A DNA stretch of 64,000 nt from an uncultured Chlorobiaceae bacterium (GCA_903824045.1 CAIJVD010000017.1:1-64000); one strand, 5' to 3'; shown: positions 1-64,000, numbered from the stretch's first letter. Notes: generated by a model not told the origin, from the letters alone. Numbers and translations are program-made.

Positions 1-52
1 CTACTTTTCCCCAAAACGAATCAGATACTTCCCATGACTTTGTTTTCGCCAT
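1..52 (-). CDS. IS5-family transposase, N-terminal fragment (runs off left edge)
   Basis: Reading leftward from the ATG at 52, the frame gives M-A-K-T-K-S-W-E-V-S-D-S-F-W-G-K-V before the window ends. The lysine-rich start followed by SWEVSD.FW is how IS5-type DDE transposases of green sulfur bacteria begin; this is a match from memory of the family, not a search. A GGGAG ribosome site lies just upstream on the minus strand, and the spacing favours the ATG at 52 over the adjacent ATG at 55. Only 17 codons are present, so intactness cannot be judged. The element would end somewhere in the AT-rich sequence between 56 and about 120, but I could not define its terminal inverted repeat. Confidence 0.6.
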   Translation of the reverse strand, partial: MAKTKSWEVSDSFWGKV

Positions 53-55
53 CAT

Positions 56-301
56 CTTCTCCCATAATAATGATTTGCCTTTGGAAGAAAGATAACGTTT
101 TTCCCAGTATCGATCAATTTATTTACGAATAAGCTCTTAATCGTTTGAAGGAACGCTTATCCTCATCCATCCTCAAGCCGACCACTCGCAATGCCCACGA
201 ATGCCGCTGCCTGAAACCCTTCATCCGGGCGAATTTTAACGCCGCAAAGATAAAGCTCTCACTCTTAATCAGGATACTTTGAGTCCAATATAAAAAAAAT
301 A
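56..301. other. Intergenic, IS end and no convincing gene
   Basis: This holds the outer end of the left-edge insertion sequence and the tail region downstream of the rhamnose gene. A 66-codon minus-strand frame at 123-323 overlaps the end of the rhamnose reductase gene in another frame and shows no recognisable domain or ribosome site, so I do not call it. No terminator hairpin with a T-run is seen. Confidence 0.4.
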
Positions 302-1252
302 TCATTTCAAAACATTCTTGCATATCACGTTGACCGCTTTTCCCTTCACACAGAACTCCCGCTCATCCGAGCTCTTCCCTTTATCTTCCAAAGAGAGCAG
401 CTTCTTGAGCATGACTTCCAGAGAGCTCCTCCAGTGGGGAATCTCCAGCCCCCAGTCACTGACGACCAGCGACGTGTTCATGACACTGTAGTGCGGTCTG
501 GGAGCCGTCTGGGGGTATTGATCACTCCCAATGGGATGAACCCTCGAGGAGAGTCCGGCGAGCTCCATTATTGCCACAGCAAAATCGTACCAGGAACAAA
601 CCCCTTCATTGGCGTAATGGTAGGTCTCCCGGTAGAGACACTCAGGGTCGTAGCGTGCAATGATCGAGAGAATGGCTTCTGCCAGGTCCGCTGCAGAGGT
701 CGGCGCTCCGACCTGATCGGAGACGACTCGAATCTCATCCTTCCCGGCACCGAGGCGGAGCATGGTCTTGACAAAGTTATGGCCATAAACAGAGTAAAGC
801 CATGAAGTCCTGATGATCAGGTGGGAGGGGGCAATTTTGCGAATGCACTCTTCGCCCTCCCACTTCGACCTGCCGTAAATACCCAGAGGAGATGGCGGGT
901 CTATTTCACGGTAAGGTGTAGAGGATTGGCCGTCAAACACATAGTCGGTTGAGAGATGCACCAGAAGCGCGCCGATATCCCTGGCGCATGCAGCCAGGAT
1001 GGCGGGACCCTCCCTGTTGACCAGAAAGGCCGCCTCTGCATCTGACTGGGCCCGGTCAACTGCAGTGTATGCGGCACAGTTGACCATAACCTCTATCGGG
1101 TTTTCCCGGCAGAAGCGATTGACCTTTACCGGATCGGTAATATCAAGCTCGTCGCGGTCAGGAAAATAAAAGCGATGTTCGCTTGTGTTGGGCGAAAGAG
1201 CCTTCAGCTCCGATCCCAACTGTCCGCCGCCCCCTGTAACAAGAATATTCAT
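302..1252 (-). CDS. rfbD: dTDP-4-dehydrorhamnose reductase (RmlD/RfbD)
   Basis: It reduces dTDP-4-keto-L-rhamnose to dTDP-L-rhamnose with NAD(P)H, the last step of rhamnose donor synthesis in the cytoplasm. The protein is an extended short-chain dehydrogenase. It shows the Rossmann glycine loop GGGGQLG at residues 7-13, the STDYVFDG segment at 101-108, and the catalytic Y-x3-K pair at Tyr126 and Lys130. An AGGAGG ribosome site overlaps the stop of the upstream nucleotidyltransferase gene and precedes the ATG by 8-9 bases, so the two are co-transcribed. The protein is 316 residues, against about 290 usual. The last 28 or so residues after the conserved SLEVMLKKLL form a charged tail that does not look like the family. 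Rhamnose made here would feed the exopolysaccharide glycosyltransferases further right. Confidence 0.93.
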   Translation of the reverse strand: MNILVTGGGGQLGSELKALSPNTSEHRFYFPDRDELDITDPVKVNRFCRENPIEVMVNCAAYTAVDRAQSDAEAAFLVNREGPAILAACARDIGALLVHLSTDYVFDGQSSTPYREIDPPSPLGIYGRSKWEGEECIRKIAPSHLIIRTSWLYSVYGHNFVKTMLRLGAGKDEIRVVSDQVGAPTSAADLAEAILSIIARYDPECLYRETYHYANEGVCSWYDFAVAIMELAGLSSRVHPIGSDQYPQTAPRPHYSVMNTSLVVSDWGLEIPHWRSSLEVMLKKLLSLEDKGKSSDEREFCVKGKAVNVICKNVLK

Positions 1253-1264
1253 GATGAAGGCCTC

Positions 1265-2242
1265 CTAACCTACCCGAATTTCAGAATAGTCGCCGATATT
1301 GATCTCCTGGGGGGTTCCGGAGATGACAGCATTGTTGCCGATGATCGAACGGTCGAGCATGATTCGTCCCACCTTCGCATTGTTGCCGACAATGGAGTCC
1401 CTGACGATAGCATCGGCAATAACGGCATGTTCGCCAACGGTGGTATTTGGTCCGACAACGGCATTGACAAGTGATGCGCTTGAAGCGATGAAGACCGGCT
1501 CGTTAATGATGCAGCCAGGGTATTTCCTTGCCGGAGCCTGTTTCCTGAGCAAGGTTTCATTTGTCGCGAGCAGCGTTTCGGGCTTGCCGCAATCATACCA
1601 TCCGTGAACCGGAAATGCGGTAAACCTCTCACCATCCTCGATCATCAGCTCAAGGGCGTCAGTCAGCTGGTACTCCCCCTTGGTGGTGATGTTCTGTTCG
1701 ATCAGATGCTCTATGCGGCTGAAGAGCGGAGCTGCCTTGTGCAGGAAATAGAGCCCAACGATGGCGAGGTTGCTAATCGGAGTATCGGGTTTCTCCACAA
1801 GCTTCTCGATCTTTCCCTCTCCCATCACCGCCACACCGAACCGGCGCGGGTCATCGACCTCCTTGACGCCAAGGGTCGAGCAGGGGCTCTTGAGTACCGG
1901 GCCGAGATCGACATCGAAAATGGTGTCGCCAAGAATGATAAGAAGGGGCTCCTCTTCATTGACGAACGAACGGCACATCCAGATCGCGTGGGCAAGGCCA
2001 AGCCGCTCAGGCTGGTTGACAAAGGTGAACTTGATGCTGTAATTCGCCGTCAGCCACTCTTCGACCATGTTGCCGAGATAACCGACGATAACGATGGCCT
2101 CATCAATACCGGCATCGACAAGCTTGTCCATGATGTGGCCGATAATGGGCTTTCCGGCCACGTTAAGCAGCACTTTCGGATAGGAGAACGTGTGTGGCCG
2201 CAACCGTGTTCCAACACCTGCGACAGGGATGATTGCTTTCAT
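1265..2242 (-). CDS. Sugar-1-phosphate nucleotidylyltransferase with C-terminal beta-helix (RmlA-like)
   Basis: The N-terminal domain has the nucleotide loop AGVGTRLRP (residues 8-16) followed by the Lys of SYPKVLLNVAGKP, and the metal-binding LGD segment near residue 108. These are hallmarks of NDP-sugar pyrophosphorylases. The C-terminal third carries hexapeptide repeats (VGPNTTVGEHAVIADAIV and similar) that form a left-handed beta-helix, as in long RmlA-type and GlmU-like enzymes. Beside rfbD the likely reaction is glucose-1-phosphate plus dTTP giving dTDP-glucose, but substrate is not fixed by sequence. The frame is open back to 2323. I chose the ATG at 2242 because the family begins exactly at MKAIIPVAG and because a sigma-54-type promoter at 2295-2309 would start transcription inside the longer frame. 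No strong ribosome site is visible. Confidence 0.85.
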   Translation of the reverse strand: MKAIIPVAGVGTRLRPHTFSYPKVLLNVAGKPIIGHIMDKLVDAGIDEAIVIVGYLGNMVEEWLTANYSIKFTFVNQPERLGLAHAIWMCRSFVNEEEPLLIILGDTIFDVDLGPVLKSPCSTLGVKEVDDPRRFGVAVMGEGKIEKLVEKPDTPISNLAIVGLYFLHKAAPLFSRIEHLIEQNITTKGEYQLTDALELMIEDGERFTAFPVHGWYDCGKPETLLATNETLLRKQAPARKYPGCIINEPVFIASSASLVNAVVGPNTTVGEHAVIADAIVRDSIVGNNAKVGRIMLDRSIIGNNAVISGTPQEINIGDYSEIRVG

Positions 2243-2294
2243 GGGCCAATACCGGTTGTAATTGAAAATCCTTTTACGCTCACTATCCATAACA

Positions 2295-2309
2295 ACAAAT
2301 CTTGTGCCA
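2295..2309 (-). promoter_or_regulatory. Candidate sigma-54 promoter for the rhamnose pair
   Basis: On the minus strand the sequence reads TGGCACAAGATTTGT: GG and GT separated by exactly ten bases, with TGGCAC and TTGT boxes. This matches the sigma-54 -24/-12 layout except that the -12 GC is GT. The predicted start is about 42 bases before the ATG at 2242. A CTGTGACAG dyad lies at 2424-2432, about 115 bases upstream, where an enhancer-binding protein would sit. The GT variant also occurs by chance inside genes, so this site is weaker than the ones at 5821, 21798 and 37571. Confidence 0.5.
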
Positions 2310-2622
2310 GAGCCGGCAGTCATCCATAAGAAACTTTCACATAAGCAGTTATATGATCACCCACCAACAGCACCATGCAGCAAACCTTTCATCCTGAAGG
2401 TAGTTGAGGCAGGCTCTCTCTCTCTGTGACAGAGCGAAGCTTCAGGCCCGCAGGCTGAATTTGCTGAAAAGTGGATAGTTAGCAATTTCATTATCTTTTT
2501 ATATTACGTTCCATTACGTTCTTACGATATGCCCGGCATAACCATTTGCCAATATCGTGCGAGGCTGACTCGAAAGCGTGTTGAGAACAAGTGGCTTTTA
2601 ATTATTAGTGGCAGATAAATAG
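2310..2622. other. Divergent intergenic region with activator-site-like dyad
   Basis: This gap separates the minus-strand rhamnose pair from the plus-strand regulator genes. It contains CTGTGACAG at 2424-2432, a T/A-rich stretch near 2490-2520 with two similar ACGTTC-type segments, and no open frame with coding character. It presumably holds promoters for both directions. I could not assign a clear -35/-10 pair for the plus-strand regulator. Confidence 0.4.
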
Positions 2623-4263
2623 ATGCAGAACATTTCTGGTGTCAATATTCTCATTGTCGATGACGAACAGGACTCTCTTGCGGCATTGCAGAGGCTTCTT
2701 CGCAAGGAGCCCTTCACGACACACATCGCGTCCGGAGCCATTTCTGCCCTCGACCTTCTGAAGGAAATCGACTGCAAGCTCGTCATCACAGACCTTCGGA
2801 TGCCCGAAATGACCGGCCTGGAACTGATTCAATGCCTTAAAAAGGACCATCCCGATATCATCCGGATCATCCTGAGTGGAACTGAAGATATCGGCATGAT
2901 TATCGACTCAATCAACACCGGCGAAATCTTCCGATTTATTTCCAAGCCTGTTGTCCCCGATCAGTTTAAACAGATCATTGCCGACAGCCTCGATTACTGC
3001 TTCCTGAAAAGTGAGCGTGAAGCGCTTGCCCTGGAGCTTGAGAGGCAGAACCAGCATCTTTCGCGATCAAATGACGCGCTGCGCATCATATCGGAAGAGC
3101 TGAGAGAGCGTGAAATGCAGTTCAGAAACATGAACGATGCCGCACTTGACCCTATTTTCATGATCAATCAGCAGGGCGGCGTCGCCTATGCCAATACTGC
3201 GGCTGAAAGGCTGTTCGGCTTTTCCGAAGAGGAGTGGCACTCGATCCGGTTCAATGAGCTGCTCGACATGAAGGAGGAGGGGCCGGACTCGATCAATTTC
3301 ACTGGAGTTACCCCGGCTTGTGACATTGAGCATACAGTACCTCGCCCGGCAATCGAGCTTACTGCATTGAAAAAAGACGGAAGCCGCATTCCTCTTGAGG
3401 CGACAACCGGCAGCGTGATGCTTGATGGCAGCTGCCACACCGTGCTCATCGCAAGGGATATTACCTCCCGCATTGAAGAGGAAAAAAGCAGGGCGCACTA
3501 CGAGGCAATACAGCGTGAACTTGAAGCACAAATAGAAAAAAAGCTCCTGCAGGGACGCATTCCTGAAAAGCTCAAGCGGCTCTCGATCAGCCGCCTCATG
3601 ATACCCTCCGGCCATCTCGACGGTGATTTTACCGAGCTGCTCTCCTATTCAGACAGGCTCTTCGACCTCTTTGTCGGCGATGTCATGGGCCATGGGATCA
3701 TGTCCGCACTCACCGGTGCAGGCCTGAAATCAATGGTCATGAAGGTTGCCGCACAGAAAAACTTTCACAGCAACGGCCTCGCACCCTTGCAGGAAATCGT
3801 CGCCGGAGTCCACGACGCCATCATCAGTGAGCTGATCGAACTTGAAATTTATGCAACGGCCATGTTCATCCGCATCGATCTCGACGCCAATAAGCTCACG
3901 GCGGTCGACTGCGGACACAATCCGGCGATTCATTTTCATGCCGATACCAAAAGCAGCTCTCTCATCAAAGGAGAGAACCTGCCTATCGGCCTGATAGAGG
4001 TTGCCGACTACCGGAGTGTCACGTTTGATGCCGGAAAGGGTGACCTTCTGGTTCTTTTTTCTGACGGCCTTACCGAGAGCATCTCTCCGGACAACACCTA
4101 TTTTGGTATAGAACGCCTTTCAGAACTGATCGAGCGCCACCACGAGGAAGAGCCCACAGCCATCGTAGAAAAAATCCATGCCGCAGTGTGCGACTTTAGC
4201 GGTCGCAATACCTTCGATGATGACCTCACCTGCATGGTTATCCGTATCGGGGAGCACAGTTGA
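2623..4263 (+). CDS. Response regulator with PAS and SpoIIE-type PP2C phosphatase output
   Basis: Three domains are visible. Residues 7-120 are a CheY-like receiver with the acidic pair Asp13-Asp14, phospho-acceptor Asp57 (VITDLRMPEMTG), Ser86 and Lys108, so it looks phosphorylatable. A coiled linker leads to a PAS domain at about 165-290 (MINQQGGVAYANTAAERLFG). Residues about 310-545 are a SpoIIE/RsbU-type serine phosphatase, with metal-binding motifs FVGDVMGHG, VDCGHNPA, LFSDGLTE and FDDDLTCMV. The family dephosphorylates STAS anti-anti-sigma proteins to trigger partner switching. Two STAS genes and an RsbW-like kinase gene lie 4-8 kb downstream and are the obvious partners, although that link is inferred. 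It is followed after 73 bases by the sigma-54 activator gene on the same strand, so the two are probably one regulatory unit. Confidence 0.9.
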   Translation: MQNISGVNILIVDDEQDSLAALQRLLRKEPFTTHIASGAISALDLLKEIDCKLVITDLRMPEMTGLELIQCLKKDHPDIIRIILSGTEDIGMIIDSINTGEIFRFISKPVVPDQFKQIIADSLDYCFLKSEREALALELERQNQHLSRSNDALRIISEELREREMQFRNMNDAALDPIFMINQQGGVAYANTAAERLFGFSEEEWHSIRFNELLDMKEEGPDSINFTGVTPACDIEHTVPRPAIELTALKKDGSRIPLEATTGSVMLDGSCHTVLIARDITSRIEEEKSRAHYEAIQRELEAQIEKKLLQGRIPEKLKRLSISRLMIPSGHLDGDFTELLSYSDRLFDLFVGDVMGHGIMSALTGAGLKSMVMKVAAQKNFHSNGLAPLQEIVAGVHDAIISELIELEIYATAMFIRIDLDANKLTAVDCGHNPAIHFHADTKSSSLIKGENLPIGLIEVADYRSVTFDAGKGDLLVLFSDGLTESISPDNTYFGIERLSELIERHHEEEPTAIVEKIHAAVCDFSGRNTFDDDLTCMVIRIGEHS

Positions 4264-4336
4264 GCAGGGCGTGTCCGACAAAGGCTACAAGAGCCGACGC
4301 CGTGGGCATCATCGCCACAACGCAAATCAAGAGGAC

Positions 4337-5665
4337 ATGACTTTTACGATACTCATTATCGGCAGCAAGCAAAAAACGCAGCTACAGCGGGCTTCTGATA
4401 TTCATACGAGAATCGTCGGTGCCGGAACGATCGACGAGGCTGAGCGGTGCATCGAAACAGAGCCGGTCGACATGATTCTTTTCGCCCTGAACGACGAAGG
4501 ACGTGACGCGTTTCTTCTCGCCCGGATGGCGATGGAAAAACACCCGTCGATAAAGAGCTTGTTCTTCAGCGATCAGGAGTCGTTGCAGGGCACACTTGCC
4601 ACCCTTGTTGCCATGCCTGCTTCACAGCTGAAGGCTCTCTTTTCAGGAGGAAACGAACCTGTTGCAGCTGCTATGCCGAAAGTGGCTCCCACAGTCAGCG
4701 CCTTGCCGCGCATAGATGGCCATGATGCCGGCCGTTTCAATTATGACCGGTTCATCGGCGACTCCCCGGAAATCCATAAAATCAAGAACCTGATCGTCAA
4801 GATCGCTCCGACCAATGCCACGATTCTCCTGCAGGGTGAAAGCGGAACCGGCAAGGAGGTGATCGCACGATCGGTGCATGTCCACAGCATACGAAAAAAC
4901 GAGGCTTTCGTGCCGGTCGATTGTGCCGCCATCAACGAAAGCGTTATTGAGAGCGAACTGTTCGGCCACACCAAGGGTGCATTCACGGGTGCCGATCGCG
5001 ACACCATCGGACTGATCCGTTCGGCAGACAAGGGAACGCTCTTTCTCGATGAAATTGCGGAACTGCCGATGGCTCTGCAGGTAAAGCTGCTGCGAACCCT
5101 GCAGGAGAGAGTGGTCAAGCCGGTCGGCTCGGCAAAAACCTATCCGGTCGACATCCGGATCATTGCAGCGACCAACTGCAACCTCGCCGAGGCCGTTAAA
5201 ACAGGGACCTTCCGCCAGGATCTCTACTATCGACTCAATGTCATCACCATCTGGTCTCCGCCATTATGTGAACACGTGGCCGACATCCCGATGCTCTGCA
5301 GATACTTCATCGGAAAACTGGTCCAGGACGGATTTCCTGAAAAACAGTTTTCCGAAAGCGCCATGCAGGCGTTGAAAGGCTATGATTGGCCTGGCAATAT
5401 CCGGGAACTTGAAAATGTCGTCAGAAGAGGAGTCATTCTCTCGCACGGCGATCTCATTGAGAGTTCAGACCTGCCCATCTCTCCCACCCTCTCGGAGGAG
5501 ATGGAGAGCTCCCTTCACCTTGACCCATCAAGCATGGCATCCCATGAAAAAGAGGCCATCCGCAAAGCGCTTGAACAGATGACCGGTAACCGAAGGGCTG
5601 CCGCACAGCTTCTTGGCATCAGCGAGGCGACCCTCTACCGACGCATCAAGCTCTACGGCATGTAA
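4337..5665 (+). CDS. Sigma-54-dependent activator, PrsR-like, with degenerate receiver
   Basis: This 442-residue protein is an enhancer-binding protein for RNA polymerase sigma-54. The AAA+ domain carries Walker A GESGTGKE (167-174), the sigma-54 contact loop GAFTGA (214-219) and Walker B GTLFLDEI (233-240), and a Fis-type helix-turn-helix ends the protein (NRRAAAQLLGISEATLYRR). The first 105 residues have the outline of a receiver, but the position of the phospho-acceptor is Ala50 (DMILFAL in place of D..LLDL). Family knowledge: PEP-CTERM/exosortase gene sets in other bacteria are controlled by a sigma-54 activator called PrsR, and this locus has an exosortase. I chose the ATG at 4337, preceded by GAGGAC, over the upstream open frame from 4178, which overlaps the phosphatase gene. 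Its likely targets are the sigma-54-type promoters listed across the window. Confidence 0.9.
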   Translation: MTFTILIIGSKQKTQLQRASDIHTRIVGAGTIDEAERCIETEPVDMILFALNDEGRDAFLLARMAMEKHPSIKSLFFSDQESLQGTLATLVAMPASQLKALFSGGNEPVAAAMPKVAPTVSALPRIDGHDAGRFNYDRFIGDSPEIHKIKNLIVKIAPTNATILLQGESGTGKEVIARSVHVHSIRKNEAFVPVDCAAINESVIESELFGHTKGAFTGADRDTIGLIRSADKGTLFLDEIAELPMALQVKLLRTLQERVVKPVGSAKTYPVDIRIIAATNCNLAEAVKTGTFRQDLYYRLNVITIWSPPLCEHVADIPMLCRYFIGKLVQDGFPEKQFSESAMQALKGYDWPGNIRELENVVRRGVILSHGDLIESSDLPISPTLSEEMESSLHLDPSSMASHEKEAIRKALEQMTGNRRAAAQLLGISEATLYRRIKLYGM

Positions 5666-5820
5666 TGCCCCGCCTCTCTCTCACTCCTGTCAGGCCGTCT
5701 ATCACGATGCAAGACCTGAACCGGTTCCTCTCGCATACTGACTGCAAATAACCCATTCCTGCTTCAGGCTGATTGCCACAAACCCGCGCCCTGCGCTGAT
5801 CTCCAACGCCGAGCTTCCGT

Positions 5821-5835
5821 TGGCACAATTCTTGC
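5821..5835 (+). promoter_or_regulatory. Sigma-54 promoter before the priming transferase operon
   Basis: TGGCACAATTCTTGC gives TGGCAC, a ten-base GG-to-GC interval and TTGC, a full consensus -24/-12 sigma-54 element. Transcription would start about 40 bases before the GTG at 5886. A CCTGTCAGG dyad at 5686-5694 lies about 130 bases upstream and shares the CTGTCA half-site found before other promoters here. The rest of the 220-base gap shows no gene. Confidence 0.8.
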
Positions 5836-5885
5836 TGATATTCAGGTAAACGGCATATAAACCTTGAACGCCTGAAGCCTGAACT

Positions 5886-7655
5886 GTGAATAACGAGCAT
5901 CATAATACTGCAGCACCCAATGGGCACTATCCCTCGAAAGCCGTCATACTCGGAACAAAAGAGGAGTCCGCCGGTCTCTTGAAGCTTATTCTGGGAGCTT
6001 ATGATCAGGTACGGATTATTGAAACCCTCTCTGATCTCTCGAGGCTCCGGAGTGAAGGCCATCCCTGCAGGCTTGCCATTTTGACCGATGGTTTTCCTGA
6101 AGAGCTCACCATAGAGCTGGCAGAGCTTGTCAAGCAGTTTCTCGCCCCTGAAAACATGATCTGTCTGGTGAAAGACGATGATGAACAGAAAGAGCGCAAG
6201 CTTCGCTCCGCAGGGCTTATCTATTATGGCAGTTACAACGGGTTTGCGGCGTTTGCCGAAAAAATCATCCTTCACACACTGACCGACCCTGGCAGCCGGG
6301 GCAAAAGACCTTCCGAACAGAGAAAAGATGCCGCCATAGCGCTTGAGAAGCAGCTTGCAAACTCCTCCTCACCCCTCAGAAGCGTTGCAAGGAGGATCCT
6401 TTTTCTGGTGAGTCTCACCTCTGGTGAAGCAGTTGCCAGAGTCATTGAGCTAGCTTTGGCCGTTGCCGTTCTGGCACTGCTTGTTCTTCCGCTCTCTCTC
6501 ATCCTTCTCTTCGGCAAGCTTATCAGCGGCAGTCCAATCTTTGCATCCCGTGAGATTGCGGGGCCTCGGGGAGTGCCGCTGAAGCTGCTCTGTTTCAGCA
6601 CTATCGCCTCTCCATGGAGCGAACTGCCCGCATTCCTTGAACTGATCACCGGAAGGCTCAGCCTTGTGGGAACCTCAATTGAGGAGTGGAAGCCCCGGAA
6701 TGCGACTCCCGAGAAAGGCTATATCCGCATGATCAAGCCTGGCATCATCTCACTCTGGGATATCCGCCGGACCAGCAAGATGGCTCATGAAGGACAGCAG
6801 GCAATCGAGTGGGAGTATGTTTTCAAAAAACATCCGTTCTATGATTTCATGCTGATGCTTCGAGCCCTTCCGGTCATTCTCTACAGCCAGAAAGACTCAT
6901 CATCTTCGCCGATCTTTCGCCTGCTCGACCTCGATGTCAACAACCTGACCATGCTTGAGGCCGTAGGGGCGATGCAAAAGTGTCTTGAAGAAGAGCAGAA
7001 GGCCTGCATCTACTTTGTCAACCCCGACTGCCTCAACAAGATGGTCTCCGACAGAGAGTACCTCAGCACCCTGCAGGGAGGCGAGTTCATCTTTCCGGAT
7101 GGAATCGGGCTCGTCATAGCCGGAAAGATGCTCAAGACCCCGTTGAAGGAGAATATCAATGGCACCGACATGCTTCCCTATCTCTCCCGAATGGCCGCGG
7201 CAAAAGGGTATTCGATCTTTCTGCTCGGGGGGAAGCCCGGAATTGCAGAGAAGGCAGCTAAAAACATCAGCTCCGCCTATGGGGTCACCATTGCAGGAAC
7301 CGCGCACGGCTATTTCGATCACCAGAAGGGAAATATGGAGATCATCCGGAAAATCAACAGTGCGGCGCCGGATATACTCCTCGTGGGATTCGGTGCCCCC
7401 CTGCAGGAAAAGTGGATTGCAGAGTATCGCGACCAGATCGGGGCAAAAATGCTGATGGGGGTGGGCGGATTGTTCGACTTTTATTCCGGCACCATCCGGC
7501 GTGCCCCCTCATGGATTCGCGAAATCGGATTTGAATGGGTCTACAGGATTCTTCAGGAACCGGGTCGCATGTGGCGAAGATATGTGATAGGCAACCCGCT
7601 CTTCCTCTTCAGAGTGATCAAGTGGAATCTCTTAACGCAAAGCCAGAACCAATAA
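5886..7655 (+). CDS. Fusion: degenerate priming sugar transferase plus WecG/TagA/CpsF glycosyltransferase
   Basis: Residues about 180-340 resemble the membrane-anchored sugar-phosphate transferase family. There is a hydrophobic hairpin at about 185-220, then SLVGTS and KPGIISLWDIRR, which parallel SLVGPRP and PGITG.W in active enzymes. The catalytic Asp-Glu of that family (DELPQL) is replaced by SELPAF. Residues about 350-585 are a GT26 (WecG/TagA/CpsF) glycosyltransferase with FVNPDC, FPDGIG and GFGAPLQEKW. The family transfers ManNAcA, ManNAc or a related sugar to an undecaprenyl-linked first sugar. The N-terminal 150 residues are unassigned. It is preceded by a sigma-54 promoter and followed after 5 bases by a canonical priming transferase. 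The start is a GTG with a weak ribosome site; no better in-frame start is seen. Confidence 0.85.
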   Translation: MNNEHHNTAAPNGHYPSKAVILGTKEESAGLLKLILGAYDQVRIIETLSDLSRLRSEGHPCRLAILTDGFPEELTIELAELVKQFLAPENMICLVKDDDEQKERKLRSAGLIYYGSYNGFAAFAEKIILHTLTDPGSRGKRPSEQRKDAAIALEKQLANSSSPLRSVARRILFLVSLTSGEAVARVIELALAVAVLALLVLPLSLILLFGKLISGSPIFASREIAGPRGVPLKLLCFSTIASPWSELPAFLELITGRLSLVGTSIEEWKPRNATPEKGYIRMIKPGIISLWDIRRTSKMAHEGQQAIEWEYVFKKHPFYDFMLMLRALPVILYSQKDSSSSPIFRLLDLDVNNLTMLEAVGAMQKCLEEEQKACIYFVNPDCLNKMVSDREYLSTLQGGEFIFPDGIGLVIAGKMLKTPLKENINGTDMLPYLSRMAAAKGYSIFLLGGKPGIAEKAAKNISSAYGVTIAGTAHGYFDHQKGNMEIIRKINSAAPDILLVGFGAPLQEKWIAEYRDQIGAKMLMGVGGLFDFYSGTIRRAPSWIREIGFEWVYRILQEPGRMWRRYVIGNPLFLFRVIKWNLLTQSQNQ

Positions 7656-7660
7656 GACTC

Positions 7661-8380
7661 ATGGAACTCAATCCTGCTATACGAAAAGAGCTGATCCGTG
7701 AAATAAGCGGTTCACTTAACCCGAAAGCGCGTTTCGCGGGCAAGCTCAAGGTTGCTGCATGGGAAGCGACCATCAGGTTTTCCTATATCCTGAAACGGTT
7801 CCTTGATCTCACGGTTGCCATAGCCGCAATGGTTGCACTCTCGCCGGTACTGGTCGTTACAGCACTCTGCGTCTGGGTCGAGGACCCTGGCCCTGTCTTC
7901 TATTTCCAGACCCGCGTCGGCAGAAATGGACGTCACTTCAAGTTTTACAAATTCCGGTCAATGAAGGTCAATGCCGATAAAATCAAGAAGGATCTTCTTT
8001 CGCAGAACGAATCTTCCGCCGGAGTCATCTTCAAAATGAAAAAGGATCCGAGAATCACAAAGGTAGGCCGCTTCATACGCAAATTCAGCATCGACGAGCT
8101 TCCCCAGCTGCTCAATGTGCTCATCGGAGATATGAGCCTGGTAGGCCCTAGGCCCCCTCTGCCGAATGAGGTTGAAAAATACAGCCTTGAAGAGCGCAAG
8201 CGGCTTCACGTCATCCCCGGCATGACATGCCTCTGGCAGGTGAGCGGCAGAAGTGACATTCCCTTCACCGAACAGGTCATGCTCGACATGAAGTACATTC
8301 AAAGCGCCAGTTTTATTAACGACATCATTTTGCTTCTAAAAACCGTCCCTGCAGTACTTACGGGAAAGGGAGCTTACTAA
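7661..8380 (+). CDS. Undecaprenyl-phosphate sugar-1-phosphate transferase (priming enzyme)
   Basis: A 239-residue bacterial sugar transferase of the PglC/WbaP catalytic type. It would move a sugar-1-phosphate from a nucleotide sugar to undecaprenyl phosphate and so start each polysaccharide repeat at the inner membrane. An N-terminal hydrophobic re-entrant segment (residues about 45-70) is followed by FKFYKFRSM, the catalytic [22 protein letters not shown] and [13 protein letters not shown], all intact. The open frame extends back to 7535 inside the previous gene. The ATG at 7661, five bases after the previous stop, gives the normal family length. This is the only one of three related domains in this 4 kb stretch that keeps the catalytic Asp-Glu. 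Confidence 0.92.
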
Positions 8381-8392
8381 ACGGAGAAAACC

Positions 8393-8746
8393 ATGATTTT
8401 CAACCTTGACAAATCGGCGGGAAACCCTGTGGGCATTGTGGTATTAAGTGTAAGAGTGGATGCTCATAACAGCTCCGAGCTGCAGAAGGCATTCGTCCAC
8501 TGGATGCAGTATACATCCTCCTTTGTGTTTGATTGTAGCGGGCTGGACTTCATCGACAGCAGCGGACTCGGGACGATCGTCTCATGTTTGAGAAAAGCCC
8601 TTGAAAAAAACGGTGACCTCAAGCTTGCCGCGCTCAACCAGAAGGTTGCCCTAGTCTTTGAACTCACAAAAGCCAAAAAGCTCTTTTCGATTTTTGAAAG
8701 CGCAGAAGAGGCAATAAAATCTTTCGCTTCACCGATGACAGCCTGA
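8393..8746 (+). CDS. STAS-domain anti-anti-sigma factor homologue (first copy)
   Basis: A 117-residue single STAS domain of the SpoIIAA/RsbV type. The phosphorylation segment FIDSSGLGTIVSCLR carries the conserved Asp-Ser-Ser-Gly, the serine phosphorylated by RsbW-like kinases and dephosphorylated by SpoIIE-like phosphatases. A GGAG ribosome site sits before the ATG, 12 bases after the priming transferase stop. A second STAS gene is at 10149 and a kinase at 10517, so a partner switch is embedded in the exopolysaccharide operon. Whether it controls a sigma factor or an enzyme directly cannot be told from sequence. Confidence 0.9.
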   Translation: MIFNLDKSAGNPVGIVVLSVRVDAHNSSELQKAFVHWMQYTSSFVFDCSGLDFIDSSGLGTIVSCLRKALEKNGDLKLAALNQKVALVFELTKAKKLFSIFESAEEAIKSFASPMTA

Positions 8747-8757
8747 GAGGCCTCGCA

Positions 8758-10152
8758 ATGAAAACACTTATCATTATTCGAAAACCGGACTACCAGTGGA
8801 TCGGCGGATATTTCAACGAGATTCATCCGCTTCTCCTTCCGCTTTGCAACAAGCCGCTGGCGGAGTATCTGATTGATTTCGCCATTCTTGCCGGGGCATC
8901 GGAGATACGCATAATCAGCGACACTTCGCTCAGCGATGTGGAGCAATACTGCGAAAACGGCAGCAGGTGGGGCGTGGAAATAAGCTATGGAAGCATCCAT
9001 TCGGATGACACGCTGCAGACGGCAATTGACAAAAACCGGAGATTCTGTAAAGAGGAGCGTGTTCTGGTCATCAGCGGACTGCTCTTCATCAGGTACAGCA
9101 AAAAGAGGGATTACAAAGCGCTGTTTGAGTCGTTGCCAGAGGGCGAGATTCTTCACTCTGAAGGGGGAAGCGTCACCTTGACCGGCAACCCTTCCGCCAA
9201 AGAGAGCGGAAACGTGCCAGAAGAGCTCTCGCTTGCAGCAGTTGACTCGATCAAAGGATATTTCGACCTTTCGATGGAAATTCTCCAGAGAGATGCCGAT
9301 AACTACGTCCTGCCGGGCTATGGAAGTGAAGAGGGGTGCCTCATTGGAAGGAATGTGATGATTTCGAAGAGTGCCGAAATCAGAAAGCCCTGCATTATCG
9401 GCAACAACGTGCAGATTCATGCGGGATCGGTTATCAATTCCGGCACCGTCATCGGAAGCAACGTTATTATCGATAGGGAGAGCACCATTTCCGGAAGCAT
9501 TGTTATGGATGACACCTATATCGGTGAGAAGCTCGATGTCACCAGCAAGATCGTCTGCGGAAGCATCCTGATAGATGCCGAGGCCATGACATCGATTACG
9601 ATGCAGGACCCTCATCTTCTGACCGAAATAAAGCAGCCTGGCTATACAGGCCATCTCCTGCAGGGAACATTGCATGCCATAATAGCCTTTATCCTCCTCA
9701 TGGTGCTCGCTCTTCCCTTTCTCATCCTCTGCCCGGTACTGATCCTGCAAGGGAAATGGATAAATCGCAAAAAAACGTATTTTATTAACAGAACCGGCGG
9801 AAAAGGCAAACTTTTAACGGCAACAATCGAGAGACGAGGATTTGCCGGTGCTCTTGCCGCAGCGATTTCGCTTGACCGCTTCATGCTACTGCCGAAAGTC
9901 TTGACCGGACGTCTCGGCATCATCGGTAGCAAGCCTCTGGAGGTAAACCCCAAAGCCCCGATGCCCCTGAACAGGATGGCAACATACCGGCCGGGCGTTT
10001 TCAGCTATGCGGAGGCTGAAGCGTGGCCGGAAACCGGTGCTGATACTGAGATTGTCGACCATTATTATAGAATTCACGGAACACCCCTGAATGATGTTTC
10101 CATGACAATGAAAGCCCTCATCAACAGAAATCACGAAACCTCATCACCATGA
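8758..10152 (+). CDS. Nucleotidyltransferase-like / beta-helix / degenerate sugar transferase fusion
   Basis: Three parts are visible in 464 residues. The N-terminal 170 residues follow the NDP-sugar pyrophosphorylase fold (LLPLCNKPLAEYLIDFAI.AGASEIRII), but the nucleotide loop GGxGTRL is missing and reads IRKPDYQWIGG. Residues about 180-280 are hexapeptide repeats of a left-handed beta-helix (IGNNVQIHAGSVINSGTVIG). A hydrophobic hairpin at about 300-325 leads into a C-terminal part resembling the priming sugar transferases (GRLGIIGSKPL; TYRPGVFSYAEAE) but without their catalytic acidic pair. The order is unusual, and both enzymatic parts look inactive, so a scaffold or regulatory role is possible. 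It lies between two STAS genes and overlaps the second by four bases (ATGA). Confidence 0.75.
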   Translation: MKTLIIIRKPDYQWIGGYFNEIHPLLLPLCNKPLAEYLIDFAILAGASEIRIISDTSLSDVEQYCENGSRWGVEISYGSIHSDDTLQTAIDKNRRFCKEERVLVISGLLFIRYSKKRDYKALFESLPEGEILHSEGGSVTLTGNPSAKESGNVPEELSLAAVDSIKGYFDLSMEILQRDADNYVLPGYGSEEGCLIGRNVMISKSAEIRKPCIIGNNVQIHAGSVINSGTVIGSNVIIDRESTISGSIVMDDTYIGEKLDVTSKIVCGSILIDAEAMTSITMQDPHLLTEIKQPGYTGHLLQGTLHAIIAFILLMVLALPFLILCPVLILQGKWINRKKTYFINRTGGKGKLLTATIERRGFAGALAAAISLDRFMLLPKVLTGRLGIIGSKPLEVNPKAPMPLNRMATYRPGVFSYAEAEAWPETGADTEIVDHYYRIHGTPLNDVSMTMKALINRNHETSSP

Positions 10153-10472
10153 ACATTACTGACAAATCGCTCAACAACTTTTTAATTGTCTCCCTGCATG
10201 GCATTCTCAATGCATCATCAGCCCCTCAGCTGCTGAGCCACATTACAGGAGTTCCTGAGGATCAGTCGGTGGTCATCGACCTTGAAAAGATCGAATTTCT
10301 CGACAGTAGCGGCCTGGGTGTGCTGGTGGGAATATCACGAAAGAAAAGGGCCGCCGGGGCGACCTTCAGGCTGGCGGGCATGAACAACCGTGTCAGAAAG
10401 GTATTTGAGCTCACCAACACATCATCGCTTTTTGATATCTACGACGATGCTGCCACAGCGGCAACGGCCTGA
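10149..10472 (+). CDS. STAS-domain anti-anti-sigma factor homologue (second copy)
   Basis: This 107-residue STAS protein carries FLDSSGLGVLVGISRK with the conserved phospho-serine context. It is closer to the classic RsbV/SpoIIAA length and motif than the copy at 8393. Its ATG overlaps the stop of the preceding fusion gene (ATGA), which indicates translational coupling. The RsbW-like kinase begins 44 bases downstream. Two different STAS proteins for one visible kinase suggests branching of the switch. Confidence 0.92.
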   Translation: MNITDKSLNNFLIVSLHGILNASSAPQLLSHITGVPEDQSVVIDLEKIEFLDSSGLGVLVGISRKKRAAGATFRLAGMNNRVRKVFELTNTSSLFDIYDDAATAATA

Positions 10473-10516
10473 ACCCTAATGTCCTCACCCCTTTAAGAGC
10501 AAATGGAAACTGTCCT

Positions 10517-10939
10517 ATGAAAAAGATGATTACCATAACACTCAATGCTGATATCAGCTACTCTCGCGCTGCTTCGCATGCAGCATACGATATCGCGGAG
10601 GTGTTTGCCGGCATGATCGGTTTTTCCGGCAATATCGCGGAGTACTGTCATGCCTATGAACTCGCCGTCAGCGAGGCCTTTACCAACGCCGTCCGCTACG
10701 GCGAGTCTTCAGATGAGGATAAAGAGGTTACCATAAGCTTCAGCTCCGAAGGGAATCGGCTTACGGTGTGCGTCATCGACACCAATGCAGCCTATAGCCC
10801 AATTACGCAGGCGCCGGACATCAGCAGTTACCCTGAACGGGGGTATGGCCTTTTTCTGATCCACAGCGTCATGGATTCGGTCTCCTACACCAGAAGTAAT
10901 GGAACCAACATCCTTTCCATGTCGACACTCGCACAGTAA
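10517..10939 (+). CDS. RsbW-like anti-sigma factor / serine kinase (HATPase_c)
   Basis: A 140-residue GHKL ATPase of the RsbW/SpoIIAB class. The N box is ELAVSEAFTNAVRYG, the G1 box DTNAAYSP follows, and PERGYGLFLIHSVMD is the G2 segment. In the family this protein binds a sigma factor or another target and phosphorylates the STAS antagonist. Partners in the window are the STAS proteins at 8393 and 10149 and the PP2C phosphatase at 2623. No alternative sigma factor gene is nearby, so the target may be encoded elsewhere or may not be a sigma factor. Confidence 0.9.
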   Translation: MKKMITITLNADISYSRAASHAAYDIAEVFAGMIGFSGNIAEYCHAYELAVSEAFTNAVRYGESSDEDKEVTISFSSEGNRLTVCVIDTNAAYSPITQAPDISSYPERGYGLFLIHSVMDSVSYTRSNGTNILSMSTLAQ

Positions 10940-10987
10940 GAGCACCCGTGAAAGCTCCAACCATCAACAATACTCTCCATTTTCGAT

Positions 10988-11962
10988 ATGGTTTCGATTG
11001 TCATTGTCAGTTATAACACCCGGGATATCCTGCGAAACTGCATCCAGTCGCTTTATGACAACTCGCCGGATGTCAATATGGAGGTGTTTGTTGTCGATAA
11101 CAACTCCGGCGACGACTCTGCCGCAATGGTGCAGCAGGACTTTCCTCTTGTCCGCCTGATTGCCAACACCGGAAACCTCGGATTTGCGGCTGCCAACAAC
11201 CAGGCTTTCGCCCTCGCTTCGGGCCGTTATGTCATTCTCCTCAACCCCGACGCCTACATCAGGCCGCTCTCCATCCGGAACTGCATCGAGTTCATGGACC
11301 GCACACCCCTCTGCGGGCTCTGCGGCGGAAAGATCATCTCCCCGGAGGGCCGCCTTGAGCCCTCTGCAAGACGTTTTCCTTCGGCACTCTCCAAGCTTCT
11401 TACCCTTTCGGGAATACGGGGGAAATATCCCAACTCGCCGATTCTGAACTACCATGAATTCGGTGGATTTGCCCACGACCGCCCGATGGAGGTTGACTGG
11501 ATACCAGGTACCTTTACCATTGTCCGCAGAGCGATGCTTGATGCGATCGGATTTTTCGACGAACGTTTCTACCTCTACTATGAGGAGACCGACCTCTGCC
11601 TGAGGGCGAAGCGAGCGGGATGGAAAGTCTATTTCATCGCCGATGCGGAGGTCATGCACATTGGCGGGGCCTGTAGCAAAACAAGAAAAGACAAGAGCTT
11701 CGATCAGTTGGCATCACAGGTGCTCTCCTTCAGGATGCGCAGCGAGTGGCTCTACTACCGCAAGAACAAGGGGCTTCCGGCAGTTTTCTCCAGCGCCGGC
11801 TCCGAACTGCTCTGGCAGGCCTTCCGGTACGCGAAGAACCTGCTGATTGCCTCTGACGGCGCCGAAGAGAAGCGCCGAACCGCAGCGGGCGTAGCACAGC
11901 AGATAGTGCAGTCACTCAAGGATACCCGTTTCGGCGCCGTCTCTCCCCCGTCACCCTGGTAA
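10988..11962 (+). CDS. Glycosyltransferase family 2, rhamnosyltransferase-like
   Basis: A cytoplasmic GT-A enzyme of 324 residues. SIVIVSYNTRDILRNCIQSL opens the nucleotide-binding fold, VVDNNSGDDS follows, and LLNPDAYI holds the D-x-D-like position. The segment NTGNLGFAAANNQAF and the later DERFYLYYEETDLCLRAK are typical of WbbL/rhamnosyl-type GT2 proteins. That agrees with dTDP-rhamnose synthesis at the left of the window, but donor sugar is inferred. It follows the kinase gene by 48 bases in the same direction and is followed after 5 bases by an acetyltransferase. Confidence 0.88.
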   Translation: MVSIVIVSYNTRDILRNCIQSLYDNSPDVNMEVFVVDNNSGDDSAAMVQQDFPLVRLIANTGNLGFAAANNQAFALASGRYVILLNPDAYIRPLSIRNCIEFMDRTPLCGLCGGKIISPEGRLEPSARRFPSALSKLLTLSGIRGKYPNSPILNYHEFGGFAHDRPMEVDWIPGTFTIVRRAMLDAIGFFDERFYLYYEETDLCLRAKRAGWKVYFIADAEVMHIGGACSKTRKDKSFDQLASQVLSFRMRSEWLYYRKNKGLPAVFSSAGSELLWQAFRYAKNLLIASDGAEEKRRTAAGVAQQIVQSLKDTRFGAVSPPSPW

Positions 11963-11967
11963 GCGCC

Positions 11968-12495
11968 ATGAAGCTCTTCTGCAACCTGAAAAAAGACCTT
12001 GCGGCATACCATGGTGTATGGAGCAGCCAGGGGTTCTGGGTCATGATTGTCTACCGGTTTGGCCGGTGGCGCTATACTATCGCCAGCGACATGGTGCGCA
12101 AGCCGTTCTCGCTGCTCTATCGGTTTTCTTATAAAATTGTCCAGATCATCACCGGCATAGAGCTTCCGTGCGAAGTACCGGTTGGAGAGAACTTCCGCAT
12201 CGACCATTTTGGCGATATCATCATCAGCGGCTATGCCAGCTTCGGAGAGAACTGCATCATCAGAAACGGCGTTACGGTGGGGCTGAAAAACATTAAGGAG
12301 AAAGCCGCTCCAGCAATCGGCAACAACGTCAATATCGGCGCAGGCGCTAAAATACTGGGAAATATCACCATCGGAAACAATGTTGATATCGGGGCCAATT
12401 CGGTCGTCATCAGCTCGGTACCCGACAACTCCCTCGCCGTTGGCATTCCCGCCAGAATCATCCCAAAAAAAACCGCACCATCCCCGCAACATTGA
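11968..12495 (+). CDS. Serine acetyltransferase-like hexapeptide acyltransferase
   Basis: A 175-residue protein whose C-terminal half is a left-handed beta-helix with hexapeptide repeats (IRNGVTVGLKNIKE; IGNNVNIGAGAKILGNITIG) ending in AVGIPARII, as in CysE/WcaF-like O-acetyltransferases. The N-terminal part (YRFGRWRY) matches the sugar-cluster subgroup, not housekeeping CysE. It most likely acetylates a sugar or lipid-linked intermediate with acetyl-CoA. A second enzyme of the same type is at 17952. It is the last gene before a new sigma-54 promoter. Confidence 0.82.
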   Translation: MKLFCNLKKDLAAYHGVWSSQGFWVMIVYRFGRWRYTIASDMVRKPFSLLYRFSYKIVQIITGIELPCEVPVGENFRIDHFGDIIISGYASFGENCIIRNGVTVGLKNIKEKAAPAIGNNVNIGAGAKILGNITIGNNVDIGANSVVISSVPDNSLAVGIPARIIPKKTAPSPQH

Positions 12496-12540
12496 GCTGA
12501 GAGACAAAGAACGATCACTCGAGATCTGCCCCTCTCCCGG

Positions 12541-12555
12541 CTGTCAAGCTGACAG
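12541..12555. promoter_or_regulatory. Candidate upstream activator dyad
   Basis: CTGTCAAGCTGACAG is an inverted repeat with six-base arms and a three-base centre, about 110 bases before the sigma-54 promoter at 12651. A further TGACAG half-site is at 12580-12585. Related half-sites lie upstream of other promoters here: 5687-5692, 31372-31377 and 2427-2432. It is a candidate binding site for the PrsR-like activator. Confidence 0.5.
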
Positions 12556-12650
12556 TACCGGCCAGATCCGCTTGCTCTTTGACAGCCAGAATAAACATTC
12601 CCGCCAAACAATCGCATTATAGAATAATGACTTAGAGGAGAAAATCCTCT

Positions 12651-12665
12651 TGGCACGTTATTTGA
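12651..12665 (+). promoter_or_regulatory. Sigma-54 promoter before the export/assembly operon
   Basis: TGGCACGTTATTTGA has the GG and the -12 G at exact ten-base spacing, with TTGA in place of TTGC. The predicted start lies about 33 bases before the ATG at 12709. An activator-type dyad lies 110 bases upstream. The 213-base gap contains no gene. Confidence 0.7.
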
Positions 12666-12708
12666 TATTTTCTATTAAAAGCATCAATAACGAGTTACTG
12701 TAAGGAAC

Positions 12709-13806
12709 ATGCTCCTCAACGCCTCCGGGTTGTCTCCCCTTGCTCATCGCGAAGAGCGCAACAGGCCGAATTTTGCAAAAAACGCCCTCTTGCTCGCGAT
12801 CGTGCCGCTGCTCCTCGGAGCCTGCAGCGGCATCTCCCCGAAGCCGACACGCGTTCCGGCTCCACCTGAAAGAGATTTCAGCATCGAGCTGCCAAAGAAA
12901 AACCAGCAGTTTGCCACCAAAGAGCAGGTCGAAGCAATCAAACCAAGAGAGATCTTCCAGTATCGCGTTGGGCCGGGAGACCTTGTCAGCCTCAAGGTCT
13001 GGCGCAGGCCTGAACTGTCGCAGGAGAACATTATGGTCTCTCCGGACGGCTTTATTGCAATCCCAAGGGTCGGCAACGTCTACATAAAAAATGCCACGCC
13101 TGAAGAGGCTCAGAAGCTCATCACCGCAAAACTTGAAGGGCTCTACATCCAGCCGGAGGTAACCCTATGGGTGCGCGAATTCCATAACAACAAGGCATTT
13201 GTTCTCGGCCGCGTTTCAAGACCCGGCGTCATCAACTTTCCGGGTCAGGGCACGTTGCTCGAAGGGCTCTCTCTTGCGGGCGGACTTCCCGACCAGGGCA
13301 AGCTTACAAGGTGCGCCATCATCCGCGGCAACGACAACGTTATATGGATAGACCTTCAGGATCTCCTCAAGAACGGCAACATGGCCCTCAACGCCCAGAT
13401 TGCCAACAATGACGTCATTTTCATACCTGAACTCAATGACGAGCTGGTCTACGTGATGGGCGAAGTAAACTCCCCTGGGGCAGTCCACATCAAGGACGGC
13501 ATGAATGTGCTGAAGGCAATCATGCTGGCAGGAGGAATGAACAAAAATGCAAACCCCGAAAAGGTATTTGTTATCCGGCAGCAGAGCGTCAAGGGAAGCG
13601 TTATCGAAGTGAATCTCAATGACCTTGTCGCGCATGGTGATTTCAGCAAAAACTTTACGCTGATGCCGGAGGATATCATCTTTGTCGGCACGACGGGCAT
13701 GGCAAAGCTCAACTACACGCTTGACAAGATTTCACCTGCGCTGCAGTTCCTCAGCATAGGCAAAAGCACGGGTGTTATAGTTCTGCCATCAACAACGGTA
13801 AAATAG
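12709..13806 (+). CDS. Polysaccharide export outer-membrane lipoprotein (Wza-like)
   Basis: A 365-residue lipoprotein that would form the outer-membrane or periplasmic channel for polysaccharide export. After a 25-residue leader extension comes a hydrophobic signal ending in the lipobox LLGAC at about residues 35-39. The poly-export domain follows (YRVGPGDLVSLKVWRRPEL), and then two SLBB domains (AFVLGRVSRPGVINFPG; VYVMGEVNSPGAVHI). An AAGGA ribosome site precedes the ATG, and a sigma-54 promoter lies 45 bases upstream. It opens an operon with the ABC flippase and the Wzz/BY-kinase-like protein. Confidence 0.92.
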   Translation: MLLNASGLSPLAHREERNRPNFAKNALLLAIVPLLLGACSGISPKPTRVPAPPERDFSIELPKKNQQFATKEQVEAIKPREIFQYRVGPGDLVSLKVWRRPELSQENIMVSPDGFIAIPRVGNVYIKNATPEEAQKLITAKLEGLYIQPEVTLWVREFHNNKAFVLGRVSRPGVINFPGQGTLLEGLSLAGGLPDQGKLTRCAIIRGNDNVIWIDLQDLLKNGNMALNAQIANNDVIFIPELNDELVYVMGEVNSPGAVHIKDGMNVLKAIMLAGGMNKNANPEKVFVIRQQSVKGSVIEVNLNDLVAHGDFSKNFTLMPEDIIFVGTTGMAKLNYTLDKISPALQFLSIGKSTGVIVLPSTTVK

Positions 13807-13871
13807 CACTCCAAAAAAAACTCAAGAAGAGAAACCGAGACAACCCCTTTTTCACACTATTGTTAATCGAC

Positions 13872-15635
13872 ATGAAATTTCGCCCTCTATCGCTTATCCA
13901 AAAAGCACAGACACTCTTGCATCAGAAAGAACGCCGCAGCTTGATTCTTTTGCTGCTGTTCATGCTGATTGGCGTTTGCCTTGAAACCCTGGGAGTCGGA
14001 CTTGTCGTTCCTGCTCTCGCCCTCTTTACGCAGCATGATATTGCCATCAGATATCCGGTACTTCGTCCTGCGCTCGAGTTTCTTGGCAATCCCGACCATC
14101 AGACGCTCCTGGTTGGCGGGATGCTCCTGCTCTTTTTCGTCTATCTGGTCAAAGCTGTTTTTTTAGGATTTCTTGCCTGGGGCCAGAACCGCTTCACCTA
14201 TGAACTGGAAGCGCGGCTCTCGTTGAGGTTATTCACCATTTATCTCCGACAACCCTATGCATTTCATTTACAGCGCAACTCCGCACAACTGATCAGAAAC
14301 GTGACCAGTGAAGTCGGCATCTTGATCAGTCACGTCGTAACGCCCCTTATGCAGGTATTTACGGAGTCAATGGTTATTGCGGGATTGTTCCTGATGCTGG
14401 TCACCGTGGAACCTCTGGGCACGATGACTATTGTGGCCATTTTTGGCCTTGCCGGATTTGCGTTTACCCGGCTTACGCAGCGAAGCATGACGCGCTGGGG
14501 TGAAGCCCGACAGTATAATGATGGCCAGAGGTTCCAGCACTTGCAGCAGGGCCTTGGCAGCGCCAAAGATGTCAAGCTGCTCGGTCGGGAATCCGAATTT
14601 TTAACCCGGTATAAGGCGCATAACAATGAGTGTGCCAGAGTAGGTCAGCTCAGCGGAACAATGCAGCAACTGCCGCGTCTTGGACTTGAACTGCTGGCAA
14701 TAGGCGGACTGGCGGCTCTGGTATTCACCATTCTTGCACAAGGAGGCGAAATCGAGACGATCATTCCAAAAATCGGACTCTTTGCCGTAGCAGCGTTCCG
14801 TTTGATCCCTTCAACCAACAGGATTCTTACTGCCGCGCAAGTGCTGAAATATTGTCTGCCGGTAATTGAAATGTTAGAAAAGGAATTGACTCTCCCGACT
14901 GAAGACCCGGCAGAGTCAACCAAATCAATGGCGAAGTTCAGTGACAAACTGATACTGCAGGATATTGCCTATACCTATCCTGCTTCACACGCTCCCTCGC
15001 TCAATAGAGTCTCTCTTACCATACCCTGTGGCAAGTCAATCGGATTTATCGGATCAAGCGGCGCGGGTAAAAGCACGCTCGTCGATATACTGCTTGGGCT
15101 CCTTAAGCCGGATAAAGGGACCATACTCATCGACGGCATCGACATACAGGAAAACATGCGCGCATGGCAGAATCAGATCGGCTATGTACCACAGTCGATA
15201 TACCTTACTGACGATACCCTCCGCCGAAATGTCGCCTTTGGCATCGCTACCGGGGAGATCGATGAACATGCGGTCACTCAGGCGATACTATCGGCAAATC
15301 TCGATGAATTCGTTAAAAGCCTTCCTGAAGGCCTCGATACCATTGTGGGAGAGCGGGGGGTGCGTCTTTCGGGCGGACAACGGCAGAGAATCGGCATTGC
15401 ACGGGCCCTCTACCACAATCCGGCGATACTTGTGCTTGATGAGGCTACAAGCGCACTGGATACAGAAACCGAGAAGGGTGTCATGGAGGCTGTCAGTGCA
15501 CTGCAGGGATCCAAAACAGTCATTATTGTCGCCCACCGCCTGACCACAATAAAACATTGTGATCAGATTTACTCGCTCTCAAAAGGGACAATCTCGTCTT
15601 ACGGGACACCAGAAACCTTATTGGCAACCGCATAA
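13872..15635 (+). CDS. ABC exporter, lipid-linked oligosaccharide flippase type
   Basis: A 587-residue half-transporter with six predicted membrane helices in the first 330 residues and one nucleotide-binding domain. Walker A is GSSGAGKST (394-402), the signature LSGGQRQRIGIARAL, and Walker B AILVLDEATSALD. The layout matches MsbA/PglK-type exporters that flip lipid-linked sugars across the inner membrane using ATP. The ATG at 13872 is preferred to the in-frame TTG at 13860. No Wzx flippase is seen in the window, so this protein may fill that role. Confidence 0.88.
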   Translation: MKFRPLSLIQKAQTLLHQKERRSLILLLLFMLIGVCLETLGVGLVVPALALFTQHDIAIRYPVLRPALEFLGNPDHQTLLVGGMLLLFFVYLVKAVFLGFLAWGQNRFTYELEARLSLRLFTIYLRQPYAFHLQRNSAQLIRNVTSEVGILISHVVTPLMQVFTESMVIAGLFLMLVTVEPLGTMTIVAIFGLAGFAFTRLTQRSMTRWGEARQYNDGQRFQHLQQGLGSAKDVKLLGRESEFLTRYKAHNNECARVGQLSGTMQQLPRLGLELLAIGGLAALVFTILAQGGEIETIIPKIGLFAVAAFRLIPSTNRILTAAQVLKYCLPVIEMLEKELTLPTEDPAESTKSMAKFSDKLILQDIAYTYPASHAPSLNRVSLTIPCGKSIGFIGSSGAGKSTLVDILLGLLKPDKGTILIDGIDIQENMRAWQNQIGYVPQSIYLTDDTLRRNVAFGIATGEIDEHAVTQAILSANLDEFVKSLPEGLDTIVGERGVRLSGGQRQRIGIARALYHNPAILVLDEATSALDTETEKGVMEAVSALQGSKTVIIVAHRLTTIKHCDQIYSLSKGTISSYGTPETLLATA

Positions 15636-15685
15636 GGGTTGCTCATCAATTAGCGGAAAGCCGTTTCATAAAATATAAACCCATC

Positions 15686-17944
15686 ATGCTGAAAGAGAGT
15701 GCAGTCAGAGAAGTTCTTCCTTTCGGAAAGACCAAAAAATCGTTTGACAGTATCGGTTTTTTAAAGCGCTATGGAATATTCATCCTTCTCTTGGGCTTGT
15801 TCCTTTTTGCCATGATGACGCCACTCCTCTTCGTCATCAAGGAGCCCTATTATGAGGTACACTCTTTCATGAAGCTTGATCCAGTTGTGCCTACAGTGAT
15901 GACAAAAACAGAGGAATCATCGATTGTAAGCTACTATCAGGATTATGCCAATACCCAGGCGCACTCAATGAAGACACTCGATGCCCTGAAAAAAGGAGTC
16001 GAAGCGCTTACCCCTCGCGAGAGGGCAAAGATTTTCCCTGCCGGCTTGTCATCGGACAATTGCGCCGAAATACTTCAGAAGATTGTCACGGTCAAGCCGG
16101 TAAGCGGCACGCATCTCCTGGACATCTCCATTTCAGGAAGCAAGCCTGACGGCCTTGCAACGCTTCTCAACAAACTGATGCGAGTCTATATCGATGAAGA
16201 CCGGAAGAGCACCAATGATGTTGATCGTGACAGGCTGAAATATCTCTACGACCAGAAAAGATTAATTCAATTTGAGCTCGCTGAATATGAAAAAGAACTT
16301 GATAACATCACCAGGGATGTATCGACATCAACATACTCGGAGGCATTCAATATCGCTGGCAAAAACAATGAGGACCTTCTCAAGCTCTATAACAATGCGC
16401 TCAATGAACGAATAAAAACCGAGTTCGCTTATAATGCAGCGCAGAAATCAGTCAATGATCTGAAAGGGATTTCCCTGGAGCCAATAATTGATGAAATGGT
16501 TATGGGCAACTCCTCCCTTAACTTCACTGACTCGTGGACATATCAGCAGCTTCAGGAGATGAGAAGCACCACCGATGGCCTTACGGCAAGCAATCCTGAC
16601 CGCGTCTATGTGGAACAGCGGATGGATGCCATGAGGCAGTATCAGAGCAAGCTGCACAATGAAATCCGGAGTACTGCCAAAGGGATCACATACGGCAAAC
16701 AAAATATTGAACTGCGCAAATCGTTGATTACCGCCAAAAATGAGTTTGAAAAATCAAAAAAAACTGAAGCGAGCATAAAAAAAGAGCTTGAAGTCAACTT
16801 AAAGGAATCAAAACGAGTCTCGATAGCACTCCATAAAGGAGAGTATATCTCAACCTACTGGAAGCACAAGCATGATCTGCTTGACAATATTGACACACGA
16901 ATCACGGAGATTGAAGTTGAAAAAAAAGCTCCGCTGCGTCTCTCTATTGAATCGACAGCAAGGACGCCGAAAACGCCATTGAAATCAAACACCAACAATC
17001 TTATAGCGACATTCTTTGCAATATCATTTGGCATTGTTGGAGGATCATTCTTTGCCTATGAATTTTTGGACAACACCATTCGTCGCCCCGAAGACATCAA
17101 GCAGGCTCTGGGTTACCTGCCAACGCAGACCATTGTCAAAATTGATCCACAGTCAAACAATCATGAGGAGCTCAGCCTCGCTCCGGATGATTTCAATACC
17201 CACAGCATTGGCTCTCTTGCCATAAGGTTCTTTCGTGAACGAGAGAAGGATAACACCCGGATAATCCTTTTTACCGGAATAGAGACCGGCGTCGGCTCCT
17301 CATCAGTCGCCTTCAGCTGCGCCAAGGCTCTTGCACAAATGGTACCAAAAGTGCTCATGATCGATGGCGATCTTGAAGCGCCGCCACTGAACTTCTCCGA
17401 TATCTATATCCCGAACCTGCCAGGTTTTTGCGAATTCCTCAATAGTGAGGGCTCCTTTAAAGACTATATCATATCTACTCCCGGAGACAATATCGATATC
17501 ATGTATGCAGGAAACCTGACCGGCAATAAAATCCCTCGCCAGCGCATCCGTGAGCTTTTTGAGGAGATAAAAAAAGAGTACGATTTTATCTGTATCGATG
17601 CCTCGCCACTCCTGAAAAGCCATTTCACTGAACATTTTGCTATTTATGCGGACATCGTCGCTTTGGTCTCTCTTGGTGACAGCTCACGGTTTGATGATTT
17701 GAGAAAATCTGCTGAACAGCTTGTCAGACTTGACGTTGCGGCAATTGCGCCTATCCTTAATTTTGGAGGCATCAAACAAACGCTCTCCCTTGAAGAGATC
17801 TTTGAAAATCCTCAGGCATTCATAAAAGCCGTTGTCCCTGAAAAAATCATCACCAGGCTGAACGCCATACCCGCAGCCATTCCTGCGCTTATGGTTGTCG
17901 TCAATGAAGTGATCAACAAGGTCAAACGTATCAAAAAACGGTAA
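15686..17944 (+). CDS. Wzz/BY-kinase-like polysaccharide co-polymerase with degenerate P-loop
   Basis: A 752-residue inner-membrane protein built like Wzc/EpsB. A membrane helix at about residues 30-52 is followed by a long periplasmic coiled-coil region (about 200-420), a second helix at about 436-456, and a cytoplasmic MinD/BY-kinase-like domain from about 490. In that domain the P-loop reads GIETGVGSSS (531-540), where active enzymes have G-K-S/T. Walker A' VLMIDGD (about 556) and a FICIDAS segment (about 634) remain. The C-terminus ends in basic residues without the tyrosine cluster that is autophosphorylated in BY-kinases. It probably controls chain length without kinase activity. Confidence 0.85.
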   Translation: MLKESAVREVLPFGKTKKSFDSIGFLKRYGIFILLLGLFLFAMMTPLLFVIKEPYYEVHSFMKLDPVVPTVMTKTEESSIVSYYQDYANTQAHSMKTLDALKKGVEALTPRERAKIFPAGLSSDNCAEILQKIVTVKPVSGTHLLDISISGSKPDGLATLLNKLMRVYIDEDRKSTNDVDRDRLKYLYDQKRLIQFELAEYEKELDNITRDVSTSTYSEAFNIAGKNNEDLLKLYNNALNERIKTEFAYNAAQKSVNDLKGISLEPIIDEMVMGNSSLNFTDSWTYQQLQEMRSTTDGLTASNPDRVYVEQRMDAMRQYQSKLHNEIRSTAKGITYGKQNIELRKSLITAKNEFEKSKKTEASIKKELEVNLKESKRVSIALHKGEYISTYWKHKHDLLDNIDTRITEIEVEKKAPLRLSIESTARTPKTPLKSNTNNLIATFFAISFGIVGGSFFAYEFLDNTIRRPEDIKQALGYLPTQTIVKIDPQSNNHEELSLAPDDFNTHSIGSLAIRFFREREKDNTRIILFTGIETGVGSSSVAFSCAKALAQMVPKVLMIDGDLEAPPLNFSDIYIPNLPGFCEFLNSEGSFKDYIISTPGDNIDIMYAGNLTGNKIPRQRIRELFEEIKKEYDFICIDASPLLKSHFTEHFAIYADIVALVSLGDSSRFDDLRKSAEQLVRLDVAAIAPILNFGGIKQTLSLEEIFENPQAFIKAVVPEKIITRLNAIPAAIPALMVVVNEVINKVKRIKKR

Positions 17945-17951
17945 CCACACG

Positions 17952-18488
17952 ATGATTTCAGCAACAGATCCTGACTGGAGCAGGGAGAAAATTATTCCAG
18001 GCCGTTATGAGCCGTCGAAATATCTGCTTGCGGCTATACGGAGTTATCAGCGCCTCCGCTCCAAAAGCGGACTCATGGCAAGAGTGGCTCGCCCTTTTGT
18101 GGTCATGAAACACCGGTTCTGGAGCGCCGTAACTGGCGCCGACGTGCCCATAAACTCTACCATCGGAGGGGGACTCATGATGCCTCACCCAAACGGTATT
18201 GTCATCCACCCTGATGCCGTTATTGGCCCGAACTGCCTGATCTTTCAGCAGGTCACCATCGGTGAAGGTCTGAAGCCCGGCCTCCCCGTAATTGATGGCC
18301 ATGTCGATATCGGCGCCGGAGCGAAAATCATCGGCAGCATCCGTATCGGAGCCCACGCTCGCATCGGGGCAAATGCTGTCGTTCTTGAAGATGTCCCTGA
18401 AAATGCCACGGCTGTGGGAATACCCGCCCGTGTCCTGAAAAACAAAATGACAGTTGCGCTGTTCGAGAAGGATATTGACCATGGGTAA
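17952..18488 (+). CDS. Serine acetyltransferase-like hexapeptide acyltransferase (second copy)
   Basis: A 178-residue protein with the CysE-like beta-helix: MMPHPNGIVIHPDAVIG, CLIFQQVTIGEG and IGAGAKIIGSIRIG, ending AVGIPARVL. The histidine of the HPNGIVIHP segment corresponds to the catalytic region of serine O-acetyltransferases. Set between Wzz-like and polymerase genes, it most likely adds acetyl groups to a cluster sugar. The next gene starts inside its last codons. Confidence 0.85.
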   Translation: MISATDPDWSREKIIPGRYEPSKYLLAAIRSYQRLRSKSGLMARVARPFVVMKHRFWSAVTGADVPINSTIGGGLMMPHPNGIVIHPDAVIGPNCLIFQQVTIGEGLKPGLPVIDGHVDIGAGAKIIGSIRIGAHARIGANAVVLEDVPENATAVGIPARVLKNKMTVALFEKDIDHG

Positions 18489-19917
18489 TCCCGGCGCAAA
18501 TATTCTGGTCCCGATAGCGTTCTTTTCCTGGCCGCTCATTGTCATCTTTTTTTTCAAAAAGTTTGATAAACGACTGGTTCCCGTGATAGCCTATGTGGCT
18601 GGGTGGATGTTTCTGCCCTGTGCAGAGTATGATGTCTTTCTGCTCAAAAACACAAAAACGACAGTAATCGGCCTGGGGATTCTTGCTGGTGCTTATCTAT
18701 TTGACCGTGACCGGCTTTCAAAATTCCAGTTCAATACCATTGATATCCCTGTGTTGCTCTTGTGCACTTCACCTTTTTTCTCATCGCTCTTCAACGATCT
18801 TGGTGTCTACGATGGCCTCTCGCAAGTCATGTATCAGACTATCCGATGGGGGCTCCCCTACTATATCGGAAGAATCTATTTTTCAGATACGGAGATATTG
18901 AAAACGCTTGGAATCAGCATTGTTATCGGCGGCATAATTTATGTGCCATTCTGTCTGTTTGAGCTGATAATGAGTCCGCTCTTGCACAATATGACATACG
19001 GCTTTTTTCAGCACTCCCTCCTTCAGACAATGAGGGAAAATGGCGGCTACAGGCCCATGGTCTATATGGAGCATGGGTTGATGACTTCGATGTGGATGAT
19101 ACTGGCATCACTTGTGGGGACCTGGCTCCTTTATTGCGGGGAACTCCCCAAAAAAATCCTTTTTGTTCCCTCACACCTCCTCGTATTTCTGCTTGTAGGA
19201 ACAAGCATCCTAATGCAGTCAGTCGGAGCAATCTCGTTTTATGTTATCACTTTGGCCGTACTGTATCTGTCAAAAAAGATGAAAAAAATTGTTCTCGTGA
19301 CCATTTTGCTGCTTTGTCCGCATCTCTATATTATTGCAAGAATAGGAACGTCATGGAATGGAACGAATTTCTCCAACTTTATAGCCAAGACGGTCAGCAG
19401 TGCGCGAGCTGCCTCTATACAGTTCCGCTTTGACAATGAAACGATACTCATGAACAGAGCCAAAGAAGGGACGCTTTTCGGCTGGGGCGGTTATGGCCGA
19501 TCAAGAGTCCACACCGAAAGCGGAAAATCCCGCTCCGTCACTGACGGATTGTGGATTATCGTCTACGGAGCCAACGGGATTTATGGGCTGAGCGTGATGA
19601 TCCTCGCTATTCAGCTTCCAACGATCCTTTTTATCAGACGCATCAAGCCGGAACAGTGGCAAACAATGGAATTTGCCGCGCCTGCTGTGATGGCTGTATT
19701 TCTGGCCATAACGATGATAGACAACCTGCTCAATGCCATGATCAACCCTATCTACATGATCTTTTGCGGCGGACTGAACGGCATGCTGTTAACCAATCCA
19801 CAGCTGCTCTCAAGCCTGTCATTGAACAGCAAGAATGAACTTCCATTTGCATTGGCAACACCCGGAACCCGGTTCATTTCCGGCACCTGTATTCCATCAT
19901 CAAAATTTCTCGGCTGA
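18481..19917 (+). CDS. O-antigen polymerase/ligase-like membrane protein
   Basis: A 478-residue protein with about twelve hydrophobic helices and a large loop near residues 285-355 that contains GWGGYGRSR. This layout is typical of Wzy polymerases and O-antigen/O-glycan ligases, including those linked to exosortase clusters. It would join lipid-linked repeats in the periplasm. The ATG at 18481 overlaps the acetyltransferase gene by eight bases and has an AAGGA ribosome site at a good distance; a frame start at 18454 lacks one. Sequence in this family is too variable to separate polymerase from ligase. Confidence 0.75.
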   Translation: MGNPGANILVPIAFFSWPLIVIFFFKKFDKRLVPVIAYVAGWMFLPCAEYDVFLLKNTKTTVIGLGILAGAYLFDRDRLSKFQFNTIDIPVLLLCTSPFFSSLFNDLGVYDGLSQVMYQTIRWGLPYYIGRIYFSDTEILKTLGISIVIGGIIYVPFCLFELIMSPLLHNMTYGFFQHSLLQTMRENGGYRPMVYMEHGLMTSMWMILASLVGTWLLYCGELPKKILFVPSHLLVFLLVGTSILMQSVGAISFYVITLAVLYLSKKMKKIVLVTILLLCPHLYIIARIGTSWNGTNFSNFIAKTVSSARAASIQFRFDNETILMNRAKEGTLFGWGGYGRSRVHTESGKSRSVTDGLWIIVYGANGIYGLSVMILAIQLPTILFIRRIKPEQWQTMEFAAPAVMAVFLAITMIDNLLNAMINPIYMIFCGGLNGMLLTNPQLLSSLSLNSKNELPFALATPGTRFISGTCIPSSKFLG

Positions 19918-19940
19918 TTACCCCAAACCCTATTGAAACC

Positions 19941-20312
19941 ATGCATCTGTACACAAAGCTAAAAATCATCTGGATTATCGTCTTTACCTTTCTGGTCACC
20001 GCGAGCCTGTCGAAAGAGACTGGCGGGTTTCAGCTATTCGGTATTGACATCATATTCCATCTCATCATCTATGCTGTCCTGTCATTTATCCCGATAATTT
20101 CAATCCGGAAACGACTGGATGCATTTATGGTGACCATCGCCATCGCCCCCCTGGGTATTCTGTTTGAGATAATCCATGGCATGATAACCGGATACGGCTT
20201 CGAAACTCTGGACGCGTTTTACAACAATATCGGCATCATGATCGGCGTCCTGGCAGCTACAGCTTTACGCCTCAAGAGGCACTATGAAAATGAGTCGAAA
20301 ATAGAACCTTGA
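19941..20312 (+). CDS. VanZ-like small membrane protein
   Basis: A 123-residue protein with four predicted helices. DIIFHLIIYAVLSF and FEIIHGMITGYGFETLDAFYNNIG match the VanZ family layout, where a polar His-bearing helix and a D-x2-N.IG motif recur. Function is not known for these stand-alone VanZ proteins, though they often sit in envelope and exosortase clusters. It starts 23 bases after the polymerase gene. Confidence 0.75.
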   Translation: MHLYTKLKIIWIIVFTFLVTASLSKETGGFQLFGIDIIFHLIIYAVLSFIPIISIRKRLDAFMVTIAIAPLGILFEIIHGMITGYGFETLDAFYNNIGIMIGVLAATALRLKRHYENESKIEP

Positions 20313-20398
20313 ACTGTTTCAGTAATTACCGGCCTCTCGCCAGTCAGGGGAGATCCTCTTGGCCGGCGAGCTACGCCGCACCCCTTTGATTGTACCCT

Positions 20399-21685
20399 AT
20401 GAGACAAGTTTCGAAATACATCTTCGCACTCACGCTAACCTGTTTTCTTTACGGATGCAGCCCTCTGCCTATGGAGACCATCCATTCCAACAGGAACGCC
20501 CAGACGACGGGGACCCTGCCATTCAATGCACAGCACGACTTTTCGGAGGGCCGGGCTGTCGTTCAGGCAGGCAGTAAATTCGGTTATATTGACAGGCTGG
20601 GCAGGGTAGTCATCAAGCCTCAATTTGATGAGGCACATGACTTTTCAGAAGGTCTTGCCGTCGTGCGCATGGGCAGTCGCTTCGGGTTTGTTGACAAACA
20701 GGGAACCATGGTTTTCGTGCCGCAATTTGAAACGCTGCACAGCTTTTCGGAGGGCCTCGCAGGAATTCTTCTGGGCAGGGATAGTCCTGCAAAATCAGCC
20801 TTTGTCGATAATAATGGGAGTATCGTCATCAGTCGGCAATTCGGCTCTTCCACTCCCCTTTTGAAAGGCCTCACCAGAATACAAATTGATAATATGGAGG
20901 CCGGCAAGTTCGGCTTTATCGACGAGCGTGGAAGACTGGTCATCATCCCGCAATTCGACAATGCCCTGCGCTTTTCAGAAGGTCTGGCGGCAGCAAAACT
21001 CGGCAATGACTCCAACGGCAGATTCAGCTTTATTGACAAGCAGGGGAACACGATTATAGCTGCCCAGTTCGCTGACGTTCATCGCTTCAGGGAGGGAGTT
21101 GCGGCTGCAAGGCTCGGCAATGACTCCAACGGCAAATACGGTTTTATTGACAAACAGGGCCGGATGGTCATCACCCCCAGATTCGACAGCGTTCGTGACT
21201 TTTCTGAAGGCCTGGCAGCAGTGAAAATCGGCAACGATTCCAACGCCAAATTCGGTTTTATTGACAAGAGGGGAGAGATCCTCATCGACGCGCATTTCGA
21301 TGACGCGCACAACTTTTCAGAGGGCCTTGCAGCCGTAAGACTTGACGGACAGCATATGTTTATCGACAAGCTGGGCAATATGGCCATCAATCAGATTTTC
21401 ACCGATGCCCACGACTTTTCAGAGGGTCTGGCCGCGGTGAAGGTCGGCGGCGAATCTGACGGAAAATACGGCTTTATCGACAAACAGGGCAGAATGGTCA
21501 TCGCCCCCCAATTCGATGACGTTCATGACTTCATTGAAGGTCTTGCCGTCGTCAAGATCGGATTGAAACGAAGGTTTATCGATCGACAGGGCAAGGTCGT
21601 TATCGAACTGATCGATGAGGAGATTCCCGGCAACCGCAATGACCGGTTGATGGTAATGAATGACCGCAGCGGCACTCTCAATTAG
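20399..21685 (+). CDS. WG-repeat lipoprotein
   Basis: A 428-residue exported protein. The signal peptide ends at a lipobox-like LYGC at about residues 17-20. After it come about ten WG-type repeats of 35-45 residues, each with a core such as FGFIDKQGRMVI.PQFDDVHDFSEGLA (shown here as a composite). WG repeats form a beta-sheet scaffold whose function is mostly unknown, and they are frequent in surface proteins of Bacteroidota and Chlorobiota. The ATG at 20399 is chosen over the in-frame TTG at 20390 because the signal peptide then has normal length. It lies 86 bases after the VanZ-like gene and before a new sigma-54 promoter. Confidence 0.85.
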   Translation: MRQVSKYIFALTLTCFLYGCSPLPMETIHSNRNAQTTGTLPFNAQHDFSEGRAVVQAGSKFGYIDRLGRVVIKPQFDEAHDFSEGLAVVRMGSRFGFVDKQGTMVFVPQFETLHSFSEGLAGILLGRDSPAKSAFVDNNGSIVISRQFGSSTPLLKGLTRIQIDNMEAGKFGFIDERGRLVIIPQFDNALRFSEGLAAAKLGNDSNGRFSFIDKQGNTIIAAQFADVHRFREGVAAARLGNDSNGKYGFIDKQGRMVITPRFDSVRDFSEGLAAVKIGNDSNAKFGFIDKRGEILIDAHFDDAHNFSEGLAAVRLDGQHMFIDKLGNMAINQIFTDAHDFSEGLAAVKVGGESDGKYGFIDKQGRMVIAPQFDDVHDFIEGLAVVKIGLKRRFIDRQGKVVIELIDEEIPGNRNDRLMVMNDRSGTLN

Positions 21686-21797
21686 AGAGTCCCGCCAATA
21701 GCAACTGTCTGAATGCTAGATATCCCCCCCGCCCCCTCCTCCTCGAGATAAACAATAACCCGCTATTAATAAATAACTTAACCGCAAGCCATCCCTC

Positions 21798-21812
21798 TGG
21801 CACCACATTTGC
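21798..21812 (+). promoter_or_regulatory. Sigma-54 promoter before the radical SAM/glycosyltransferase operon
   Basis: TGGCACCACATTTGC is a full consensus -24/-12 element (GG-N10-GC, TTGC). The predicted start is about 86 bases before the ATG at 21909. A weak half-site-like CTGTCT is at 21705-21710, and a pyrimidine-rich tract is at about 21721-21745. No gene is seen in 21686-21908. Confidence 0.8.
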
Positions 21813-21908
21813 TCTATTGTTTTTATAAGAACATGCCGTTTTCAGCCACCAGGTGACTGGCAACCGGCTGACTCCATCTTGAACAACAATCGAAAGCAAT
21901 AGAGCAGA

Positions 21909-23018
21909 ATGAATGTAGCTGAACTCATGACCCTCGGCCTTAGCCATACCAGCAATGCGGTTGCTGAAGCACTCTACCTCAAGAGCGGCATCGACATCAC
22001 AAAACCCATTACCTTTCATGCGCTGGTCAACGAGCGGTGCAACTGCAAGTGCCGCCATTGCGAGTACTGGCGCCAGGAGGAGTACCTCCCTGAGATGACT
22101 ATCGAACAGTGGGAGCAGACACTGTTGAGCATAAAGCGGTTTACCGGATCGTTCTCCGTGAACTTCAGCGGCGGAGAGCCCTTGATGAAAAAGGGATTCA
22201 TTGACCTGCTCTCTTTCTGCCGCGATAACGACATCCACGCTGGAGTCACAACCAACGGCCTGCTGCTCAATGAGAAAAACGCAGCAAGGATTGTGGCGGC
22301 AAAGCCTTTCAACATCAACATCTCCTGTGACTCCAATACCGACGAAACCCATGACTATATCAGGGGGGTTCCGGGACTGCTTCAGAAAGTCAGCAAAGGA
22401 ATAACCTTTCTCCAGCAGGAACAGGCAAAACAGAAGATCACCTTTCCGATCATCATCAAGCCGACAATCATGTCGACGAACTTCCGGGCCCTTCAGGATA
22501 TCGTGCAATGGGCCACGGATATCGGCGTGACCGCTGTGAATTTCCAGCCCCTCGGGCGGTGGAGTCGCGAAACCTATGATGAACTGTGGATCGAAAAGGA
22601 ACAGTGGGCGGAACTCGATCAGGTGATGGAAAAACTGATTTCCATGAAGAGGGCCGGGGCTCCCATAATGAACAGCGAGGAGATTCTTCGCCTTGTGACG
22701 GCGAGCTTCCGCGAAGAGAAGGCATCAGCTGAACATATGCCGTGCAGAATTGGTCTTCAGGAATATTACATCCGTCCGGATGGCGAGGTAAAACTCTGCT
22801 TCCACTTCCCGGCCATAGGGAACACGACGAAGGCTTCAGCAGAAGAGATATGGAGAGGGCCAAAGGCACAGGAAATCCGCCAGGCAACGATACAATGCGA
22901 CAAGCTCTGCCTTCTGACATGTCTTTCACATAAATCGCTGGCCAACAAATTCAACCAGGCGCTGACGATTCTTTCCCGTCAGAAAAAAACCGATCACCTT
23001 CATTGCGTTCAAGAATGA
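21909..23018 (+). CDS. Radical SAM protein with SPASM-like C-terminal cysteines
   Basis: A 369-residue enzyme. CNCKCRHCEYW holds the C-x3-C-x2-C motif for the [4Fe-4S] cluster that cleaves S-adenosylmethionine, followed by NFSGGEPLMKKG, typical of MoaA/PqqE-like proteins. The C-terminal region has cysteines in MPCRIGLQEYYIRPDGEVKL.C and CDKLCLLTCL, which fit an auxiliary cluster domain. Substrate is unknown. It heads a run of coupled glycosyltransferase genes, the next starting within its stop codon (ATGA), so modification of a sugar or lipid carrier is plausible but unproven. Driven by a consensus sigma-54 promoter. Confidence 0.88.
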   Translation: MNVAELMTLGLSHTSNAVAEALYLKSGIDITKPITFHALVNERCNCKCRHCEYWRQEEYLPEMTIEQWEQTLLSIKRFTGSFSVNFSGGEPLMKKGFIDLLSFCRDNDIHAGVTTNGLLLNEKNAARIVAAKPFNINISCDSNTDETHDYIRGVPGLLQKVSKGITFLQQEQAKQKITFPIIIKPTIMSTNFRALQDIVQWATDIGVTAVNFQPLGRWSRETYDELWIEKEQWAELDQVMEKLISMKRAGAPIMNSEEILRLVTASFREEKASAEHMPCRIGLQEYYIRPDGEVKLCFHFPAIGNTTKASAEEIWRGPKAQEIRQATIQCDKLCLLTCLSHKSLANKFNQALTILSRQKKTDHLHCVQE

Positions 23019-24103
23019 GTATTGCAAGCCTGAAGACCGAAAAGAGGTCATCGTTGCCTGATATTGACTGTGTTATCATCGGGGTCAACTGCACAAAGAC
23101 GCTTGGCCGCTGCATCGATTCGATCATTGCTGCCGATTACCCCGGCGAAAACCTCCACATCTACTACGTAGACGGTGGATCGAACGACGAGAGCATCAAA
23201 ACTGCAGAGGCCTATGCGGCAGTAACCGTCATCGCGCTTAACCCTGACTACCCTACTCCCGGGCTTGGCCGGAATCAGGGGTGGAAAAAGAGCCGCTCGC
23301 CATTCATCCAGTTTCTGGATTCAGACACGATTGTAAATCCCCGCTGGTTCCTTCAGGCAGTTGCCGGTATGGCGGCTGACAAGGTCGGCGCGGTAACCGG
23401 TTTTCGCAGGGAGATGTTCCCCGAGCGCTCGATCTACAACTGGATCGGGGATATCGAATGGAACGGGCCGGTCGGCAAAAGCGACTCTTTTGGAGGCGAC
23501 GTGCTTATCCGCCGCAGGGCGATCGAAAAGATTGGCGGGTATGATGAAATTCTGGTGGGTGGCGAAGACCCTGAACTCAGCCGAAGACTGATCCGGGCAG
23601 GATGGGAGATCATCAGAATCGACGCCGTCATGACGGCACACGATCTGGCAATGAAAACCATCCGGCAGTACCTCCGCAGGGCATTTCGCTCAGGTTACGG
23701 CTTCGCTGCCGTAAGGGATCGTGAGGCTAAGGCGGGCAGCAGTTTCTGGAAGTATGACTTCCAGAAAATCATCATCAAGGGGGGGGGCTTTCTTTGCGCC
23801 TACACCATCAGCGCACTGCTCATTTCCCTCGCTGACGGACCGGGAGCGCGCCTCGCCGCACTCCTTTTGCTTGCCATCGGCACTGCATCTCTCCTCTCAC
23901 CCCGCCTCTTCAAGGTGAAAAAGTTCATGCGTGAGAACGGGCTGAACAGAAGCGAATCAAAAACATACGCATGGCACTGCTCGCTGGTGGTCGTTCCGCA
24001 GCTCTTCGGCGTCATCCGCTATTATGCCGGGCAGTGCGTCAATGCTCCGATGAGAAACAGGCGAAACTCACTGAAAACAGGACTTTCAACAACCGCAATA
24101 TGA
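23015..24103 (+). CDS. Glycosyltransferase family 2 with C-terminal membrane helices
   Basis: A 362-residue GT-A enzyme. DCVIIGVNCTKTLGRCIDSI opens the fold, VDGGSNDES follows, and FLDSDTIVNPRW holds the D-x-D metal site. GGYDEILVGGEDPELSRRL is the acceptor-side motif. Two hydrophobic helices at about residues 265-310 suggest membrane attachment. The ATG at 23015 overlaps the radical SAM stop (ATGA); the frame is open back to 23003, but that start is less likely. Sugar specificity cannot be told. Confidence 0.87.
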   Translation: MSIASLKTEKRSSLPDIDCVIIGVNCTKTLGRCIDSIIAADYPGENLHIYYVDGGSNDESIKTAEAYAAVTVIALNPDYPTPGLGRNQGWKKSRSPFIQFLDSDTIVNPRWFLQAVAGMAADKVGAVTGFRREMFPERSIYNWIGDIEWNGPVGKSDSFGGDVLIRRRAIEKIGGYDEILVGGEDPELSRRLIRAGWEIIRIDAVMTAHDLAMKTIRQYLRRAFRSGYGFAAVRDREAKAGSSFWKYDFQKIIIKGGGFLCAYTISALLISLADGPGARLAALLLLAIGTASLLSPRLFKVKKFMRENGLNRSESKTYAWHCSLVVVPQLFGVIRYYAGQCVNAPMRNRRNSLKTGLSTTAI

Positions 24104-25320
24104 GCACAAATACCATAGCATATCTCTGCAGCGAGTACCCTGCCGTATCACACACCTTTATCTACAGGGAGATAGAGTCCCTGCGCAAAGCCGGAATGCG
24201 TGTGCATACCGCTTCGATCCGCAAGCCCTCAAACCTTGAGGTCATGACACAGGCTGAACAGGAGGAAGCAGAGCGGACCCTGATGGTGCTCTCATCCTCT
24301 TTTTCCGAACTCTTTGGTGCCCATCTCCACTGCCTCCGCACGAGTCCGGCAGGATACATGCGCATGGCAATAAAAGGGCTGACGTTGCTGACCTCCGGAC
24401 CGAAAAGCCCGCTGAAGGCGGCCGCCTATTTCGCAGAAGCCGGAGTTCTGTTGCAGTGGATGCATCGCCACGACATTACACACATTCATGAGCACTTTGC
24501 CAACCCGACCGCCATTCTGGCCATGCTTATGAAAACCTATGGCGGGGTCAGCTACAGCATCTCGGTTCATGGTCCCGACATATTTTATACCGTCGACTCC
24601 GCCCTGCTGGCTGAAAAGGTCCAGGAAGCCTCCTTTGTGCGTTGCATCAGCCACTACTGCCGCAGCCAGATCATGCGCATCAGTGATCCGACGGGATGGA
24701 AAAACGCTCACATTGTCCGCTGCGGTGTTGACCCCGACCTCTACACGCCGAGGCCTGAGCCCTGCAACGAGAGTGCGCACCTCCTCTGCGTCGGCCGCCT
24801 GGTTCCGGCAAAAGGCCAGCACATCCTGCTCGAAGCCTGCTCCCTCCTGAAAAAAGCCGGCCTGAGATTCAGGCTCACGCTCCTGGGTGACGGCCCGGAC
24901 AGGCCCTCTCTCGAACGCTTTGCAAAAGCGCACTCCCTTGAAGAGTCGGTCACCTTTACCGGAGTCCTCGGCCAGGACAGGGTCCGAGCCCTTTACGACA
25001 CTGCCGATATCTTCGTGCTGGCAAGTTTTGCCGAAGGAGTTCCGGTTGTACTGATGGAGGCTATGGCAAAAGAGATTCCGGTCATCTCTACCCGAATTAC
25101 CGGTATTCCGGAGCTCATCGAGCAGGGAGAGGACGGGCTTCTTGCAACACCGGGAGACGCCGAGGATCTTGCGCTTCAGCTCCGCTGGCTGATCGAAAAC
25201 CCCGGACTGCGCCGGGAACTCGGCGTGGCCGGACGAAGAAAAGTCATCGAACACTACAACCAGCACAAAAACAACCAGAACATGGTCGATCTTTTCAACA
25301 GAGAAGCCCAAACTCCATGA
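24100..25320 (+). CDS. Glycosyltransferase family 4
   Basis: A 406-residue GT-B enzyme. The N-terminal half has CSEYPAVSHTFIYREIESL, common in colanic-acid-type WcaL/AmsK transferases. The C-terminal donor domain has LCVGRLVPAKGQHILLEAC and EGVPVVLMEAMAKEIPVIST, where the E-x7-E motif binds the nucleotide sugar. The ATG at 24100 overlaps the previous stop (ATGA), and the open frame further upstream to 23971 is rejected. It is coupled to the next transferase by another four-base overlap. Confidence 0.9.
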   Translation: MSTNTIAYLCSEYPAVSHTFIYREIESLRKAGMRVHTASIRKPSNLEVMTQAEQEEAERTLMVLSSSFSELFGAHLHCLRTSPAGYMRMAIKGLTLLTSGPKSPLKAAAYFAEAGVLLQWMHRHDITHIHEHFANPTAILAMLMKTYGGVSYSISVHGPDIFYTVDSALLAEKVQEASFVRCISHYCRSQIMRISDPTGWKNAHIVRCGVDPDLYTPRPEPCNESAHLLCVGRLVPAKGQHILLEACSLLKKAGLRFRLTLLGDGPDRPSLERFAKAHSLEESVTFTGVLGQDRVRALYDTADIFVLASFAEGVPVVLMEAMAKEIPVISTRITGIPELIEQGEDGLLATPGDAEDLALQLRWLIENPGLRRELGVAGRRKVIEHYNQHKNNQNMVDLFNREAQTP

Positions 25321-26495
25321 TGATCATCGAACTGATAGTGAAAATCCTGCTGATAGGGCTGAGCCTCCCTGTAGCCTATCTCCTTTTGAGCACCGTGGCG
25401 GCATATCTGTTCAAGAAAGAGCGGTCGGGTGAAAACCGCTTTCTCAATATCGGTGTGGTGATTCCTGCACATAATGAGGAGATGGGCATCGTCAGTACCA
25501 TAGAGGGTGTCCTTGCGTGCGACTATCCCGCAAACCGTCTTGAAATCTTTGTCATTGCCGACAACTGTGATGATGCTACCGCTGAAAAAGCACGGACTGC
25601 AGGAGCCGTTGTCTTTGAAAGGTCCGACACCTTCAATCGCGGAAAGGGCCAGGCTCTTGACTGGTTCCTGAATACCGGGCATGAGGCATACCGTCATAGT
25701 GATGCAATTGCTATCATTGACGCCGATGTCACACCCGACAAAAATTTTCTCCGTGAGATAAGCGCCTCATTCAGCAACCCCTTTGTGCAGGTCCTGCAGG
25801 CATACAACGGGGTCAGCAACCCGAAATCAGGATGGAGGCCAGCGCTGATCGATGCGGCATTCAACATCTTCAACCACCTTCGCATGGCCGGATCAGTCCG
25901 CCTGTCAGGAACATCGGTGCTGAAAGGCAACGGCATGGCATTCCGCACCACTATCCTGGAGCGATACGGGTGGCCCTGCCATTCAATAGTGGAGGACATG
26001 GAGTTTACACTACGCCTGCTTGAGGACAACATAACGGTTCACTACAATCCCGATGCCATCATCCGCAGTGAAATGGTCACCTCCGCCAAAAGCGCATCAA
26101 GCCAGAGAAGCCGGTGGGAAGGGGGTCGTTTCATGCTGATACGGAAAATGACGCTTCCCCTGCTTATGAAGTTCGCCAAAACAGGAGACTCCAAATACCT
26201 CTTCGCCCTTGCCGAACTTGCCACTCCCCCGCTGTCGCTGCTCGTCCTTCTCTGTTCAATAGCGACCGCAGGAGCCTTTCTGGTTCTCAATGGCGCATGG
26301 ACACTACTGGCAGCATCCTTCTGGGCCATCATGGCGTTCTACGTCATCTCTGGCCAAATCCAGCGTCGTGCAGAGCTCTCGACCTGGCTCTATCTGGCCA
26401 TGGCGCCGCTCTATGTGTTCTGGAAAATCCCGCTCTATCTGGCAATGCTTCTCAAGAAAAAAACTCCTGCATGGATTAGAACCACACGGGAATAA
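25317..26495 (+). CDS. Processive-type membrane glycosyltransferase family 2
   Basis: A 392-residue protein with one N-terminal helix and about three C-terminal helices around a GT2 domain. The D, D-x-D, E-D and Q-x2-R-W motifs are all present: ADNCDDATA, IDADVTPDKN, VEDMEFTLRL and QRSRWEGGR. This set is typical of cellulose/hyaluronan/poly-GlcNAc synthase-like enzymes and of dolichol-like GT2 enzymes. It overlaps the GT4 gene by four bases. It may build the polymer backbone or add a side-chain sugar; sequence alone does not decide. Confidence 0.87.
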   Translation: MMIIELIVKILLIGLSLPVAYLLLSTVAAYLFKKERSGENRFLNIGVVIPAHNEEMGIVSTIEGVLACDYPANRLEIFVIADNCDDATAEKARTAGAVVFERSDTFNRGKGQALDWFLNTGHEAYRHSDAIAIIDADVTPDKNFLREISASFSNPFVQVLQAYNGVSNPKSGWRPALIDAAFNIFNHLRMAGSVRLSGTSVLKGNGMAFRTTILERYGWPCHSIVEDMEFTLRLLEDNITVHYNPDAIIRSEMVTSAKSASSQRSRWEGGRFMLIRKMTLPLLMKFAKTGDSKYLFALAELATPPLSLLVLLCSIATAGAFLVLNGAWTLLAASFWAIMAFYVISGQIQRRAELSTWLYLAMAPLYVFWKIPLYLAMLLKKKTPAWIRTTRE

Positions 26496-26533
26496 CAAGG
26501 CGGAACATCGCACAGAAGCGCTTAAATAATTTA

Positions 26534-28534
26534 ATGCAGGAGAATCCCTTGAGTGTAAACTATAGAGCAGATATTGACGGACTTCGAGCTATAGCCGTTT
26601 TAGCTGTCATCTTCTTTCATGCTGGAGTACCCGGGTTTTCAGGCGGGTTTATCGGCGTAGATATCTTTTTTGTTATCTCCGGATTTCTTATCACATCAAT
26701 TATTCTCAAAGAGATCAATAACGGAAAATTCTCTATTGCACGATTCTATGAAAGACGCATCAGGAGAATCTTTCCTGCTCTGTTTTTTGTCATCGCTGTT
26801 ACTTCATTTGGTGGGGCTGTGCTCTTTGAGCCAGCATCATTTATTGATCTTGCCGCAACAATAACATCAACCACACTGTTTTTTTCGAATATCTGGCTCT
26901 GGCAACATGCAGGATATTTCGATGTAGCATCAATTGAAAGGCCATTGCTGCACACCTGGTCACTGGCGGTTGAAGAGCAGTTTTATATTGTTTTCCCCCT
27001 GCTTCTGGTCGCAATCAATCGTTTTTTCAGCAACAAATATTTGCACTGGTTGATCGGAATCTGGATCAGCTCTTTTCTTATAAGTATTTGGGGAGTTCAT
27101 GCACATCCAAATTCAACATTTTATCTGGTCCATACCCGGGCATGGGAGTTGATTTCCGGATCAATACTGGCGACAGGACTTCTCCCTCAGCTGAAATCTG
27201 AGGTCAAGAGAAACCTGCTCTCGGCAGGAGGGTTCGGGTTGGTCCTCTTCAGTATTGTATTCTATACCGAGAGCACTCCGTTTCCTGGTGCCAGCGCGCT
27301 TGTTCCTGTAATGGGATGCAGCATGCTTATCTATAGCGGCATTGAAGGGAAAGCAACCGTTATCAACCGCTTGATGAGCATCAAGCCGCTGGTTTTTATT
27401 GGACTGATCTCATACTCACTCTACCTGTGGCACTGGCCGGTCATTGTCATGACAAAGTACTTTTTATTTAGACAGTTAACCCCTCTTGAGACCATTGGCA
27501 TAATAGTTGCGATCTTTATCATCTCAATAATTTCATTGGAGTTTATTGAGAAACCATTCCGCGGAAATTACCCGATCTTTCCGCAAAGAAAACCGCTCTT
27601 TATCATTGCCGCAACAACAATACTTATCACGGCCATAAGCGGCTATGCTGTGGCACTCAATAATGGCTTTCCCAATCGATCTCACTATGTAAGCACGCTT
27701 CTTGACAGAGCTCATCAAGGCGGTGATAACATTGGATCGCCTGTTACGAAAATTGAACACTGCACCATTAAACGAGTGGGCGCAGCAGATAGAGAGCCAA
27801 CATTTATTATCTGGGGCGACTCGCATGCGGGAACATTAGTTCCAACCGTTGACTTAATGGGGAAATCCTACGATTTATCCGGCTATACTGCCGCATTTTA
27901 TAATCGGCCGCCACTGCTTGGCGTCGATATTGATAAGGATAATACGCATGTATTCAACGACAGCATTCTCCTGTTCATCAAAAACCATCCCGAAATCAAC
28001 ACCGTATTTCTTGTTGGCATGTGGGAGAGATACGCCTCTGGCCACAGGTATAATGAGAGTAATCCTGTAAAACTGACCGACACCTTCAGCAACAGTTCAA
28101 ATGCATCAAATGTGCTGGTTGTCAACAACAGTCTCTCGAGAACAGTAAAAGCCATTCTTGCCCTGAATCGTAAAGTGGTCATCGTCAGCGATGTCCCTGA
28201 ACTCGGAGTACATGCCGTCAGACTTTGCTGGGTCAAGAATATTACCGGTGAAAGCATTACCGGGCATCTGCCGACTATTCAGGATTATACCACCCGGAAC
28301 AATAACGCAAATGCACTGTTGAATGGACTCTCTCGCACTCCTGGCGTTTCTATCATTCACCCCGAGTCTTTGCTTTTTGATCATAATGGACGCGCCATTA
28401 TTATTGCTGATAACAAGACCCCGACGCTCCTCTACACTGATAGTGATCATTTATCAACTTATGGTGCCTTTTTTGTTGCGCCTGCATTTCAGGATGTTTT
28501 CAGGAGAATGGCCAGTACTCAGCACACCCTCTAA
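26534..28534 (+). CDS. OafA-type acyltransferase with C-terminal SGNH domain
   Basis: A 666-residue inner-membrane O-acyltransferase. The AT3 domain starts with NYRADIDGLRAIAVLAVIFFHA, carrying the conserved Arg and His, and spans about ten helices to residue 375. The rest is a periplasmic SGNH-like domain with IIWGDSHAGTLVPTVD as the GDSH block and SDHLSTYGA as the D-x2-H catalytic end. Such proteins move acetyl groups from cytoplasmic acetyl-CoA onto extracytoplasmic polysaccharide. It lies 38 bases after the GT2 gene. Confidence 0.93.
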   Translation: MQENPLSVNYRADIDGLRAIAVLAVIFFHAGVPGFSGGFIGVDIFFVISGFLITSIILKEINNGKFSIARFYERRIRRIFPALFFVIAVTSFGGAVLFEPASFIDLAATITSTTLFFSNIWLWQHAGYFDVASIERPLLHTWSLAVEEQFYIVFPLLLVAINRFFSNKYLHWLIGIWISSFLISIWGVHAHPNSTFYLVHTRAWELISGSILATGLLPQLKSEVKRNLLSAGGFGLVLFSIVFYTESTPFPGASALVPVMGCSMLIYSGIEGKATVINRLMSIKPLVFIGLISYSLYLWHWPVIVMTKYFLFRQLTPLETIGIIVAIFIISIISLEFIEKPFRGNYPIFPQRKPLFIIAATTILITAISGYAVALNNGFPNRSHYVSTLLDRAHQGGDNIGSPVTKIEHCTIKRVGAADREPTFIIWGDSHAGTLVPTVDLMGKSYDLSGYTAAFYNRPPLLGVDIDKDNTHVFNDSILLFIKNHPEINTVFLVGMWERYASGHRYNESNPVKLTDTFSNSSNASNVLVVNNSLSRTVKAILALNRKVVIVSDVPELGVHAVRLCWVKNITGESITGHLPTIQDYTTRNNNANALLNGLSRTPGVSIIHPESLLFDHNGRAIIIADNKTPTLLYTDSDHLSTYGAFFVAPAFQDVFRRMASTQHTL

Positions 28535-28587
28535 TCGCTTTCTGAAATCATAGTATCCCCATCACGATTTATGTCTATGTCCCTATA

Positions 28588-29634
28588 ATGAAAACATCCA
28601 TTCTTTATGCAGGACTTGCCGCCCCTCATGCTGGCTGGGTAGCCATCGACGAACTTGCGGAGCTGCTCGCATACTATTTTCAGGCAGAAATCCTCTCGCC
28701 AAAACCTCTGCCTGTTACCTGGCAAAGTCGCTTGCTCTATCCCAATAAAACCCGGTTTGCACCTTTGCATAGCGCTGGGGGTGACCTGTTGATTGTGGTT
28801 GCAAGGAGCCCTCACGACCTCTGCATGCTTACTGCCATCAAGGAGTGCCGAAAGAGATTCGATAAAATTTATGCCATCATTACCGACTCATACTTCCAGC
28901 CAGGTTTTGTCAAGCAAACAGCGCTTTTTGATGCGATCACCGTCACCGCTCATGAGGACATTGACTATCCGAAATCCCGTTTCGGAATTCCTGTCCACCA
29001 GCTCTACCAGGGGGCAGACTGTTTGACATGGGCACCGAGGGCGCTGAAATCCAGGGAGATTGATGTCATCGGTTTTGGTCGAACCCCAAAGAGCTACCAT
29101 GACCTCCTCTCAGAACAATTTCATCAGGCAAGCTCCCCTTACCTCTACCTTCACTCTCCGCTGGGCAACCTGTCAGGACCTGCCGTACACCTTGAGCGAG
29201 GCATGCTCTTCAAGCTCTTGCACCGTACACGCATCTCTCTGGCATTCCACCTCTACGTGGAGCCTCAGGTTGACAGGCCACGATCCATGATGGTAACAAG
29301 CCGGTGGCTGGAGTCCCTTCTCTCTGGCTGTGTCGTCGCTGGACGACGGCCGACCTCTCGAATGGCTGAAGAGATGCTCTTCTGGCCAAAGGCGACGATT
29401 GAACTCTCAGAAGAGCCCAAACATGCGATTGATGAACTGCTCGAGCTTCTCTCTGATAATGAGAGTCTGGAACAGCAACGACGCATCAATATTGCCCAGA
29501 CACTCAGCAATCACGATTGGCGATACCGGATTGAGAGGTTTTGCGGACTGATGAATCTGCCCGTCCCTGAAAAGCTGACCCCCGACCTGGCAAAAGTGCG
29601 AGAACTCGCCGCGTCATTTGCTCCTGTCGTTTAG
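28588..29634 (+). CDS. Putative GT-B glycosyltransferase of the exopolysaccharide cluster
   Basis: A 348-residue protein whose C-terminal half (SRWLESLLSGCVVAGRRPTSRMAEEM) has the look of a GT-B donor-binding domain, and whose N-terminal half has alternating strands and helices without a named motif. The arrangement resembles the DUF3880/CgeB-like group of glycosyltransferases. It sits among transferase genes in the same direction. The activity call rests mainly on context and the C-terminal pattern; no metal motif is expected in GT-B enzymes. Confidence 0.6.
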   Translation: MKTSILYAGLAAPHAGWVAIDELAELLAYYFQAEILSPKPLPVTWQSRLLYPNKTRFAPLHSAGGDLLIVVARSPHDLCMLTAIKECRKRFDKIYAIITDSYFQPGFVKQTALFDAITVTAHEDIDYPKSRFGIPVHQLYQGADCLTWAPRALKSREIDVIGFGRTPKSYHDLLSEQFHQASSPYLYLHSPLGNLSGPAVHLERGMLFKLLHRTRISLAFHLYVEPQVDRPRSMMVTSRWLESLLSGCVVAGRRPTSRMAEEMLFWPKATIELSEEPKHAIDELLELLSDNESLEQQRRINIAQTLSNHDWRYRIERFCGLMNLPVPEKLTPDLAKVRELAASFAPVV

Positions 29635-29675
29635 CGATAGTGAAACTATCTATTAACAACCCTAACAGATTGATT

Positions 29676-30398
29676 ATGAACATCAATGACTACTTCGACC
29701 GGACCGTGATCATCAATCTCCCGAAACGACTGGATAGAAGAAAGGAAACCATAGAGGAGTTTGAGCGGATAGAATGGTCCGCGGATAACGGAAAAACGTT
29801 TTTTTGGCCGGCTGTTCGACCCACAGAGTCCGCCGGGTTTCCCAGCATAGGGGCAAGAGGGTGTTTTATGAGCCACCTCAATGCCATCAAACAGGCCCGC
29901 CATGACCATCTGAAAAATATGCTGCTACTCGAAGATGACATCGCATTTCGATCTGACATTAACGCAGCTGGAGCTGAGCTGGTGGCGCTGCTTGAGAAGA
30001 CCGACTGGGGGTTTTTCTATCTCGGCCATGAACACCCTCCGGTCAAGCCCAACGGAACACCGCTCCAAAAAACAACCGTGTCGCTGCCGCTTACGCACTG
30101 CTATGCCATCAATGGGACCATCTTCGACCGGTTTATTGACTTCCTGGAGCAGGTCTGTCAACGCGAACCTGGAGACCCCATGGGAGGCCCAATGCACTAT
30201 GATGGTGCCATATCGACATTCCGGATTCAAAACCCCGATATCAACACCTATATAACCGTTCCAAGCCTCGGTTATCAGCGCAGTTCCCGCACGGACTTGC
30301 ATTCGCTGGCGCTTTGGGATCGATTGCCCGGACTAAGCCACATTACCGCCGGGCTGCGGAGGGCAAAAAACTCAATAGGAAGAGCAATGGGAAATTAA
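29676..30398 (+). CDS. Glycosyltransferase family 25 (LOS/LPS type)
   Basis: A 240-residue protein. YFDRTVIINLPKRLDRRKET is the family's usual opening, GARGCFMSHLNAIKQA follows, and LLLEDDIAF contains the E-D-D metal site. GT25 enzymes add galactose or glucose to lipo-oligosaccharide or collagen-like acceptors. The frame is open to 29640, but the ATG at 29676 puts the family motif at the N-terminus. No clear ribosome site is visible for either start. Confidence 0.85.
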   Translation: MNINDYFDRTVIINLPKRLDRRKETIEEFERIEWSADNGKTFFWPAVRPTESAGFPSIGARGCFMSHLNAIKQARHDHLKNMLLLEDDIAFRSDINAAGAELVALLEKTDWGFFYLGHEHPPVKPNGTPLQKTTVSLPLTHCYAINGTIFDRFIDFLEQVCQREPGDPMGGPMHYDGAISTFRIQNPDINTYITVPSLGYQRSSRTDLHSLALWDRLPGLSHITAGLRRAKNSIGRAMGN

Positions 30399-30437
30399 CG
30401 ACCGCTCTATTAAACATGTAAGCAGAGGCAAATTATC

Positions 30438-31319
30438 ATGATCTCTTTCTCAAAACTCGGCAACTACGGCAGACTTGGCAATCAACTTTTTCAATACGCC
30501 TTTCTTCGCCTGACAGCACAGCGTTTGAATACGAATTTTTACTGCCCTAAGTGGGATGGCGACGATATCTTCGATCTTCAGGATGAAGATGAACGCGCGT
30601 CCAGCCCATCAAACATTATTCACACCTATCCGACAGGGTTTATTAACGCTGGCTTTACGCCCGAAGCCCTCTCTATAGCTGACCATACCGATATGGAGGG
30701 GTTTTTTCAGTCTGAAAAATATTATCCGGACAAGCAGCTTGTCAGACAGTGGTATACGTTTAAGCATACGATCGTCGAGGAAGTAGAAGAGTTATACGGC
30801 AACATTCTGAAATGTGACTGTGTCAGCTTGTCGCTCCGTCTGGATAGTGACTATGCAAATACCAGAGAGTATTTCCCCCTCTCCCCGCTCACCTATTACA
30901 AAAAGTCACTGGCAGTTGCCAAGCCGAAAAAATTTGTTCTTGTTTTCGCTGATCGGCCTGATTTGGCTGAAAAATTCCTCCAGCCGATTAATGACCGTGA
31001 ATTCATCTTCATAAACAATCTGAATGGCCCCCAGCAGCTCTATTTAATGACCCGGTGCCGAGTGAATGTTATTACTAACTCAACGTTTGCATGGTGGGGC
31101 GCCTGGCTGAACAACCATCCCGAGAAAATGATCATATCACCGGCATCATGGTGCCGGCCCGGAGTCCCCAACCCCGTTGACGACATCCTTTGTGACGATT
31201 GGATAAAAATCCCCTGCACGCTCCCCATTTTTGATCACTTCTCAGTCTGGAGGCTACGCCATCCCGTTGCCACATGCAATCGTATCATGAATCGAGTGAC
31301 AAAAAAAACCGTCTGGTAG
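30438..31319 (+). CDS. GT11-like alpha-1,2-fucosyltransferase homologue with altered donor motif
   Basis: A 293-residue protein. LGNYGRLGNQLFQYAFLRL at the N-terminus and NSTFAWWGAWL near residue 217 are diagnostic for GT11. The third family motif, H-x-R-R-G-D-Y, which contacts GDP-fucose, reads SLRLDSDY here. The change could mean a different donor or weak activity. No GDP-fucose synthesis genes are seen in the window. It ends the long polysaccharide run. Confidence 0.85.
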   Translation: MISFSKLGNYGRLGNQLFQYAFLRLTAQRLNTNFYCPKWDGDDIFDLQDEDERASSPSNIIHTYPTGFINAGFTPEALSIADHTDMEGFFQSEKYYPDKQLVRQWYTFKHTIVEEVEELYGNILKCDCVSLSLRLDSDYANTREYFPLSPLTYYKKSLAVAKPKKFVLVFADRPDLAEKFLQPINDREFIFINNLNGPQQLYLMTRCRVNVITNSTFAWWGAWLNNHPEKMIISPASWCRPGVPNPVDDILCDDWIKIPCTLPIFDHFSVWRLRHPVATCNRIMNRVTKKTVW

Positions 31320-31485
31320 TTCATCATAACCAAGCACTCTCCTGATGGACCTGCAGGGCATACTCTCAAAATGACAGACTTCAAGAAAAAAAACCTTCAA
31401 TATGCGAGGCAGCTGAAGAATACAAAAGCCGTGATAAATGGCTAACCAATTATAATGAATGATGATAGAAAAAAATAATCCCATC

Positions 31486-31500
31486 TGGCACGCATTTTGT
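31486..31500 (+). promoter_or_regulatory. Sigma-54 promoter before the exosortase operon
   Basis: TGGCACGCATTTTGT has GG and GT exactly ten bases apart, with TGGCACG matching consensus and GT in place of GC at -12. The predicted start is about 50 bases before the ATG at 31563. A TGACAG half-site is at 31372-31377, about 115 bases upstream. No gene is seen in 31320-31562. Confidence 0.65.
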
Positions 31501-31562
31501 TAAAAGAAATCTGAAGATCATTGATCCGTAGCCCCTTATTTACAAAACTACCGGAGCGTCTC

Positions 31563-32471
31563 ATGGGTACCACAACATCCCCCCTTACCTGCAAAAAAAC
31601 GCAGAGCAGCAGAGGCCGCCATTTAGAGCTGAAAACAATACTCAAGCCGGCGGTGATGGCCTGCTTGCTCGCTGTGCTCGACGTCGCCCCTGCCGCTGCC
31701 GCAACAGATCCGATACAGTCCCCTGCACGGCCCTTTGGGCTTCAGATCGACAGCCCGGTCTATCAATCCGGTTCGGACCAACAGGCAGTGTCGTTCCAGC
31801 AAAATGCTCTGCCAACGCTGGATGCCTGGATAAAAAAGAATCTGCCTGAATACACAGCCATCAAGGACTTTTCGAGCATGACTCTTGATCCTTCGATGTT
31901 GACCGTTAAAACGACACAGGATGTACGAGTCTATTTTATCGGCGAAGGAGCCGGGTATCAAAACACTCTGGGTTACAACACCTCCAGCACAGGAATAAAA
32001 AGTGGTAATCCCGAGCTCATTTTCCCCAATGCATCATCCTCCGTCTCGTCCTATGCGACGGCCAGTCAGATAGGAAGTCGCACAAAAGCGGATCCGCTGA
32101 TCCCTGGAGACTACGTGGACCTCGGCACAATGCAGGCAGGCACACAGCTGGACTTCTTCATGATTGCCAACGGCGCTAGCGGAGGATCAAACGTCTTCTC
32201 GACAACGACTTCCGCAAACCCGGATGGCATCCGCCATGTCGTTGCCTATGCCTCCAAAGACAGCCCCTATCTGTTATTGGGATTCGAAGACATGTTGGGT
32301 GGCGGTGACAGGGATTACAACGATGTGCTTATTGCCGTCAAAGGATTGCAGATGCAGCTTACCACCGCGCCAGAGCCCTCTACTCTGCTTATCCTTGGAA
32401 CCTTTTTATTGCCGGTTCTCTACCTTGGCCGTCAGCACTATCCCCGAACTGCACGGGAGGCTTGTGCATGA
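31563..32471 (+). CDS. PEP-CTERM exported protein with DUF4114-type domain
   Basis: A 302-residue exosortase substrate. It starts with a basic region and a hydrophobic signal (residues about 28-47, ending APAAAA). A DUF4114-like domain follows, marked by the acidic LGFEDMLGGGDRDYNDVLIAV. The sorting tag is Pro-Glu-Pro at 270-272, a hydrophobic stretch STLLILGTFLLPVLYL, then basic residues. In the family, exosortase cleaves near PEP and hands the protein on for surface attachment. The tail after the helix is 11 residues longer than usual. This is the only PEP-CTERM protein I can find in the window. The ATG at 31563 follows a GGAG; the open frame to 31521 lacks one. Confidence 0.88.
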   Translation: MGTTTSPLTCKKTQSSRGRHLELKTILKPAVMACLLAVLDVAPAAAATDPIQSPARPFGLQIDSPVYQSGSDQQAVSFQQNALPTLDAWIKKNLPEYTAIKDFSSMTLDPSMLTVKTTQDVRVYFIGEGAGYQNTLGYNTSSTGIKSGNPELIFPNASSSVSSYATASQIGSRTKADPLIPGDYVDLGTMQAGTQLDFFMIANGASGGSNVFSTTTSANPDGIRHVVAYASKDSPYLLLGFEDMLGGGDRDYNDVLIAVKGLQMQLTTAPEPSTLLILGTFLLPVLYLGRQHYPRTAREACA

Positions 32472-34420
32472 AGCGAGGCTCCAAATTGCGCCGCGCTCTT
32501 CTCTCTCTGGGAGTTGTATTGATTTCCGGTGGCCTGCTCTTTTTGACGTTTCTTCTGTTCCGCTCGCAGATTGATAACTACCGGGATGAGCAGGCCTACC
32601 AATCTGCACGAAGCCTCCTTGCTACTGAACGGCCTGAAAAGGCCATTGAGATCATTCGGAACAGGAAACGTAAACTCACCGGCGAAAGAGAGACGGCCTG
32701 GATTGACCTCGAGATAGATGCTCTGGAGAGATCAGGCAATACAGGCCGACTGCGATACCTTTTTGACCTCAAGCCCGCCGCCTTTTCGCGGCATGAACCG
32801 GCATCGCTCTTGATTGCCCGTTCTATGCTCCTGACCAATAATCTGGACGCCTATCTGAAGGTGCGAAACACCTGGAAAACCCGTAGCATAATTCCGGCTG
32901 CATGGTTCGCCTTAGACGTCGACGCTCTGATTATGGAAAGAAAAGTGAATGAAGCACTAAAACTGCTGAATGCAAGCTCTTTTAAAGGTGAGGCGGATGC
33001 CGGTCGCCTGATGCGACTCGCCCTCTTGACCGCTGGAAAAGACCGGCGCGGTGCATGGAACTACCTTGACCAAGCCTACACCCTTGCGCCTAAGAACCCG
33101 GAGGTCCGCTCTTTCCGGGCTCAGCTTCTGGAAAGCACAGGACAACTCTCCAGAGCGCGAGTGGAATACGTGGCAGCACATCTTGCACAACCGCGCAACC
33201 CCCTCTTTCGTGACCAGCTTGCCGAATATTACCGGCGAAACGGCAATATCGGCCTTGCGCTGCAAACCTGGTCAGGCGATCTCGACGAACGTTCGCCCGA
33301 TTTTATCAGGCTGAAAGCACTCTTTTGGAGCCAAATAACCTACCCCGTAAAGATCAGCAAGACCACCGAGGCCGACCTCTCAGGTGATCTGAGTTCATTT
33401 GTCCTCTATCTGCAGAAGTTGCCCTCTGGCCGCTTCTGGGATGATGGCGCCTTTGAGAAAGTCACTGAGAAACAGGCTGTTCTTGAAAAACGCCAGGAAG
33501 CATTCTGGCTTCGGATTGTGCAGGCATTGAAAGACGGAGACGAAAAAAAGGCCTATAATCTTCTGCAGGATCACACCTTTAAGAGTAACTCATGGAGTCC
33601 GGACATTCAGAGTGCTCTTGAAAGGGTGCTTGCCTACCGGCTCGGACAGAAACCCCCATTGCCCGACGACGATTATCTGGCGACGGGTACGAAAACCGGC
33701 GAGCGGCACCAGTTCTTCCTTCAGCTGGATCAGATGGCAAAAACCGGAGTGGTGACGCCGGAACTGGCGACTCTCTTGAGGAGCAAAGAGGCGTTTGCCT
33801 CCGTCTTTATGGCTGGAGGGTGGATTGAAACCGCGCTGCAGCTGCACACGCTACCGGTAGTGCCCGATAATTTTCCGAATTGGGTCGCCTACGGCATGAC
33901 ACAATCGATACGTTTCAACCGGGGCAACAAAGCCGCCCTGGATTTTGCCGGGAGACAGAAACAATCCGCAGCCATGGCACTATTGAGCGCCGAACTGCTG
34001 ATTGCTGAAGGCCAGACCGCTGAAGGCCTCAAGAGACTGGAGAGCTTGTCCGGCACGGATTCTGATATCGGGTTCCGGGCGGCATGGCTGCTCACTCTCG
34101 CCAGAATGGATCAGCGCAACCTCAAAGGCGCCCGAAGTGTGCTTCTGCGCCAGCCGAGACTCCGAAACAGCATCACCGGCAAAGAGATAGAGGCTCGCAT
34201 TTCCCTTTCAGAAGGTGACACGCAAAACGCCCGAAAGATTTACCAGGCGTTAGGCAAAGAATCGACTGAAGCCATGGCCTACCTGGCAAAAAAAGCATAT
34301 CAGGAGAGGGACTGGAAAACAGCCAGAACGCTTACCGAAACCCTCATACTGAAGCTGCCTGACCGCATGGAGCTGCGCTCAAACCTGAAGGCCATTGCCA
34401 AGGCGGAGGGGAGATTATGA
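32468..34420 (+). CDS. TPR-repeat membrane protein of the exosortase operon
   Basis: A 650-residue protein with one N-terminal membrane helix (residues about 12-32), then helical repeats throughout. Repeat-like units include ARSLLATERPEKAIEIIRN, NYLDQAYTLAPKNPEVRSFR and ARKIYQALGKESTEAMAYL. The pattern matches tetratricopeptide scaffolds such as the TPR proteins found in PEP-CTERM gene sets. It likely assembles partners in the periplasm. Its ATG overlaps the substrate gene stop (ATGA) and its own stop overlaps the exosortase start, so the three are translationally coupled. Confidence 0.8.
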   Translation: MKRGSKLRRALLSLGVVLISGGLLFLTFLLFRSQIDNYRDEQAYQSARSLLATERPEKAIEIIRNRKRKLTGERETAWIDLEIDALERSGNTGRLRYLFDLKPAAFSRHEPASLLIARSMLLTNNLDAYLKVRNTWKTRSIIPAAWFALDVDALIMERKVNEALKLLNASSFKGEADAGRLMRLALLTAGKDRRGAWNYLDQAYTLAPKNPEVRSFRAQLLESTGQLSRARVEYVAAHLAQPRNPLFRDQLAEYYRRNGNIGLALQTWSGDLDERSPDFIRLKALFWSQITYPVKISKTTEADLSGDLSSFVLYLQKLPSGRFWDDGAFEKVTEKQAVLEKRQEAFWLRIVQALKDGDEKKAYNLLQDHTFKSNSWSPDIQSALERVLAYRLGQKPPLPDDDYLATGTKTGERHQFFLQLDQMAKTGVVTPELATLLRSKEAFASVFMAGGWIETALQLHTLPVVPDNFPNWVAYGMTQSIRFNRGNKAALDFAGRQKQSAAMALLSAELLIAEGQTAEGLKRLESLSGTDSDIGFRAAWLLTLARMDQRNLKGARSVLLRQPRLRNSITGKEIEARISLSEGDTQNARKIYQALGKESTEAMAYLAKKAYQERDWKTARTLTETLILKLPDRMELRSNLKAIAKAEGRL

Positions 34421-35232
34421 GCAATCGGGACCGGGGCATGATTGGGCTACTCATCATCCTTGCCATCTTCATCTGGTCTCAGGATCTCTCCTGGCTCTCT
34501 GAGGCGGAGGATACCCTTCCTATTCTGGCCACTCTGCCGCTCTTTGTCTGGCTGGGGTTGCCATGGCGATTCCGGACGAGCGCATCAAGCTTTTCATCGG
34601 GTGGACTGGTTACAGCAATCTTTGGATTTCTTCTTGGCGGCATTACCGGCTCAACGCTGCTCTTTGCTCTGGGATGGAGCGCCCTCTTATGGAGCTGGCT
34701 TGCGGCAAGAATCGAACCTTCGGACCGGCAAAACCTGAACCGGCTGATGATCCTGCCGCTTATGGCTTTTCCCTGGATAGCACTTGACGGCCAGATGATA
34801 GGATGGTGGTTCCGGCTGTCGGGAAGCCGGGTTGCAGGCACCCTCTTTTCATCTCTTGGCTTTAATGTTGTTCAGGAGGGAACACGGCTGCTTGTCCAGG
34901 GATTGCCTATTGAGGTCACGGCCGCCTGCTCCGGACTCAACACCCTGCAGGCCATGATCATTGCCGGTTCAACCGTGGCATACATTACGCTCGGCAATCA
35001 CCCGGCATACTGGCTGAACCTCATGCCCCTGCTTTTGCTCTCCTGGATGGCCAATACGCTCCGCATCATAGCCATCTGCTGGGCAGCAGTCACCTTTTCG
35101 CCGGCATTTGCAGCAGGATTCTTTCACCAATGGGGTGGAGGGCTGGTGCTGTTCCTGATGTTCAGCCTGTGCCTTCTGATCTTCACCCTTGAAAGAGCTC
35201 TCCTCAACCAACCGAAGGAGGCTGTGATCTAG
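34417..35232 (+). CDS. Exosortase (EpsH/Xrt family transpeptidase)
   Basis: A 271-residue integral membrane protein with about eight helices. The catalytic triad of the family is present: Cys171 in EVTAACSGLNTLQ, Arg216 in MANTLRIIAI and His237 in FFHQWGGG. Exosortases process PEP-CTERM proteins at the outer face of the inner membrane. The substrate gene at 31563, a TPR gene and an EpsI-like gene are in the same operon. The sequence does not let me assign a named exosortase subclass. The gene is coupled to its neighbours by ATGA upstream and immediate abutment downstream. Confidence 0.93.
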   Translation: MSNRDRGMIGLLIILAIFIWSQDLSWLSEAEDTLPILATLPLFVWLGLPWRFRTSASSFSSGGLVTAIFGFLLGGITGSTLLFALGWSALLWSWLAARIEPSDRQNLNRLMILPLMAFPWIALDGQMIGWWFRLSGSRVAGTLFSSLGFNVVQEGTRLLVQGLPIEVTAACSGLNTLQAMIIAGSTVAYITLGNHPAYWLNLMPLLLLSWMANTLRIIAICWAAVTFSPAFAAGFFHQWGGGLVLFLMFSLCLLIFTLERALLNQPKEAVI

Positions 35233-35733
35233 ATGCAACCCAAACATGACCTCTTCAATGTGCAGATACCGATTGCCCTTTACTGCCTGTGGAATGCCCG
35301 TGATCTCCTGGGCGCATGGGAGCACTGCCTCTATGACCGTTACGGATGGCTGGTCATGCTGATCTGGTGCATGCCGCTGCTTAGCCTTCAGCTTGCCAGG
35401 CAAAAGAGCAAAGCGTCATCATCCATACAATCGCTCTATACGGGAGCGGGACTTCTCCTCTCATTTACCGGTTCGATTGGATCGCTCAATCTGCTTCAAT
35501 ATGCAGGACTGGCCCTGGTTCTGGCAGGATGGATCCCTTTTTCCCGCGTCCAGCTCTTCTGGCTGCTCGCCTCCCTGTCTTGGATGCCAGCTCTCGGGTG
35601 GATCGGCAGCAGATTCTTTCTGGATCACGTACTCATGGTAAGGGTACTGCTTGCCGGCACAGCATCGGTCTGGATCTCCTTCTATACAGCAACCAAACAA
35701 AGGCAGCCCGAATGCATGGCAATACAAAATTAA
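35233..35733 (+). CDS. Small membrane protein between exosortase and EpsI-like genes
   Basis: A 166-residue hydrophobic protein with about five predicted helices and no motif I recognise. It starts directly after the exosortase stop, and the next gene starts inside its last codons, so it belongs to the exosortase operon. In some species exosortases carry extra helices as an accessory domain; this may be a split-off counterpart, though that is speculation. Confidence 0.7.
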   Translation: MQPKHDLFNVQIPIALYCLWNARDLLGAWEHCLYDRYGWLVMLIWCMPLLSLQLARQKSKASSSIQSLYTGAGLLLSFTGSIGSLNLLQYAGLALVLAGWIPFSRVQLFWLLASLSWMPALGWIGSRFFLDHVLMVRVLLAGTASVWISFYTATKQRQPECMAIQN

Positions 35734-36299
35734 TCTTGTGGATCGCCCTTTTATCGGCAATCGTTTTCAGTGCTGCCGTAAAATGGGCCCCTGTCAAAGA
35801 GGAAAAGAGCCGTCTGCAGCGAATTCCCATTGCGGGGTCATTATATGCCAGCCAGGCACTGCCGTTGTCACAAACCGAGAGCTCGGTATTCGGTCAGGCC
35901 CGGGTGATCAAGCGATTCTACCGGTTCGGACGGCATGGCTTTATGATGATCGTCGTCGACGGCTCAGCTAACCGCCATGCCGTGCACGACCCGCTCTACT
36001 GCCTGCGGGGAGATGGATGGCAGATCAACACAAGAGAAGAGATCGCCATAGACGGGGGCGCGGCCGATCTGCTTCGGCTCTCCCGGAAGGGCGTCAAGCG
36101 GGAAGCCGTATTCTGGTATTCTGACAGCTCCTCACGCCACGCATCCATTATTCGCTACTGGCTGCAAACAACCCTGCGCCGCCTGACGTTCGGTCAATCT
36201 GCACTTGAGCCGGTCATGGTGATCCTTCAGTCCACAGGAGATGAAAAGCCTGACTGGAGAACGATTCTGGACCAATGCGGGTTTCTGTTCGAAATATGA
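35712..36299 (+). CDS. EpsI-like exosortase-associated protein (DUF3485 type)
   Basis: A 195-residue protein with one N-terminal membrane helix (residues about 6-24) and a periplasmic domain. HDPLYCLRGDGWQI matches the H-x-P-x2-C-x2-G-x-G-W signature of EpsI, which is often fused to or encoded beside exosortases in exopolysaccharide clusters. Its biochemical role is not established. The ATG at 35712 is chosen because it places a normal helix at the N-terminus and overlaps the previous gene by 22 bases; the frame open from 35529 is out-of-phase overlap. Confidence 0.78.
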   Translation: MHGNTKLILWIALLSAIVFSAAVKWAPVKEEKSRLQRIPIAGSLYASQALPLSQTESSVFGQARVIKRFYRFGRHGFMMIVVDGSANRHAVHDPLYCLRGDGWQINTREEIAIDGGAADLLRLSRKGVKREAVFWYSDSSSRHASIIRYWLQTTLRRLTFGQSALEPVMVILQSTGDEKPDWRTILDQCGFLFEI

Positions 36300-36378
36300 T
36301 TGTTGCTTCCCGACAGAGGGATTCGTGTCAACGGGATAACAACAAGAGTCACAGACTGCAATCAATAAAGAGTTAATC

Positions 36379-36996
36379 ATGCACTTCGGACATCTACCGG
36401 CAGGATATATAACCTCGAAGCTGCTCTACGGGAAACTTGAGCATCGTGCGCCGGTGCAAAGGGAGTTCATGCTCTGGGGAATGGTCGGCTCCGTGGCTCC
36501 TGACTTTGATCTGCTTTACTATTTCACAATCGGGCAGTTCAAGCTCCATCACCACAACTATTTCACACACTACCCCCTCTTCTGGCTGATGCTGCTGATA
36601 GCATCACCGGGATGGATGATTCTGGACAGAAATCGTGCGCAACGTACGGCATCGGCTTTTATTTTCACTTTTTCCGGCTTCTTGCACACCATTCTGGACG
36701 CTTTTTCTGAGAATTTTCTGCTGCTTGCTCCTTTTATTAACAAGCAGTTTTATGGACCTGCGTATCTCCCAAAGGCATTAACTCGTATTCCCTTCTGGAA
36801 TTATGGTCTCGAGCTTCTGGTGATTCTTTGGGCCGCTTACCTTTGGCTGAAGTCGCCGGAATCGACTGCTGCAATCCAGGAGAAACCCGATGAGCGCAAA
36901 GCTGCCACCGGAAGGGTGCCTGCGGCACCGAAAACCTCCACTCGGATTTCCGACAGAGTTGATCTACGCAAAAAAATGCCGGCAAATCCAGCATGA
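36379..36996 (+). CDS. Inner-membrane metal-dependent hydrolase-like protein (YdjM/DUF457)
   Basis: A 205-residue membrane protein. MLWGMVGSVAPDFDLLYYF, KLHHHNYFTHYPLFW and FLHTILDAFSEN carry the histidines and aspartates that define this family of putative membrane hydrolases. Four helices are predicted. The basic, proline-rich tail from about residue 165 is not conserved in the family. Its place after the exosortase operon suggests an envelope role, which is a guess. Confidence 0.8.
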   Translation: MHFGHLPAGYITSKLLYGKLEHRAPVQREFMLWGMVGSVAPDFDLLYYFTIGQFKLHHHNYFTHYPLFWLMLLIASPGWMILDRNRAQRTASAFIFTFSGFLHTILDAFSENFLLLAPFINKQFYGPAYLPKALTRIPFWNYGLELLVILWAAYLWLKSPESTAAIQEKPDERKAATGRVPAAPKTSTRISDRVDLRKKMPANPA

Positions 36997-37115
36997 ATGC
37001 AATGATAAACCTCACCGGAAAAAAATATTATTTCATTGATAGAGGAACATTTATATTTCCAAGTATCCCTTTTTTCATAGGGTTATCTTATTTCATCCTA
37101 TAAGGTTCACAATAC

Positions 37116-37373
37116 ATGGCAAAATCCGGAACACTTCTCAGGGCAGGCATTCTAACAGCAATCGTTGTTGCTATGCCATGGCATGCTATCTCATTTGGTG
37201 AAGGGAGTGCCGTCGTAAGAACTAAAATATCTATCACAATATCGGACTCCTTCATTCAAGCCCTCAATCAGCGAAGGGCTTTGGCTGCAAAAACACCTGC
37301 CGGGACAACACAACCAGTCATCTCTTCCGTACCTGCCGATACGACCGCCATCACCCCGGTCAGTAACAACTGA
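37116..37373 (+). CDS. Small exported protein of unknown function
   Basis: An 85-residue frame starting at an ATG preceded by AAGG. It has a clear signal peptide (basic start, hydrophobic core at about 10-24, then AISFGEG). The mature part is short and rich in Thr, Pro and Val at the C-terminus. No domain is recognised. It lies between the membrane hydrolase gene and the sigma-54 promoter of the usher operon. Confidence 0.5.
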   Translation: MAKSGTLLRAGILTAIVVAMPWHAISFGEGSAVVRTKISITISDSFIQALNQRRALAAKTPAGTTQPVISSVPADTTAITPVSNN

Positions 37374-37570
37374 CGGCAGAGCGCAATTCTGCATCATATT
37401 CCTCTCACCACCGCATATCAATTTGCTGCCGAACAACTCTCAAGAGACTCTCATCCTGCAAGATTGCGCCCCCCCCTCTCTCTCAAATTGACTGATAACA
37501 GATTTTCTCCGATCATCTTAATCCCCCGAAAACGCCCGCCACACCTCACTTTCCAGTCTGCCACAGACAT

Positions 37571-37585
37571 TGGCACGCATGTTGC
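37571..37585 (+). promoter_or_regulatory. Sigma-54 promoter before the chaperone-usher operon
   Basis: TGGCACGCATGTTGC is a perfect consensus -24/-12 element. Transcription would start about 150 bases before the ATG at 37750, so the leader is longer than at the other promoters. The 376-base gap 37374-37749 also holds a poly-C run at about 37467-37476, and only a 13-codon frame at 37628 that I do not call. Confidence 0.8.
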
Positions 37586-37749
37586 ATAATTAGAAGTAAA
37601 CCACGTTAGAACACCCGAAAAAGAATCATGGAGAAGGCAAGCGAGAATTACAGAGGCAATCAAAAATAGGATCAACCTTGACTTATTTCAAGATTTCAAC
37701 ACAACATCATCAACTGATTTAATTGACAAACCCCTAAACAACTACAACC

Positions 37750-38361
37750 ATGAAACAGAGAAAAACAATCAGACGCATTATGCTTGGTGCAGCTCTTCTT
37801 GGCACCTTTGGCGTATCATCATCTGCGCATGCAGCTGCCTCACAGAACGGCACAACCAGCTTGACGGTCACCATGCCAGAATTTATCGTCCTGAGCTACT
37901 ATGGAAATCTGGGTTTGACCCTTACAGCCAACAATTCGACGTCAGCAAGTGATGCCGCTTACAATATCGCCTGGGCTGACACCGGAACAGGGGATGCTGT
38001 AACGACAATCAGTGGTGCGGGCGGTGGAGCTGACTCTCAGGCAATTACCCTTCAGAATGCCTGGGCGATACGTGGCCTGGCTCCTACTGGCAAAGCTACC
38101 GTTGCCATTGAGAGCGTGAGCTCCAGCTTGTCCAGAACTTCAGGCGTTGGAGGTGCAGCAGTAACATCAACAATTGCCATGAGCGGGCTCAATGTAGGCT
38201 ATGGCGGCGCGACTTCAACATCAATTAACGCTCCGCTCAACGGCCTCTCATCAGGCAGCGCCACTAAAGGTGATGTAACGATGACGCTGAACTTTGCCAA
38301 CACCAAGCTCTCTGGCCAGCACACCGGAGGATCGTTCAAGATTACTGCCACGACCATTTAA
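37750..38361 (+). CDS. Secreted fibre subunit-like protein, first gene of the usher operon
   Basis: A 203-residue protein with a signal peptide ending SSAHAAAS. The mature part is rich in Ser, Thr, Gly and Ala, lacks cysteine and shows alternating beta-strand pattern, ending LSGQHTGGSFKITATTI. Pilin subunits of alternative chaperone-usher systems have this kind of composition and a similar closing strand. Its place as the first gene after a sigma-54 promoter, with chaperone and usher genes behind it, supports a structural subunit. Direct homology to a named pilin is not visible. Confidence 0.65.
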   Translation: MKQRKTIRRIMLGAALLGTFGVSSSAHAAASQNGTTSLTVTMPEFIVLSYYGNLGLTLTANNSTSASDAAYNIAWADTGTGDAVTTISGAGGGADSQAITLQNAWAIRGLAPTGKATVAIESVSSSLSRTSGVGGAAVTSTIAMSGLNVGYGGATSTSINAPLNGLSSGSATKGDVTMTLNFANTKLSGQHTGGSFKITATTI

Positions 38362-38387
38362 CGATCAATGGGTATGGAGCCCGCACA

Positions 38388-38978
38388 ATGATGACCATAA
38401 AAACACATTCAAACGTTACGGCAAGGCCTGCAGGAAAGGGCCTTGCCACCATGGGAGCCAAAACAGGCATTATTCTGCTGCTGTTTTTGGCATCTTCGGC
38501 TTCCAGCTCAATGCCGGTAATGGCGGAGGAAAGAGTCGTTGCCCCAAAAGAGATTGTTGCTGCTCCGCTTCAGGCCGCCGAAGAGATAGCAATCGAGCCT
38601 GATGCCTCAAACGGATCACACTCTCAGGCAGAAGACAAGAACACTGATGCAAGTACGATACCGAATCATATCCATGTCATACGCACTATCGAGAACCTCT
38701 GGTACTATGAAGTGAAAGATGAACATGTACCGAACCTCGCTATCAAATACAGCGTTACCGGAGCCAATGGGAAAACCGGCGTTTTCTCCAATGCCGAGGA
38801 CCCGTCATCAGCGATCATCGTTGAAATCAGGCCAAAAGGGATCGAATCCGTCGAATATGTCAACGACCACTGGATGATGTCGGAGGGAGTGGATCTTGTT
38901 CTTGACCCTATTCAAGCAGGCCGTCCAGGAGAGTATACCGGCATCATTACCGCATGGATAACACGATCGAATATTTAA
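38388..38978 (+). CDS. Secreted subunit-like protein of the usher operon (second)
   Basis: A 196-residue protein with a signal segment at about residues 24-46. After a charged linker, the second half has beta character: WYYEVKDEHVPNLAIKYSV and a closing SGEYTG-like segment, here RPGEYTGIITAWITRS. The GVFSNAEDPSSAI segment parallels GYFYNAQDPTSSI in the next gene product, so the two are diverged paralogues. A GGAG lies before the ATG. Role as a minor or tip subunit is inferred from operon position. Confidence 0.62.
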   Translation: MMTIKTHSNVTARPAGKGLATMGAKTGIILLLFLASSASSSMPVMAEERVVAPKEIVAAPLQAAEEIAIEPDASNGSHSQAEDKNTDASTIPNHIHVIRTIENLWYYEVKDEHVPNLAIKYSVTGANGKTGVFSNAEDPSSAIIVEIRPKGIESVEYVNDHWMMSEGVDLVLDPIQAGRPGEYTGIITAWITRSNI

Positions 38979-39002
38979 TCATCATACGTTACCGTGTTCG
39001 TC

Positions 39003-39629
39003 ATGGAGCATCAAAAGGAAAGTTATAGCGCATCGAGGAATACCTCCTGTAGTATGCGCATCAGGCCCGCCAAGGCGATGCTCATTACCGCAGTGCTTGC
39101 AGGCCTCGCATGGGCACGTCCATCAATCGCCAATGCTGAAGGCAGCAGCACAACCATCTCTTTTTTGTCGAGTGCACCGAAAACGACGATACTGGCCTCG
39201 CAAATCTCGATGTCACCTGTAACTCCAGCATCTACCACCATAACTTTTGACTGGGCGGCCCAAAACGTCTCGGCAACTCTGGCAGCCGATATTACCTACA
39301 CCTCAACCGTTGTAACACAGACGATCAGTTCAATCTGGACAGCAACATCATTCAAGACCACGAACAGCTTGGCACCAGCCTATAGTGCAGCATACAGTGT
39401 CAACGGATCCGGGAGCTCTACAGGGTACTTCTACAATGCTCAGGACCCGACATCATCAATAAAGGTCACCCTTACGCCGAACGTGCAGCAGAGTTCAACC
39501 GGAACCGGCACTAATACTCGATATACCTTGATCGCTTCACTCGATCTTGCCTTTGACTTCACAACAGTCAAGCGCTCTGGAGATTACACCGGGACCATTA
39601 AATGCACCATAACACCAACAAACTTCTGA
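39003..39629 (+). CDS. Secreted subunit-like protein of the usher operon (third)
   Basis: A 208-residue protein with a signal peptide ending ARPSIANAE. The mature part is Ser/Thr-rich, without cysteine, and closes with KRSGDYTGTIKCTITPTNF, a strand pattern like that closing spore-coat-U/alternative-usher pilins. It shares the YNAQDPTSSI block with the preceding protein. A GTG at 38994 is the alternative start. Its stop overlaps the chaperone start by one base (TGATG), coupling subunit and chaperone translation. Confidence 0.65.
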   Translation: MEHQKESYSASRNTSCSMRIRPAKAMLITAVLAGLAWARPSIANAEGSSTTISFLSSAPKTTILASQISMSPVTPASTTITFDWAAQNVSATLAADITYTSTVVTQTISSIWTATSFKTTNSLAPAYSAAYSVNGSGSSTGYFYNAQDPTSSIKVTLTPNVQQSSTGTGTNTRYTLIASLDLAFDFTTVKRSGDYTGTIKCTITPTNF

Positions 39630-40459
39630 TGAAAACGATTTTACGCCTCGGTCTCGTTCTCCTGATGGCATCACTGCCGACAGAACAGCTCTACGCCAAT
39701 GATCCACCCGGCCAGATTGCAGTTTCACCCGCAATGGTTGAAATGAAGATAGGATCAAAGCCGGTCAGCCAGTCGATTCGGCTGAAAAACCTCAAGAAAG
39801 AGGCCGTCACCCTCAAGGCGGAGGTCTTTAACTGGACGCTCGACAATCAGAACAAGCTGAAAATGATGCCCCCGGACGGGCAATCGCTCGACCAGTGGAT
39901 GATAATCAACCCCGAAATATTCACCATAGAACCCGGGAAGGAACAGGTGATACGCTTTTCGGTTCGCCCCCGTACGACCCCTCTGCCCGGTGAGCACAGA
40001 GCTATCATCTATTTTACGGAGCAATCTCCCGCAATGAGCCCTGAAGGGGTCGAAATTCTCTTCAAGCTCGGCGTAGGCGTTTATGGATATGCAGATAACG
40101 TTCGCCATACCAGTGCATTGGAGGGGATAACATTTGACAGCGCAAGCAAAACGCTTAAGGTAGATATACTGAACTCCGGAAATGTGCACACCCGCCTCAA
40201 AGGCGATTATGCCATCTGGAAAAAAGGAACCTTCCCGGGATTTAACGCCATAAACACCTATCTCAACTGGCCGCATAACAAAACAAAGCCAGACTGGTTT
40301 ATAGGAGCAGGCAGTATGGACAACACCCCGGTACTGCCGGGAACCAGAAGAACCATCAGCACACGAATCCCCCTGCCGGCAGATAAAAACGGCTATGTAG
40401 TTACGGTGACGGGAACCATTGATGATACAAAAGTTGAAAAGGTCTTTTCAGTAAACTGA
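39629..40459 (+). CDS. PapD-like periplasmic pilus chaperone
   Basis: A 276-residue protein with a signal peptide ending LYANDPP. IAVSPAMVEMKIGSKPVSQSIRLKN is the edge strand of a PapD-type immunoglobulin domain, VIRFSVRPRTTPLPGEHRAIIYF carries the conserved chaperone core, and KLGVGVYGY follows. Such chaperones cap subunits in the periplasm and deliver them to the usher. It is longer than the usual 230-250 residues. It is coupled to the third subunit gene and followed after 21 bases by the usher gene. Confidence 0.87.
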   Translation: MKTILRLGLVLLMASLPTEQLYANDPPGQIAVSPAMVEMKIGSKPVSQSIRLKNLKKEAVTLKAEVFNWTLDNQNKLKMMPPDGQSLDQWMIINPEIFTIEPGKEQVIRFSVRPRTTPLPGEHRAIIYFTEQSPAMSPEGVEILFKLGVGVYGYADNVRHTSALEGITFDSASKTLKVDILNSGNVHTRLKGDYAIWKKGTFPGFNAINTYLNWPHNKTKPDWFIGAGSMDNTPVLPGTRRTISTRIPLPADKNGYVVTVTGTIDDTKVEKVFSVN

Positions 40460-40480
40460 GATTGCAGACGGAGAAAACTG

Positions 40481-43210
40481 TTGCCCCCGGTAAAAAACAA
40501 ATCCCTTTTACTTATTCTCTTTCTTTGCTTGGGCATTGAGGCTACTTCATCATGGCCTGCTGTTGCAGGGGAAGAAAAGGCTCTTGTAAAAGATGACCAG
40601 ACGCCGGCAGAGAGTCGCCAAAAACCAGGCACTCAGCTCATTCCGACGAATGAAGCTCTCCTGCAGACACTGTTTGTAGGAATATTCATCAATAGCCGCT
40701 TCGAAAAAGACGGGACGATATACCGGGAGAAAAACGAATACTGGATTCCCTTTCCCTTTTTTCTTGAAATGACGGGACTCAAAGAGGATGGTCGGACGGG
40801 AAGTGTTGCACGCTATTCGACCTCGATCGGCGCGATCAGTTTTGATACCGCATCGCTTAGAACAATCAATGCGCTCCCCTGCATTTCGTTCTCCGAGCTT
40901 AAAAAGGTCTTTTATATCACGGCGGCTTTCAACCAGCCCCTGTTTGCAGCAATGCTCGCCGTTCCCTGGGCACCCGGTTCCCCACAAAAATTGCGGCAGA
41001 AAACGGATCTTCCGGTAGACATCAAAGCTCCTGAAAGTTCAATATCCTTTATCGGCATTGAAGCACAAGGCACCTATGATTTCGACTCGACCTTCAAAAA
41101 ATACCTGTTACTCGAAACCTCCGGCCGCCTGGCCGGAGGAATATGGGATGTAACCGCCAATGGTGACCCTCAGTCAGGCTTTTCACCCTCAAGCTACCAC
41201 TGGACCGCATTCAACAGCAATCTTGCCCTGCGCCTCGGCACAGGATATTCAGGCAGTTACTCGCTCATCGGCTCGCAGGCAGTCACCGGCCTGCAGATAG
41301 GATGGAACAACCGCTCGATACTTAAGCAGCTGGATGCCGAGCAGCATAGCTCCAGCGATATTTTTCTGAACATCGACAATAATCAGTCGAGAACCATTGA
41401 GGGCTTCGGCCCTCCTGCAACCATTGCTGAGCTTCGTTTTGACGGCGAGGTTTTTTCACGCTTGCGCATAGGACTTGACGGCAGGTTTGCATTCCCTGAC
41501 GTACGCATGACCAGCGATCTGCGCAAAACCGAGGTCTACATCTACGAGCGCTCCATCAACGAAAAGCCTATAAAGGTTATCGACTTCAGCCAGTCGGTAT
41601 CGAATCGAGCTCTTCCGGGAGGAGAACTGCTTGTTCGCGGCGGGCTTGGCCAGACCGGCAACCCCTTCAGCCAGCAGCCTGGCGCAACAGGCTCAACGGC
41701 AGCATTCGCCCACATCCTCTATGGATTGAGTGACAGGATCTCCCTGGAAACTGCCGTGCAGCAGAATACGGGTTCAGGAGTTCCCGACCTGCTTGCCGGA
41801 ACGATACTCTCTCCAGGTGCGAACTGGAACGCCGCACTCTACGGAGCCAGTTCAAACCGAAACTACGGTAGCGATATCCGTCTCGAAGGACATTATAAAT
41901 ACTGGGCAACCTCCTACTGGGGAAGGTTCCGACAACCAGCGTTCGGAAGCGACAATATAGAGAAGTACCTCAATCACTCTTTCCGCTGGACGGCAACCCC
42001 CGAAAGGCAGCTCTCTTTGCAACTCATCGGCCACTACGAAAAGCAGGGGGATAGCTGGCTGTCGAGATATCTGCTACCGGCAGGGAGTCTCTTCCCCTTC
42101 TCCTGGCTCAGCTTCTCCGCTACGCCGGATGAAGAGCAGAACTACCGATACGAAGCAGGCGTCCGGTTAGGGAATCAGAGCAATCTGCGAGCGATCTATC
42201 ATCACAACATCGCTTCGGCTGATTACCTGCAGGAGTTCAATGAAAGACTCAACATCAGGTTTTTGCATGACTATGCCATCAACACCAAGGGCAATCTCTC
42301 CAACATGGTCATAGACTGGTATCCGCGCAGCAGCAAGAACGATCTGCTTGAAACCGCCTTTTCATATTCGAAAGGAAACGCAGGCATTACAGGGTCCTGG
42401 AGCCATTATGTCAACTCCGGGCTGAGGGTTGCCATGCAGTACAGCTATAACATGAACAATGCGACAAGTCTTAACCTTGGAAACATTGTTTCAGCAGCTA
42501 CAACCCAGGCCCCACAAAAATACGCGTCACTTTCACTCTCCTGGGACCTTGGCTGGTCGAACAAAGGGCTGTTTCCCGTCAACCGCAACGCTATCACCCT
42601 TACCAGGGGCGGCATAGCCGGATCACTCGATATAGAAAACGAAACAAGACTCTCAGCTGCAGATGTCAACAACATCAGCATCCTGCTCAACGGCCGCAAC
42701 ATGCAACAGCGCCAGATTGACGGATCATTCTTTGTCGGAAGCCTGAAGCCTGGCATCTACAACCTGTCGGTCGATCCGGAAAAGCTTCCTATAGAACTGG
42801 TTGTCGATCAAAAAGTACGCGTGATAGAGGTAAAAAATGGTGCCGTTACGGGCGTCAAGATCCCCATTTATGCAGAGTTTGGCGCTTCCGGTCTTGTAAC
42901 AGACACCGCCGGAAATAGCCTTGCAAATGTCGTAGTGCTGATTGCAGGGAAGGAGAACAAAACCACCGTCAGAGTTGTCACCAACGAATTCGGCTATTAT
43001 CGAACTGACCGCCTGAGGAGCGGCTCATACGTCATTTCGGCCGAATCTGTAAACAACAGACCTGTTGCCACCAAAAAACAGCCGTTTACCATTAAAGATG
43101 ACTATCTCTTCGATCTCAACCTCATCATTGAACCTCCATCAAAGGCGCCGATCACTGTACCGCCAACAATTGAAAAAACAACCACAATCAAAACAGGAAT
43201 AGAATCATGA
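40481..43210 (+). CDS. Outer-membrane usher-like protein with C-terminal CarboxypepD-like domain
   Basis: A 909-residue exported protein. A signal peptide precedes an N-terminal domain (about 55-165), followed by a long region of amphipathic strands typical of the usher beta-barrel (about 190-720). The end holds a middle-domain-like piece (SILLNGRNMQQRQIDGSF) and a regulatory-domain-like fold (ASGLVTDTAGNSLANVVVLI) that resembles CarboxypepD_reg. It would secrete and assemble chaperone-bound subunits. The start is a TTG with GGAG at good spacing, and no better in-frame ATG precedes the signal peptide. Sequence is far from classical FimD/PapC, so the family call is partly from operon context. 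Confidence 0.8.
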   Translation: MPPVKNKSLLLILFLCLGIEATSSWPAVAGEEKALVKDDQTPAESRQKPGTQLIPTNEALLQTLFVGIFINSRFEKDGTIYREKNEYWIPFPFFLEMTGLKEDGRTGSVARYSTSIGAISFDTASLRTINALPCISFSELKKVFYITAAFNQPLFAAMLAVPWAPGSPQKLRQKTDLPVDIKAPESSISFIGIEAQGTYDFDSTFKKYLLLETSGRLAGGIWDVTANGDPQSGFSPSSYHWTAFNSNLALRLGTGYSGSYSLIGSQAVTGLQIGWNNRSILKQLDAEQHSSSDIFLNIDNNQSRTIEGFGPPATIAELRFDGEVFSRLRIGLDGRFAFPDVRMTSDLRKTEVYIYERSINEKPIKVIDFSQSVSNRALPGGELLVRGGLGQTGNPFSQQPGATGSTAAFAHILYGLSDRISLETAVQQNTGSGVPDLLAGTILSPGANWNAALYGASSNRNYGSDIRLEGHYKYWATSYWGRFRQPAFGSDNIEKYLNHSFRWTATPERQLSLQLIGHYEKQGDSWLSRYLLPAGSLFPFSWLSFSATPDEEQNYRYEAGVRLGNQSNLRAIYHHNIASADYLQEFNERLNIRFLHDYAINTKGNLSNMVIDWYPRSSKNDLLETAFSYSKGNAGITGSWSHYVNSGLRVAMQYSYNMNNATSLNLGNIVSAATTQAPQKYASLSLSWDLGWSNKGLFPVNRNAITLTRGGIAGSLDIENETRLSAADVNNISILLNGRNMQQRQIDGSFFVGSLKPGIYNLSVDPEKLPIELVVDQKVRVIEVKNGAVTGVKIPIYAEFGASGLVTDTAGNSLANVVVLIAGKENKTTVRVVTNEFGYYRTDRLRSGSYVISAESVNNRPVATKKQPFTIKDDYLFDLNLIIEPPSKAPITVPPTIEKTTTIKTGIES

Positions 43211-44037
43211 CTGGATATACGCAGTTTATCTCGAAAATGCTCCTCAGTGCCGCGGCATTTGGAATGATTGTTACCGGCACGGCCAGAGCTGCCAGTCAAA
43301 TTGCCACTGACGGATCCCAATCAGTTGGTCTTATTGCAAAGGCATTTGCAATAGAGTTCATCGAAAAGGAAAACACATTTGTCAGTGTAAGTGAAACCGA
43401 CTCCGACCACGGGAGTCACTGCCTACTCAATAAAAAATGTGACATCGCATTGATGGGCAGAGAGATAGATAAAGATGAGGTCGCTGAAGCAAAAAGGAAT
43501 GCTGTCGACCCCGTCCGTTACATTGTTGCACTTGACGCGATCACCATGGTTGTTCATCCAGACAACCCCGTCAACGGCCTGACACGTGATCAGATCCGAA
43601 ACATCTACACAGGAAAATACATCAACTGGAAACAAGTCGGGGGGCATGATGCTCCAATTGTGGTCATTCAGCGTGAGATAGGCAGCGCCACAGAGGAGAG
43701 CTTCATCGCACTGGTGATGGGCAAACATCATCCGGTATCGATGAGAACCGTAACGATATCAAGCAATCGCGAAATCAAACGCCGCATCAATTCAACGCCG
43801 AATGCCATCGGATTCATCGGACATGGCTTTGTTGACAAATCAGTCAAAACACTGACCGTCGACGGCATAGACCATACCGAACAGACCATTAAAGACACGA
43901 CCTACCCGCTCCACAGGACGCTCTACATGTACACCAATGGCCAGCCGACGGGGGTTATCAAAAAATTCATCGAGTTTCCGAGAACTGACAAGGGAAGGAA
44001 AATCATCAGCACCATCGGCTTTGTCAACTACTACTGA
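43207..44037 (+). CDS. PstS-like periplasmic substrate-binding protein in usher operon
   Basis: A 276-residue exported protein (signal ending ARAASQ). It follows the phosphate-binding-protein plan: TDGSQSVGLIAKAFA, CDIALMGREI, AITMVVHPDNPVNGLT, IYTGKYINWKQVGG and VIQREIGSATEESF. Those blocks match PstS-like proteins, but no PstCAB transporter genes are nearby. Its ATG overlaps the usher stop, so it is made together with the fibre. It may act as a surface or fibre-borne binding protein instead of a transport component. Confidence 0.8.
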   Translation: MTGYTQFISKMLLSAAAFGMIVTGTARAASQIATDGSQSVGLIAKAFAIEFIEKENTFVSVSETDSDHGSHCLLNKKCDIALMGREIDKDEVAEAKRNAVDPVRYIVALDAITMVVHPDNPVNGLTRDQIRNIYTGKYINWKQVGGHDAPIVVIQREIGSATEESFIALVMGKHHPVSMRTVTISSNREIKRRINSTPNAIGFIGHGFVDKSVKTLTVDGIDHTEQTIKDTTYPLHRTLYMYTNGQPTGVIKKFIEFPRTDKGRKIISTIGFVNYY

Positions 44038-44048
44038 AGTCCAGACCC

Positions 44049-44180
44049 ATGCAAACACTTCAGGCAGAAAAAAGCAGTGCTATCGACACGCTCAGGGGCC
44101 TTGCCTGCACGAAAGCACCCTCAATGGCGCAGAGGTCAGACCTTGGCAATAGTTTCCCGACAACCAAGCAGGAGTCATGA
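44049..44180 (+). pseudogene. Short coupled ORF resembling the start of an AT3 acyltransferase
   Basis: A 43-codon frame begins MQTLQAEKSSAIDTLRGLAC and then loses resemblance. The I-D-x-L-R-G-L-A block is how AT3/OafA acyltransferases begin, with the conserved Arg. Its TGA overlaps the ATG of the phosphopantetheinyl transferase (ATGA). It is probably the stub of a deleted acyltransferase gene that survives as a leader for translational coupling. A functional small peptide is not excluded. Confidence 0.45.
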
Positions 44181-45064
44181 ACGTGATGATGATCAATCAC
44201 AATGAAGTGCATCTCTGGAGCGCAAAAGTTCATCCTCTGACGCAACACATTGCAGAGACCTATATAACGTGGTTGTCGGATTCGGAAAGAAAACGTTATG
44301 ACCGGCTGGCCACATCAAGAGGTCGGCATCAATTTCTTGTTACCCGGGCCCTGGTCCGTTCGGCACTCTCCATCTACCTGCAGGTGAACCCGGAAGAAGT
44401 TGAATTCAGGTATGGGCACTATGGAAAGCCAATGCTTGATCCGGCCTGTGGCCTGCATTTCAATCTGTCAAATACAAATGACCTTGTCGTCTGCCTGGTC
44501 AGTTGCTCGGGACCGGTAGGTGTAGACATGGAAAAATGTACCCGAAAAGAGGAGCTCTTTGAAATTGCCAACGGTTTTCTCTCATCTGCAGAGTATAAAG
44601 AACTCTCCTTCCTGCCCGTCAATATCCAGAAAGAACGAGCGTTATCGCTCTGGACCCTGAAGGAAGCATTTGTAAAGGTTCTTGGCATCGGCATGAACTG
44701 TCCATTGGACACTATACGCGTTGAATTCGACGACCAAAACAAAATCAGCATACACGTTGATGACAAGATCACCCCTCATCCGGGCCAATTGAGTTATGGG
44801 ATGTTTGATTATCAAAAACACAGAATCACACTGGTCATAGAAGGGTCCGTCCTGAACCGGTTAACAATCATTGAAGTACAACCATTCATGAACGAACCAA
44901 CTATGTATTGTGGGTTAAGCCTGCAACACCGCATAAAATCCGAACCCATTCAGAGTGGAAAAATCAATCACAAATATTTTCACTCAATCACGAATATGAG
45001 ACAAACTGTCGAGAAGAGGATATTAGTGCCAATTAATTTATTACAGAAAAATAAGTTAGGATAA
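44177..45064 (+). CDS. 4'-phosphopantetheinyl transferase (Sfp type)
   Basis: A 295-residue enzyme that loads the phosphopantetheine arm of CoA onto carrier proteins. The Sfp hallmarks are present: GVDME (115-119) and WTLKEAFVK (159-167), with an upstream RGRHQFLVTRALVR segment. A GGAG ribosome site precedes the ATG. The C-terminal 70 residues are longer than usual and basic. The carrier domain of the next protein, 23 bases downstream, is the obvious substrate. Confidence 0.92.
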   Translation: MNVMMINHNEVHLWSAKVHPLTQHIAETYITWLSDSERKRYDRLATSRGRHQFLVTRALVRSALSIYLQVNPEEVEFRYGHYGKPMLDPACGLHFNLSNTNDLVVCLVSCSGPVGVDMEKCTRKEELFEIANGFLSSAEYKELSFLPVNIQKERALSLWTLKEAFVKVLGIGMNCPLDTIRVEFDDQNKISIHVDDKITPHPGQLSYGMFDYQKHRITLVIEGSVLNRLTIIEVQPFMNEPTMYCGLSLQHRIKSEPIQSGKINHKYFHSITNMRQTVEKRILVPINLLQKNKLG

Positions 45065-45087
45065 AAGAGCCGATCAATCATCATCAT

Positions 45088-47739
45088 ATGCAGACCATCA
45101 ATACAACTGTTCAGGAACCCCCGGAAAGCATCAAAACCAGTTCAGTGATCAAGGCTGTTGGTGTGCTGAGCTCAAATACCACGGATTTCGTCAGGACCAT
45201 GTTCAGCGCATATGAACAAGGAACTGTCGTTGTACCTCTCCGGAACAGGATCTATGCAGAAAAACTCAAGGGCATTCAGCTTACCGAGATCATTGCCACC
45301 GGGAACGGCACCCGCTGGTTTAACGAAAAACATGTTTTTCGCTCTGACGACACCACTGCCCAAATCACCTATACCTCCGGGACCGAAGGGGAGCCAAAAG
45401 GGATCATACTGACTCACCAGGCTCTCTCGGACGTTGTCGATCGCCTCAACAAGGTGATGCTCACTGACAGTTCGATCAGGGAGTATGTAGGCGTTCCGGC
45501 ATACTACTCTTTCGGCTTCGGACGTTTTCGGGCCTGCGCGGCAGTTGGCGGAGAGGCATATATCCCCCGAAATGGCTTTGATCCGTTTGAAATCGCCGAA
45601 ATGCTTCAGAGAGAAGAGATTAACGCCATTTCTGCTGTCCCTTCACTGTGGCGCATAATTCTCTCCAGCCCTGACATTATCGGCCCTCTCGGCAAAAGAG
45701 TCCGATGGATTGAAATCGGAAGCCAGTACATGTCCCGAAAAGAGAAGGAGGAGATGAAGGCGTTGTTTCCAAATGCAAAAATCGTCCAGCATTATGGACT
45801 GACCGAAGCATCCCGATCCACACTGCTGGACATATCGGAGACAGAGGGGTTTCTGCTGGATTCCGTAGGAAAAGCCTTTGGCAGAACCGAAATCAGGCTG
45901 ACAGAAGATACAAGAATCCAGATCAGAGGGCCTCATGTATCAGAGGGCCGGATAACCAGTTCGGGCATCGTAAAACAGACAGACACAGAGGGCTGGCTGA
46001 CAACGGCAGATCTCGGCGAACTAAAGGACGGTTATCTTTTCTTCAACGGCCGTGCTGATGATACGATCAACTGCGGAGGAATAAAGCTCTTTCCTGAACA
46101 TATTGAAGCCCAATTGAAGCGGTCATTAGCCATCTCTGATGGTATTGCTGTGGCAAGGGTTCCTGACCACTTTCGCGGAGATGGTCTCCTTGTCGCCTTT
46201 ACCCCCGAGACAGGAAGATCAGCGAGCGAAGTACAGTCAGCAACAGCAACAATCCTTGAGGAACTCGGAGTAAAGGCGGGTGACGCCCTGCATGTGTCTG
46301 AAGTTGAAACCCTTCCAAAAACGGAGACAGGCAAAGTCCAGCGAAGAGTTCTCACAAACACTTTCGTCCCTCGTCCGGAACTCATGCAAGCGGAGAAAGA
46401 GCCGGAAAAAGAGAATGACCATCAACAACTCACTGAAGAACAGCAGAAGCTGGTCGGGATCTGGGAGGATGTGCTCGGAATACGTCCTGTGTCCATTCAC
46501 ATGAGTTTTTTTGATCTGGGAGGCGACTCACTCTCCTCACTGAAGCTGATGATGAAAATCGAAAAAGCCGGGCTTCCGAGAAAGATTGCACAGGCATTCT
46601 TTGAAGGCAAAACCATCGCCGAAATCACCCGGGAAGAGAGTCATGAACCTGCAGCTGAAAAAGAGGAAAAAGGTTCAACTCGAAACCTGCTCTCCAGCAC
46701 ATCAGACGCTATCAATGCAACTCGCGGCACACTTGCCTTGTGGCTGCTTGCCATTCATTGGCTACCGGGAGTCTGGAAAAGAATGCCTGCCGCATTTTCA
46801 GACATGGACACCCTGCTTACTCCTGCTTATCGACTTGGCACACCCGGCTTTGCGATTGTTTTCGGGCTGGGGGTAGGATTCTACTTCTTCCACCAGCTGG
46901 CAACAAATGCCTCCCTTGTCAAGAAAAATATCCGGTTTGCAGCCGGCCTGCTGATTGGCGGAATCCTGCTTTCGGCCAGCCTGAACTATACCACGATTCT
47001 GGCCAGTCACGCAGAACTCAATGCGCCACTGGGAACTGTCCTTTTCTACTCTGTCCTGTTATACTATCTGCTGGCCGTCATCAGCATCAAAACATGGTTC
47101 CGAATAATCTCCCGGTTTGAAAACTGGATCCTCGGGGCACTTTGTACATCGACAGTTTTTTTTGGACTCGGAATTTTAATGCGCCATGTGCTCCCTGATG
47201 CGCAGTCAGAGTCAAATATTGATGTGATCCGGCTGATGATGAAAGCAAACTATAATTACTTCACCCTGACTGGCGAAGTCATGCTTGGCATTGCAACGGG
47301 ACTGCACTTGCGGGAGAATCTTGAAACTGCCGGTATTGAAAGAAAATACGCGCTGGCGGGCGGGGTGCTGTTCTGCTATGGAATCATCAATGCGCTGGAC
47401 AGCGGACTGGCACGAACGTGGTTCACATCGGTGATTGCGCCGATATGGATGCTCCCGACATACCTTGGGTTCATTATTCTCCTGTTGTCCGGCATGATGT
47501 TTGTGCGGAAAAACATACAAAACAGGCTTCTGCACCTCTCGATAAAACTCCTTGGGACTCTGGGGATACTCTCCCTTCCACTCTATGTGGGCCATGGAAT
47601 GGTGATTCCGACGAAAAACCTGCTCGTCAATATTGGAGTTCCTTTGCCGGGCGCATTGATGATCCCCATGCTGCTCTTCATTGGCAGCATAGGATATGCG
47701 GCAAGGCGTATTTTTATTGTCTATGCTCAAGCAGAATAA
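45088..47739 (+). CDS. Adenylation - carrier - membrane acyltransferase fusion
   Basis: An 883-residue three-part protein. Residues 1-430 are an AMP-forming adenylation domain: YTSGTEGEPKG (95-105), QHYGLTEAS (234-242), the TADLGELKDG motif (306-315), GRADDTINCGGIKLFP, and ETGKVQRR with the catalytic Lys at 416. The segment before the first motif is about 70 residues shorter than usual. Residues 445-515 are a carrier domain with FFDLGGDSLSSLKL, Ser481 taking the phosphopantetheine arm. From about 540 there are about ten membrane helices beginning ATRGTLALWLLAIHW, an AT3-like opening with Arg and His. The plan mimics DltA-DltC-DltB in one chain. Substrate (amino acid or other carboxylate) is unknown. 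Confidence 0.85.
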   Translation: MQTINTTVQEPPESIKTSSVIKAVGVLSSNTTDFVRTMFSAYEQGTVVVPLRNRIYAEKLKGIQLTEIIATGNGTRWFNEKHVFRSDDTTAQITYTSGTEGEPKGIILTHQALSDVVDRLNKVMLTDSSIREYVGVPAYYSFGFGRFRACAAVGGEAYIPRNGFDPFEIAEMLQREEINAISAVPSLWRIILSSPDIIGPLGKRVRWIEIGSQYMSRKEKEEMKALFPNAKIVQHYGLTEASRSTLLDISETEGFLLDSVGKAFGRTEIRLTEDTRIQIRGPHVSEGRITSSGIVKQTDTEGWLTTADLGELKDGYLFFNGRADDTINCGGIKLFPEHIEAQLKRSLAISDGIAVARVPDHFRGDGLLVAFTPETGRSASEVQSATATILEELGVKAGDALHVSEVETLPKTETGKVQRRVLTNTFVPRPELMQAEKEPEKENDHQQLTEEQQKLVGIWEDVLGIRPVSIHMSFFDLGGDSLSSLKLMMKIEKAGLPRKIAQAFFEGKTIAEITREESHEPAAEKEEKGSTRNLLSSTSDAINATRGTLALWLLAIHWLPGVWKRMPAAFSDMDTLLTPAYRLGTPGFAIVFGLGVGFYFFHQLATNASLVKKNIRFAAGLLIGGILLSASLNYTTILASHAELNAPLGTVLFYSVLLYYLLAVISIKTWFRIISRFENWILGALCTSTVFFGLGILMRHVLPDAQSESNIDVIRLMMKANYNYFTLTGEVMLGIATGLHLRENLETAGIERKYALAGGVLFCYGIINALDSGLARTWFTSVIAPIWMLPTYLGFIILLLSGMMFVRKNIQNRLLHLSIKLLGTLGILSLPLYVGHGMVIPTKNLLVNIGVPLPGALMIPMLLFIGSIGYAARRIFIVYAQAE

Positions 47740-48059
47740 CCAGGATCAATGTCAGTGACACAGCACTGTCTGCTCTGGCGTGCTATTGTTTTCATGCGAA
47801 AGTGATCGCCAGCAAAATCTGCCGGACGCGAGCTAAAATCTCTTCGGTCAATCCTCTCGATTTTTCAAACCACTCTTGACGATTTGAAAGCCGCATCTTT
47901 TTCGGTAGTGCGATTAGCCCTATCTAAAAACGATGAACAACTCTTGCCGTTCATAAGCCGGTTTTCTCGGAATGGCTTCAGATACTCTCGCGCAGGCCAG
48001 ATAACATCCTGGTGAACTCCTGAAAAAGGTCGAGGCAGGCAGCCGGGTGCAGGAGTAAC
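47740..48059. other. Intergenic between usher-linked genes and Tad locus; possible gene relic
   Basis: This is the boundary between the host-like plus-strand region and the Tad locus. On the minus strand, 47792-47896 is open for 34 residues (MRLSNRQEWFEKSRGL and on), which reads like the helical end of a real protein, with open frame upstream for ten more codons but no ribosome site. It may be a relic from the insertion point. A weak dyad CAGTG-N6-CACTG is just after the upstream stop. No IS ends are recognised. Confidence 0.35.
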
Positions 48060-48746
48060 CTACAAGCCCCATATGAGTGCAGCCACCACAATGGCGGGAC
48101 CAAATGGCCATTCGGCTTGGGGGCCAAGGCCTTTGAAACGGCGCCACACCAAATACCAGAGCACGGTAAGCAAGCTGCCCCACAACACCACGTAAAGCAC
48201 GCCGACAACGCCACACCAGGTGGATAGTGCGGCCAAAAGTTTGAGGTCACCACCACCGATACCGCTGTCGCCTTTGATGCGCTGGAAGAGCCATGCAAGC
48301 CCACCCATGAGGCCGAGCACCACGGCGGCAGCGGCCGCACTACCGAGCAGGCTGTTCGGGGTAAAGCCGCCGTAGCTGCTGAAGAGGCCGGCCAGCCCCA
48401 GCGGCAAGACAACCCAGTCTGGCAACATGGTGGTGTCCCAGTCAATGAGGGCGAGCAACACCAGTGTACTGGCCAAACTTGCCCCTGCCAGCGCGGCCCA
48501 AAATGCGTGGTGGGTGGCGGCCGCATAGGCCCACAAGCTGGCGTTGAGGGCTGGCACCCAAATGCGTCGGGCCAGCGAAATGGGCTGTCCGAGGCCGCCA
48601 CCTGGGCCCTGCCATTCGTCGAAGGGAGCTTTTGCGCACTGCAACACCTTGCGCGGAATAATGCGGGCCAGGGGCACCAGCCACAGGCCTGCACAGGCAC
48701 CGGCCAACCACCACGGCCAATAATGCAACAGGTGGCTGAGGCTCAT
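48060..48746 (-). CDS. tadV: Prepilin peptidase of the Tad locus (TadV/CpaA)
   Basis: A 228-residue membrane aspartyl protease with about seven helices. The family's two aspartates are in LIDWDTTMLPDWVV and in GIGGGDLKLLAAL, the G-x-G-D motif. It cleaves the leader of Flp and of TadE-type pseudopilins at the cytoplasmic face of the membrane. It is longer at the N-terminus than minimal TadV proteins, closer to the PilD layout, but the Zn-cysteine loop is absent. It overlaps tadC by four bases and is the last gene of the operon. Confidence 0.88.
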   Translation of the reverse strand: MSLSHLLHYWPWWLAGACAGLWLVPLARIIPRKVLQCAKAPFDEWQGPGGGLGQPISLARRIWVPALNASLWAYAAATHHAFWAALAGASLASTLVLLALIDWDTTMLPDWVVLPLGLAGLFSSYGGFTPNSLLGSAAAAAVVLGLMGGLAWLFQRIKGDSGIGGGDLKLLAALSTWCGVVGVLYVVLWGSLLTVLWYLVWRRFKGLGPQAEWPFGPAIVVAALIWGL

Positions 48747-49690
48747 TGCGCAGGCTTATTGGCGAAGACTTGCATCAGCTGAATGACTGCCGGGCCAAGC
48801 AGCACCAGCATGAGGGTCGGGAAAATAAACAGAATAAGCGGCACCGTCATTTTTACGGGGATTTTTGCGGCAAGCTCTTCGGCGCGCTGGGTGCGACGGG
48901 TGCGCATCATGTCTGACTGCACGCGCAACGCTTCGGCCAGGCTGGTGCCAAATTTATCGGCCTGTACGAGCACAGAGACAAGGTCTTCCAGGTCTTCGAG
49001 GCGGGATCGCAGCGCCAGGTTGCGTAAGGCTTCGATGCGGGTGACCCCCGCACGCATTTCGAGCGCCGCGAGGTAAAACTCCTGGGCCAGGTCAGGGTTG
49101 GTACGGGCCATTTCGCGCGATATGCGGGCAATGGCGGCGTCAATACCCATGCCCGACTCGGTGCAAATAACCATGAGGTCAATCATGTCGGGAAGGCTTT
49201 TGCGCATGCGTTCGGTACGTTTTTTTGTGATGAAGCGCAGCGAAATTTCGGGCAGGTAGTAGCCGGTTGCTGCTGTGAGCAACACAAAAAGCATGATACG
49301 AGCCAAGGGGCTAAAGGGCTGGGTGAAATAGAGAAACAAAGCCAGCACCAGCGGAAGCACCAGTGTGAGCAGGGTTTTAACGGCGTAGTAGTAGTGCGGT
49401 ACGTTTTTATTGAGAATGCCGGCTTGCAAAAACTTGATCTGAACGATGGAGCTTTGCCACCCTTCTTCCGGGAGCGAGAGTTTGGAAAGGATGTTGATGA
49501 CAGGGGCTACTTTGTGGGTGTTAGCCTTTTTGGACAAAGAGGTGTCGGCTGGAGTCCAGCCTTGGCGAACGATTTTGGTGATGCGTTTTTTGATCTCTTT
49601 GTTGACAACCCAATTGTACACCGCGAGCACAAGCGAGGCGACAGCGGCCCCCGAGAGCACGATGATCAGGATTTGAAGGGTAGCTTGCAT
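48743..49690 (-). CDS. tadC: Tad secretion inner-membrane protein TadC
   Basis: A 315-residue T2SF-domain protein with helices near both ends. DLMVICTESGMGIDAAIARISREM and LRVQSDMMRTRRTQRAEELAAKIPVKMTVPLIL are strongly typical of TadC. With TadB it forms the inner-membrane platform on which the TadA ATPase acts. The frame is open to 49807, but the ATG at 49690 gives the normal length and follows tadB after 17 bases. Confidence 0.92.
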   Translation of the reverse strand: MQATLQILIIVLSGAAVASLVLAVYNWVVNKEIKKRITKIVRQGWTPADTSLSKKANTHKVAPVINILSKLSLPEEGWQSSIVQIKFLQAGILNKNVPHYYYAVKTLLTLVLPLVLALFLYFTQPFSPLARIMLFVLLTAATGYYLPEISLRFITKKRTERMRKSLPDMIDLMVICTESGMGIDAAIARISREMARTNPDLAQEFYLAALEMRAGVTRIEALRNLALRSRLEDLEDLVSVLVQADKFGTSLAEALRVQSDMMRTRRTQRAEELAAKIPVKMTVPLILFIFPTLMLVLLGPAVIQLMQVFANKPAQ

Positions 49691-49707
49691 GGTGGGGGTG
49701 GCTGGGG

Positions 49708-50676
49708 TTAAACCTTGATCTGGATGATTCGGTGGAGCAGAAAGAAGCCAACTGTCATAAGACCGCCACCGATGAGCATAAGGGTCTGGCCTTGGGTCGT
49801 GGTCCAAAGCAGCGACATGTAGCCGGGATTTATGAGCGCGAGGATAGCGGCAAGCATAAATGGCATACTGCCCAGTACCCAGGCTGATGCGCGCCCTTCA
49901 CTTGAGAGCGTGCGAATTTTGCCTCGCAGTTTGAAGCGTTCGCGCATGGTTTTGGACAACCCGTCGAGCAGTTCGGTAAGGTTGCCGCCAGTTTCATGCT
50001 GGATCATAAGCGAGATGACAAAGAAATTGAGGTCGTTGCTTTGAACGCGATCGGCGAACTGAGCGATGGCGTCTTTAAAGGGAATGCCGAAGGAGATTTC
50101 ATCGAAGACGGTTTTGAATTCCTGACCTATGGGGTCCGCGAACTCCTTGCCAACCATGCCGATGGCCGAGGTAAGGCTGTGGCCGGCGCGCATGGCGCGA
50201 GAGATGTAGTCGAGCGTTTCCGGGAGTTTGTCTTCGAAAGCTTGGCGGCGCTGGTTGGCCTGTCGAGACAACCACAGAAGGGGCGTGCAGGCCAAAGCGA
50301 CAGATAGCAATAGCAGGGAGAAGGGGTTGGTCTGACGAAGAAAACCAAACACCACAACCACCGTAAACAAGAGGAGCATGATGCCCATTATGCGCCCGGC
50401 AGTGATGGGGCTGTTTGCGCGTTGTGCCAGGTTTTCAAGTTGCTTGAATCTTCTGGAACGTGAGCGCAACCAGCTTTCGAGTGCACTCTCCTGCAGGGTG
50501 GCTTGCGCGCTGCCGGGGCTTTGCCCATCCCGGTGAACGGCATTGTGAATGGCCTGCAAGCGCTGTTTTTTTGCATGGGTTCGGCGATCGAAAAAGTTGA
50601 CCCACACCCCATAGACCAGCAGCATGATCAGCATGACTGCCAAAAAGGCAAAAAAGGAGATCAAAAATGTGCTCAT
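49708..50676 (-). CDS. tadB: Tad secretion inner-membrane protein TadB
   Basis: A 322-residue T2SF-domain protein. LDYISRAMRAGHSLTSAIGMV and MIQHETGGNLTELLDGLSKTMRERFKLR are diagnostic of TadB, and a membrane segment at the N-terminus and two at the C-terminus give the usual topology. It ends 17 bases before tadC and follows tadA by 14 bases. Confidence 0.92.
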   Translation of the reverse strand: MSTFLISFFAFLAVMLIMLLVYGVWVNFFDRRTHAKKQRLQAIHNAVHRDGQSPGSAQATLQESALESWLRSRSRRFKQLENLAQRANSPITAGRIMGIMLLLFTVVVVFGFLRQTNPFSLLLLSVALACTPLLWLSRQANQRRQAFEDKLPETLDYISRAMRAGHSLTSAIGMVGKEFADPIGQEFKTVFDEISFGIPFKDAIAQFADRVQSNDLNFFVISLMIQHETGGNLTELLDGLSKTMRERFKLRGKIRTLSSEGRASAWVLGSMPFMLAAILALINPGYMSLLWTTTQGQTLMLIGGGLMTVGFFLLHRIIQIKV

Positions 50677-50690
50677 GATGTGCTCACAGG

Positions 50691-52130
50691 TTAGTCGTTG
50701 GCGCCGGGGTCGAACATGCCGTCACTGAGAGTGATGCCGTAGGTACGAATTTTGTCAGACACTTTGGGCCGCACGCCCGTTGCATTGAACACTCCTTGCA
50801 CCGTTCCGTCCGGGTTCGTGCCGGTGCGCTTGTAGCAATAGATCTCCTGGGTGGTAATGATGTCGCCTTCCATGCCGCTGATCTCCTGGATGCTGGTGAT
50901 CTTGCGACTACCGTCATTGACTCGTGTGACCTGGACAATAAAGTGAACCGACGAGGAAATGAGCTGGCGCAGGGCTTTGCTCGGCAGACTGATGCCCCCC
51001 ATGCCCACCAGATTTTCGAGCCGGCTAAGCGCATCCCGCGAGGTGTTGGCATGAATGGTGGTGAGCGAGCCCTCGTGGCCCGTGTTCATGGCTTGCAGCA
51101 TGTCGATCACCTCGGCGCTGCGGACCTCGCCCATCACGATGCGGTCGGGCCGCATGCGCAAGCAGTTTTTCACCAGTGCACGCATGGTGATTTCGCCTTT
51201 GCCTTCGATATTCGGCGGGCGCGTTTCCAGACGAATGACATGATCCTGCTGAAGCTGCAGTTCGGCCGTGTCTTCGATGGTGACAATGCGTTCACTCGTG
51301 GGAATAAAGCTCGAAAGAATGTTGAGCAGCGTGGTTTTACCCGTACCAGTACCCCCGGAAATGATAATGTTGCACTTGACTTTAACCAGAGCTGACAACA
51401 GTTCTGCCATGGCAACGGTGAGTGTATTTTTTTTAATGAGATCTGGCATTTGCAGGGGGACAACGGCAAAACGCCGAATGGTGAGAACCGGGCCGTCGAG
51501 AGCCAGTGGAGGAATGATGGCATTGACGCGCGCCCCATCAGGCAAGCGGGCATCGGCCATAGGGCAGGATTCATCGATGCGCCGCCCCACGCGGGAGACG
51601 ATTTTGTCGATGATTTTCATGAGGTGTGCGTCATCGTTGAAGCGGATGTCGGTAAGCTGAATGCGTCCGCTTTTTTCGACATAGACGTTTCGGTAGCCGT
51701 TAACCATGATTTCAGAGACGGTGGGGTCGGCAAGCAGAGGTTCCAAAGGGCCAAGCCCCATGATTTCGTTTTTTAGGTCGGCCACCAATCTTGCCCGCTC
51801 CTGATCATTGAATCGGATATCGTCTTCTTCGATGAGCGCAACCAGCAGGAGCCCAAGCTCGTTGCGCAGCTGCTCGGGGGTCAGGCTTTCGATAGAGTTG
51901 AGGTCGATGCGAGTAAGCAGCTCCTGGTGCAACTTCATTTTGGTCGAGTAATAGTCAACCCCAGGGGATGCTTTGGTTTTTATCGCCGGTGCCGATGCAT
52001 GTGCCGTGAGGGGCTCAACAGCAAGCTCTTGTGGCTGCGCATCAGTGATTGCAGGCTCCGAAAGAGGTGAAGCCGCAACCCGTTTGGTGGAGAGGTTCCA
52101 GCGAGCTATTTGATCTTTAAGCGTTGCCAT
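50691..52130 (-). CDS. tadA: Tad pilus assembly ATPase TadA/CpaF
   Basis: A 479-residue secretion ATPase of the VirB11/CpaF group. Walker A is GGTGTGKTT (259-267), the Asp box and Walker B region [14 protein letters not shown] follows, then the His box [16 protein letters not shown]. It powers Flp pilus assembly from the cytoplasm. The first 60 residues form a Pro/Ala-rich linker. It overlaps tadZ by 25 bases. Confidence 0.95.
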
Positions 52131-53251
52131 AGCGTGGGTTTTGGATGAGTGCGGCCTGTGAGGTCGGCGGCCCAGTCGACGATGGTTTTGGAAAGTTTGG
52201 ATTTTGTTGCCACTTGCAGCAGTGGATGACCAATCAAGAGAGACTCTTGCACGCCTTCGACGTCGGAGGGGAATCGCCGGTTAATTGGCCTGCCAATAAC
52301 TTTTTCGATTTCGGTAGTGGAGATGGGAATCGTTGTGTCAGCGCGGTTGAGGATGATTTCGATGCGCGACATGGGTTTTTCAAACTCTTTCCAGAGCTTG
52401 AGCAGTTGGCCAGCCCGGCGGAGCGATGGGAGCGACGGGGTGGAGACGATGCAGAGCTCATCAAGGTGCTCGAGAACCAACATGCCGACCTGGTCAAGAG
52501 ATGAGGCAAAGTCAACCAGAATGTAGTCGTAAAAGTTTGTAGCAATGTGAATGAGTTCGCTCACGCGTTCAGGTTCGATTTGAACGATTTTTTCGAACGT
52601 GGCGGGTGAGGGGATGAGGTCGAGCGTGGGTCTGATGTGCTGCACCATACTGTCGAGCAGCGACTGGTCAAGCCGGTTGGATTGACTGGAGATGTCGGCC
52701 AAATCCTGAAGGTGGTTGTCTCCGGTGAGGTACATGTCAAGGTCGCCAAAGGGTAAAGAGAGATCAACTGCCAGCACGCGGGTGTCGGGCTTTTGAGAGA
52801 GCGCAAAGGCCAGGTTGGCTGCTATGAAGGAGCTGCCATCCCCCCCTTTGGAAGAAACAAATCCAAAAACCAGACCTTGGCTGATGGTAGCGCCTTTGGC
52901 ACGAAGGTGAACGCGTTCGATAACCTGTTGCAGGGTTTTGGATGCGCTGTCGACAATGACTTCCCGCACACCGGCGCGCATAAGCGATAATAAAAGTTCA
53001 GGCTGTGTTTGCGGCTGCAAGGCCACGATGGCGGCATGCTGGAGATCGAGGCAGAGCTTCTCTACCTCTTGAATGTAATGGGGCTCGGTGGGTTCAAAGC
53101 CAACGAGAAATACAAGGTCGGGTTTTTGGGCTGTGAGTTGGCGCACCATGACCCCAAGTTCTCCCACCAGTCGGGTTAGTTGATGTTGACCCAGTTCAAG
53201 TTGTGTATCGGGAACTTCCCAGGGCTTGGGAGAATAGGTAAAAATGTTCAT
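52106..53251 (-). CDS. tadZ: TadZ/CpaE, MinD-like pilus-localising ATPase
   Basis: A 381-residue protein. The first 130 residues are a receiver-like atypical domain, and the rest is a ParA/MinD fold with FVSSKGGDGSSFIAANLA, where the deviant Walker A has GDGSS instead of G-x-GKT/S. VLAVDLSLPFGDLDMYL and ILVDFASSLDQVGM follow. TadZ proteins mark the cell site of the Tad machine, and altered P-loops are common in them. A 177-base gap with a gene relic separates it from tadG. Confidence 0.9.
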   Translation of the reverse strand: MNIFTYSPKPWEVPDTQLELGQHQLTRLVGELGVMVRQLTAQKPDLVFLVGFEPTEPHYIQEVEKLCLDLQHAAIVALQPQTQPELLLSLMRAGVREVIVDSASKTLQQVIERVHLRAKGATISQGLVFGFVSSKGGDGSSFIAANLAFALSQKPDTRVLAVDLSLPFGDLDMYLTGDNHLQDLADISSQSNRLDQSLLDSMVQHIRPTLDLIPSPATFEKIVQIEPERVSELIHIATNFYDYILVDFASSLDQVGMLVLEHLDELCIVSTPSLPSLRRAGQLLKLWKEFEKPMSRIEIILNRADTTIPISTTEIEKVIGRPINRRFPSDVEGVQESLLIGHPLLQVATKSKLSKTIVDWAADLTGRTHPKPTLWQRLKIK

Positions 53252-53257
53252 ATGTGT

Positions 53258-53365
53258 TTATTCGACAAGTATGGGAGGAGTGTATGCACCGTATGGCACA
53301 CCGTTACCGTTGCCTGGGTTGATGGTGCCGATTTCCGCGTTGTTGATGAAATAACCCGTAATATT
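53258..53365 (-). pseudogene. Stranded C-terminus resembling a TadG protein end
   Basis: Between tadG and tadZ a 35-residue minus-strand frame, bounded upstream by two stop codons, reads ITGYFINNAEIGTIN and then GNGNGVPYGAYTPPILVE before its stop. The sequence is smooth protein-like and has the G-rich base use of the Tad locus, unlike the AT-rich end of the adjacent tadG. It looks like the original end of tadG, cut off when the present C-terminal part replaced it. No start codon or ribosome site is seen. Confidence 0.55.
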
Positions 53366-53428
53366 TTATTATTGTCTGTTTTATAAAATCCATCAAAGGA
53401 GCAAGGAGAAAATTACTTCTAAATTTAG

Positions 53429-54604
53429 TTATTCAACCAACTGAACATGACTTTCTGGTAACGATGTTATTGGATAATCGGTTCTATCAACTTTAAAACT
53501 GCTACCGTTTATATTGACTTGTTTCCCTACAACAGAACCATTTATCGTAATGCTACTACCATTGATATAAATACTGCCATTGGGGGCGTACAATACCCCA
53601 TTTAGGGTATAACTACTACCATTGATATATATATTTCCGTTTTTAGAATAAAAGCATACCTGACTGTTGCCTGAGGCCATACCACTGCCATTTACAGTAA
53701 TATTGCCGTCTGCCATAACAGCTCCTGTAGCGGTAAATGAAGAGCCATTTACTGTGACAGTGCCTGGACTTCCTTGAACGTAAATCGGATTTGAAGTAAT
53801 ACTGCTTCCATTAATGGTTTTGGAACCGGTATACGTTTGATGAGCTGCCGCTGCGGCTGCGGCTAGAGAAGCACTGTAATCCGGCATACTTATATCTCTT
53901 GTATCATGGGGTAATGTTGAACCTATATGAATGTTACTGCCATTCGTTGTAACTGTTCCTCTAGCTTCTGCTGCACCAGTAATAGTAATCGAACTACCAT
54001 TGATATTTAGATTTTTATTGGTATGAACTGAGCCCTTTATATTATAAGAACTGCCATTTATACTCAAATTATTTGAAGTGCTGCCGGAAAATATTGCATA
54101 GTCAAAAGGACCACCTGGACCGGTTATCATGGCAATGGCAGTGGCTTGAACGTTGCTTTGGGCAATACCCCAAATGGGGGCGAAAAACAAATTCAACCCG
54201 GAGATAGAAACTGTGGCGTGGACGGCGGGGACATCTATTGTATTGGTGCTGACGTGACTCGGACTGTACGAGCGATTGGGGATGTTCCAGTAACCCGAAT
54301 CAGTGCTCACATTCACATCCTGAATCAGCGCGGCATTGGCGTAGTTTTGTTTTGCCACTGACCTTGCAGTGGCCTCGGCCTCTGACCAATTGGGGTAACT
54401 CCCTGCGTCGGTGAGTGAACGAGCTCCGGCCAGAGCTGCAGCGTCAGCCGCATTTTGAAGTTCGACCTTGGTGAGGTTGAGGCGGGCCAGGTCAACCGCC
54501 AAAGCTACAAAGCCCACTAACACCGGCAAGCACAGGGCAAACAAAATGGCCGTAGCGCCACGCTGGCCTTGCAGCGACTTGATGATGTGGTGTGAACGTG
54601 CCAT
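53429..54604 (-). CDS. tadG: TadG-like Flp pilus protein with swapped, repeat-rich C-terminus
   Basis: A 391-residue protein. The N-terminal 170 residues are TadG-like: GQRGATAILFALCLPVLVGF is the membrane segment, then DLARLNLTKVELQNAADAAALA and a closing FFAPIWGIAQSNVQATAIA. From about residue 178 the character changes to about nine beta-strand repeats around I-N-G-S-S (NLSINGSSYNIKGSV; GSIYINGSSITINGS), and the DNA turns AT-rich. The repeats suggest a beta-solenoid that would extend from the cell surface. TadG is thought to anchor the pilus between the membranes. It follows tadE by two bases. Confidence 0.85.
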   Translation of the reverse strand: MARSHHIIKSLQGQRGATAILFALCLPVLVGFVALAVDLARLNLTKVELQNAADAAALAGARSLTDAGSYPNWSEAEATARSVAKQNYANAALIQDVNVSTDSGYWNIPNRSYSPSHVSTNTIDVPAVHATVSISGLNLFFAPIWGIAQSNVQATAIAMITGPGGPFDYAIFSGSTSNNLSINGSSYNIKGSVHTNKNLNINGSSITITGAAEARGTVTTNGSNIHIGSTLPHDTRDISMPDYSASLAAAAAAAHQTYTGSKTINGSSITSNPIYVQGSPGTVTVNGSSFTATGAVMADGNITVNGSGMASGNSQVCFYSKNGNIYINGSSYTLNGVLYAPNGSIYINGSSITINGSVVGKQVNINGSSFKVDRTDYPITSLPESHVQLVE

Positions 54605-54606
54605 GG

Positions 54607-55050
54607 TTATTCGAGCCTCATGGTGGATTGGGCCGAGATCGAAAGGCCCGAAAAAACGTAGAGTCCGGTGTAATTGACGCTGGCTGAGACGGTGAGTTTG
54701 TTGTCACTAATTGGATCAGCATTAAAGGTGATGGTGGGGGTCATGGACGTCCCAAAGGAGATGAGGTTGTTTTGACAGGCATTCGTAACAGCTGTGGTGG
54801 CGCTGCTCTTGGTGATGGCATTGGTCCGGTTTGCAACGTACTTTGCTCCGGCACGCGCGCCCTCCCGGGTGGCCATGGTGAGCATGGTTTTGTTGTACAG
54901 GGCAATAGAAAAAGTAATCATACCAAAGAGGAGAAGCAGAAACACGGGCAGGATGAGCGCAAATTCAACCAATACACTGCCCTTTTGTGATGGAGAGTGC
55001 TTCTTTGTCGGGGCAGAAAGCATCGCATCATCTCTGCGCATGGTGGTCAT
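54607..55050 (-). CDS. tadE: TadE pseudopilin
   Basis: A 147-residue protein with the class IV prepilin junction QKG/SVLVEFALILPVF: Gly at -1, Glu at +5 and a long hydrophobic helix. It is a substrate of the TadV peptidase and a minor pilus or envelope component. The rest shows MATREGARAGAKYVA, a typical TadE block. Its ATG overlaps the secretin stop by four bases. Confidence 0.92.
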   Translation of the reverse strand: MTTMRRDDAMLSAPTKKHSPSQKGSVLVEFALILPVFLLLLFGMITFSIALYNKTMLTMATREGARAGAKYVANRTNAITKSSATTAVTNACQNNLISFGTSMTPTITFNADPISDNKLTVSASVNYTGLYVFSGLSISAQSTMRLE

Positions 55051-56453
55051 TTTTTTCGTGAGCCTTGAAGCTTTCCGTCAATAAAAAGCTCATGCCGAGT
55101 AGGCGGGACAAACCTGTCGGTGGGGAGCTCTGGCGCGGTGGTGCTGGCTTTGACCAGGGTGGGGCGAATAAAAACCATGAGTTCGGTAGTTTCAGAATTC
55201 TTCTCGGTACGTCGGAATAGTGCGCCGAAAAGGGGAATGTCTCCCAGCAAGGGCACTTTCCGTATGATTTTGGTGAGTTTGTCGCGCAGAAGACCGCCAA
55301 TAACAAGGTTTTCACCCTCTTTCATTTGGACTGTGGTGGAAGCGTAGCTGATTTTAAAGGCGGGCAAAGTGCTTGGGGTTCCCGCAGTGACAGGTTCTGT
55401 GTTAGGCTCAGAGACCTCGGGTTCGACCTTGAGCGAGATACGACCGGCATCCAGCACGGTTGGCGTGCATCGCAAACCAACACCATAGGTGCGTTCAACG
55501 TAGTCGACTGAACCGTTGGCGCCAAGGGTGGGCGTATAAATTTTGCCGCCAACCAGGAAGTATCCTTCTTGACCACTCATGGCAACAATGGTGGGTTCAG
55601 CCAGGATTTTTATCAAAGTTTTTTTGCGCTCGGCTTCAACTCTGAGCCGGTTGCCATGCAGCAGGAGGTCGAGCGTGGCGTTGTTGACGAACCCAGTCAT
55701 GAGGTTGCCCTGGATATGGCCAGAGCCTTGCGTCCAGCCGAGGCCCAACGTTTCGATGTAGGACTTGGAAACTTCAGCAATGTGGACTTCGAGGCGGACT
55801 TGCTGCGGGTCGCGTACTTTGAGGAGGTTAACCACGCCAGGTATGCTGGCAGGTTCCGCAGAGGCAGGGGCAGAAGCAGGGGCAGAGGCACTATTGGCCA
55901 CGCCAGATATGCTGGCAGATGCCGCAGAGCCACGGGCAGATGCACTATTGGTCAGGGTGGATTCGGGGTTGACACCCGGAACTGTGCCACCCAGATATGC
56001 TTTTACCAGGCGGTAGGCGGTTTCTGCAGCCAGGGCGTCAGACACCGTGCCGGCCAATACCAACGCAGGCCCCCATGCGAAGATCTGAATGTCGGTCTCT
56101 TTCGGTAAGACGACTTTCAACATGAGTTCTATGGGGTTGGTGTTGCGGCTGACTTGCAGCGGTGTGGACGTGAAGTTGCCTTTTTTGTCCCAGAGAACAA
56201 GATTGGTTGCGCCTGTTTTTTTACCAAGCAGATAGAGCTCGGAGGGGTTAAGCATAATATAGTCGGCCACCTCAGGGTTGCCCACAGCAACACGTGCAAT
56301 GGGTTGTTCGAGCTGGTAGACCCTCGATTCGCCCACAGGCACAATGAAGGTCGAAGCCGAGGCCATTGCAACCACCGCTACGGTGCCAGCAAGTGCCACA
56401 AGAGCACTCATCCTGCAGGCCAAACGCATTAGGTATTTCAAATTCATGTGCAT
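55047..56453 (-). CDS. rcpA: Tad outer-membrane secretin (RcpA/CpaC)
   Basis: A 468-residue exported protein. A signal peptide (residues about 1-34) is followed by the pilus secretin N domain (VPVGESRVYQLEQPIARVAVG), a BON-like part (VLAGTVSDALAAETAYRLV) and the secretin domain (GENLVIGGLLRDKL; VPLLGDIPLFGALFR). It forms the outer-membrane pore of the Flp pilus. Residues about 180-225 are a low-complexity Ala/Ser insert in which ISGVANSA and IPGVVN look like duplicated pieces. It begins five bases after the CpaB gene; an ATG two codons later is equally possible. Confidence 0.93.
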   Translation of the reverse strand: MHMNLKYLMRLACRMSALVALAGTVAVVAMASASTFIVPVGESRVYQLEQPIARVAVGNPEVADYIMLNPSELYLLGKKTGATNLVLWDKKGNFTSTPLQVSRNTNPIELMLKVVLPKETDIQIFAWGPALVLAGTVSDALAAETAYRLVKAYLGGTVPGVNPESTLTNSASARGSAASASISGVANSASAPASAPASAEPASIPGVVNLLKVRDPQQVRLEVHIAEVSKSYIETLGLGWTQGSGHIQGNLMTGFVNNATLDLLLHGNRLRVEAERKKTLIKILAEPTIVAMSGQEGYFLVGGKIYTPTLGANGSVDYVERTYGVGLRCTPTVLDAGRISLKVEPEVSEPNTEPVTAGTPSTLPAFKISYASTTVQMKEGENLVIGGLLRDKLTKIIRKVPLLGDIPLFGALFRRTEKNSETTELMVFIRPTLVKASTTAPELPTDRFVPPTRHELFIDGKLQGSRKK

Positions 56454-56458
56454 GTTGG

Positions 56459-57274
56459 CTATGGTTTGGCATCAGTTTGGCGGCTGGTGCCACGGATTTC
56501 TTCGGGTCCACGGCTTTGAGGCGAAGGTGCTGCAACCCTGCGGGTAGCCGGAGCCGCTGTTGCAACCTGCGAAGAGGTGGCTCCTCGAGTGGACGGTGGA
56601 TTCACAATATCGGAGAGACGTACACCTGCGGAGTTTATTTCGCTGGTGTCGAGTTCGTTGCGCAAAACGAGTGAAAGCACCCCGATATTGCGGGCAAGAT
56701 CGAGCTTTTCGGATTCGTGCGGCGTAAGCTCGAGGGTTACAGCATTGACCAATTTTGGTTTATCGGGGTCGGCAGTGGTCTCCTGGGCAACGGCAAGCAC
56801 TTTGATGCGAGAGAGCACTGTTCGCGAAAAAGGCTCGTGGCTGGAGTCTTTGCCGCTAACCAAAACATCCACATAGCTGCCTGGCAGGGCAAATCCAGCA
56901 ACCGCAATAACCTCGTTCACATGAACGGTAATGGCGCGCTTGCCATTCAGGATCATTGATGATAAACCGCCAGTCGCGGTTTTCGGGGCCAATTTACCCG
57001 GCAAAACAGGCTCACCCGGGATCATTGAGACGCGGGCAATTCGACCAACAACATCAGTGATGCGAGTGGATGCATCGTGCGGAATGGCCGAACCGGGCCA
57101 ATCGACGATCTTAATTTGATCAGCCGTAATAGCTTTACCAGCGTCAATAGGCTGCTCAACGATGACGACCCTGGACCCTGAAGTTTGGGGGACGCTTGTC
57201 CAGCGTGCGGCGATAAACGCCGCCATCGCACCCAGAGTGAGTGCGATGGCCAGAGCGAAGACTGGTAGTTTCAC
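56459..57274 (-). CDS. rcpC: Flp pilus assembly protein RcpC/CpaB
   Basis: A 271-residue protein with an N-terminal membrane helix (FALAIALTLGAMAAFIAARW), an SAF-type domain (VIVEQPIDAGKAITADQIK; LPGKLAPKTATGGLSSMI) and a VHVNEVIAVAGFALPGSYVDVL block, as in CpaB/RcpC. It supports secretin and pilus biogenesis in the periplasm. The last 55 residues are Pro/Ala-rich. It starts 22 bases after the flp gene end. Confidence 0.93.
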   Translation of the reverse strand: MKLPVFALAIALTLGAMAAFIAARWTSVPQTSGSRVVIVEQPIDAGKAITADQIKIVDWPGSAIPHDASTRITDVVGRIARVSMIPGEPVLPGKLAPKTATGGLSSMILNGKRAITVHVNEVIAVAGFALPGSYVDVLVSGKDSSHEPFSRTVLSRIKVLAVAQETTADPDKPKLVNAVTLELTPHESEKLDLARNIGVLSLVLRNELDTSEINSAGVRLSDIVNPPSTRGATSSQVATAAPATRRVAAPSPQSRGPEEIRGTSRQTDAKP

Positions 57275-57296
57275 TGCTTAGACTGTAAAAGAGTTT

Positions 57297-57476
57297 TTAT
57301 GGAGTAGTAGCAGCAGCACCGAGTTTGGTTGAGATCGTCGTAAAAATAGCTGTCAGATTAGTTCCAAGAAGACCAAGAGCTGTGATCGCAACAACAGCAA
57401 CCAAAGCAGCAATCAAGGCATACTCAATCATGGTTACGCCTTTCTGCGATCTGATGGTGAGAAATTTGTTTAGCAT
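57297..57476 (-). CDS. flp: Flp major pilin
   Basis: A 59-residue pilin. SQKG/VTMIEYALIAALVAVV has the leader cleavage Gly, Glu at +5 and adjacent Tyr that define Flp pilins, followed by GTNLTAIFTTISTKLG. The ATG at 57476 is chosen over 57497 because a GGGAG ribosome site lies between the two. It is the first gene of the Tad operon, and the usual companions TadD, TadF and RcpB are not in the window. Confidence 0.93.
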   Translation of the reverse strand: MLNKFLTIRSQKGVTMIEYALIAALVAVVAITALGLLGTNLTAIFTTISTKLGAAATTP

Positions 57477-57592
57477 AGCTTTGTCTCCCAATGACATTAG
57501 TTAATCGGCACTCCCAAACACCCCCAACTCGCATCAGCCTATGACTATCGTGCTTGTTAATGAGGGAGGATTTACCTTGCCATCTTTTAGGT

Positions 57593-57607
57593 GCATATAC
57601 TGTGCCA
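57593..57607 (-). promoter_or_regulatory. Candidate sigma-54 promoter of the Tad operon
   Basis: On the minus strand TGGCACAGTATATGC gives GG-N10-GC with TGGCAC intact; the -12 box is ATGC where consensus has TTGC. Transcription would start about 105 bases before the flp ATG. No clear TGACAG half-site lies upstream. If real, the acquired Tad locus has joined the sigma-54 surface regulon. Confidence 0.5.
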
Positions 57608-57880
57608 GCTCATCAATAAGTCACTAAAAATTGACGACAAAAGTTCGTAATCGGTTAATATAAAATGAGATAGTATTTTTCCCCTTTAATCTGCCCCGGA
57701 AAAAACAACGTATTTTTTTTCAGCAAAAAAACATCGCCGGCCGCATAAAACCGCACACCTGTGCGGCCTCGTGCGCGCTTTTGAGCCGATAGTATGGTGA
57801 ATGCAGTTAGTCGAACGGCAAAGAGAGGAAAAAAGAAGTACAACCGGCAACCTTGCGTCGCGATGCACGAAATTCAGGGC

Positions 57881-58152
57881 TTATCCTGCAGCAATGGCAT
57901 GGGGGGCGGGCAGAAAAAACCGGCCAGTTTTCAGCATCTGCTGGACGCTCATGGCAAGATCACTGCCGTTCATATCGGGCATGAGAACATCTGTCAGAAG
58001 CAAATGTCTCTCATCCTGATATCGGGAGGCTCTTCGAATGGCTTTTCCACTCTTGATGCGTTCTGCCGGCTGGGCATATTCGGCATCTGAAACGAGATCA
58101 TTATGACACGGCAAAGAGGTAATAAACGCAGTACCCTTGCCCGGCTCACTGC
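57881..58152 (-). pseudogene. Relic of a hybrid kinase end (ATPase tail plus receiver)
   Basis: Directly after the stop of the CheB-CheR protein, in a shifted frame, the minus strand reads SEPGKGTAFITSLP, which is how histidine-kinase ATPase domains end. It continues to AIRRASRYQDERHLLL and TDVLMPDMNGSDLAM, the phospho-site region of receivers of PAS-kinase-receiver proteins. The receiver lacks its N-terminal DD strand and everything after helix 3, so it is dead. It looks like the remains of the C-terminal kinase and receiver once attached to the gene at 58153. Confidence 0.7.
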
Positions 58153-61140
58153 TTAGCCGGGCTCAGGGATTTCAAAAAAAGTGGTATAAACCTGACCGAC
58201 CGCGCCTTTGCTATCCTCCACGGAGGGAGTGGCGCTGAGGTTGATCCATCGTGGGCTCTGTGCCGATGGCTGTGCAATACCTATGATCACGCCATTGACG
58301 GGCTGAGCGGTACGCCGGGCAACATCGGAAGGATGCTCTGCAGCTGGCAGTTCCGAGCCGTCCTGGCGGAGAAGTTTCCAGCGAACTTCTGCAACACTCT
58401 TGCCATGGAGTTCTTCCGTCGGAATTCCTGTAATGCGTTCAGCCTCCCGATTGGCCATCACGATTTTTCCATTCGAATCATGTAGCAGGGCGCCAAACGG
58501 TGCTGCGCCAAAGACAAACTTGCAGGTCGCCTCACTGAGGTTAAGACTCTGCTCGAATTTTTTGGCAATGGTGATGTCATTAAAGGTAATGACCAGGCCA
58601 TCAATTTTGTTTTCCTGGGTACGGTATGGCATGATTTTGACCGTAAACCAGCGGCCGTCAATTGACGATACCTGCTTTTCACTGAAGACAAGAGTATGAA
58701 GAACCTCCCGTGCATCATCAGCAAGGTCAGGATACTCCAGATCAGTGACGATATCGGTTATGGGTCGACCTATATCACTGGCAATGAGCTTGATAAGCGA
58801 TGCTGTGCGCGTAGTGAAACGGCGCACGTTGAGTTCATCATCAAGAAAAAGCGTTGCTATGTCCGTGCTGTTCAGCAGGTTCTTCATGTCATTGTTGGCC
58901 TGCGAAAGGTCGCTCACCTTTGACTGCAGCTCCTGATTCACCGTCTGCAGCTCCTCGTTCAGAGACTGCATCTCTTCCTTCGAGGTGGTCAGCTCCTCGT
59001 TGGTGCTCTGCATCTCCTCATTGGCCGACTGCATCTCTTCATTCGTCGACTTCAGCTCCTCCTGTGAGGTCTGCATCTCTTCACGAATAGTGAGAATCTC
59101 ATCTTTAGCCTGCTTCAGTTCATCGGCAAGGGAGCCAAGCCTGCTATCCCCTCCACCTTTACGTCCGGAATGGTCATGCGCTCCCTGCGGGGCTTTCTTA
59201 ACATCGGAAAAAACAATCAAGACCGTGCCTTTCAGGGAATCCGGCTTATCAACAAGCTTAAGCGTCAGGTCCACAATCTGTGTCCCTCCGTTTGTTCCAA
59301 CAGTCAGACCCTTTTTGGTTATCTCGCCTTTCTGGCGGAGAACACTGCCGAAAAGCAGATTCAGCTCGTAGCGAATCCCTTCGCGAGCCATGGCAAAAAC
59401 ATTCAGATTGGCTTTTCCTGCCGCCGGTTCCAGGTACTTTCCGGTTCGACCGCTGATGTAGATGATATCACCCTTGTCATTAGTCAATACTGCAGCTGGA
59501 GCAAAATGCTGGAGCAGGAGCTGCTCGGTTATCATCTGCAAATTAAGTTCAGATCCAAGCGTCTTGACGGGCACGGATGAAATATCGGTAAGGCCCTGCA
59601 AGGGATGGGCAAACGATGCCGGAAAATCGATAGTTTCAGGCCGAACGCCCTGATGCTGTTGCCGGAAAATACGGGTCTTGCTGTCAAGCGGCTCAAACAG
59701 ATGGCAATTAGGACCAACGGTCTCGGCACTTCCAAGAAAAAGCGTCCCGCCAGGGTTCAGGCTGTAATGAAACAGGGGCAGCAATTTTTTCTGGAGTTCC
59801 TGCTCCATATAGATCAACAGGTTACGGCAAACCAAAATATCAAGTTTCGTAAAGGGTGGATCCATGATCACATTGTGGGGCGCAAAAACAATGGTCTCGC
59901 GGATCTCGCGGGTGATCCTGTACCCTCGATCATCTTTTTCGAAGTAATGCTTGAGACGGTCGACCGAAACATCTGCTGAAATATTGAAGGGATAGAGCCC
60001 TGTTCGGGCTTTTTCGATAGCGTCCTTGTCCAGATCGGTTGCAAATATCTGGAGCTTGAAGTTTCCTGCGGGCTTGAGGGTCGCAATCACTTCCCTGAAG
60101 ACGATGGCAAGCGAATAGGCCTCCTCTCCTGTCGAACATCCCGCTACCCAGGCCCGAAGAACACCTCCTGCCGGGCGCGCTGCAAGAATAGATGGAATGG
60201 CTTGACTTTTCAGGACCTCCCATGCGATGGGATCGCGAAAGAAACTCGTCACGCCAATCAGCAGCTCCTTGAAGAGCAGCTCGATTTCATGAGGATTTTC
60301 CTGGAGAAACCTGACATAATCGGTGATTTTTTCAATCTGGTGAATAGCCATTCGGCGCTCAATACGCCGATAAACCGTGTTTTTCTTATAGAGTGAGAAA
60401 TCATGTCCGGTTTGAGAACGAAGCAGAATGACAACTTTTTCCAGAGCACTCAGAGCCCGGTCTTCAAGCGCAAGGGCCGGCTTGCTGAGGATTGGCACAT
60501 GCTTCAGATAGGCGAAGATCTTTGCCGGGATCAGTTCGACAGGCACGACGACATCGGCAAGACCTTCATCGATTGCGCTACGGGGCATGCCGTCAAACTT
60601 TGCCGATACCGGGTCCTGCACAAAAACACTTCCACCTTTCTCCTTGATAGCTCGTAATCCGAGCGTTCCGTCGGAGCCCATGCCTGAAAGAATGACGCCG
60701 ATCGAGTGTTGTTGCAGGTCATCGGCCATTGAGCGGAAAAAAAAGTCAATAGGCAATCGAAGACCCCGAGGCTTGACCATATCCAGCAGGTGCAGGACCC
60801 CGTGCAGCATGGTCATGTCCTGATTCGGGGGAATGAGATAAACGTGATCGACTTCGATTTTCATCCGGTCAGTGACCTGAGTCACCGGCATCGGAGTAAC
60901 TCGCTGAAGCAACTCGACCATTATGCCTTTATGCGTCGGATCCAGATGCTGCACGATCACAAAGGCCATGCCGCAGGGAGAGGGAATGTTTTTCAGAAAC
61001 AGTTCAAGAGCCTCAAGCCCACCGGCCGAGGAACCGATACCAATGACGGGAAAAGAGAGTGGCGACACATGCAGGCCATCACTCACTTCAGTCTCTTTTT
61101 TTATTCGACGGACTGACGACTGTTTTTTCATGTTACGCAT
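58153..61140 (-). CDS. CheB-CheR fusion with coiled coil and PAS domains, C-terminally truncated
   Basis: A 995-residue protein. Residues about 30-215 are a CheB methylesterase domain with GSSAGG (Ser38), QHLDP (His65) and GMGSDGT. Residues about 230-490 are a CheR methyltransferase (YRRIERRMAIHQI; WVAGCSTGEEAYSLAI; ATDLDKDAIEKA; CRNLLIYM). A region with a PAS-like fold follows, then a long coiled coil (QEELKSTNEEMQSANEEMQS), a PAS_10-like domain and a last PAS domain. Relatives usually continue into a histidine kinase and receiver, and relics of these lie downstream. Without them it may still act as a methylation or sensory adaptor. The start at 61140 lacks a clear ribosome site; the ATG three codons in is possible. 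Confidence 0.88.
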   Translation of the reverse strand: MRNMKKQSSVRRIKKETEVSDGLHVSPLSFPVIGIGSSAGGLEALELFLKNIPSPCGMAFVIVQHLDPTHKGIMVELLQRVTPMPVTQVTDRMKIEVDHVYLIPPNQDMTMLHGVLHLLDMVKPRGLRLPIDFFFRSMADDLQQHSIGVILSGMGSDGTLGLRAIKEKGGSVFVQDPVSAKFDGMPRSAIDEGLADVVVPVELIPAKIFAYLKHVPILSKPALALEDRALSALEKVVILLRSQTGHDFSLYKKNTVYRRIERRMAIHQIEKITDYVRFLQENPHEIELLFKELLIGVTSFFRDPIAWEVLKSQAIPSILAARPAGGVLRAWVAGCSTGEEAYSLAIVFREVIATLKPAGNFKLQIFATDLDKDAIEKARTGLYPFNISADVSVDRLKHYFEKDDRGYRITREIRETIVFAPHNVIMDPPFTKLDILVCRNLLIYMEQELQKKLLPLFHYSLNPGGTLFLGSAETVGPNCHLFEPLDSKTRIFRQQHQGVRPETIDFPASFAHPLQGLTDISSVPVKTLGSELNLQMITEQLLLQHFAPAAVLTNDKGDIIYISGRTGKYLEPAAGKANLNVFAMAREGIRYELNLLFGSVLRQKGEITKKGLTVGTNGGTQIVDLTLKLVDKPDSLKGTVLIVFSDVKKAPQGAHDHSGRKGGGDSRLGSLADELKQAKDEILTIREEMQTSQEELKSTNEEMQSANEEMQSTNEELTTSKEEMQSLNEELQTVNQELQSKVSDLSQANNDMKNLLNSTDIATLFLDDELNVRRFTTRTASLIKLIASDIGRPITDIVTDLEYPDLADDAREVLHTLVFSEKQVSSIDGRWFTVKIMPYRTQENKIDGLVITFNDITIAKKFEQSLNLSEATCKFVFGAAPFGALLHDSNGKIVMANREAERITGIPTEELHGKSVAEVRWKLLRQDGSELPAAEHPSDVARRTAQPVNGVIIGIAQPSAQSPRWINLSATPSVEDSKGAVGQVYTTFFEIPEPG

Positions 61141-61371
61141 CTCAGTTTGAAAAATTATTTCCCTCCTGTATCAGAGCACCAGAAAGCCCCCCTTGCAGCT
61201 GAAACGATTGGCACTACAATAAGCTGCAGGGCGATGAATTGATCCGGTACTCTAATCCCTCCACCCTACTCCATAATAATACGGTATCATTTATAAATTC
61301 CCCGCAGTTTTGCATTGATGCCATGCCGAATAACTAATAAGCGATACGTTGTCTATGCATCCAGCATCAGC

Positions 61372-61559
61372 TTCCCTAAAGAACTATGGGAGCAAATCGA
61401 ATGGTAATCCTCCTGCCATCGCCCGATGACCGCCCGGGCATGATCAAGACTCAAAAACCAGTTCACGTTCAGGCATTAGTCTCTGAACCTGCCGTTAAAG
61501 CTTTCGATGAAGGTGTTATCGACCGCTTTCGCCGGACCACTGCACACCAGTTTGACTCC
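61372..61559 (-). pseudogene. IS3-family transposase relic (DDE C-terminus)
   Basis: Reading leftward from 61559 the minus strand gives GVKLVCSGPAKAVDN, TFIESFNGRFRD, then a stop, then CLNVNWFLSLDHARAVIG and SHSSLG. IS3-type OrfB proteins have F-I-E-S-F-N-G-R-F-R-D-E-C-L-N here, with the catalytic Glu, so the stop replaces the Glu of D-E-C-L-N. The relic ends abruptly at the phoU start codon on one side and fades at about 61372 on the other. No start, N-terminal part or terminal repeats remain. The stretch 61141-61371 to its left shows nothing else I can name. Confidence 0.8.
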
Positions 61560-62246
61560 ATGTCACATAGAGCGGAACATGAACGGATCGAGGAACTTTA
61601 AAGGGTTCTTTTTCAGATTTCCGAAAAAGCACTTATGAGCCAGCATGATGCCCTCAACGCAGTAGGGAATCAAGATGCGAAGCGCGCTCTTGCCGTCAGG
61701 GTGCTTGATGATGAAATCGAGGAAAGCGAAGTCCGTCTTGAGGAGCGCAGGCTTGCGTTTCTTGCCACTCAGCATCCTGTTGCTGGAGACCTTCGCGCCA
61801 TTGTGTCCATCATGAAGATCAATGATGACCTTGAGCGTATTGGCGAGCTTTCCGTCAATATCATTGATCGCCTGCCGGAACAAAGCTCAAACATAGTTGA
61901 CGTGTTTGATTTCAACCATATGGGTAACCTTGCGGCCGATATGATACAAAAGTCGATTGATGCCTTTGTTCTGAAAGACCATCTCCTTGCCGACAAGGTT
62001 TGCGTGCTCGGCGATGAGGTCGATGCCATACAAAGCGCAGTATTCAAGAGAGTGACAAAGTTGATGAAGGAGCCTGCTGCAGATGCCGAACAACTGATTC
62101 TGTTTCTTACCCTATCCCGCAATATAGAGCGTATGGCGGACCATGCCACCAGTATAGCGCAGGAGGTCATCTATCTGGTGACCGGGGAGATTGAACGCCA
62201 TACTGGCAGTTCCCACGAAAAGCTTATTCAGTCACTGATGGATTGA
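61560..62246 (+). pseudogene. phoU: phoU with in-frame stop at codon 14; may restart at 61635
   Basis: PhoU negatively regulates phosphate uptake and Pho signalling. From the ATG at 61560 the frame reads MSHRAEHERIEEL, then TAA at 61599-61601, then RVLFQISEKALMSQHDALNAV and the rest of a 228-codon PhoU, the full usual length. Later blocks LEERRLAFLATQHPVAGDLRAI and INDDLERIGELSVNIIDR are conserved PhoU helices. An ATG at 61635 gives a 203-residue version lacking most of helix 1. The native promoter and ribosome site are gone, since an IS3 relic abuts the ATG. The open downstream frame suggests the stop is recent, a sequencing error, or bypassed by reinitiation. Confidence 0.8.
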
Positions 62247-62364
62247 TGCTTTTTTTTGCTTCTAAGTTTCGGAGAGAGTATTTTGCCGCATTCTCGAAGG
62301 TCATGACAGTCAATGCCCCCGGTTGCTGCATTGAAAACCATTTAATTACAAGGGTGAAAAAATC

Positions 62365-63822
62365 GTGATTACTTTTAACAAAAAAATACTCATCATAGGA
62401 TTCGGCTCTGTTTCTCAATGTACAGTTCCTGTTCTTTTTAAACACATTAGCGTCGATTACACTAATGTCACGATCATGGATTTTGAGGATATTCGTGAGA
62501 AGGTATCAGTATGGACGGCCTTGGGTGTCAACTATATCAATCACAGAATAACGCCTGATAACATATCGCAAACCCTTGAAGCTCACCTTGGCGAAGGTGA
62601 CTTGATTATAGATTTAGGCTGGAATATCGACTGCTGCGAGATTCTCCAATGGTGTCATGACCATGGTGTCCTCTACATCAATACCTCGGTAGAGGTGTGG
62701 GACCCCTATGAAGGGGCCGCCAAACAACATCCTACGCAACGAACGCTCTACTCGCGGCATATGAACATACGCCGCATGACTTCACAGTGGAAAGAGAAAG
62801 GGGCAACCGCCGTACTGGAGCATGGTGCCAACCCGGGATTAATATCGCATTTCACCAAACAAGGGTTGCTTGATATTGCTGATAAAGTCGTTGCCCAGAA
62901 AAAAGTAAGCCCTGAGCAAGCCGAAACCATAAAAGAGCTGGCTGAAAAAAGAATTTTCAATCAACTGGCAATGGCGCTTGGCGTAAAGGTGATTCACTGC
63001 TCCGAGAGGGACACTCAAATCTCTGATGTTCCAAAACAGGTCGATGAATTTGTCAATACCTGGAGTGTTGAGGGGTTCAGAGAGGAGGGTATGACAACTG
63101 CTGAAATGGGTTGGGGAACACATGAAAAAGAACTTCCAAAATTTGCCTATACCCACCAGGAAGGACCACAAAACCAGATTTGTCTGGCCAGAATGGGCCT
63201 CAATACCTGGGTTCGCTCCTGGGTACCGGATTACAATATAAACGGCATGGTCGTCCGGCATGGCGAAGCGTTTACGATTTCCGACTACCTTACCGTCTAT
63301 AACGATGGTGAGGCCGTTTACCGCCCAACCGTACATTACGCCTATTGTCCGAGCGATGCTGCCATTATTTCACTTCAGGAGCTGCGAGGTTATGATTACA
63401 ACATTCAGCCCAACTTCAGAATCATGAATGATGAGATCATCAAGGGGTCGGATATTCTTGGCGCACTGCTGATGGGACACTCCTTTAACTCCTGGTGGAC
63501 AGGCTCCGACCTGAGCATTGAGCAATCAAGAGCACTGGTCCCTCATCAGAACGCAACCACAATGCAGGTAGCAATATCTGTTGTCGCAGCCTGTATGTGG
63601 ATGATAGAGAATCCTGAGTGCGGTGTTGTGGTGCCGGATAATATCGACCATGAGTATATTCTTGAAATTGCCAAACCCTGGCTTGGCAACTTCATATCAA
63701 AAGCTTCCGATTGGACCCCTTTAACAACCAATACAAACCATTTTGTCGGCTTTAACACTCCTGATGTTGATGAAACAGATCCCTGGCAGTTCAAGAACTT
63801 TCTTATTACCGAAATAGATTAA
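62365..63822 (+). CDS. hss: Homospermidine synthase
   Basis: A 485-residue enzyme that uses NAD+ to make homospermidine from putrescine, or a related polyamine. It has the Rossmann loop LIIGFGSVSQCT (about 10-21) and the saccharopine-dehydrogenase-like body with VLEHGANPGLISHFTKQGL, EVWDPYEGAAK and GHSFNSWWTGSDLSIEQ. Bacterial Hss proteins share this length and start. The start is GTG with AAGGG upstream. It is followed after 18 bases by a type III PLP decarboxylase gene, a frequent polyamine pairing that would supply putrescine. Confidence 0.92.
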   Translation: MITFNKKILIIGFGSVSQCTVPVLFKHISVDYTNVTIMDFEDIREKVSVWTALGVNYINHRITPDNISQTLEAHLGEGDLIIDLGWNIDCCEILQWCHDHGVLYINTSVEVWDPYEGAAKQHPTQRTLYSRHMNIRRMTSQWKEKGATAVLEHGANPGLISHFTKQGLLDIADKVVAQKKVSPEQAETIKELAEKRIFNQLAMALGVKVIHCSERDTQISDVPKQVDEFVNTWSVEGFREEGMTTAEMGWGTHEKELPKFAYTHQEGPQNQICLARMGLNTWVRSWVPDYNINGMVVRHGEAFTISDYLTVYNDGEAVYRPTVHYAYCPSDAAIISLQELRGYDYNIQPNFRIMNDEIIKGSDILGALLMGHSFNSWWTGSDLSIEQSRALVPHQNATTMQVAISVVAACMWMIENPECGVVVPDNIDHEYILEIAKPWLGNFISKASDWTPLTTNTNHFVGFNTPDVDETDPWQFKNFLITEID

Positions 63823-63840
63823 ACATAAGGATCCCGACAA

Positions 63841-64000
63841 TGTTAGCAGAAGATCTTAAAGCGTTAGCTATAGAGCATGGTACGCCTTTGTTTGTCGTAG
63901 ACCATGCAGTATTGCGTGCGAACTATCGTGAGTTCAAAGAACATCTTCCAAGGGTTCAGGCATATTTCGCCGTTAAAGCAAACTCAGACGCTGAGATAGT
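63841..64000 (+). CDS. Type III PLP-dependent decarboxylase, N-terminal part (runs off right edge)
   Basis: The visible 53 residues start MLAEDLKALAIEHGTPLFVV and reach VQAYFAVKANSD, where Lys46 is the pyridoxal-phosphate lysine of alanine-racemase-fold decarboxylases. Next to homospermidine synthase the best guess is ornithine decarboxylase (putrescine synthesis); lysine/ornithine or carboxynorspermidine decarboxylases are alternatives. AAGGA precedes the ATG. Confidence 0.88.

Follow-up and report, generated by a model that had tools for sequence, protein, structure and literature searches.

What does a protein do that joins an adenylation domain, a carrier domain and a set of membrane helices in a single chain, and from where would such a membrane domain take its donor? 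Bacterial surface polymers such as O-antigen, peptidoglycan and capsules are modified by AT3 proteins, whose presumed donor is acyl-CoA. A locus in a 64,000-nucleotide stretch of DNA from an uncultured Chlorobiaceae bacterium (the window) raises the question of whether a transferase of this kind could instead be loaded by a carrier that is part of the same polypeptide. An earlier note on this stretch had proposed a one-protein machine analogous to DltA, DltC and DltB, in which an amino acid or other acid is activated, held as a thioester and passed across the membrane. Both reading frames that it named, of 295 and 883 residues, are real, and they are listed with the neighbouring features in Table 1. 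The source genome (2.09 Mb, judged 99.96% complete) has Chlorobium/Chlorobiaceae metagenome assemblies as its nearest named relatives and is that of a Chlorobium-type green sulfur bacterium.

Table 1. Features of the window discussed in the text
Feature	Coordinates	Strand	Evidence
EPS-locus family 2 glycosyltransferase	25317..26495	+	Orthologue directly precedes the pair in G030 and the AT3-only gene in many Chlorobiaceae
AT3-SGNH acyltransferase, behind the EPS glycosyltransferase	26534..28534	+	Pfam Acyl_transf_3 9.4e-33, SGNH 6.7e-38
Decayed AT3-only acyltransferase gene stub, 43-aa ORF MQTLQAEKSSAIDTLRGLAC...	44049..44180	+	AT3-only protein matches
Sfp-type 4'-phosphopantetheinyl transferase (PPTase), 295 aa	44177..45064	+	Pfam ACPS 1.2e-14, AASDHPPT_N 3e-07
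A-T-AT3 protein, 883 aa	45088..47739	+	ORF confirmed
Adenylation domain, residues 20-426, short N-terminal part	45145..46365	+	Pfam AMP-binding 3.4e-31
Carrier (PP-binding) domain, residues 452-515	46441..46632	+	Pfam PP-binding 1.9e-10
Ser481 codon, expected phosphopantetheine attachment site	46528..46530	+	Position in translation; invariant in 22 members
Membrane domain, residues 541-883, diverged AT3/TmAT type, ~ten helices	46708..47736	+	Motifs, relatives' Pfam matches, topology

Predicted domain architecture and the adjacent PPTase

The 883-residue protein, hereafter the A-T-AT3 protein, carries adenylation, carrier and membrane domains in one chain, as the earlier note had proposed. Full-length orthologues at 55–60% identity exist, and the ORF is therefore not a product of chance. 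The AMP-binding match spans only positions 155–373 of the 384-position profile; it starts at position 155, and the opening section of the normal N-terminal subdomain is missing from the adenylation domain, whose N-terminal part is short. The catalytic motifs of this domain are intact (TSGTEGEPKG, YGLTE, D308, R322 and K416). The PP-binding match covers residues 453–514, with Ser481 lying within GGDSL, and ~30 residues tether the carrier to a C-terminal, multi-helix membrane domain of ~340 residues, joining it where helix 1 begins on the cytosolic side. We aligned 22 members of the family, four of them Chlorobium copies. All 22 contain the PP-binding domain and share an NRPS-like A-T layout (motifs A3–A10, K416 and the carrier S481). 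K416 and S481 are invariant, as are R546, H557, P586, G729 and Y833 in the membrane domain; 21 members also have H836.

The Sfp-type transferase that had been described as the protein's own is encoded 23 nt upstream, and no convincing promoter or terminator was found in this gap. It adjoins the A-T-AT3 gene in all four Chlorobiaceae genomes with an orthologue. The genome contains two PPTase matches, this one and AcpS (contig C28), and two carrier domains, one in the A-T-AT3 protein and the other in an 83-residue ORF that, judged by its size, is the fatty-acid ACP. With only two carriers in the genome, the A-T-AT3 protein is the sole evident client of the PPTase besides ACP, a pairing that appears exclusive; two of the other genomes that carry the gene (G030 and G050) likewise have just two carriers each. 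In a fifth genome (G072), the PPTase orthologue lies beside a two-module NRPS (A-T-C-A-T-TE, 1984 aa; L049:7869-14625), and the two genes are part of an EPS locus of the same type, which indicates that the PPTase can serve another partner.

Assignment of the membrane domain

Published landmarks of TmAT proteins are R-x10-H, FxxxxG and SxxxY (PMC9833829, PMC12423673). At the family level, we assign the membrane part to AT3 on the strength of profile matches. Pfam Acyl_transf_3 matches 18 of the 22 members, 16 as whole proteins (best 5.3e-10) and two, from Paracoccus (0.0016) and Novosphingobium (1.9e-6), by a C-terminal part that aligns with almost the full length of the profile. The four Chlorobium copies, the window's protein among them, have no match to this Pfam model. 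Their membrane domain gave no AT3 signal by HMM or profile-profile comparison, nor did profile-profile comparison link it to the other A-T-AT3 proteins or to controls. Pairwise z-scores that placed AT3 above control membrane proteins were discarded, since reversed AT3 sequences reached nearly the same scores and the top alignment had the wrong register.

The proposed AT3 assignment of the four Chlorobium copies is based on motifs and co-linearity. R-x10-H is present in helix 1 as R546 and H557, so that the AT3-like start described in the earlier note holds as a motif but not as a Pfam match. FxxxxG occurs in helix 2 as F588xxxxG593 in all four copies and is mostly missing from the large plasmid clade, and SxxxY in helix 9 is followed by a histidine (S829xxxY833xxH836). 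Instead of the strict DxxR of helix 1, Chlorobium has N543xxR546, and the Asp is not conserved in other members; this Asp is reported to be dispensable in OacB (PMC12423673). The helix 3 RxxR position reads K613xxR616 in Chlorobium and is variable elsewhere in the family. We considered loss of RxxR, which binds the CoA phosphate, as a signature of carrier use and dropped the idea, as the motif is relaxed rather than cleanly lost. The ordered motif set was found in all four Chlorobium copies, 15 of 19 ordinary AT3 sequences and none of 26 control membrane proteins, and it arises in 0.4–1% of block shuffles, a share that drops to 0.01% or less once the H of YxxH is added, although these control and shuffle figures are somewhat flattering because the set was chosen after seeing the sequence.

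The hydropathy profile and the distribution of charges are compatible with about ten helices, in agreement with the earlier count. With helices placed by hand in four orthologues, K+R per residue is 0.15–0.17 inside and 0.06–0.08 outside. By this positive-inside bias, the carrier lies in the cytosol together with the R546 end of helix 1, on the side where AT3 proteins receive their donor.

Substrate of the adenylation domain

NRPS adenylation domains bind the amino group of their substrate through an Asp. The window's protein has Ser141 in its place, and all 22 members have Ser or Cys there; the same column holds Asp in the adenylation domains of the G072 NRPS and Asn in EntE. Ser or Cys at this position makes an alpha-amino acid of the D-Ala type an unlikely substrate, and the acid that is activated is probably not an alpha-amino acid. 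This position argues against the amino acid that had been suggested as one possible substrate. The domain scores below the cut-offs of both the NRPS amino-acid adenylation model TIGR01733 (88.5 bits; cut-off 317.4) and the exosortase A-associated acyl-CoA ligase model TIGR03098 (109.8 bits; cut-off 592.35).

Genomic context

A short ORF directly upstream of the PPTase, its stop overlapping the PPTase start (ATGA), is the 5' remnant of a deleted AT3-only gene. Each of the 15 AT3-only proteins encoded in EPS loci of Chlorobiaceae matches positions 44049-44108 with its first ~20 residues (MQTLQAEKSSAIDTLRGLAC...), in most cases start codon on start codon. No intact copy of the AT3-only gene was found in the window's genome, whose only Pfam AT3 match is the AT3-SGNH protein of Table 1. 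In many Chlorobiaceae, an AT3-only acyltransferase gene occupies the slot behind the EPS glycosyltransferase or lies near it. In G030, the PPTase and A-T-AT3 pair lies 29 nt behind the orthologue of this glycosyltransferase. Two genomes that have lost the AT3-only gene thus carry the pair either where that gene would lie (G030) or just behind what is left of it (the window's genome). The pair sits inside the same EPS cluster in G050, and in G045 no EPS cluster surrounds it in the sequence that was read, so that it is in or near an EPS locus in three of the four Chlorobium genomes. The EPS glycosyltransferase itself is present in 37 of 86 genomes, among them every one of the four that carry the pair, a co-occurrence with a chance of about 0.03 that is weak alone. 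Relatives in other phyla show no tie to polysaccharide genes.

The link to polysaccharide genes that the earlier note had drawn is thus borne out by the G030 slot and the window's stub, and its two companion links fared less well. An exosortase of the window's type occurs in 7 of 86 genomes and in two of the four with the pair, the other two being without it, and in none of the three relatives examined were usher/chaperone genes found within about 15–30 kb of the pair. In the window, a chaperone-like gene, an usher-like gene and then a gene for a PstS-type phosphate-binding protein, which overlaps the usher gene by 4 nt, occupy positions 39602-44037. The PstS-type gene is an odd partner and is not near the pair in relatives. 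Elsewhere, within the EPS cluster, a protein with eight WG repeats (20390-21685) is encoded beside a radical SAM/SPASM gene (21909-23018).

Distribution and family

Full-length orthologues (55–60% identity) occur in four of the 86 Chlorobiaceae genomes, one of the four being the window's own, and the 394 genomes sampled from the phylum yielded no further A-T-AT3 orthologue. The gene is thus a patchy accessory gene in this family. Nor is the layout confined to the window: beyond the phylum it is widespread. A search with the relative from Paracoccus zhejiangensis gave 117 plasmid records at E ≤ 1e-20, and in 41 of these the match spans at least 80% of the chain. Their hosts are Alphaproteobacteria and Actinobacteria, among them Rhizobium, Sinorhizobium, Leisingera, Rhodococcus and Mycolicibacterium, and the plasmid-borne relatives are annotated only as 'AMP-binding protein'. 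We found no relatives in viral contigs and no description of the architecture in the open-access literature. A-T-AT3 is therefore a real, conserved and widespread architecture that is apparently undescribed.

In a tree of adenylation domains, the Chlorobium copies form a clade with the full-length members from Paracoccus and Novosphingobium (support 100/100). The A-T-AT3 proteins as a whole fall in two separate clades, with a single origin not rejected (p-AU 0.225). At five loci in Rhodococcus, Mycolicibacterium and Pararhizobium (L024, L027, L029, L034 and L039), the A-T-AT3 gene adjoins Fe(3+) ABC transporter genes, a possible link to metal uptake. All five lie in a distant clade, at about 18% identity.

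Discussion

Our results point to a protein that resembles several known systems in part. Its closest likeness is to the AT3/TmAT proteins (OafB, OatA, Oac; PF01757), with which it shares R-x10-H, FxxxxG and a SxxxYxxH near the C-terminus, about ten predicted helices and nearby EPS genes. In contrast to these, its donor would apparently come from the fused adenylation-carrier module and not from acyl-CoA; moreover, the window's protein lacks an SGNH domain, has relaxed forms of DxxR and RxxR (NxxR and KxxR) and falls below Pfam detection. Like the Dlt system (DltA, DltC, DltB and DltD), it would proceed from adenylation to a carrier thioester to an outward-acting membrane transferase, although it is one chain rather than four proteins and its adenylation domain lacks an amino-acid code. 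The analogy drawn earlier holds for this logic but not for the transferase, since DltB is an MBOAT protein, a fold distinct from AT3 (PMC12423673). No MBOAT match was found by Pfam in the 883-residue protein, which has AT3 motifs instead. We therefore regard the A-T-AT3 protein as Dlt-like in logic only and AT3-like in kind.

Two further comparisons concern the adenylation module. The epsilon-poly-lysine synthetase is an NRPS-like A-T protein with a non-standard terminal domain. Such proteins share with A-T-AT3 the order of adenylation domain, carrier and membrane-embedded terminal domain, as well as the use of an Sfp-type PPTase, whereas the A-T-AT3 protein ends in an AT3-like domain rather than in tandem soluble condensing domains and has a non-amino-acid substrate code. 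The exosortase A-associated acyl-CoA ligases of TIGR03098 are likewise adenylate-forming ligases near exosortase and EPS genes, but the A-T-AT3 adenylation domain is fused to a carrier and a membrane domain and scores far lower.

On balance, we think it probable that the protein is a self-loading transmembrane acyltransferase of the AT3 type, fed by its own acyl-carrier rather than by acyl-CoA, with exopolysaccharide as the most likely acceptor. What the sequence itself shows is the domains, the intact catalytic residues, the exclusive carrier/PPTase pairing in this genome, the relation of the family to AT3 and the EPS linkage in relatives. In the mechanism that we infer, from substrate and acceptor to activity and every chemical step, the neighbouring PPTase would attach phosphopantetheine to Ser481, and the adenylation domain would activate a carboxylic acid, probably not an alpha-amino acid, and load it onto this arm. 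The carrier would then slide its arm, with the acyl thioester attached, into the AT3 pore from the cytosolic side, in place of acyl-CoA, and the AT3 domain (R546, H557, Y833 and H836) would transfer the acyl group to an acceptor outside the membrane, most likely the exopolysaccharide of the cluster in which the pair sits or sat. A review of AT3 proteins judges the evidence to favour acyl-CoA over carrier proteins as the donor (PMC9558356). With its adenylation and carrier domains intact in all 22 members, the A-T-AT3 family may offer a natural exception to the acyl-CoA view on which that view can be tested.

More tentatively, the family could constitute an unnamed, widespread class of AT3/TmAT proteins in which a carrier arm loaded in cis, and not acyl-CoA, threads the membrane, allowing the use of acids without CoA esters, and of which the Chlorobium branch replaced the AT3 protein of the EPS locus. 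If so, the AT3 pore would accept a protein-bound arm, a wider range of acids would be available for surface glycans, in the form of a one-gene tool, and the carrier arm, by pinning the donor in place, would open the transmembrane step to direct study.

Three other readings were weighed. The AT3 domain might act as a release domain, transferring the acid from the carrier to a soluble or lipid acceptor at the membrane rather than to polysaccharide and yielding a small acylated metabolite such as a metal chelator or a signal. In favour of this, 5 of 16 large-clade relatives adjoin Fe(3+) ABC transporter genes, relatives occur on plasmids without EPS genes and the same PPTase adjoins a two-module NRPS in G072. 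However, the iron-linked relatives come from the distant clade and the Chlorobium pair is mostly in or near an EPS locus, and we consider a released metabolite unlikely. Slightly less likely still, in our view, is that the membrane domain serves as a mere anchor or exporter, with the loaded acid passed on to a different enzyme or else set free for export. In favour of such a role, the Chlorobium copies lack significant whole-domain similarity to AT3, and AlphaFold models built with three sequences are unreliable for the full chain and the membrane part (pLDDT 38 and 40); against it, all four copies keep the essential AT3 motif residues in order and spacing, and their full-length relatives are recognisable AT3 proteins.

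A functional D-alanylation-like system, in which an alpha-amino acid is activated and placed on a surface polymer, has the same division of labour as DltA, DltC and DltB, and the adenylation domain does score 78.9 bits against the DltA model. That score is far below the cut-off of 476, however, and the replacement of the amino-group-binding Asp throughout the family, together with a membrane domain that resembles AT3 rather than the MBOAT fold of DltB, makes this reading improbable. We thus continue to favour the self-loading acyltransferase.

Two of the relatives merit separate mention. The A-T-AT3 gene of Neorhizobium galegae (L023:12001-14200) is broken by frameshifts, and that of Rhizobium bangladeshense (L028:6641-14294) lies upstream of YcaO and TfuA-like genes of the RiPP type.
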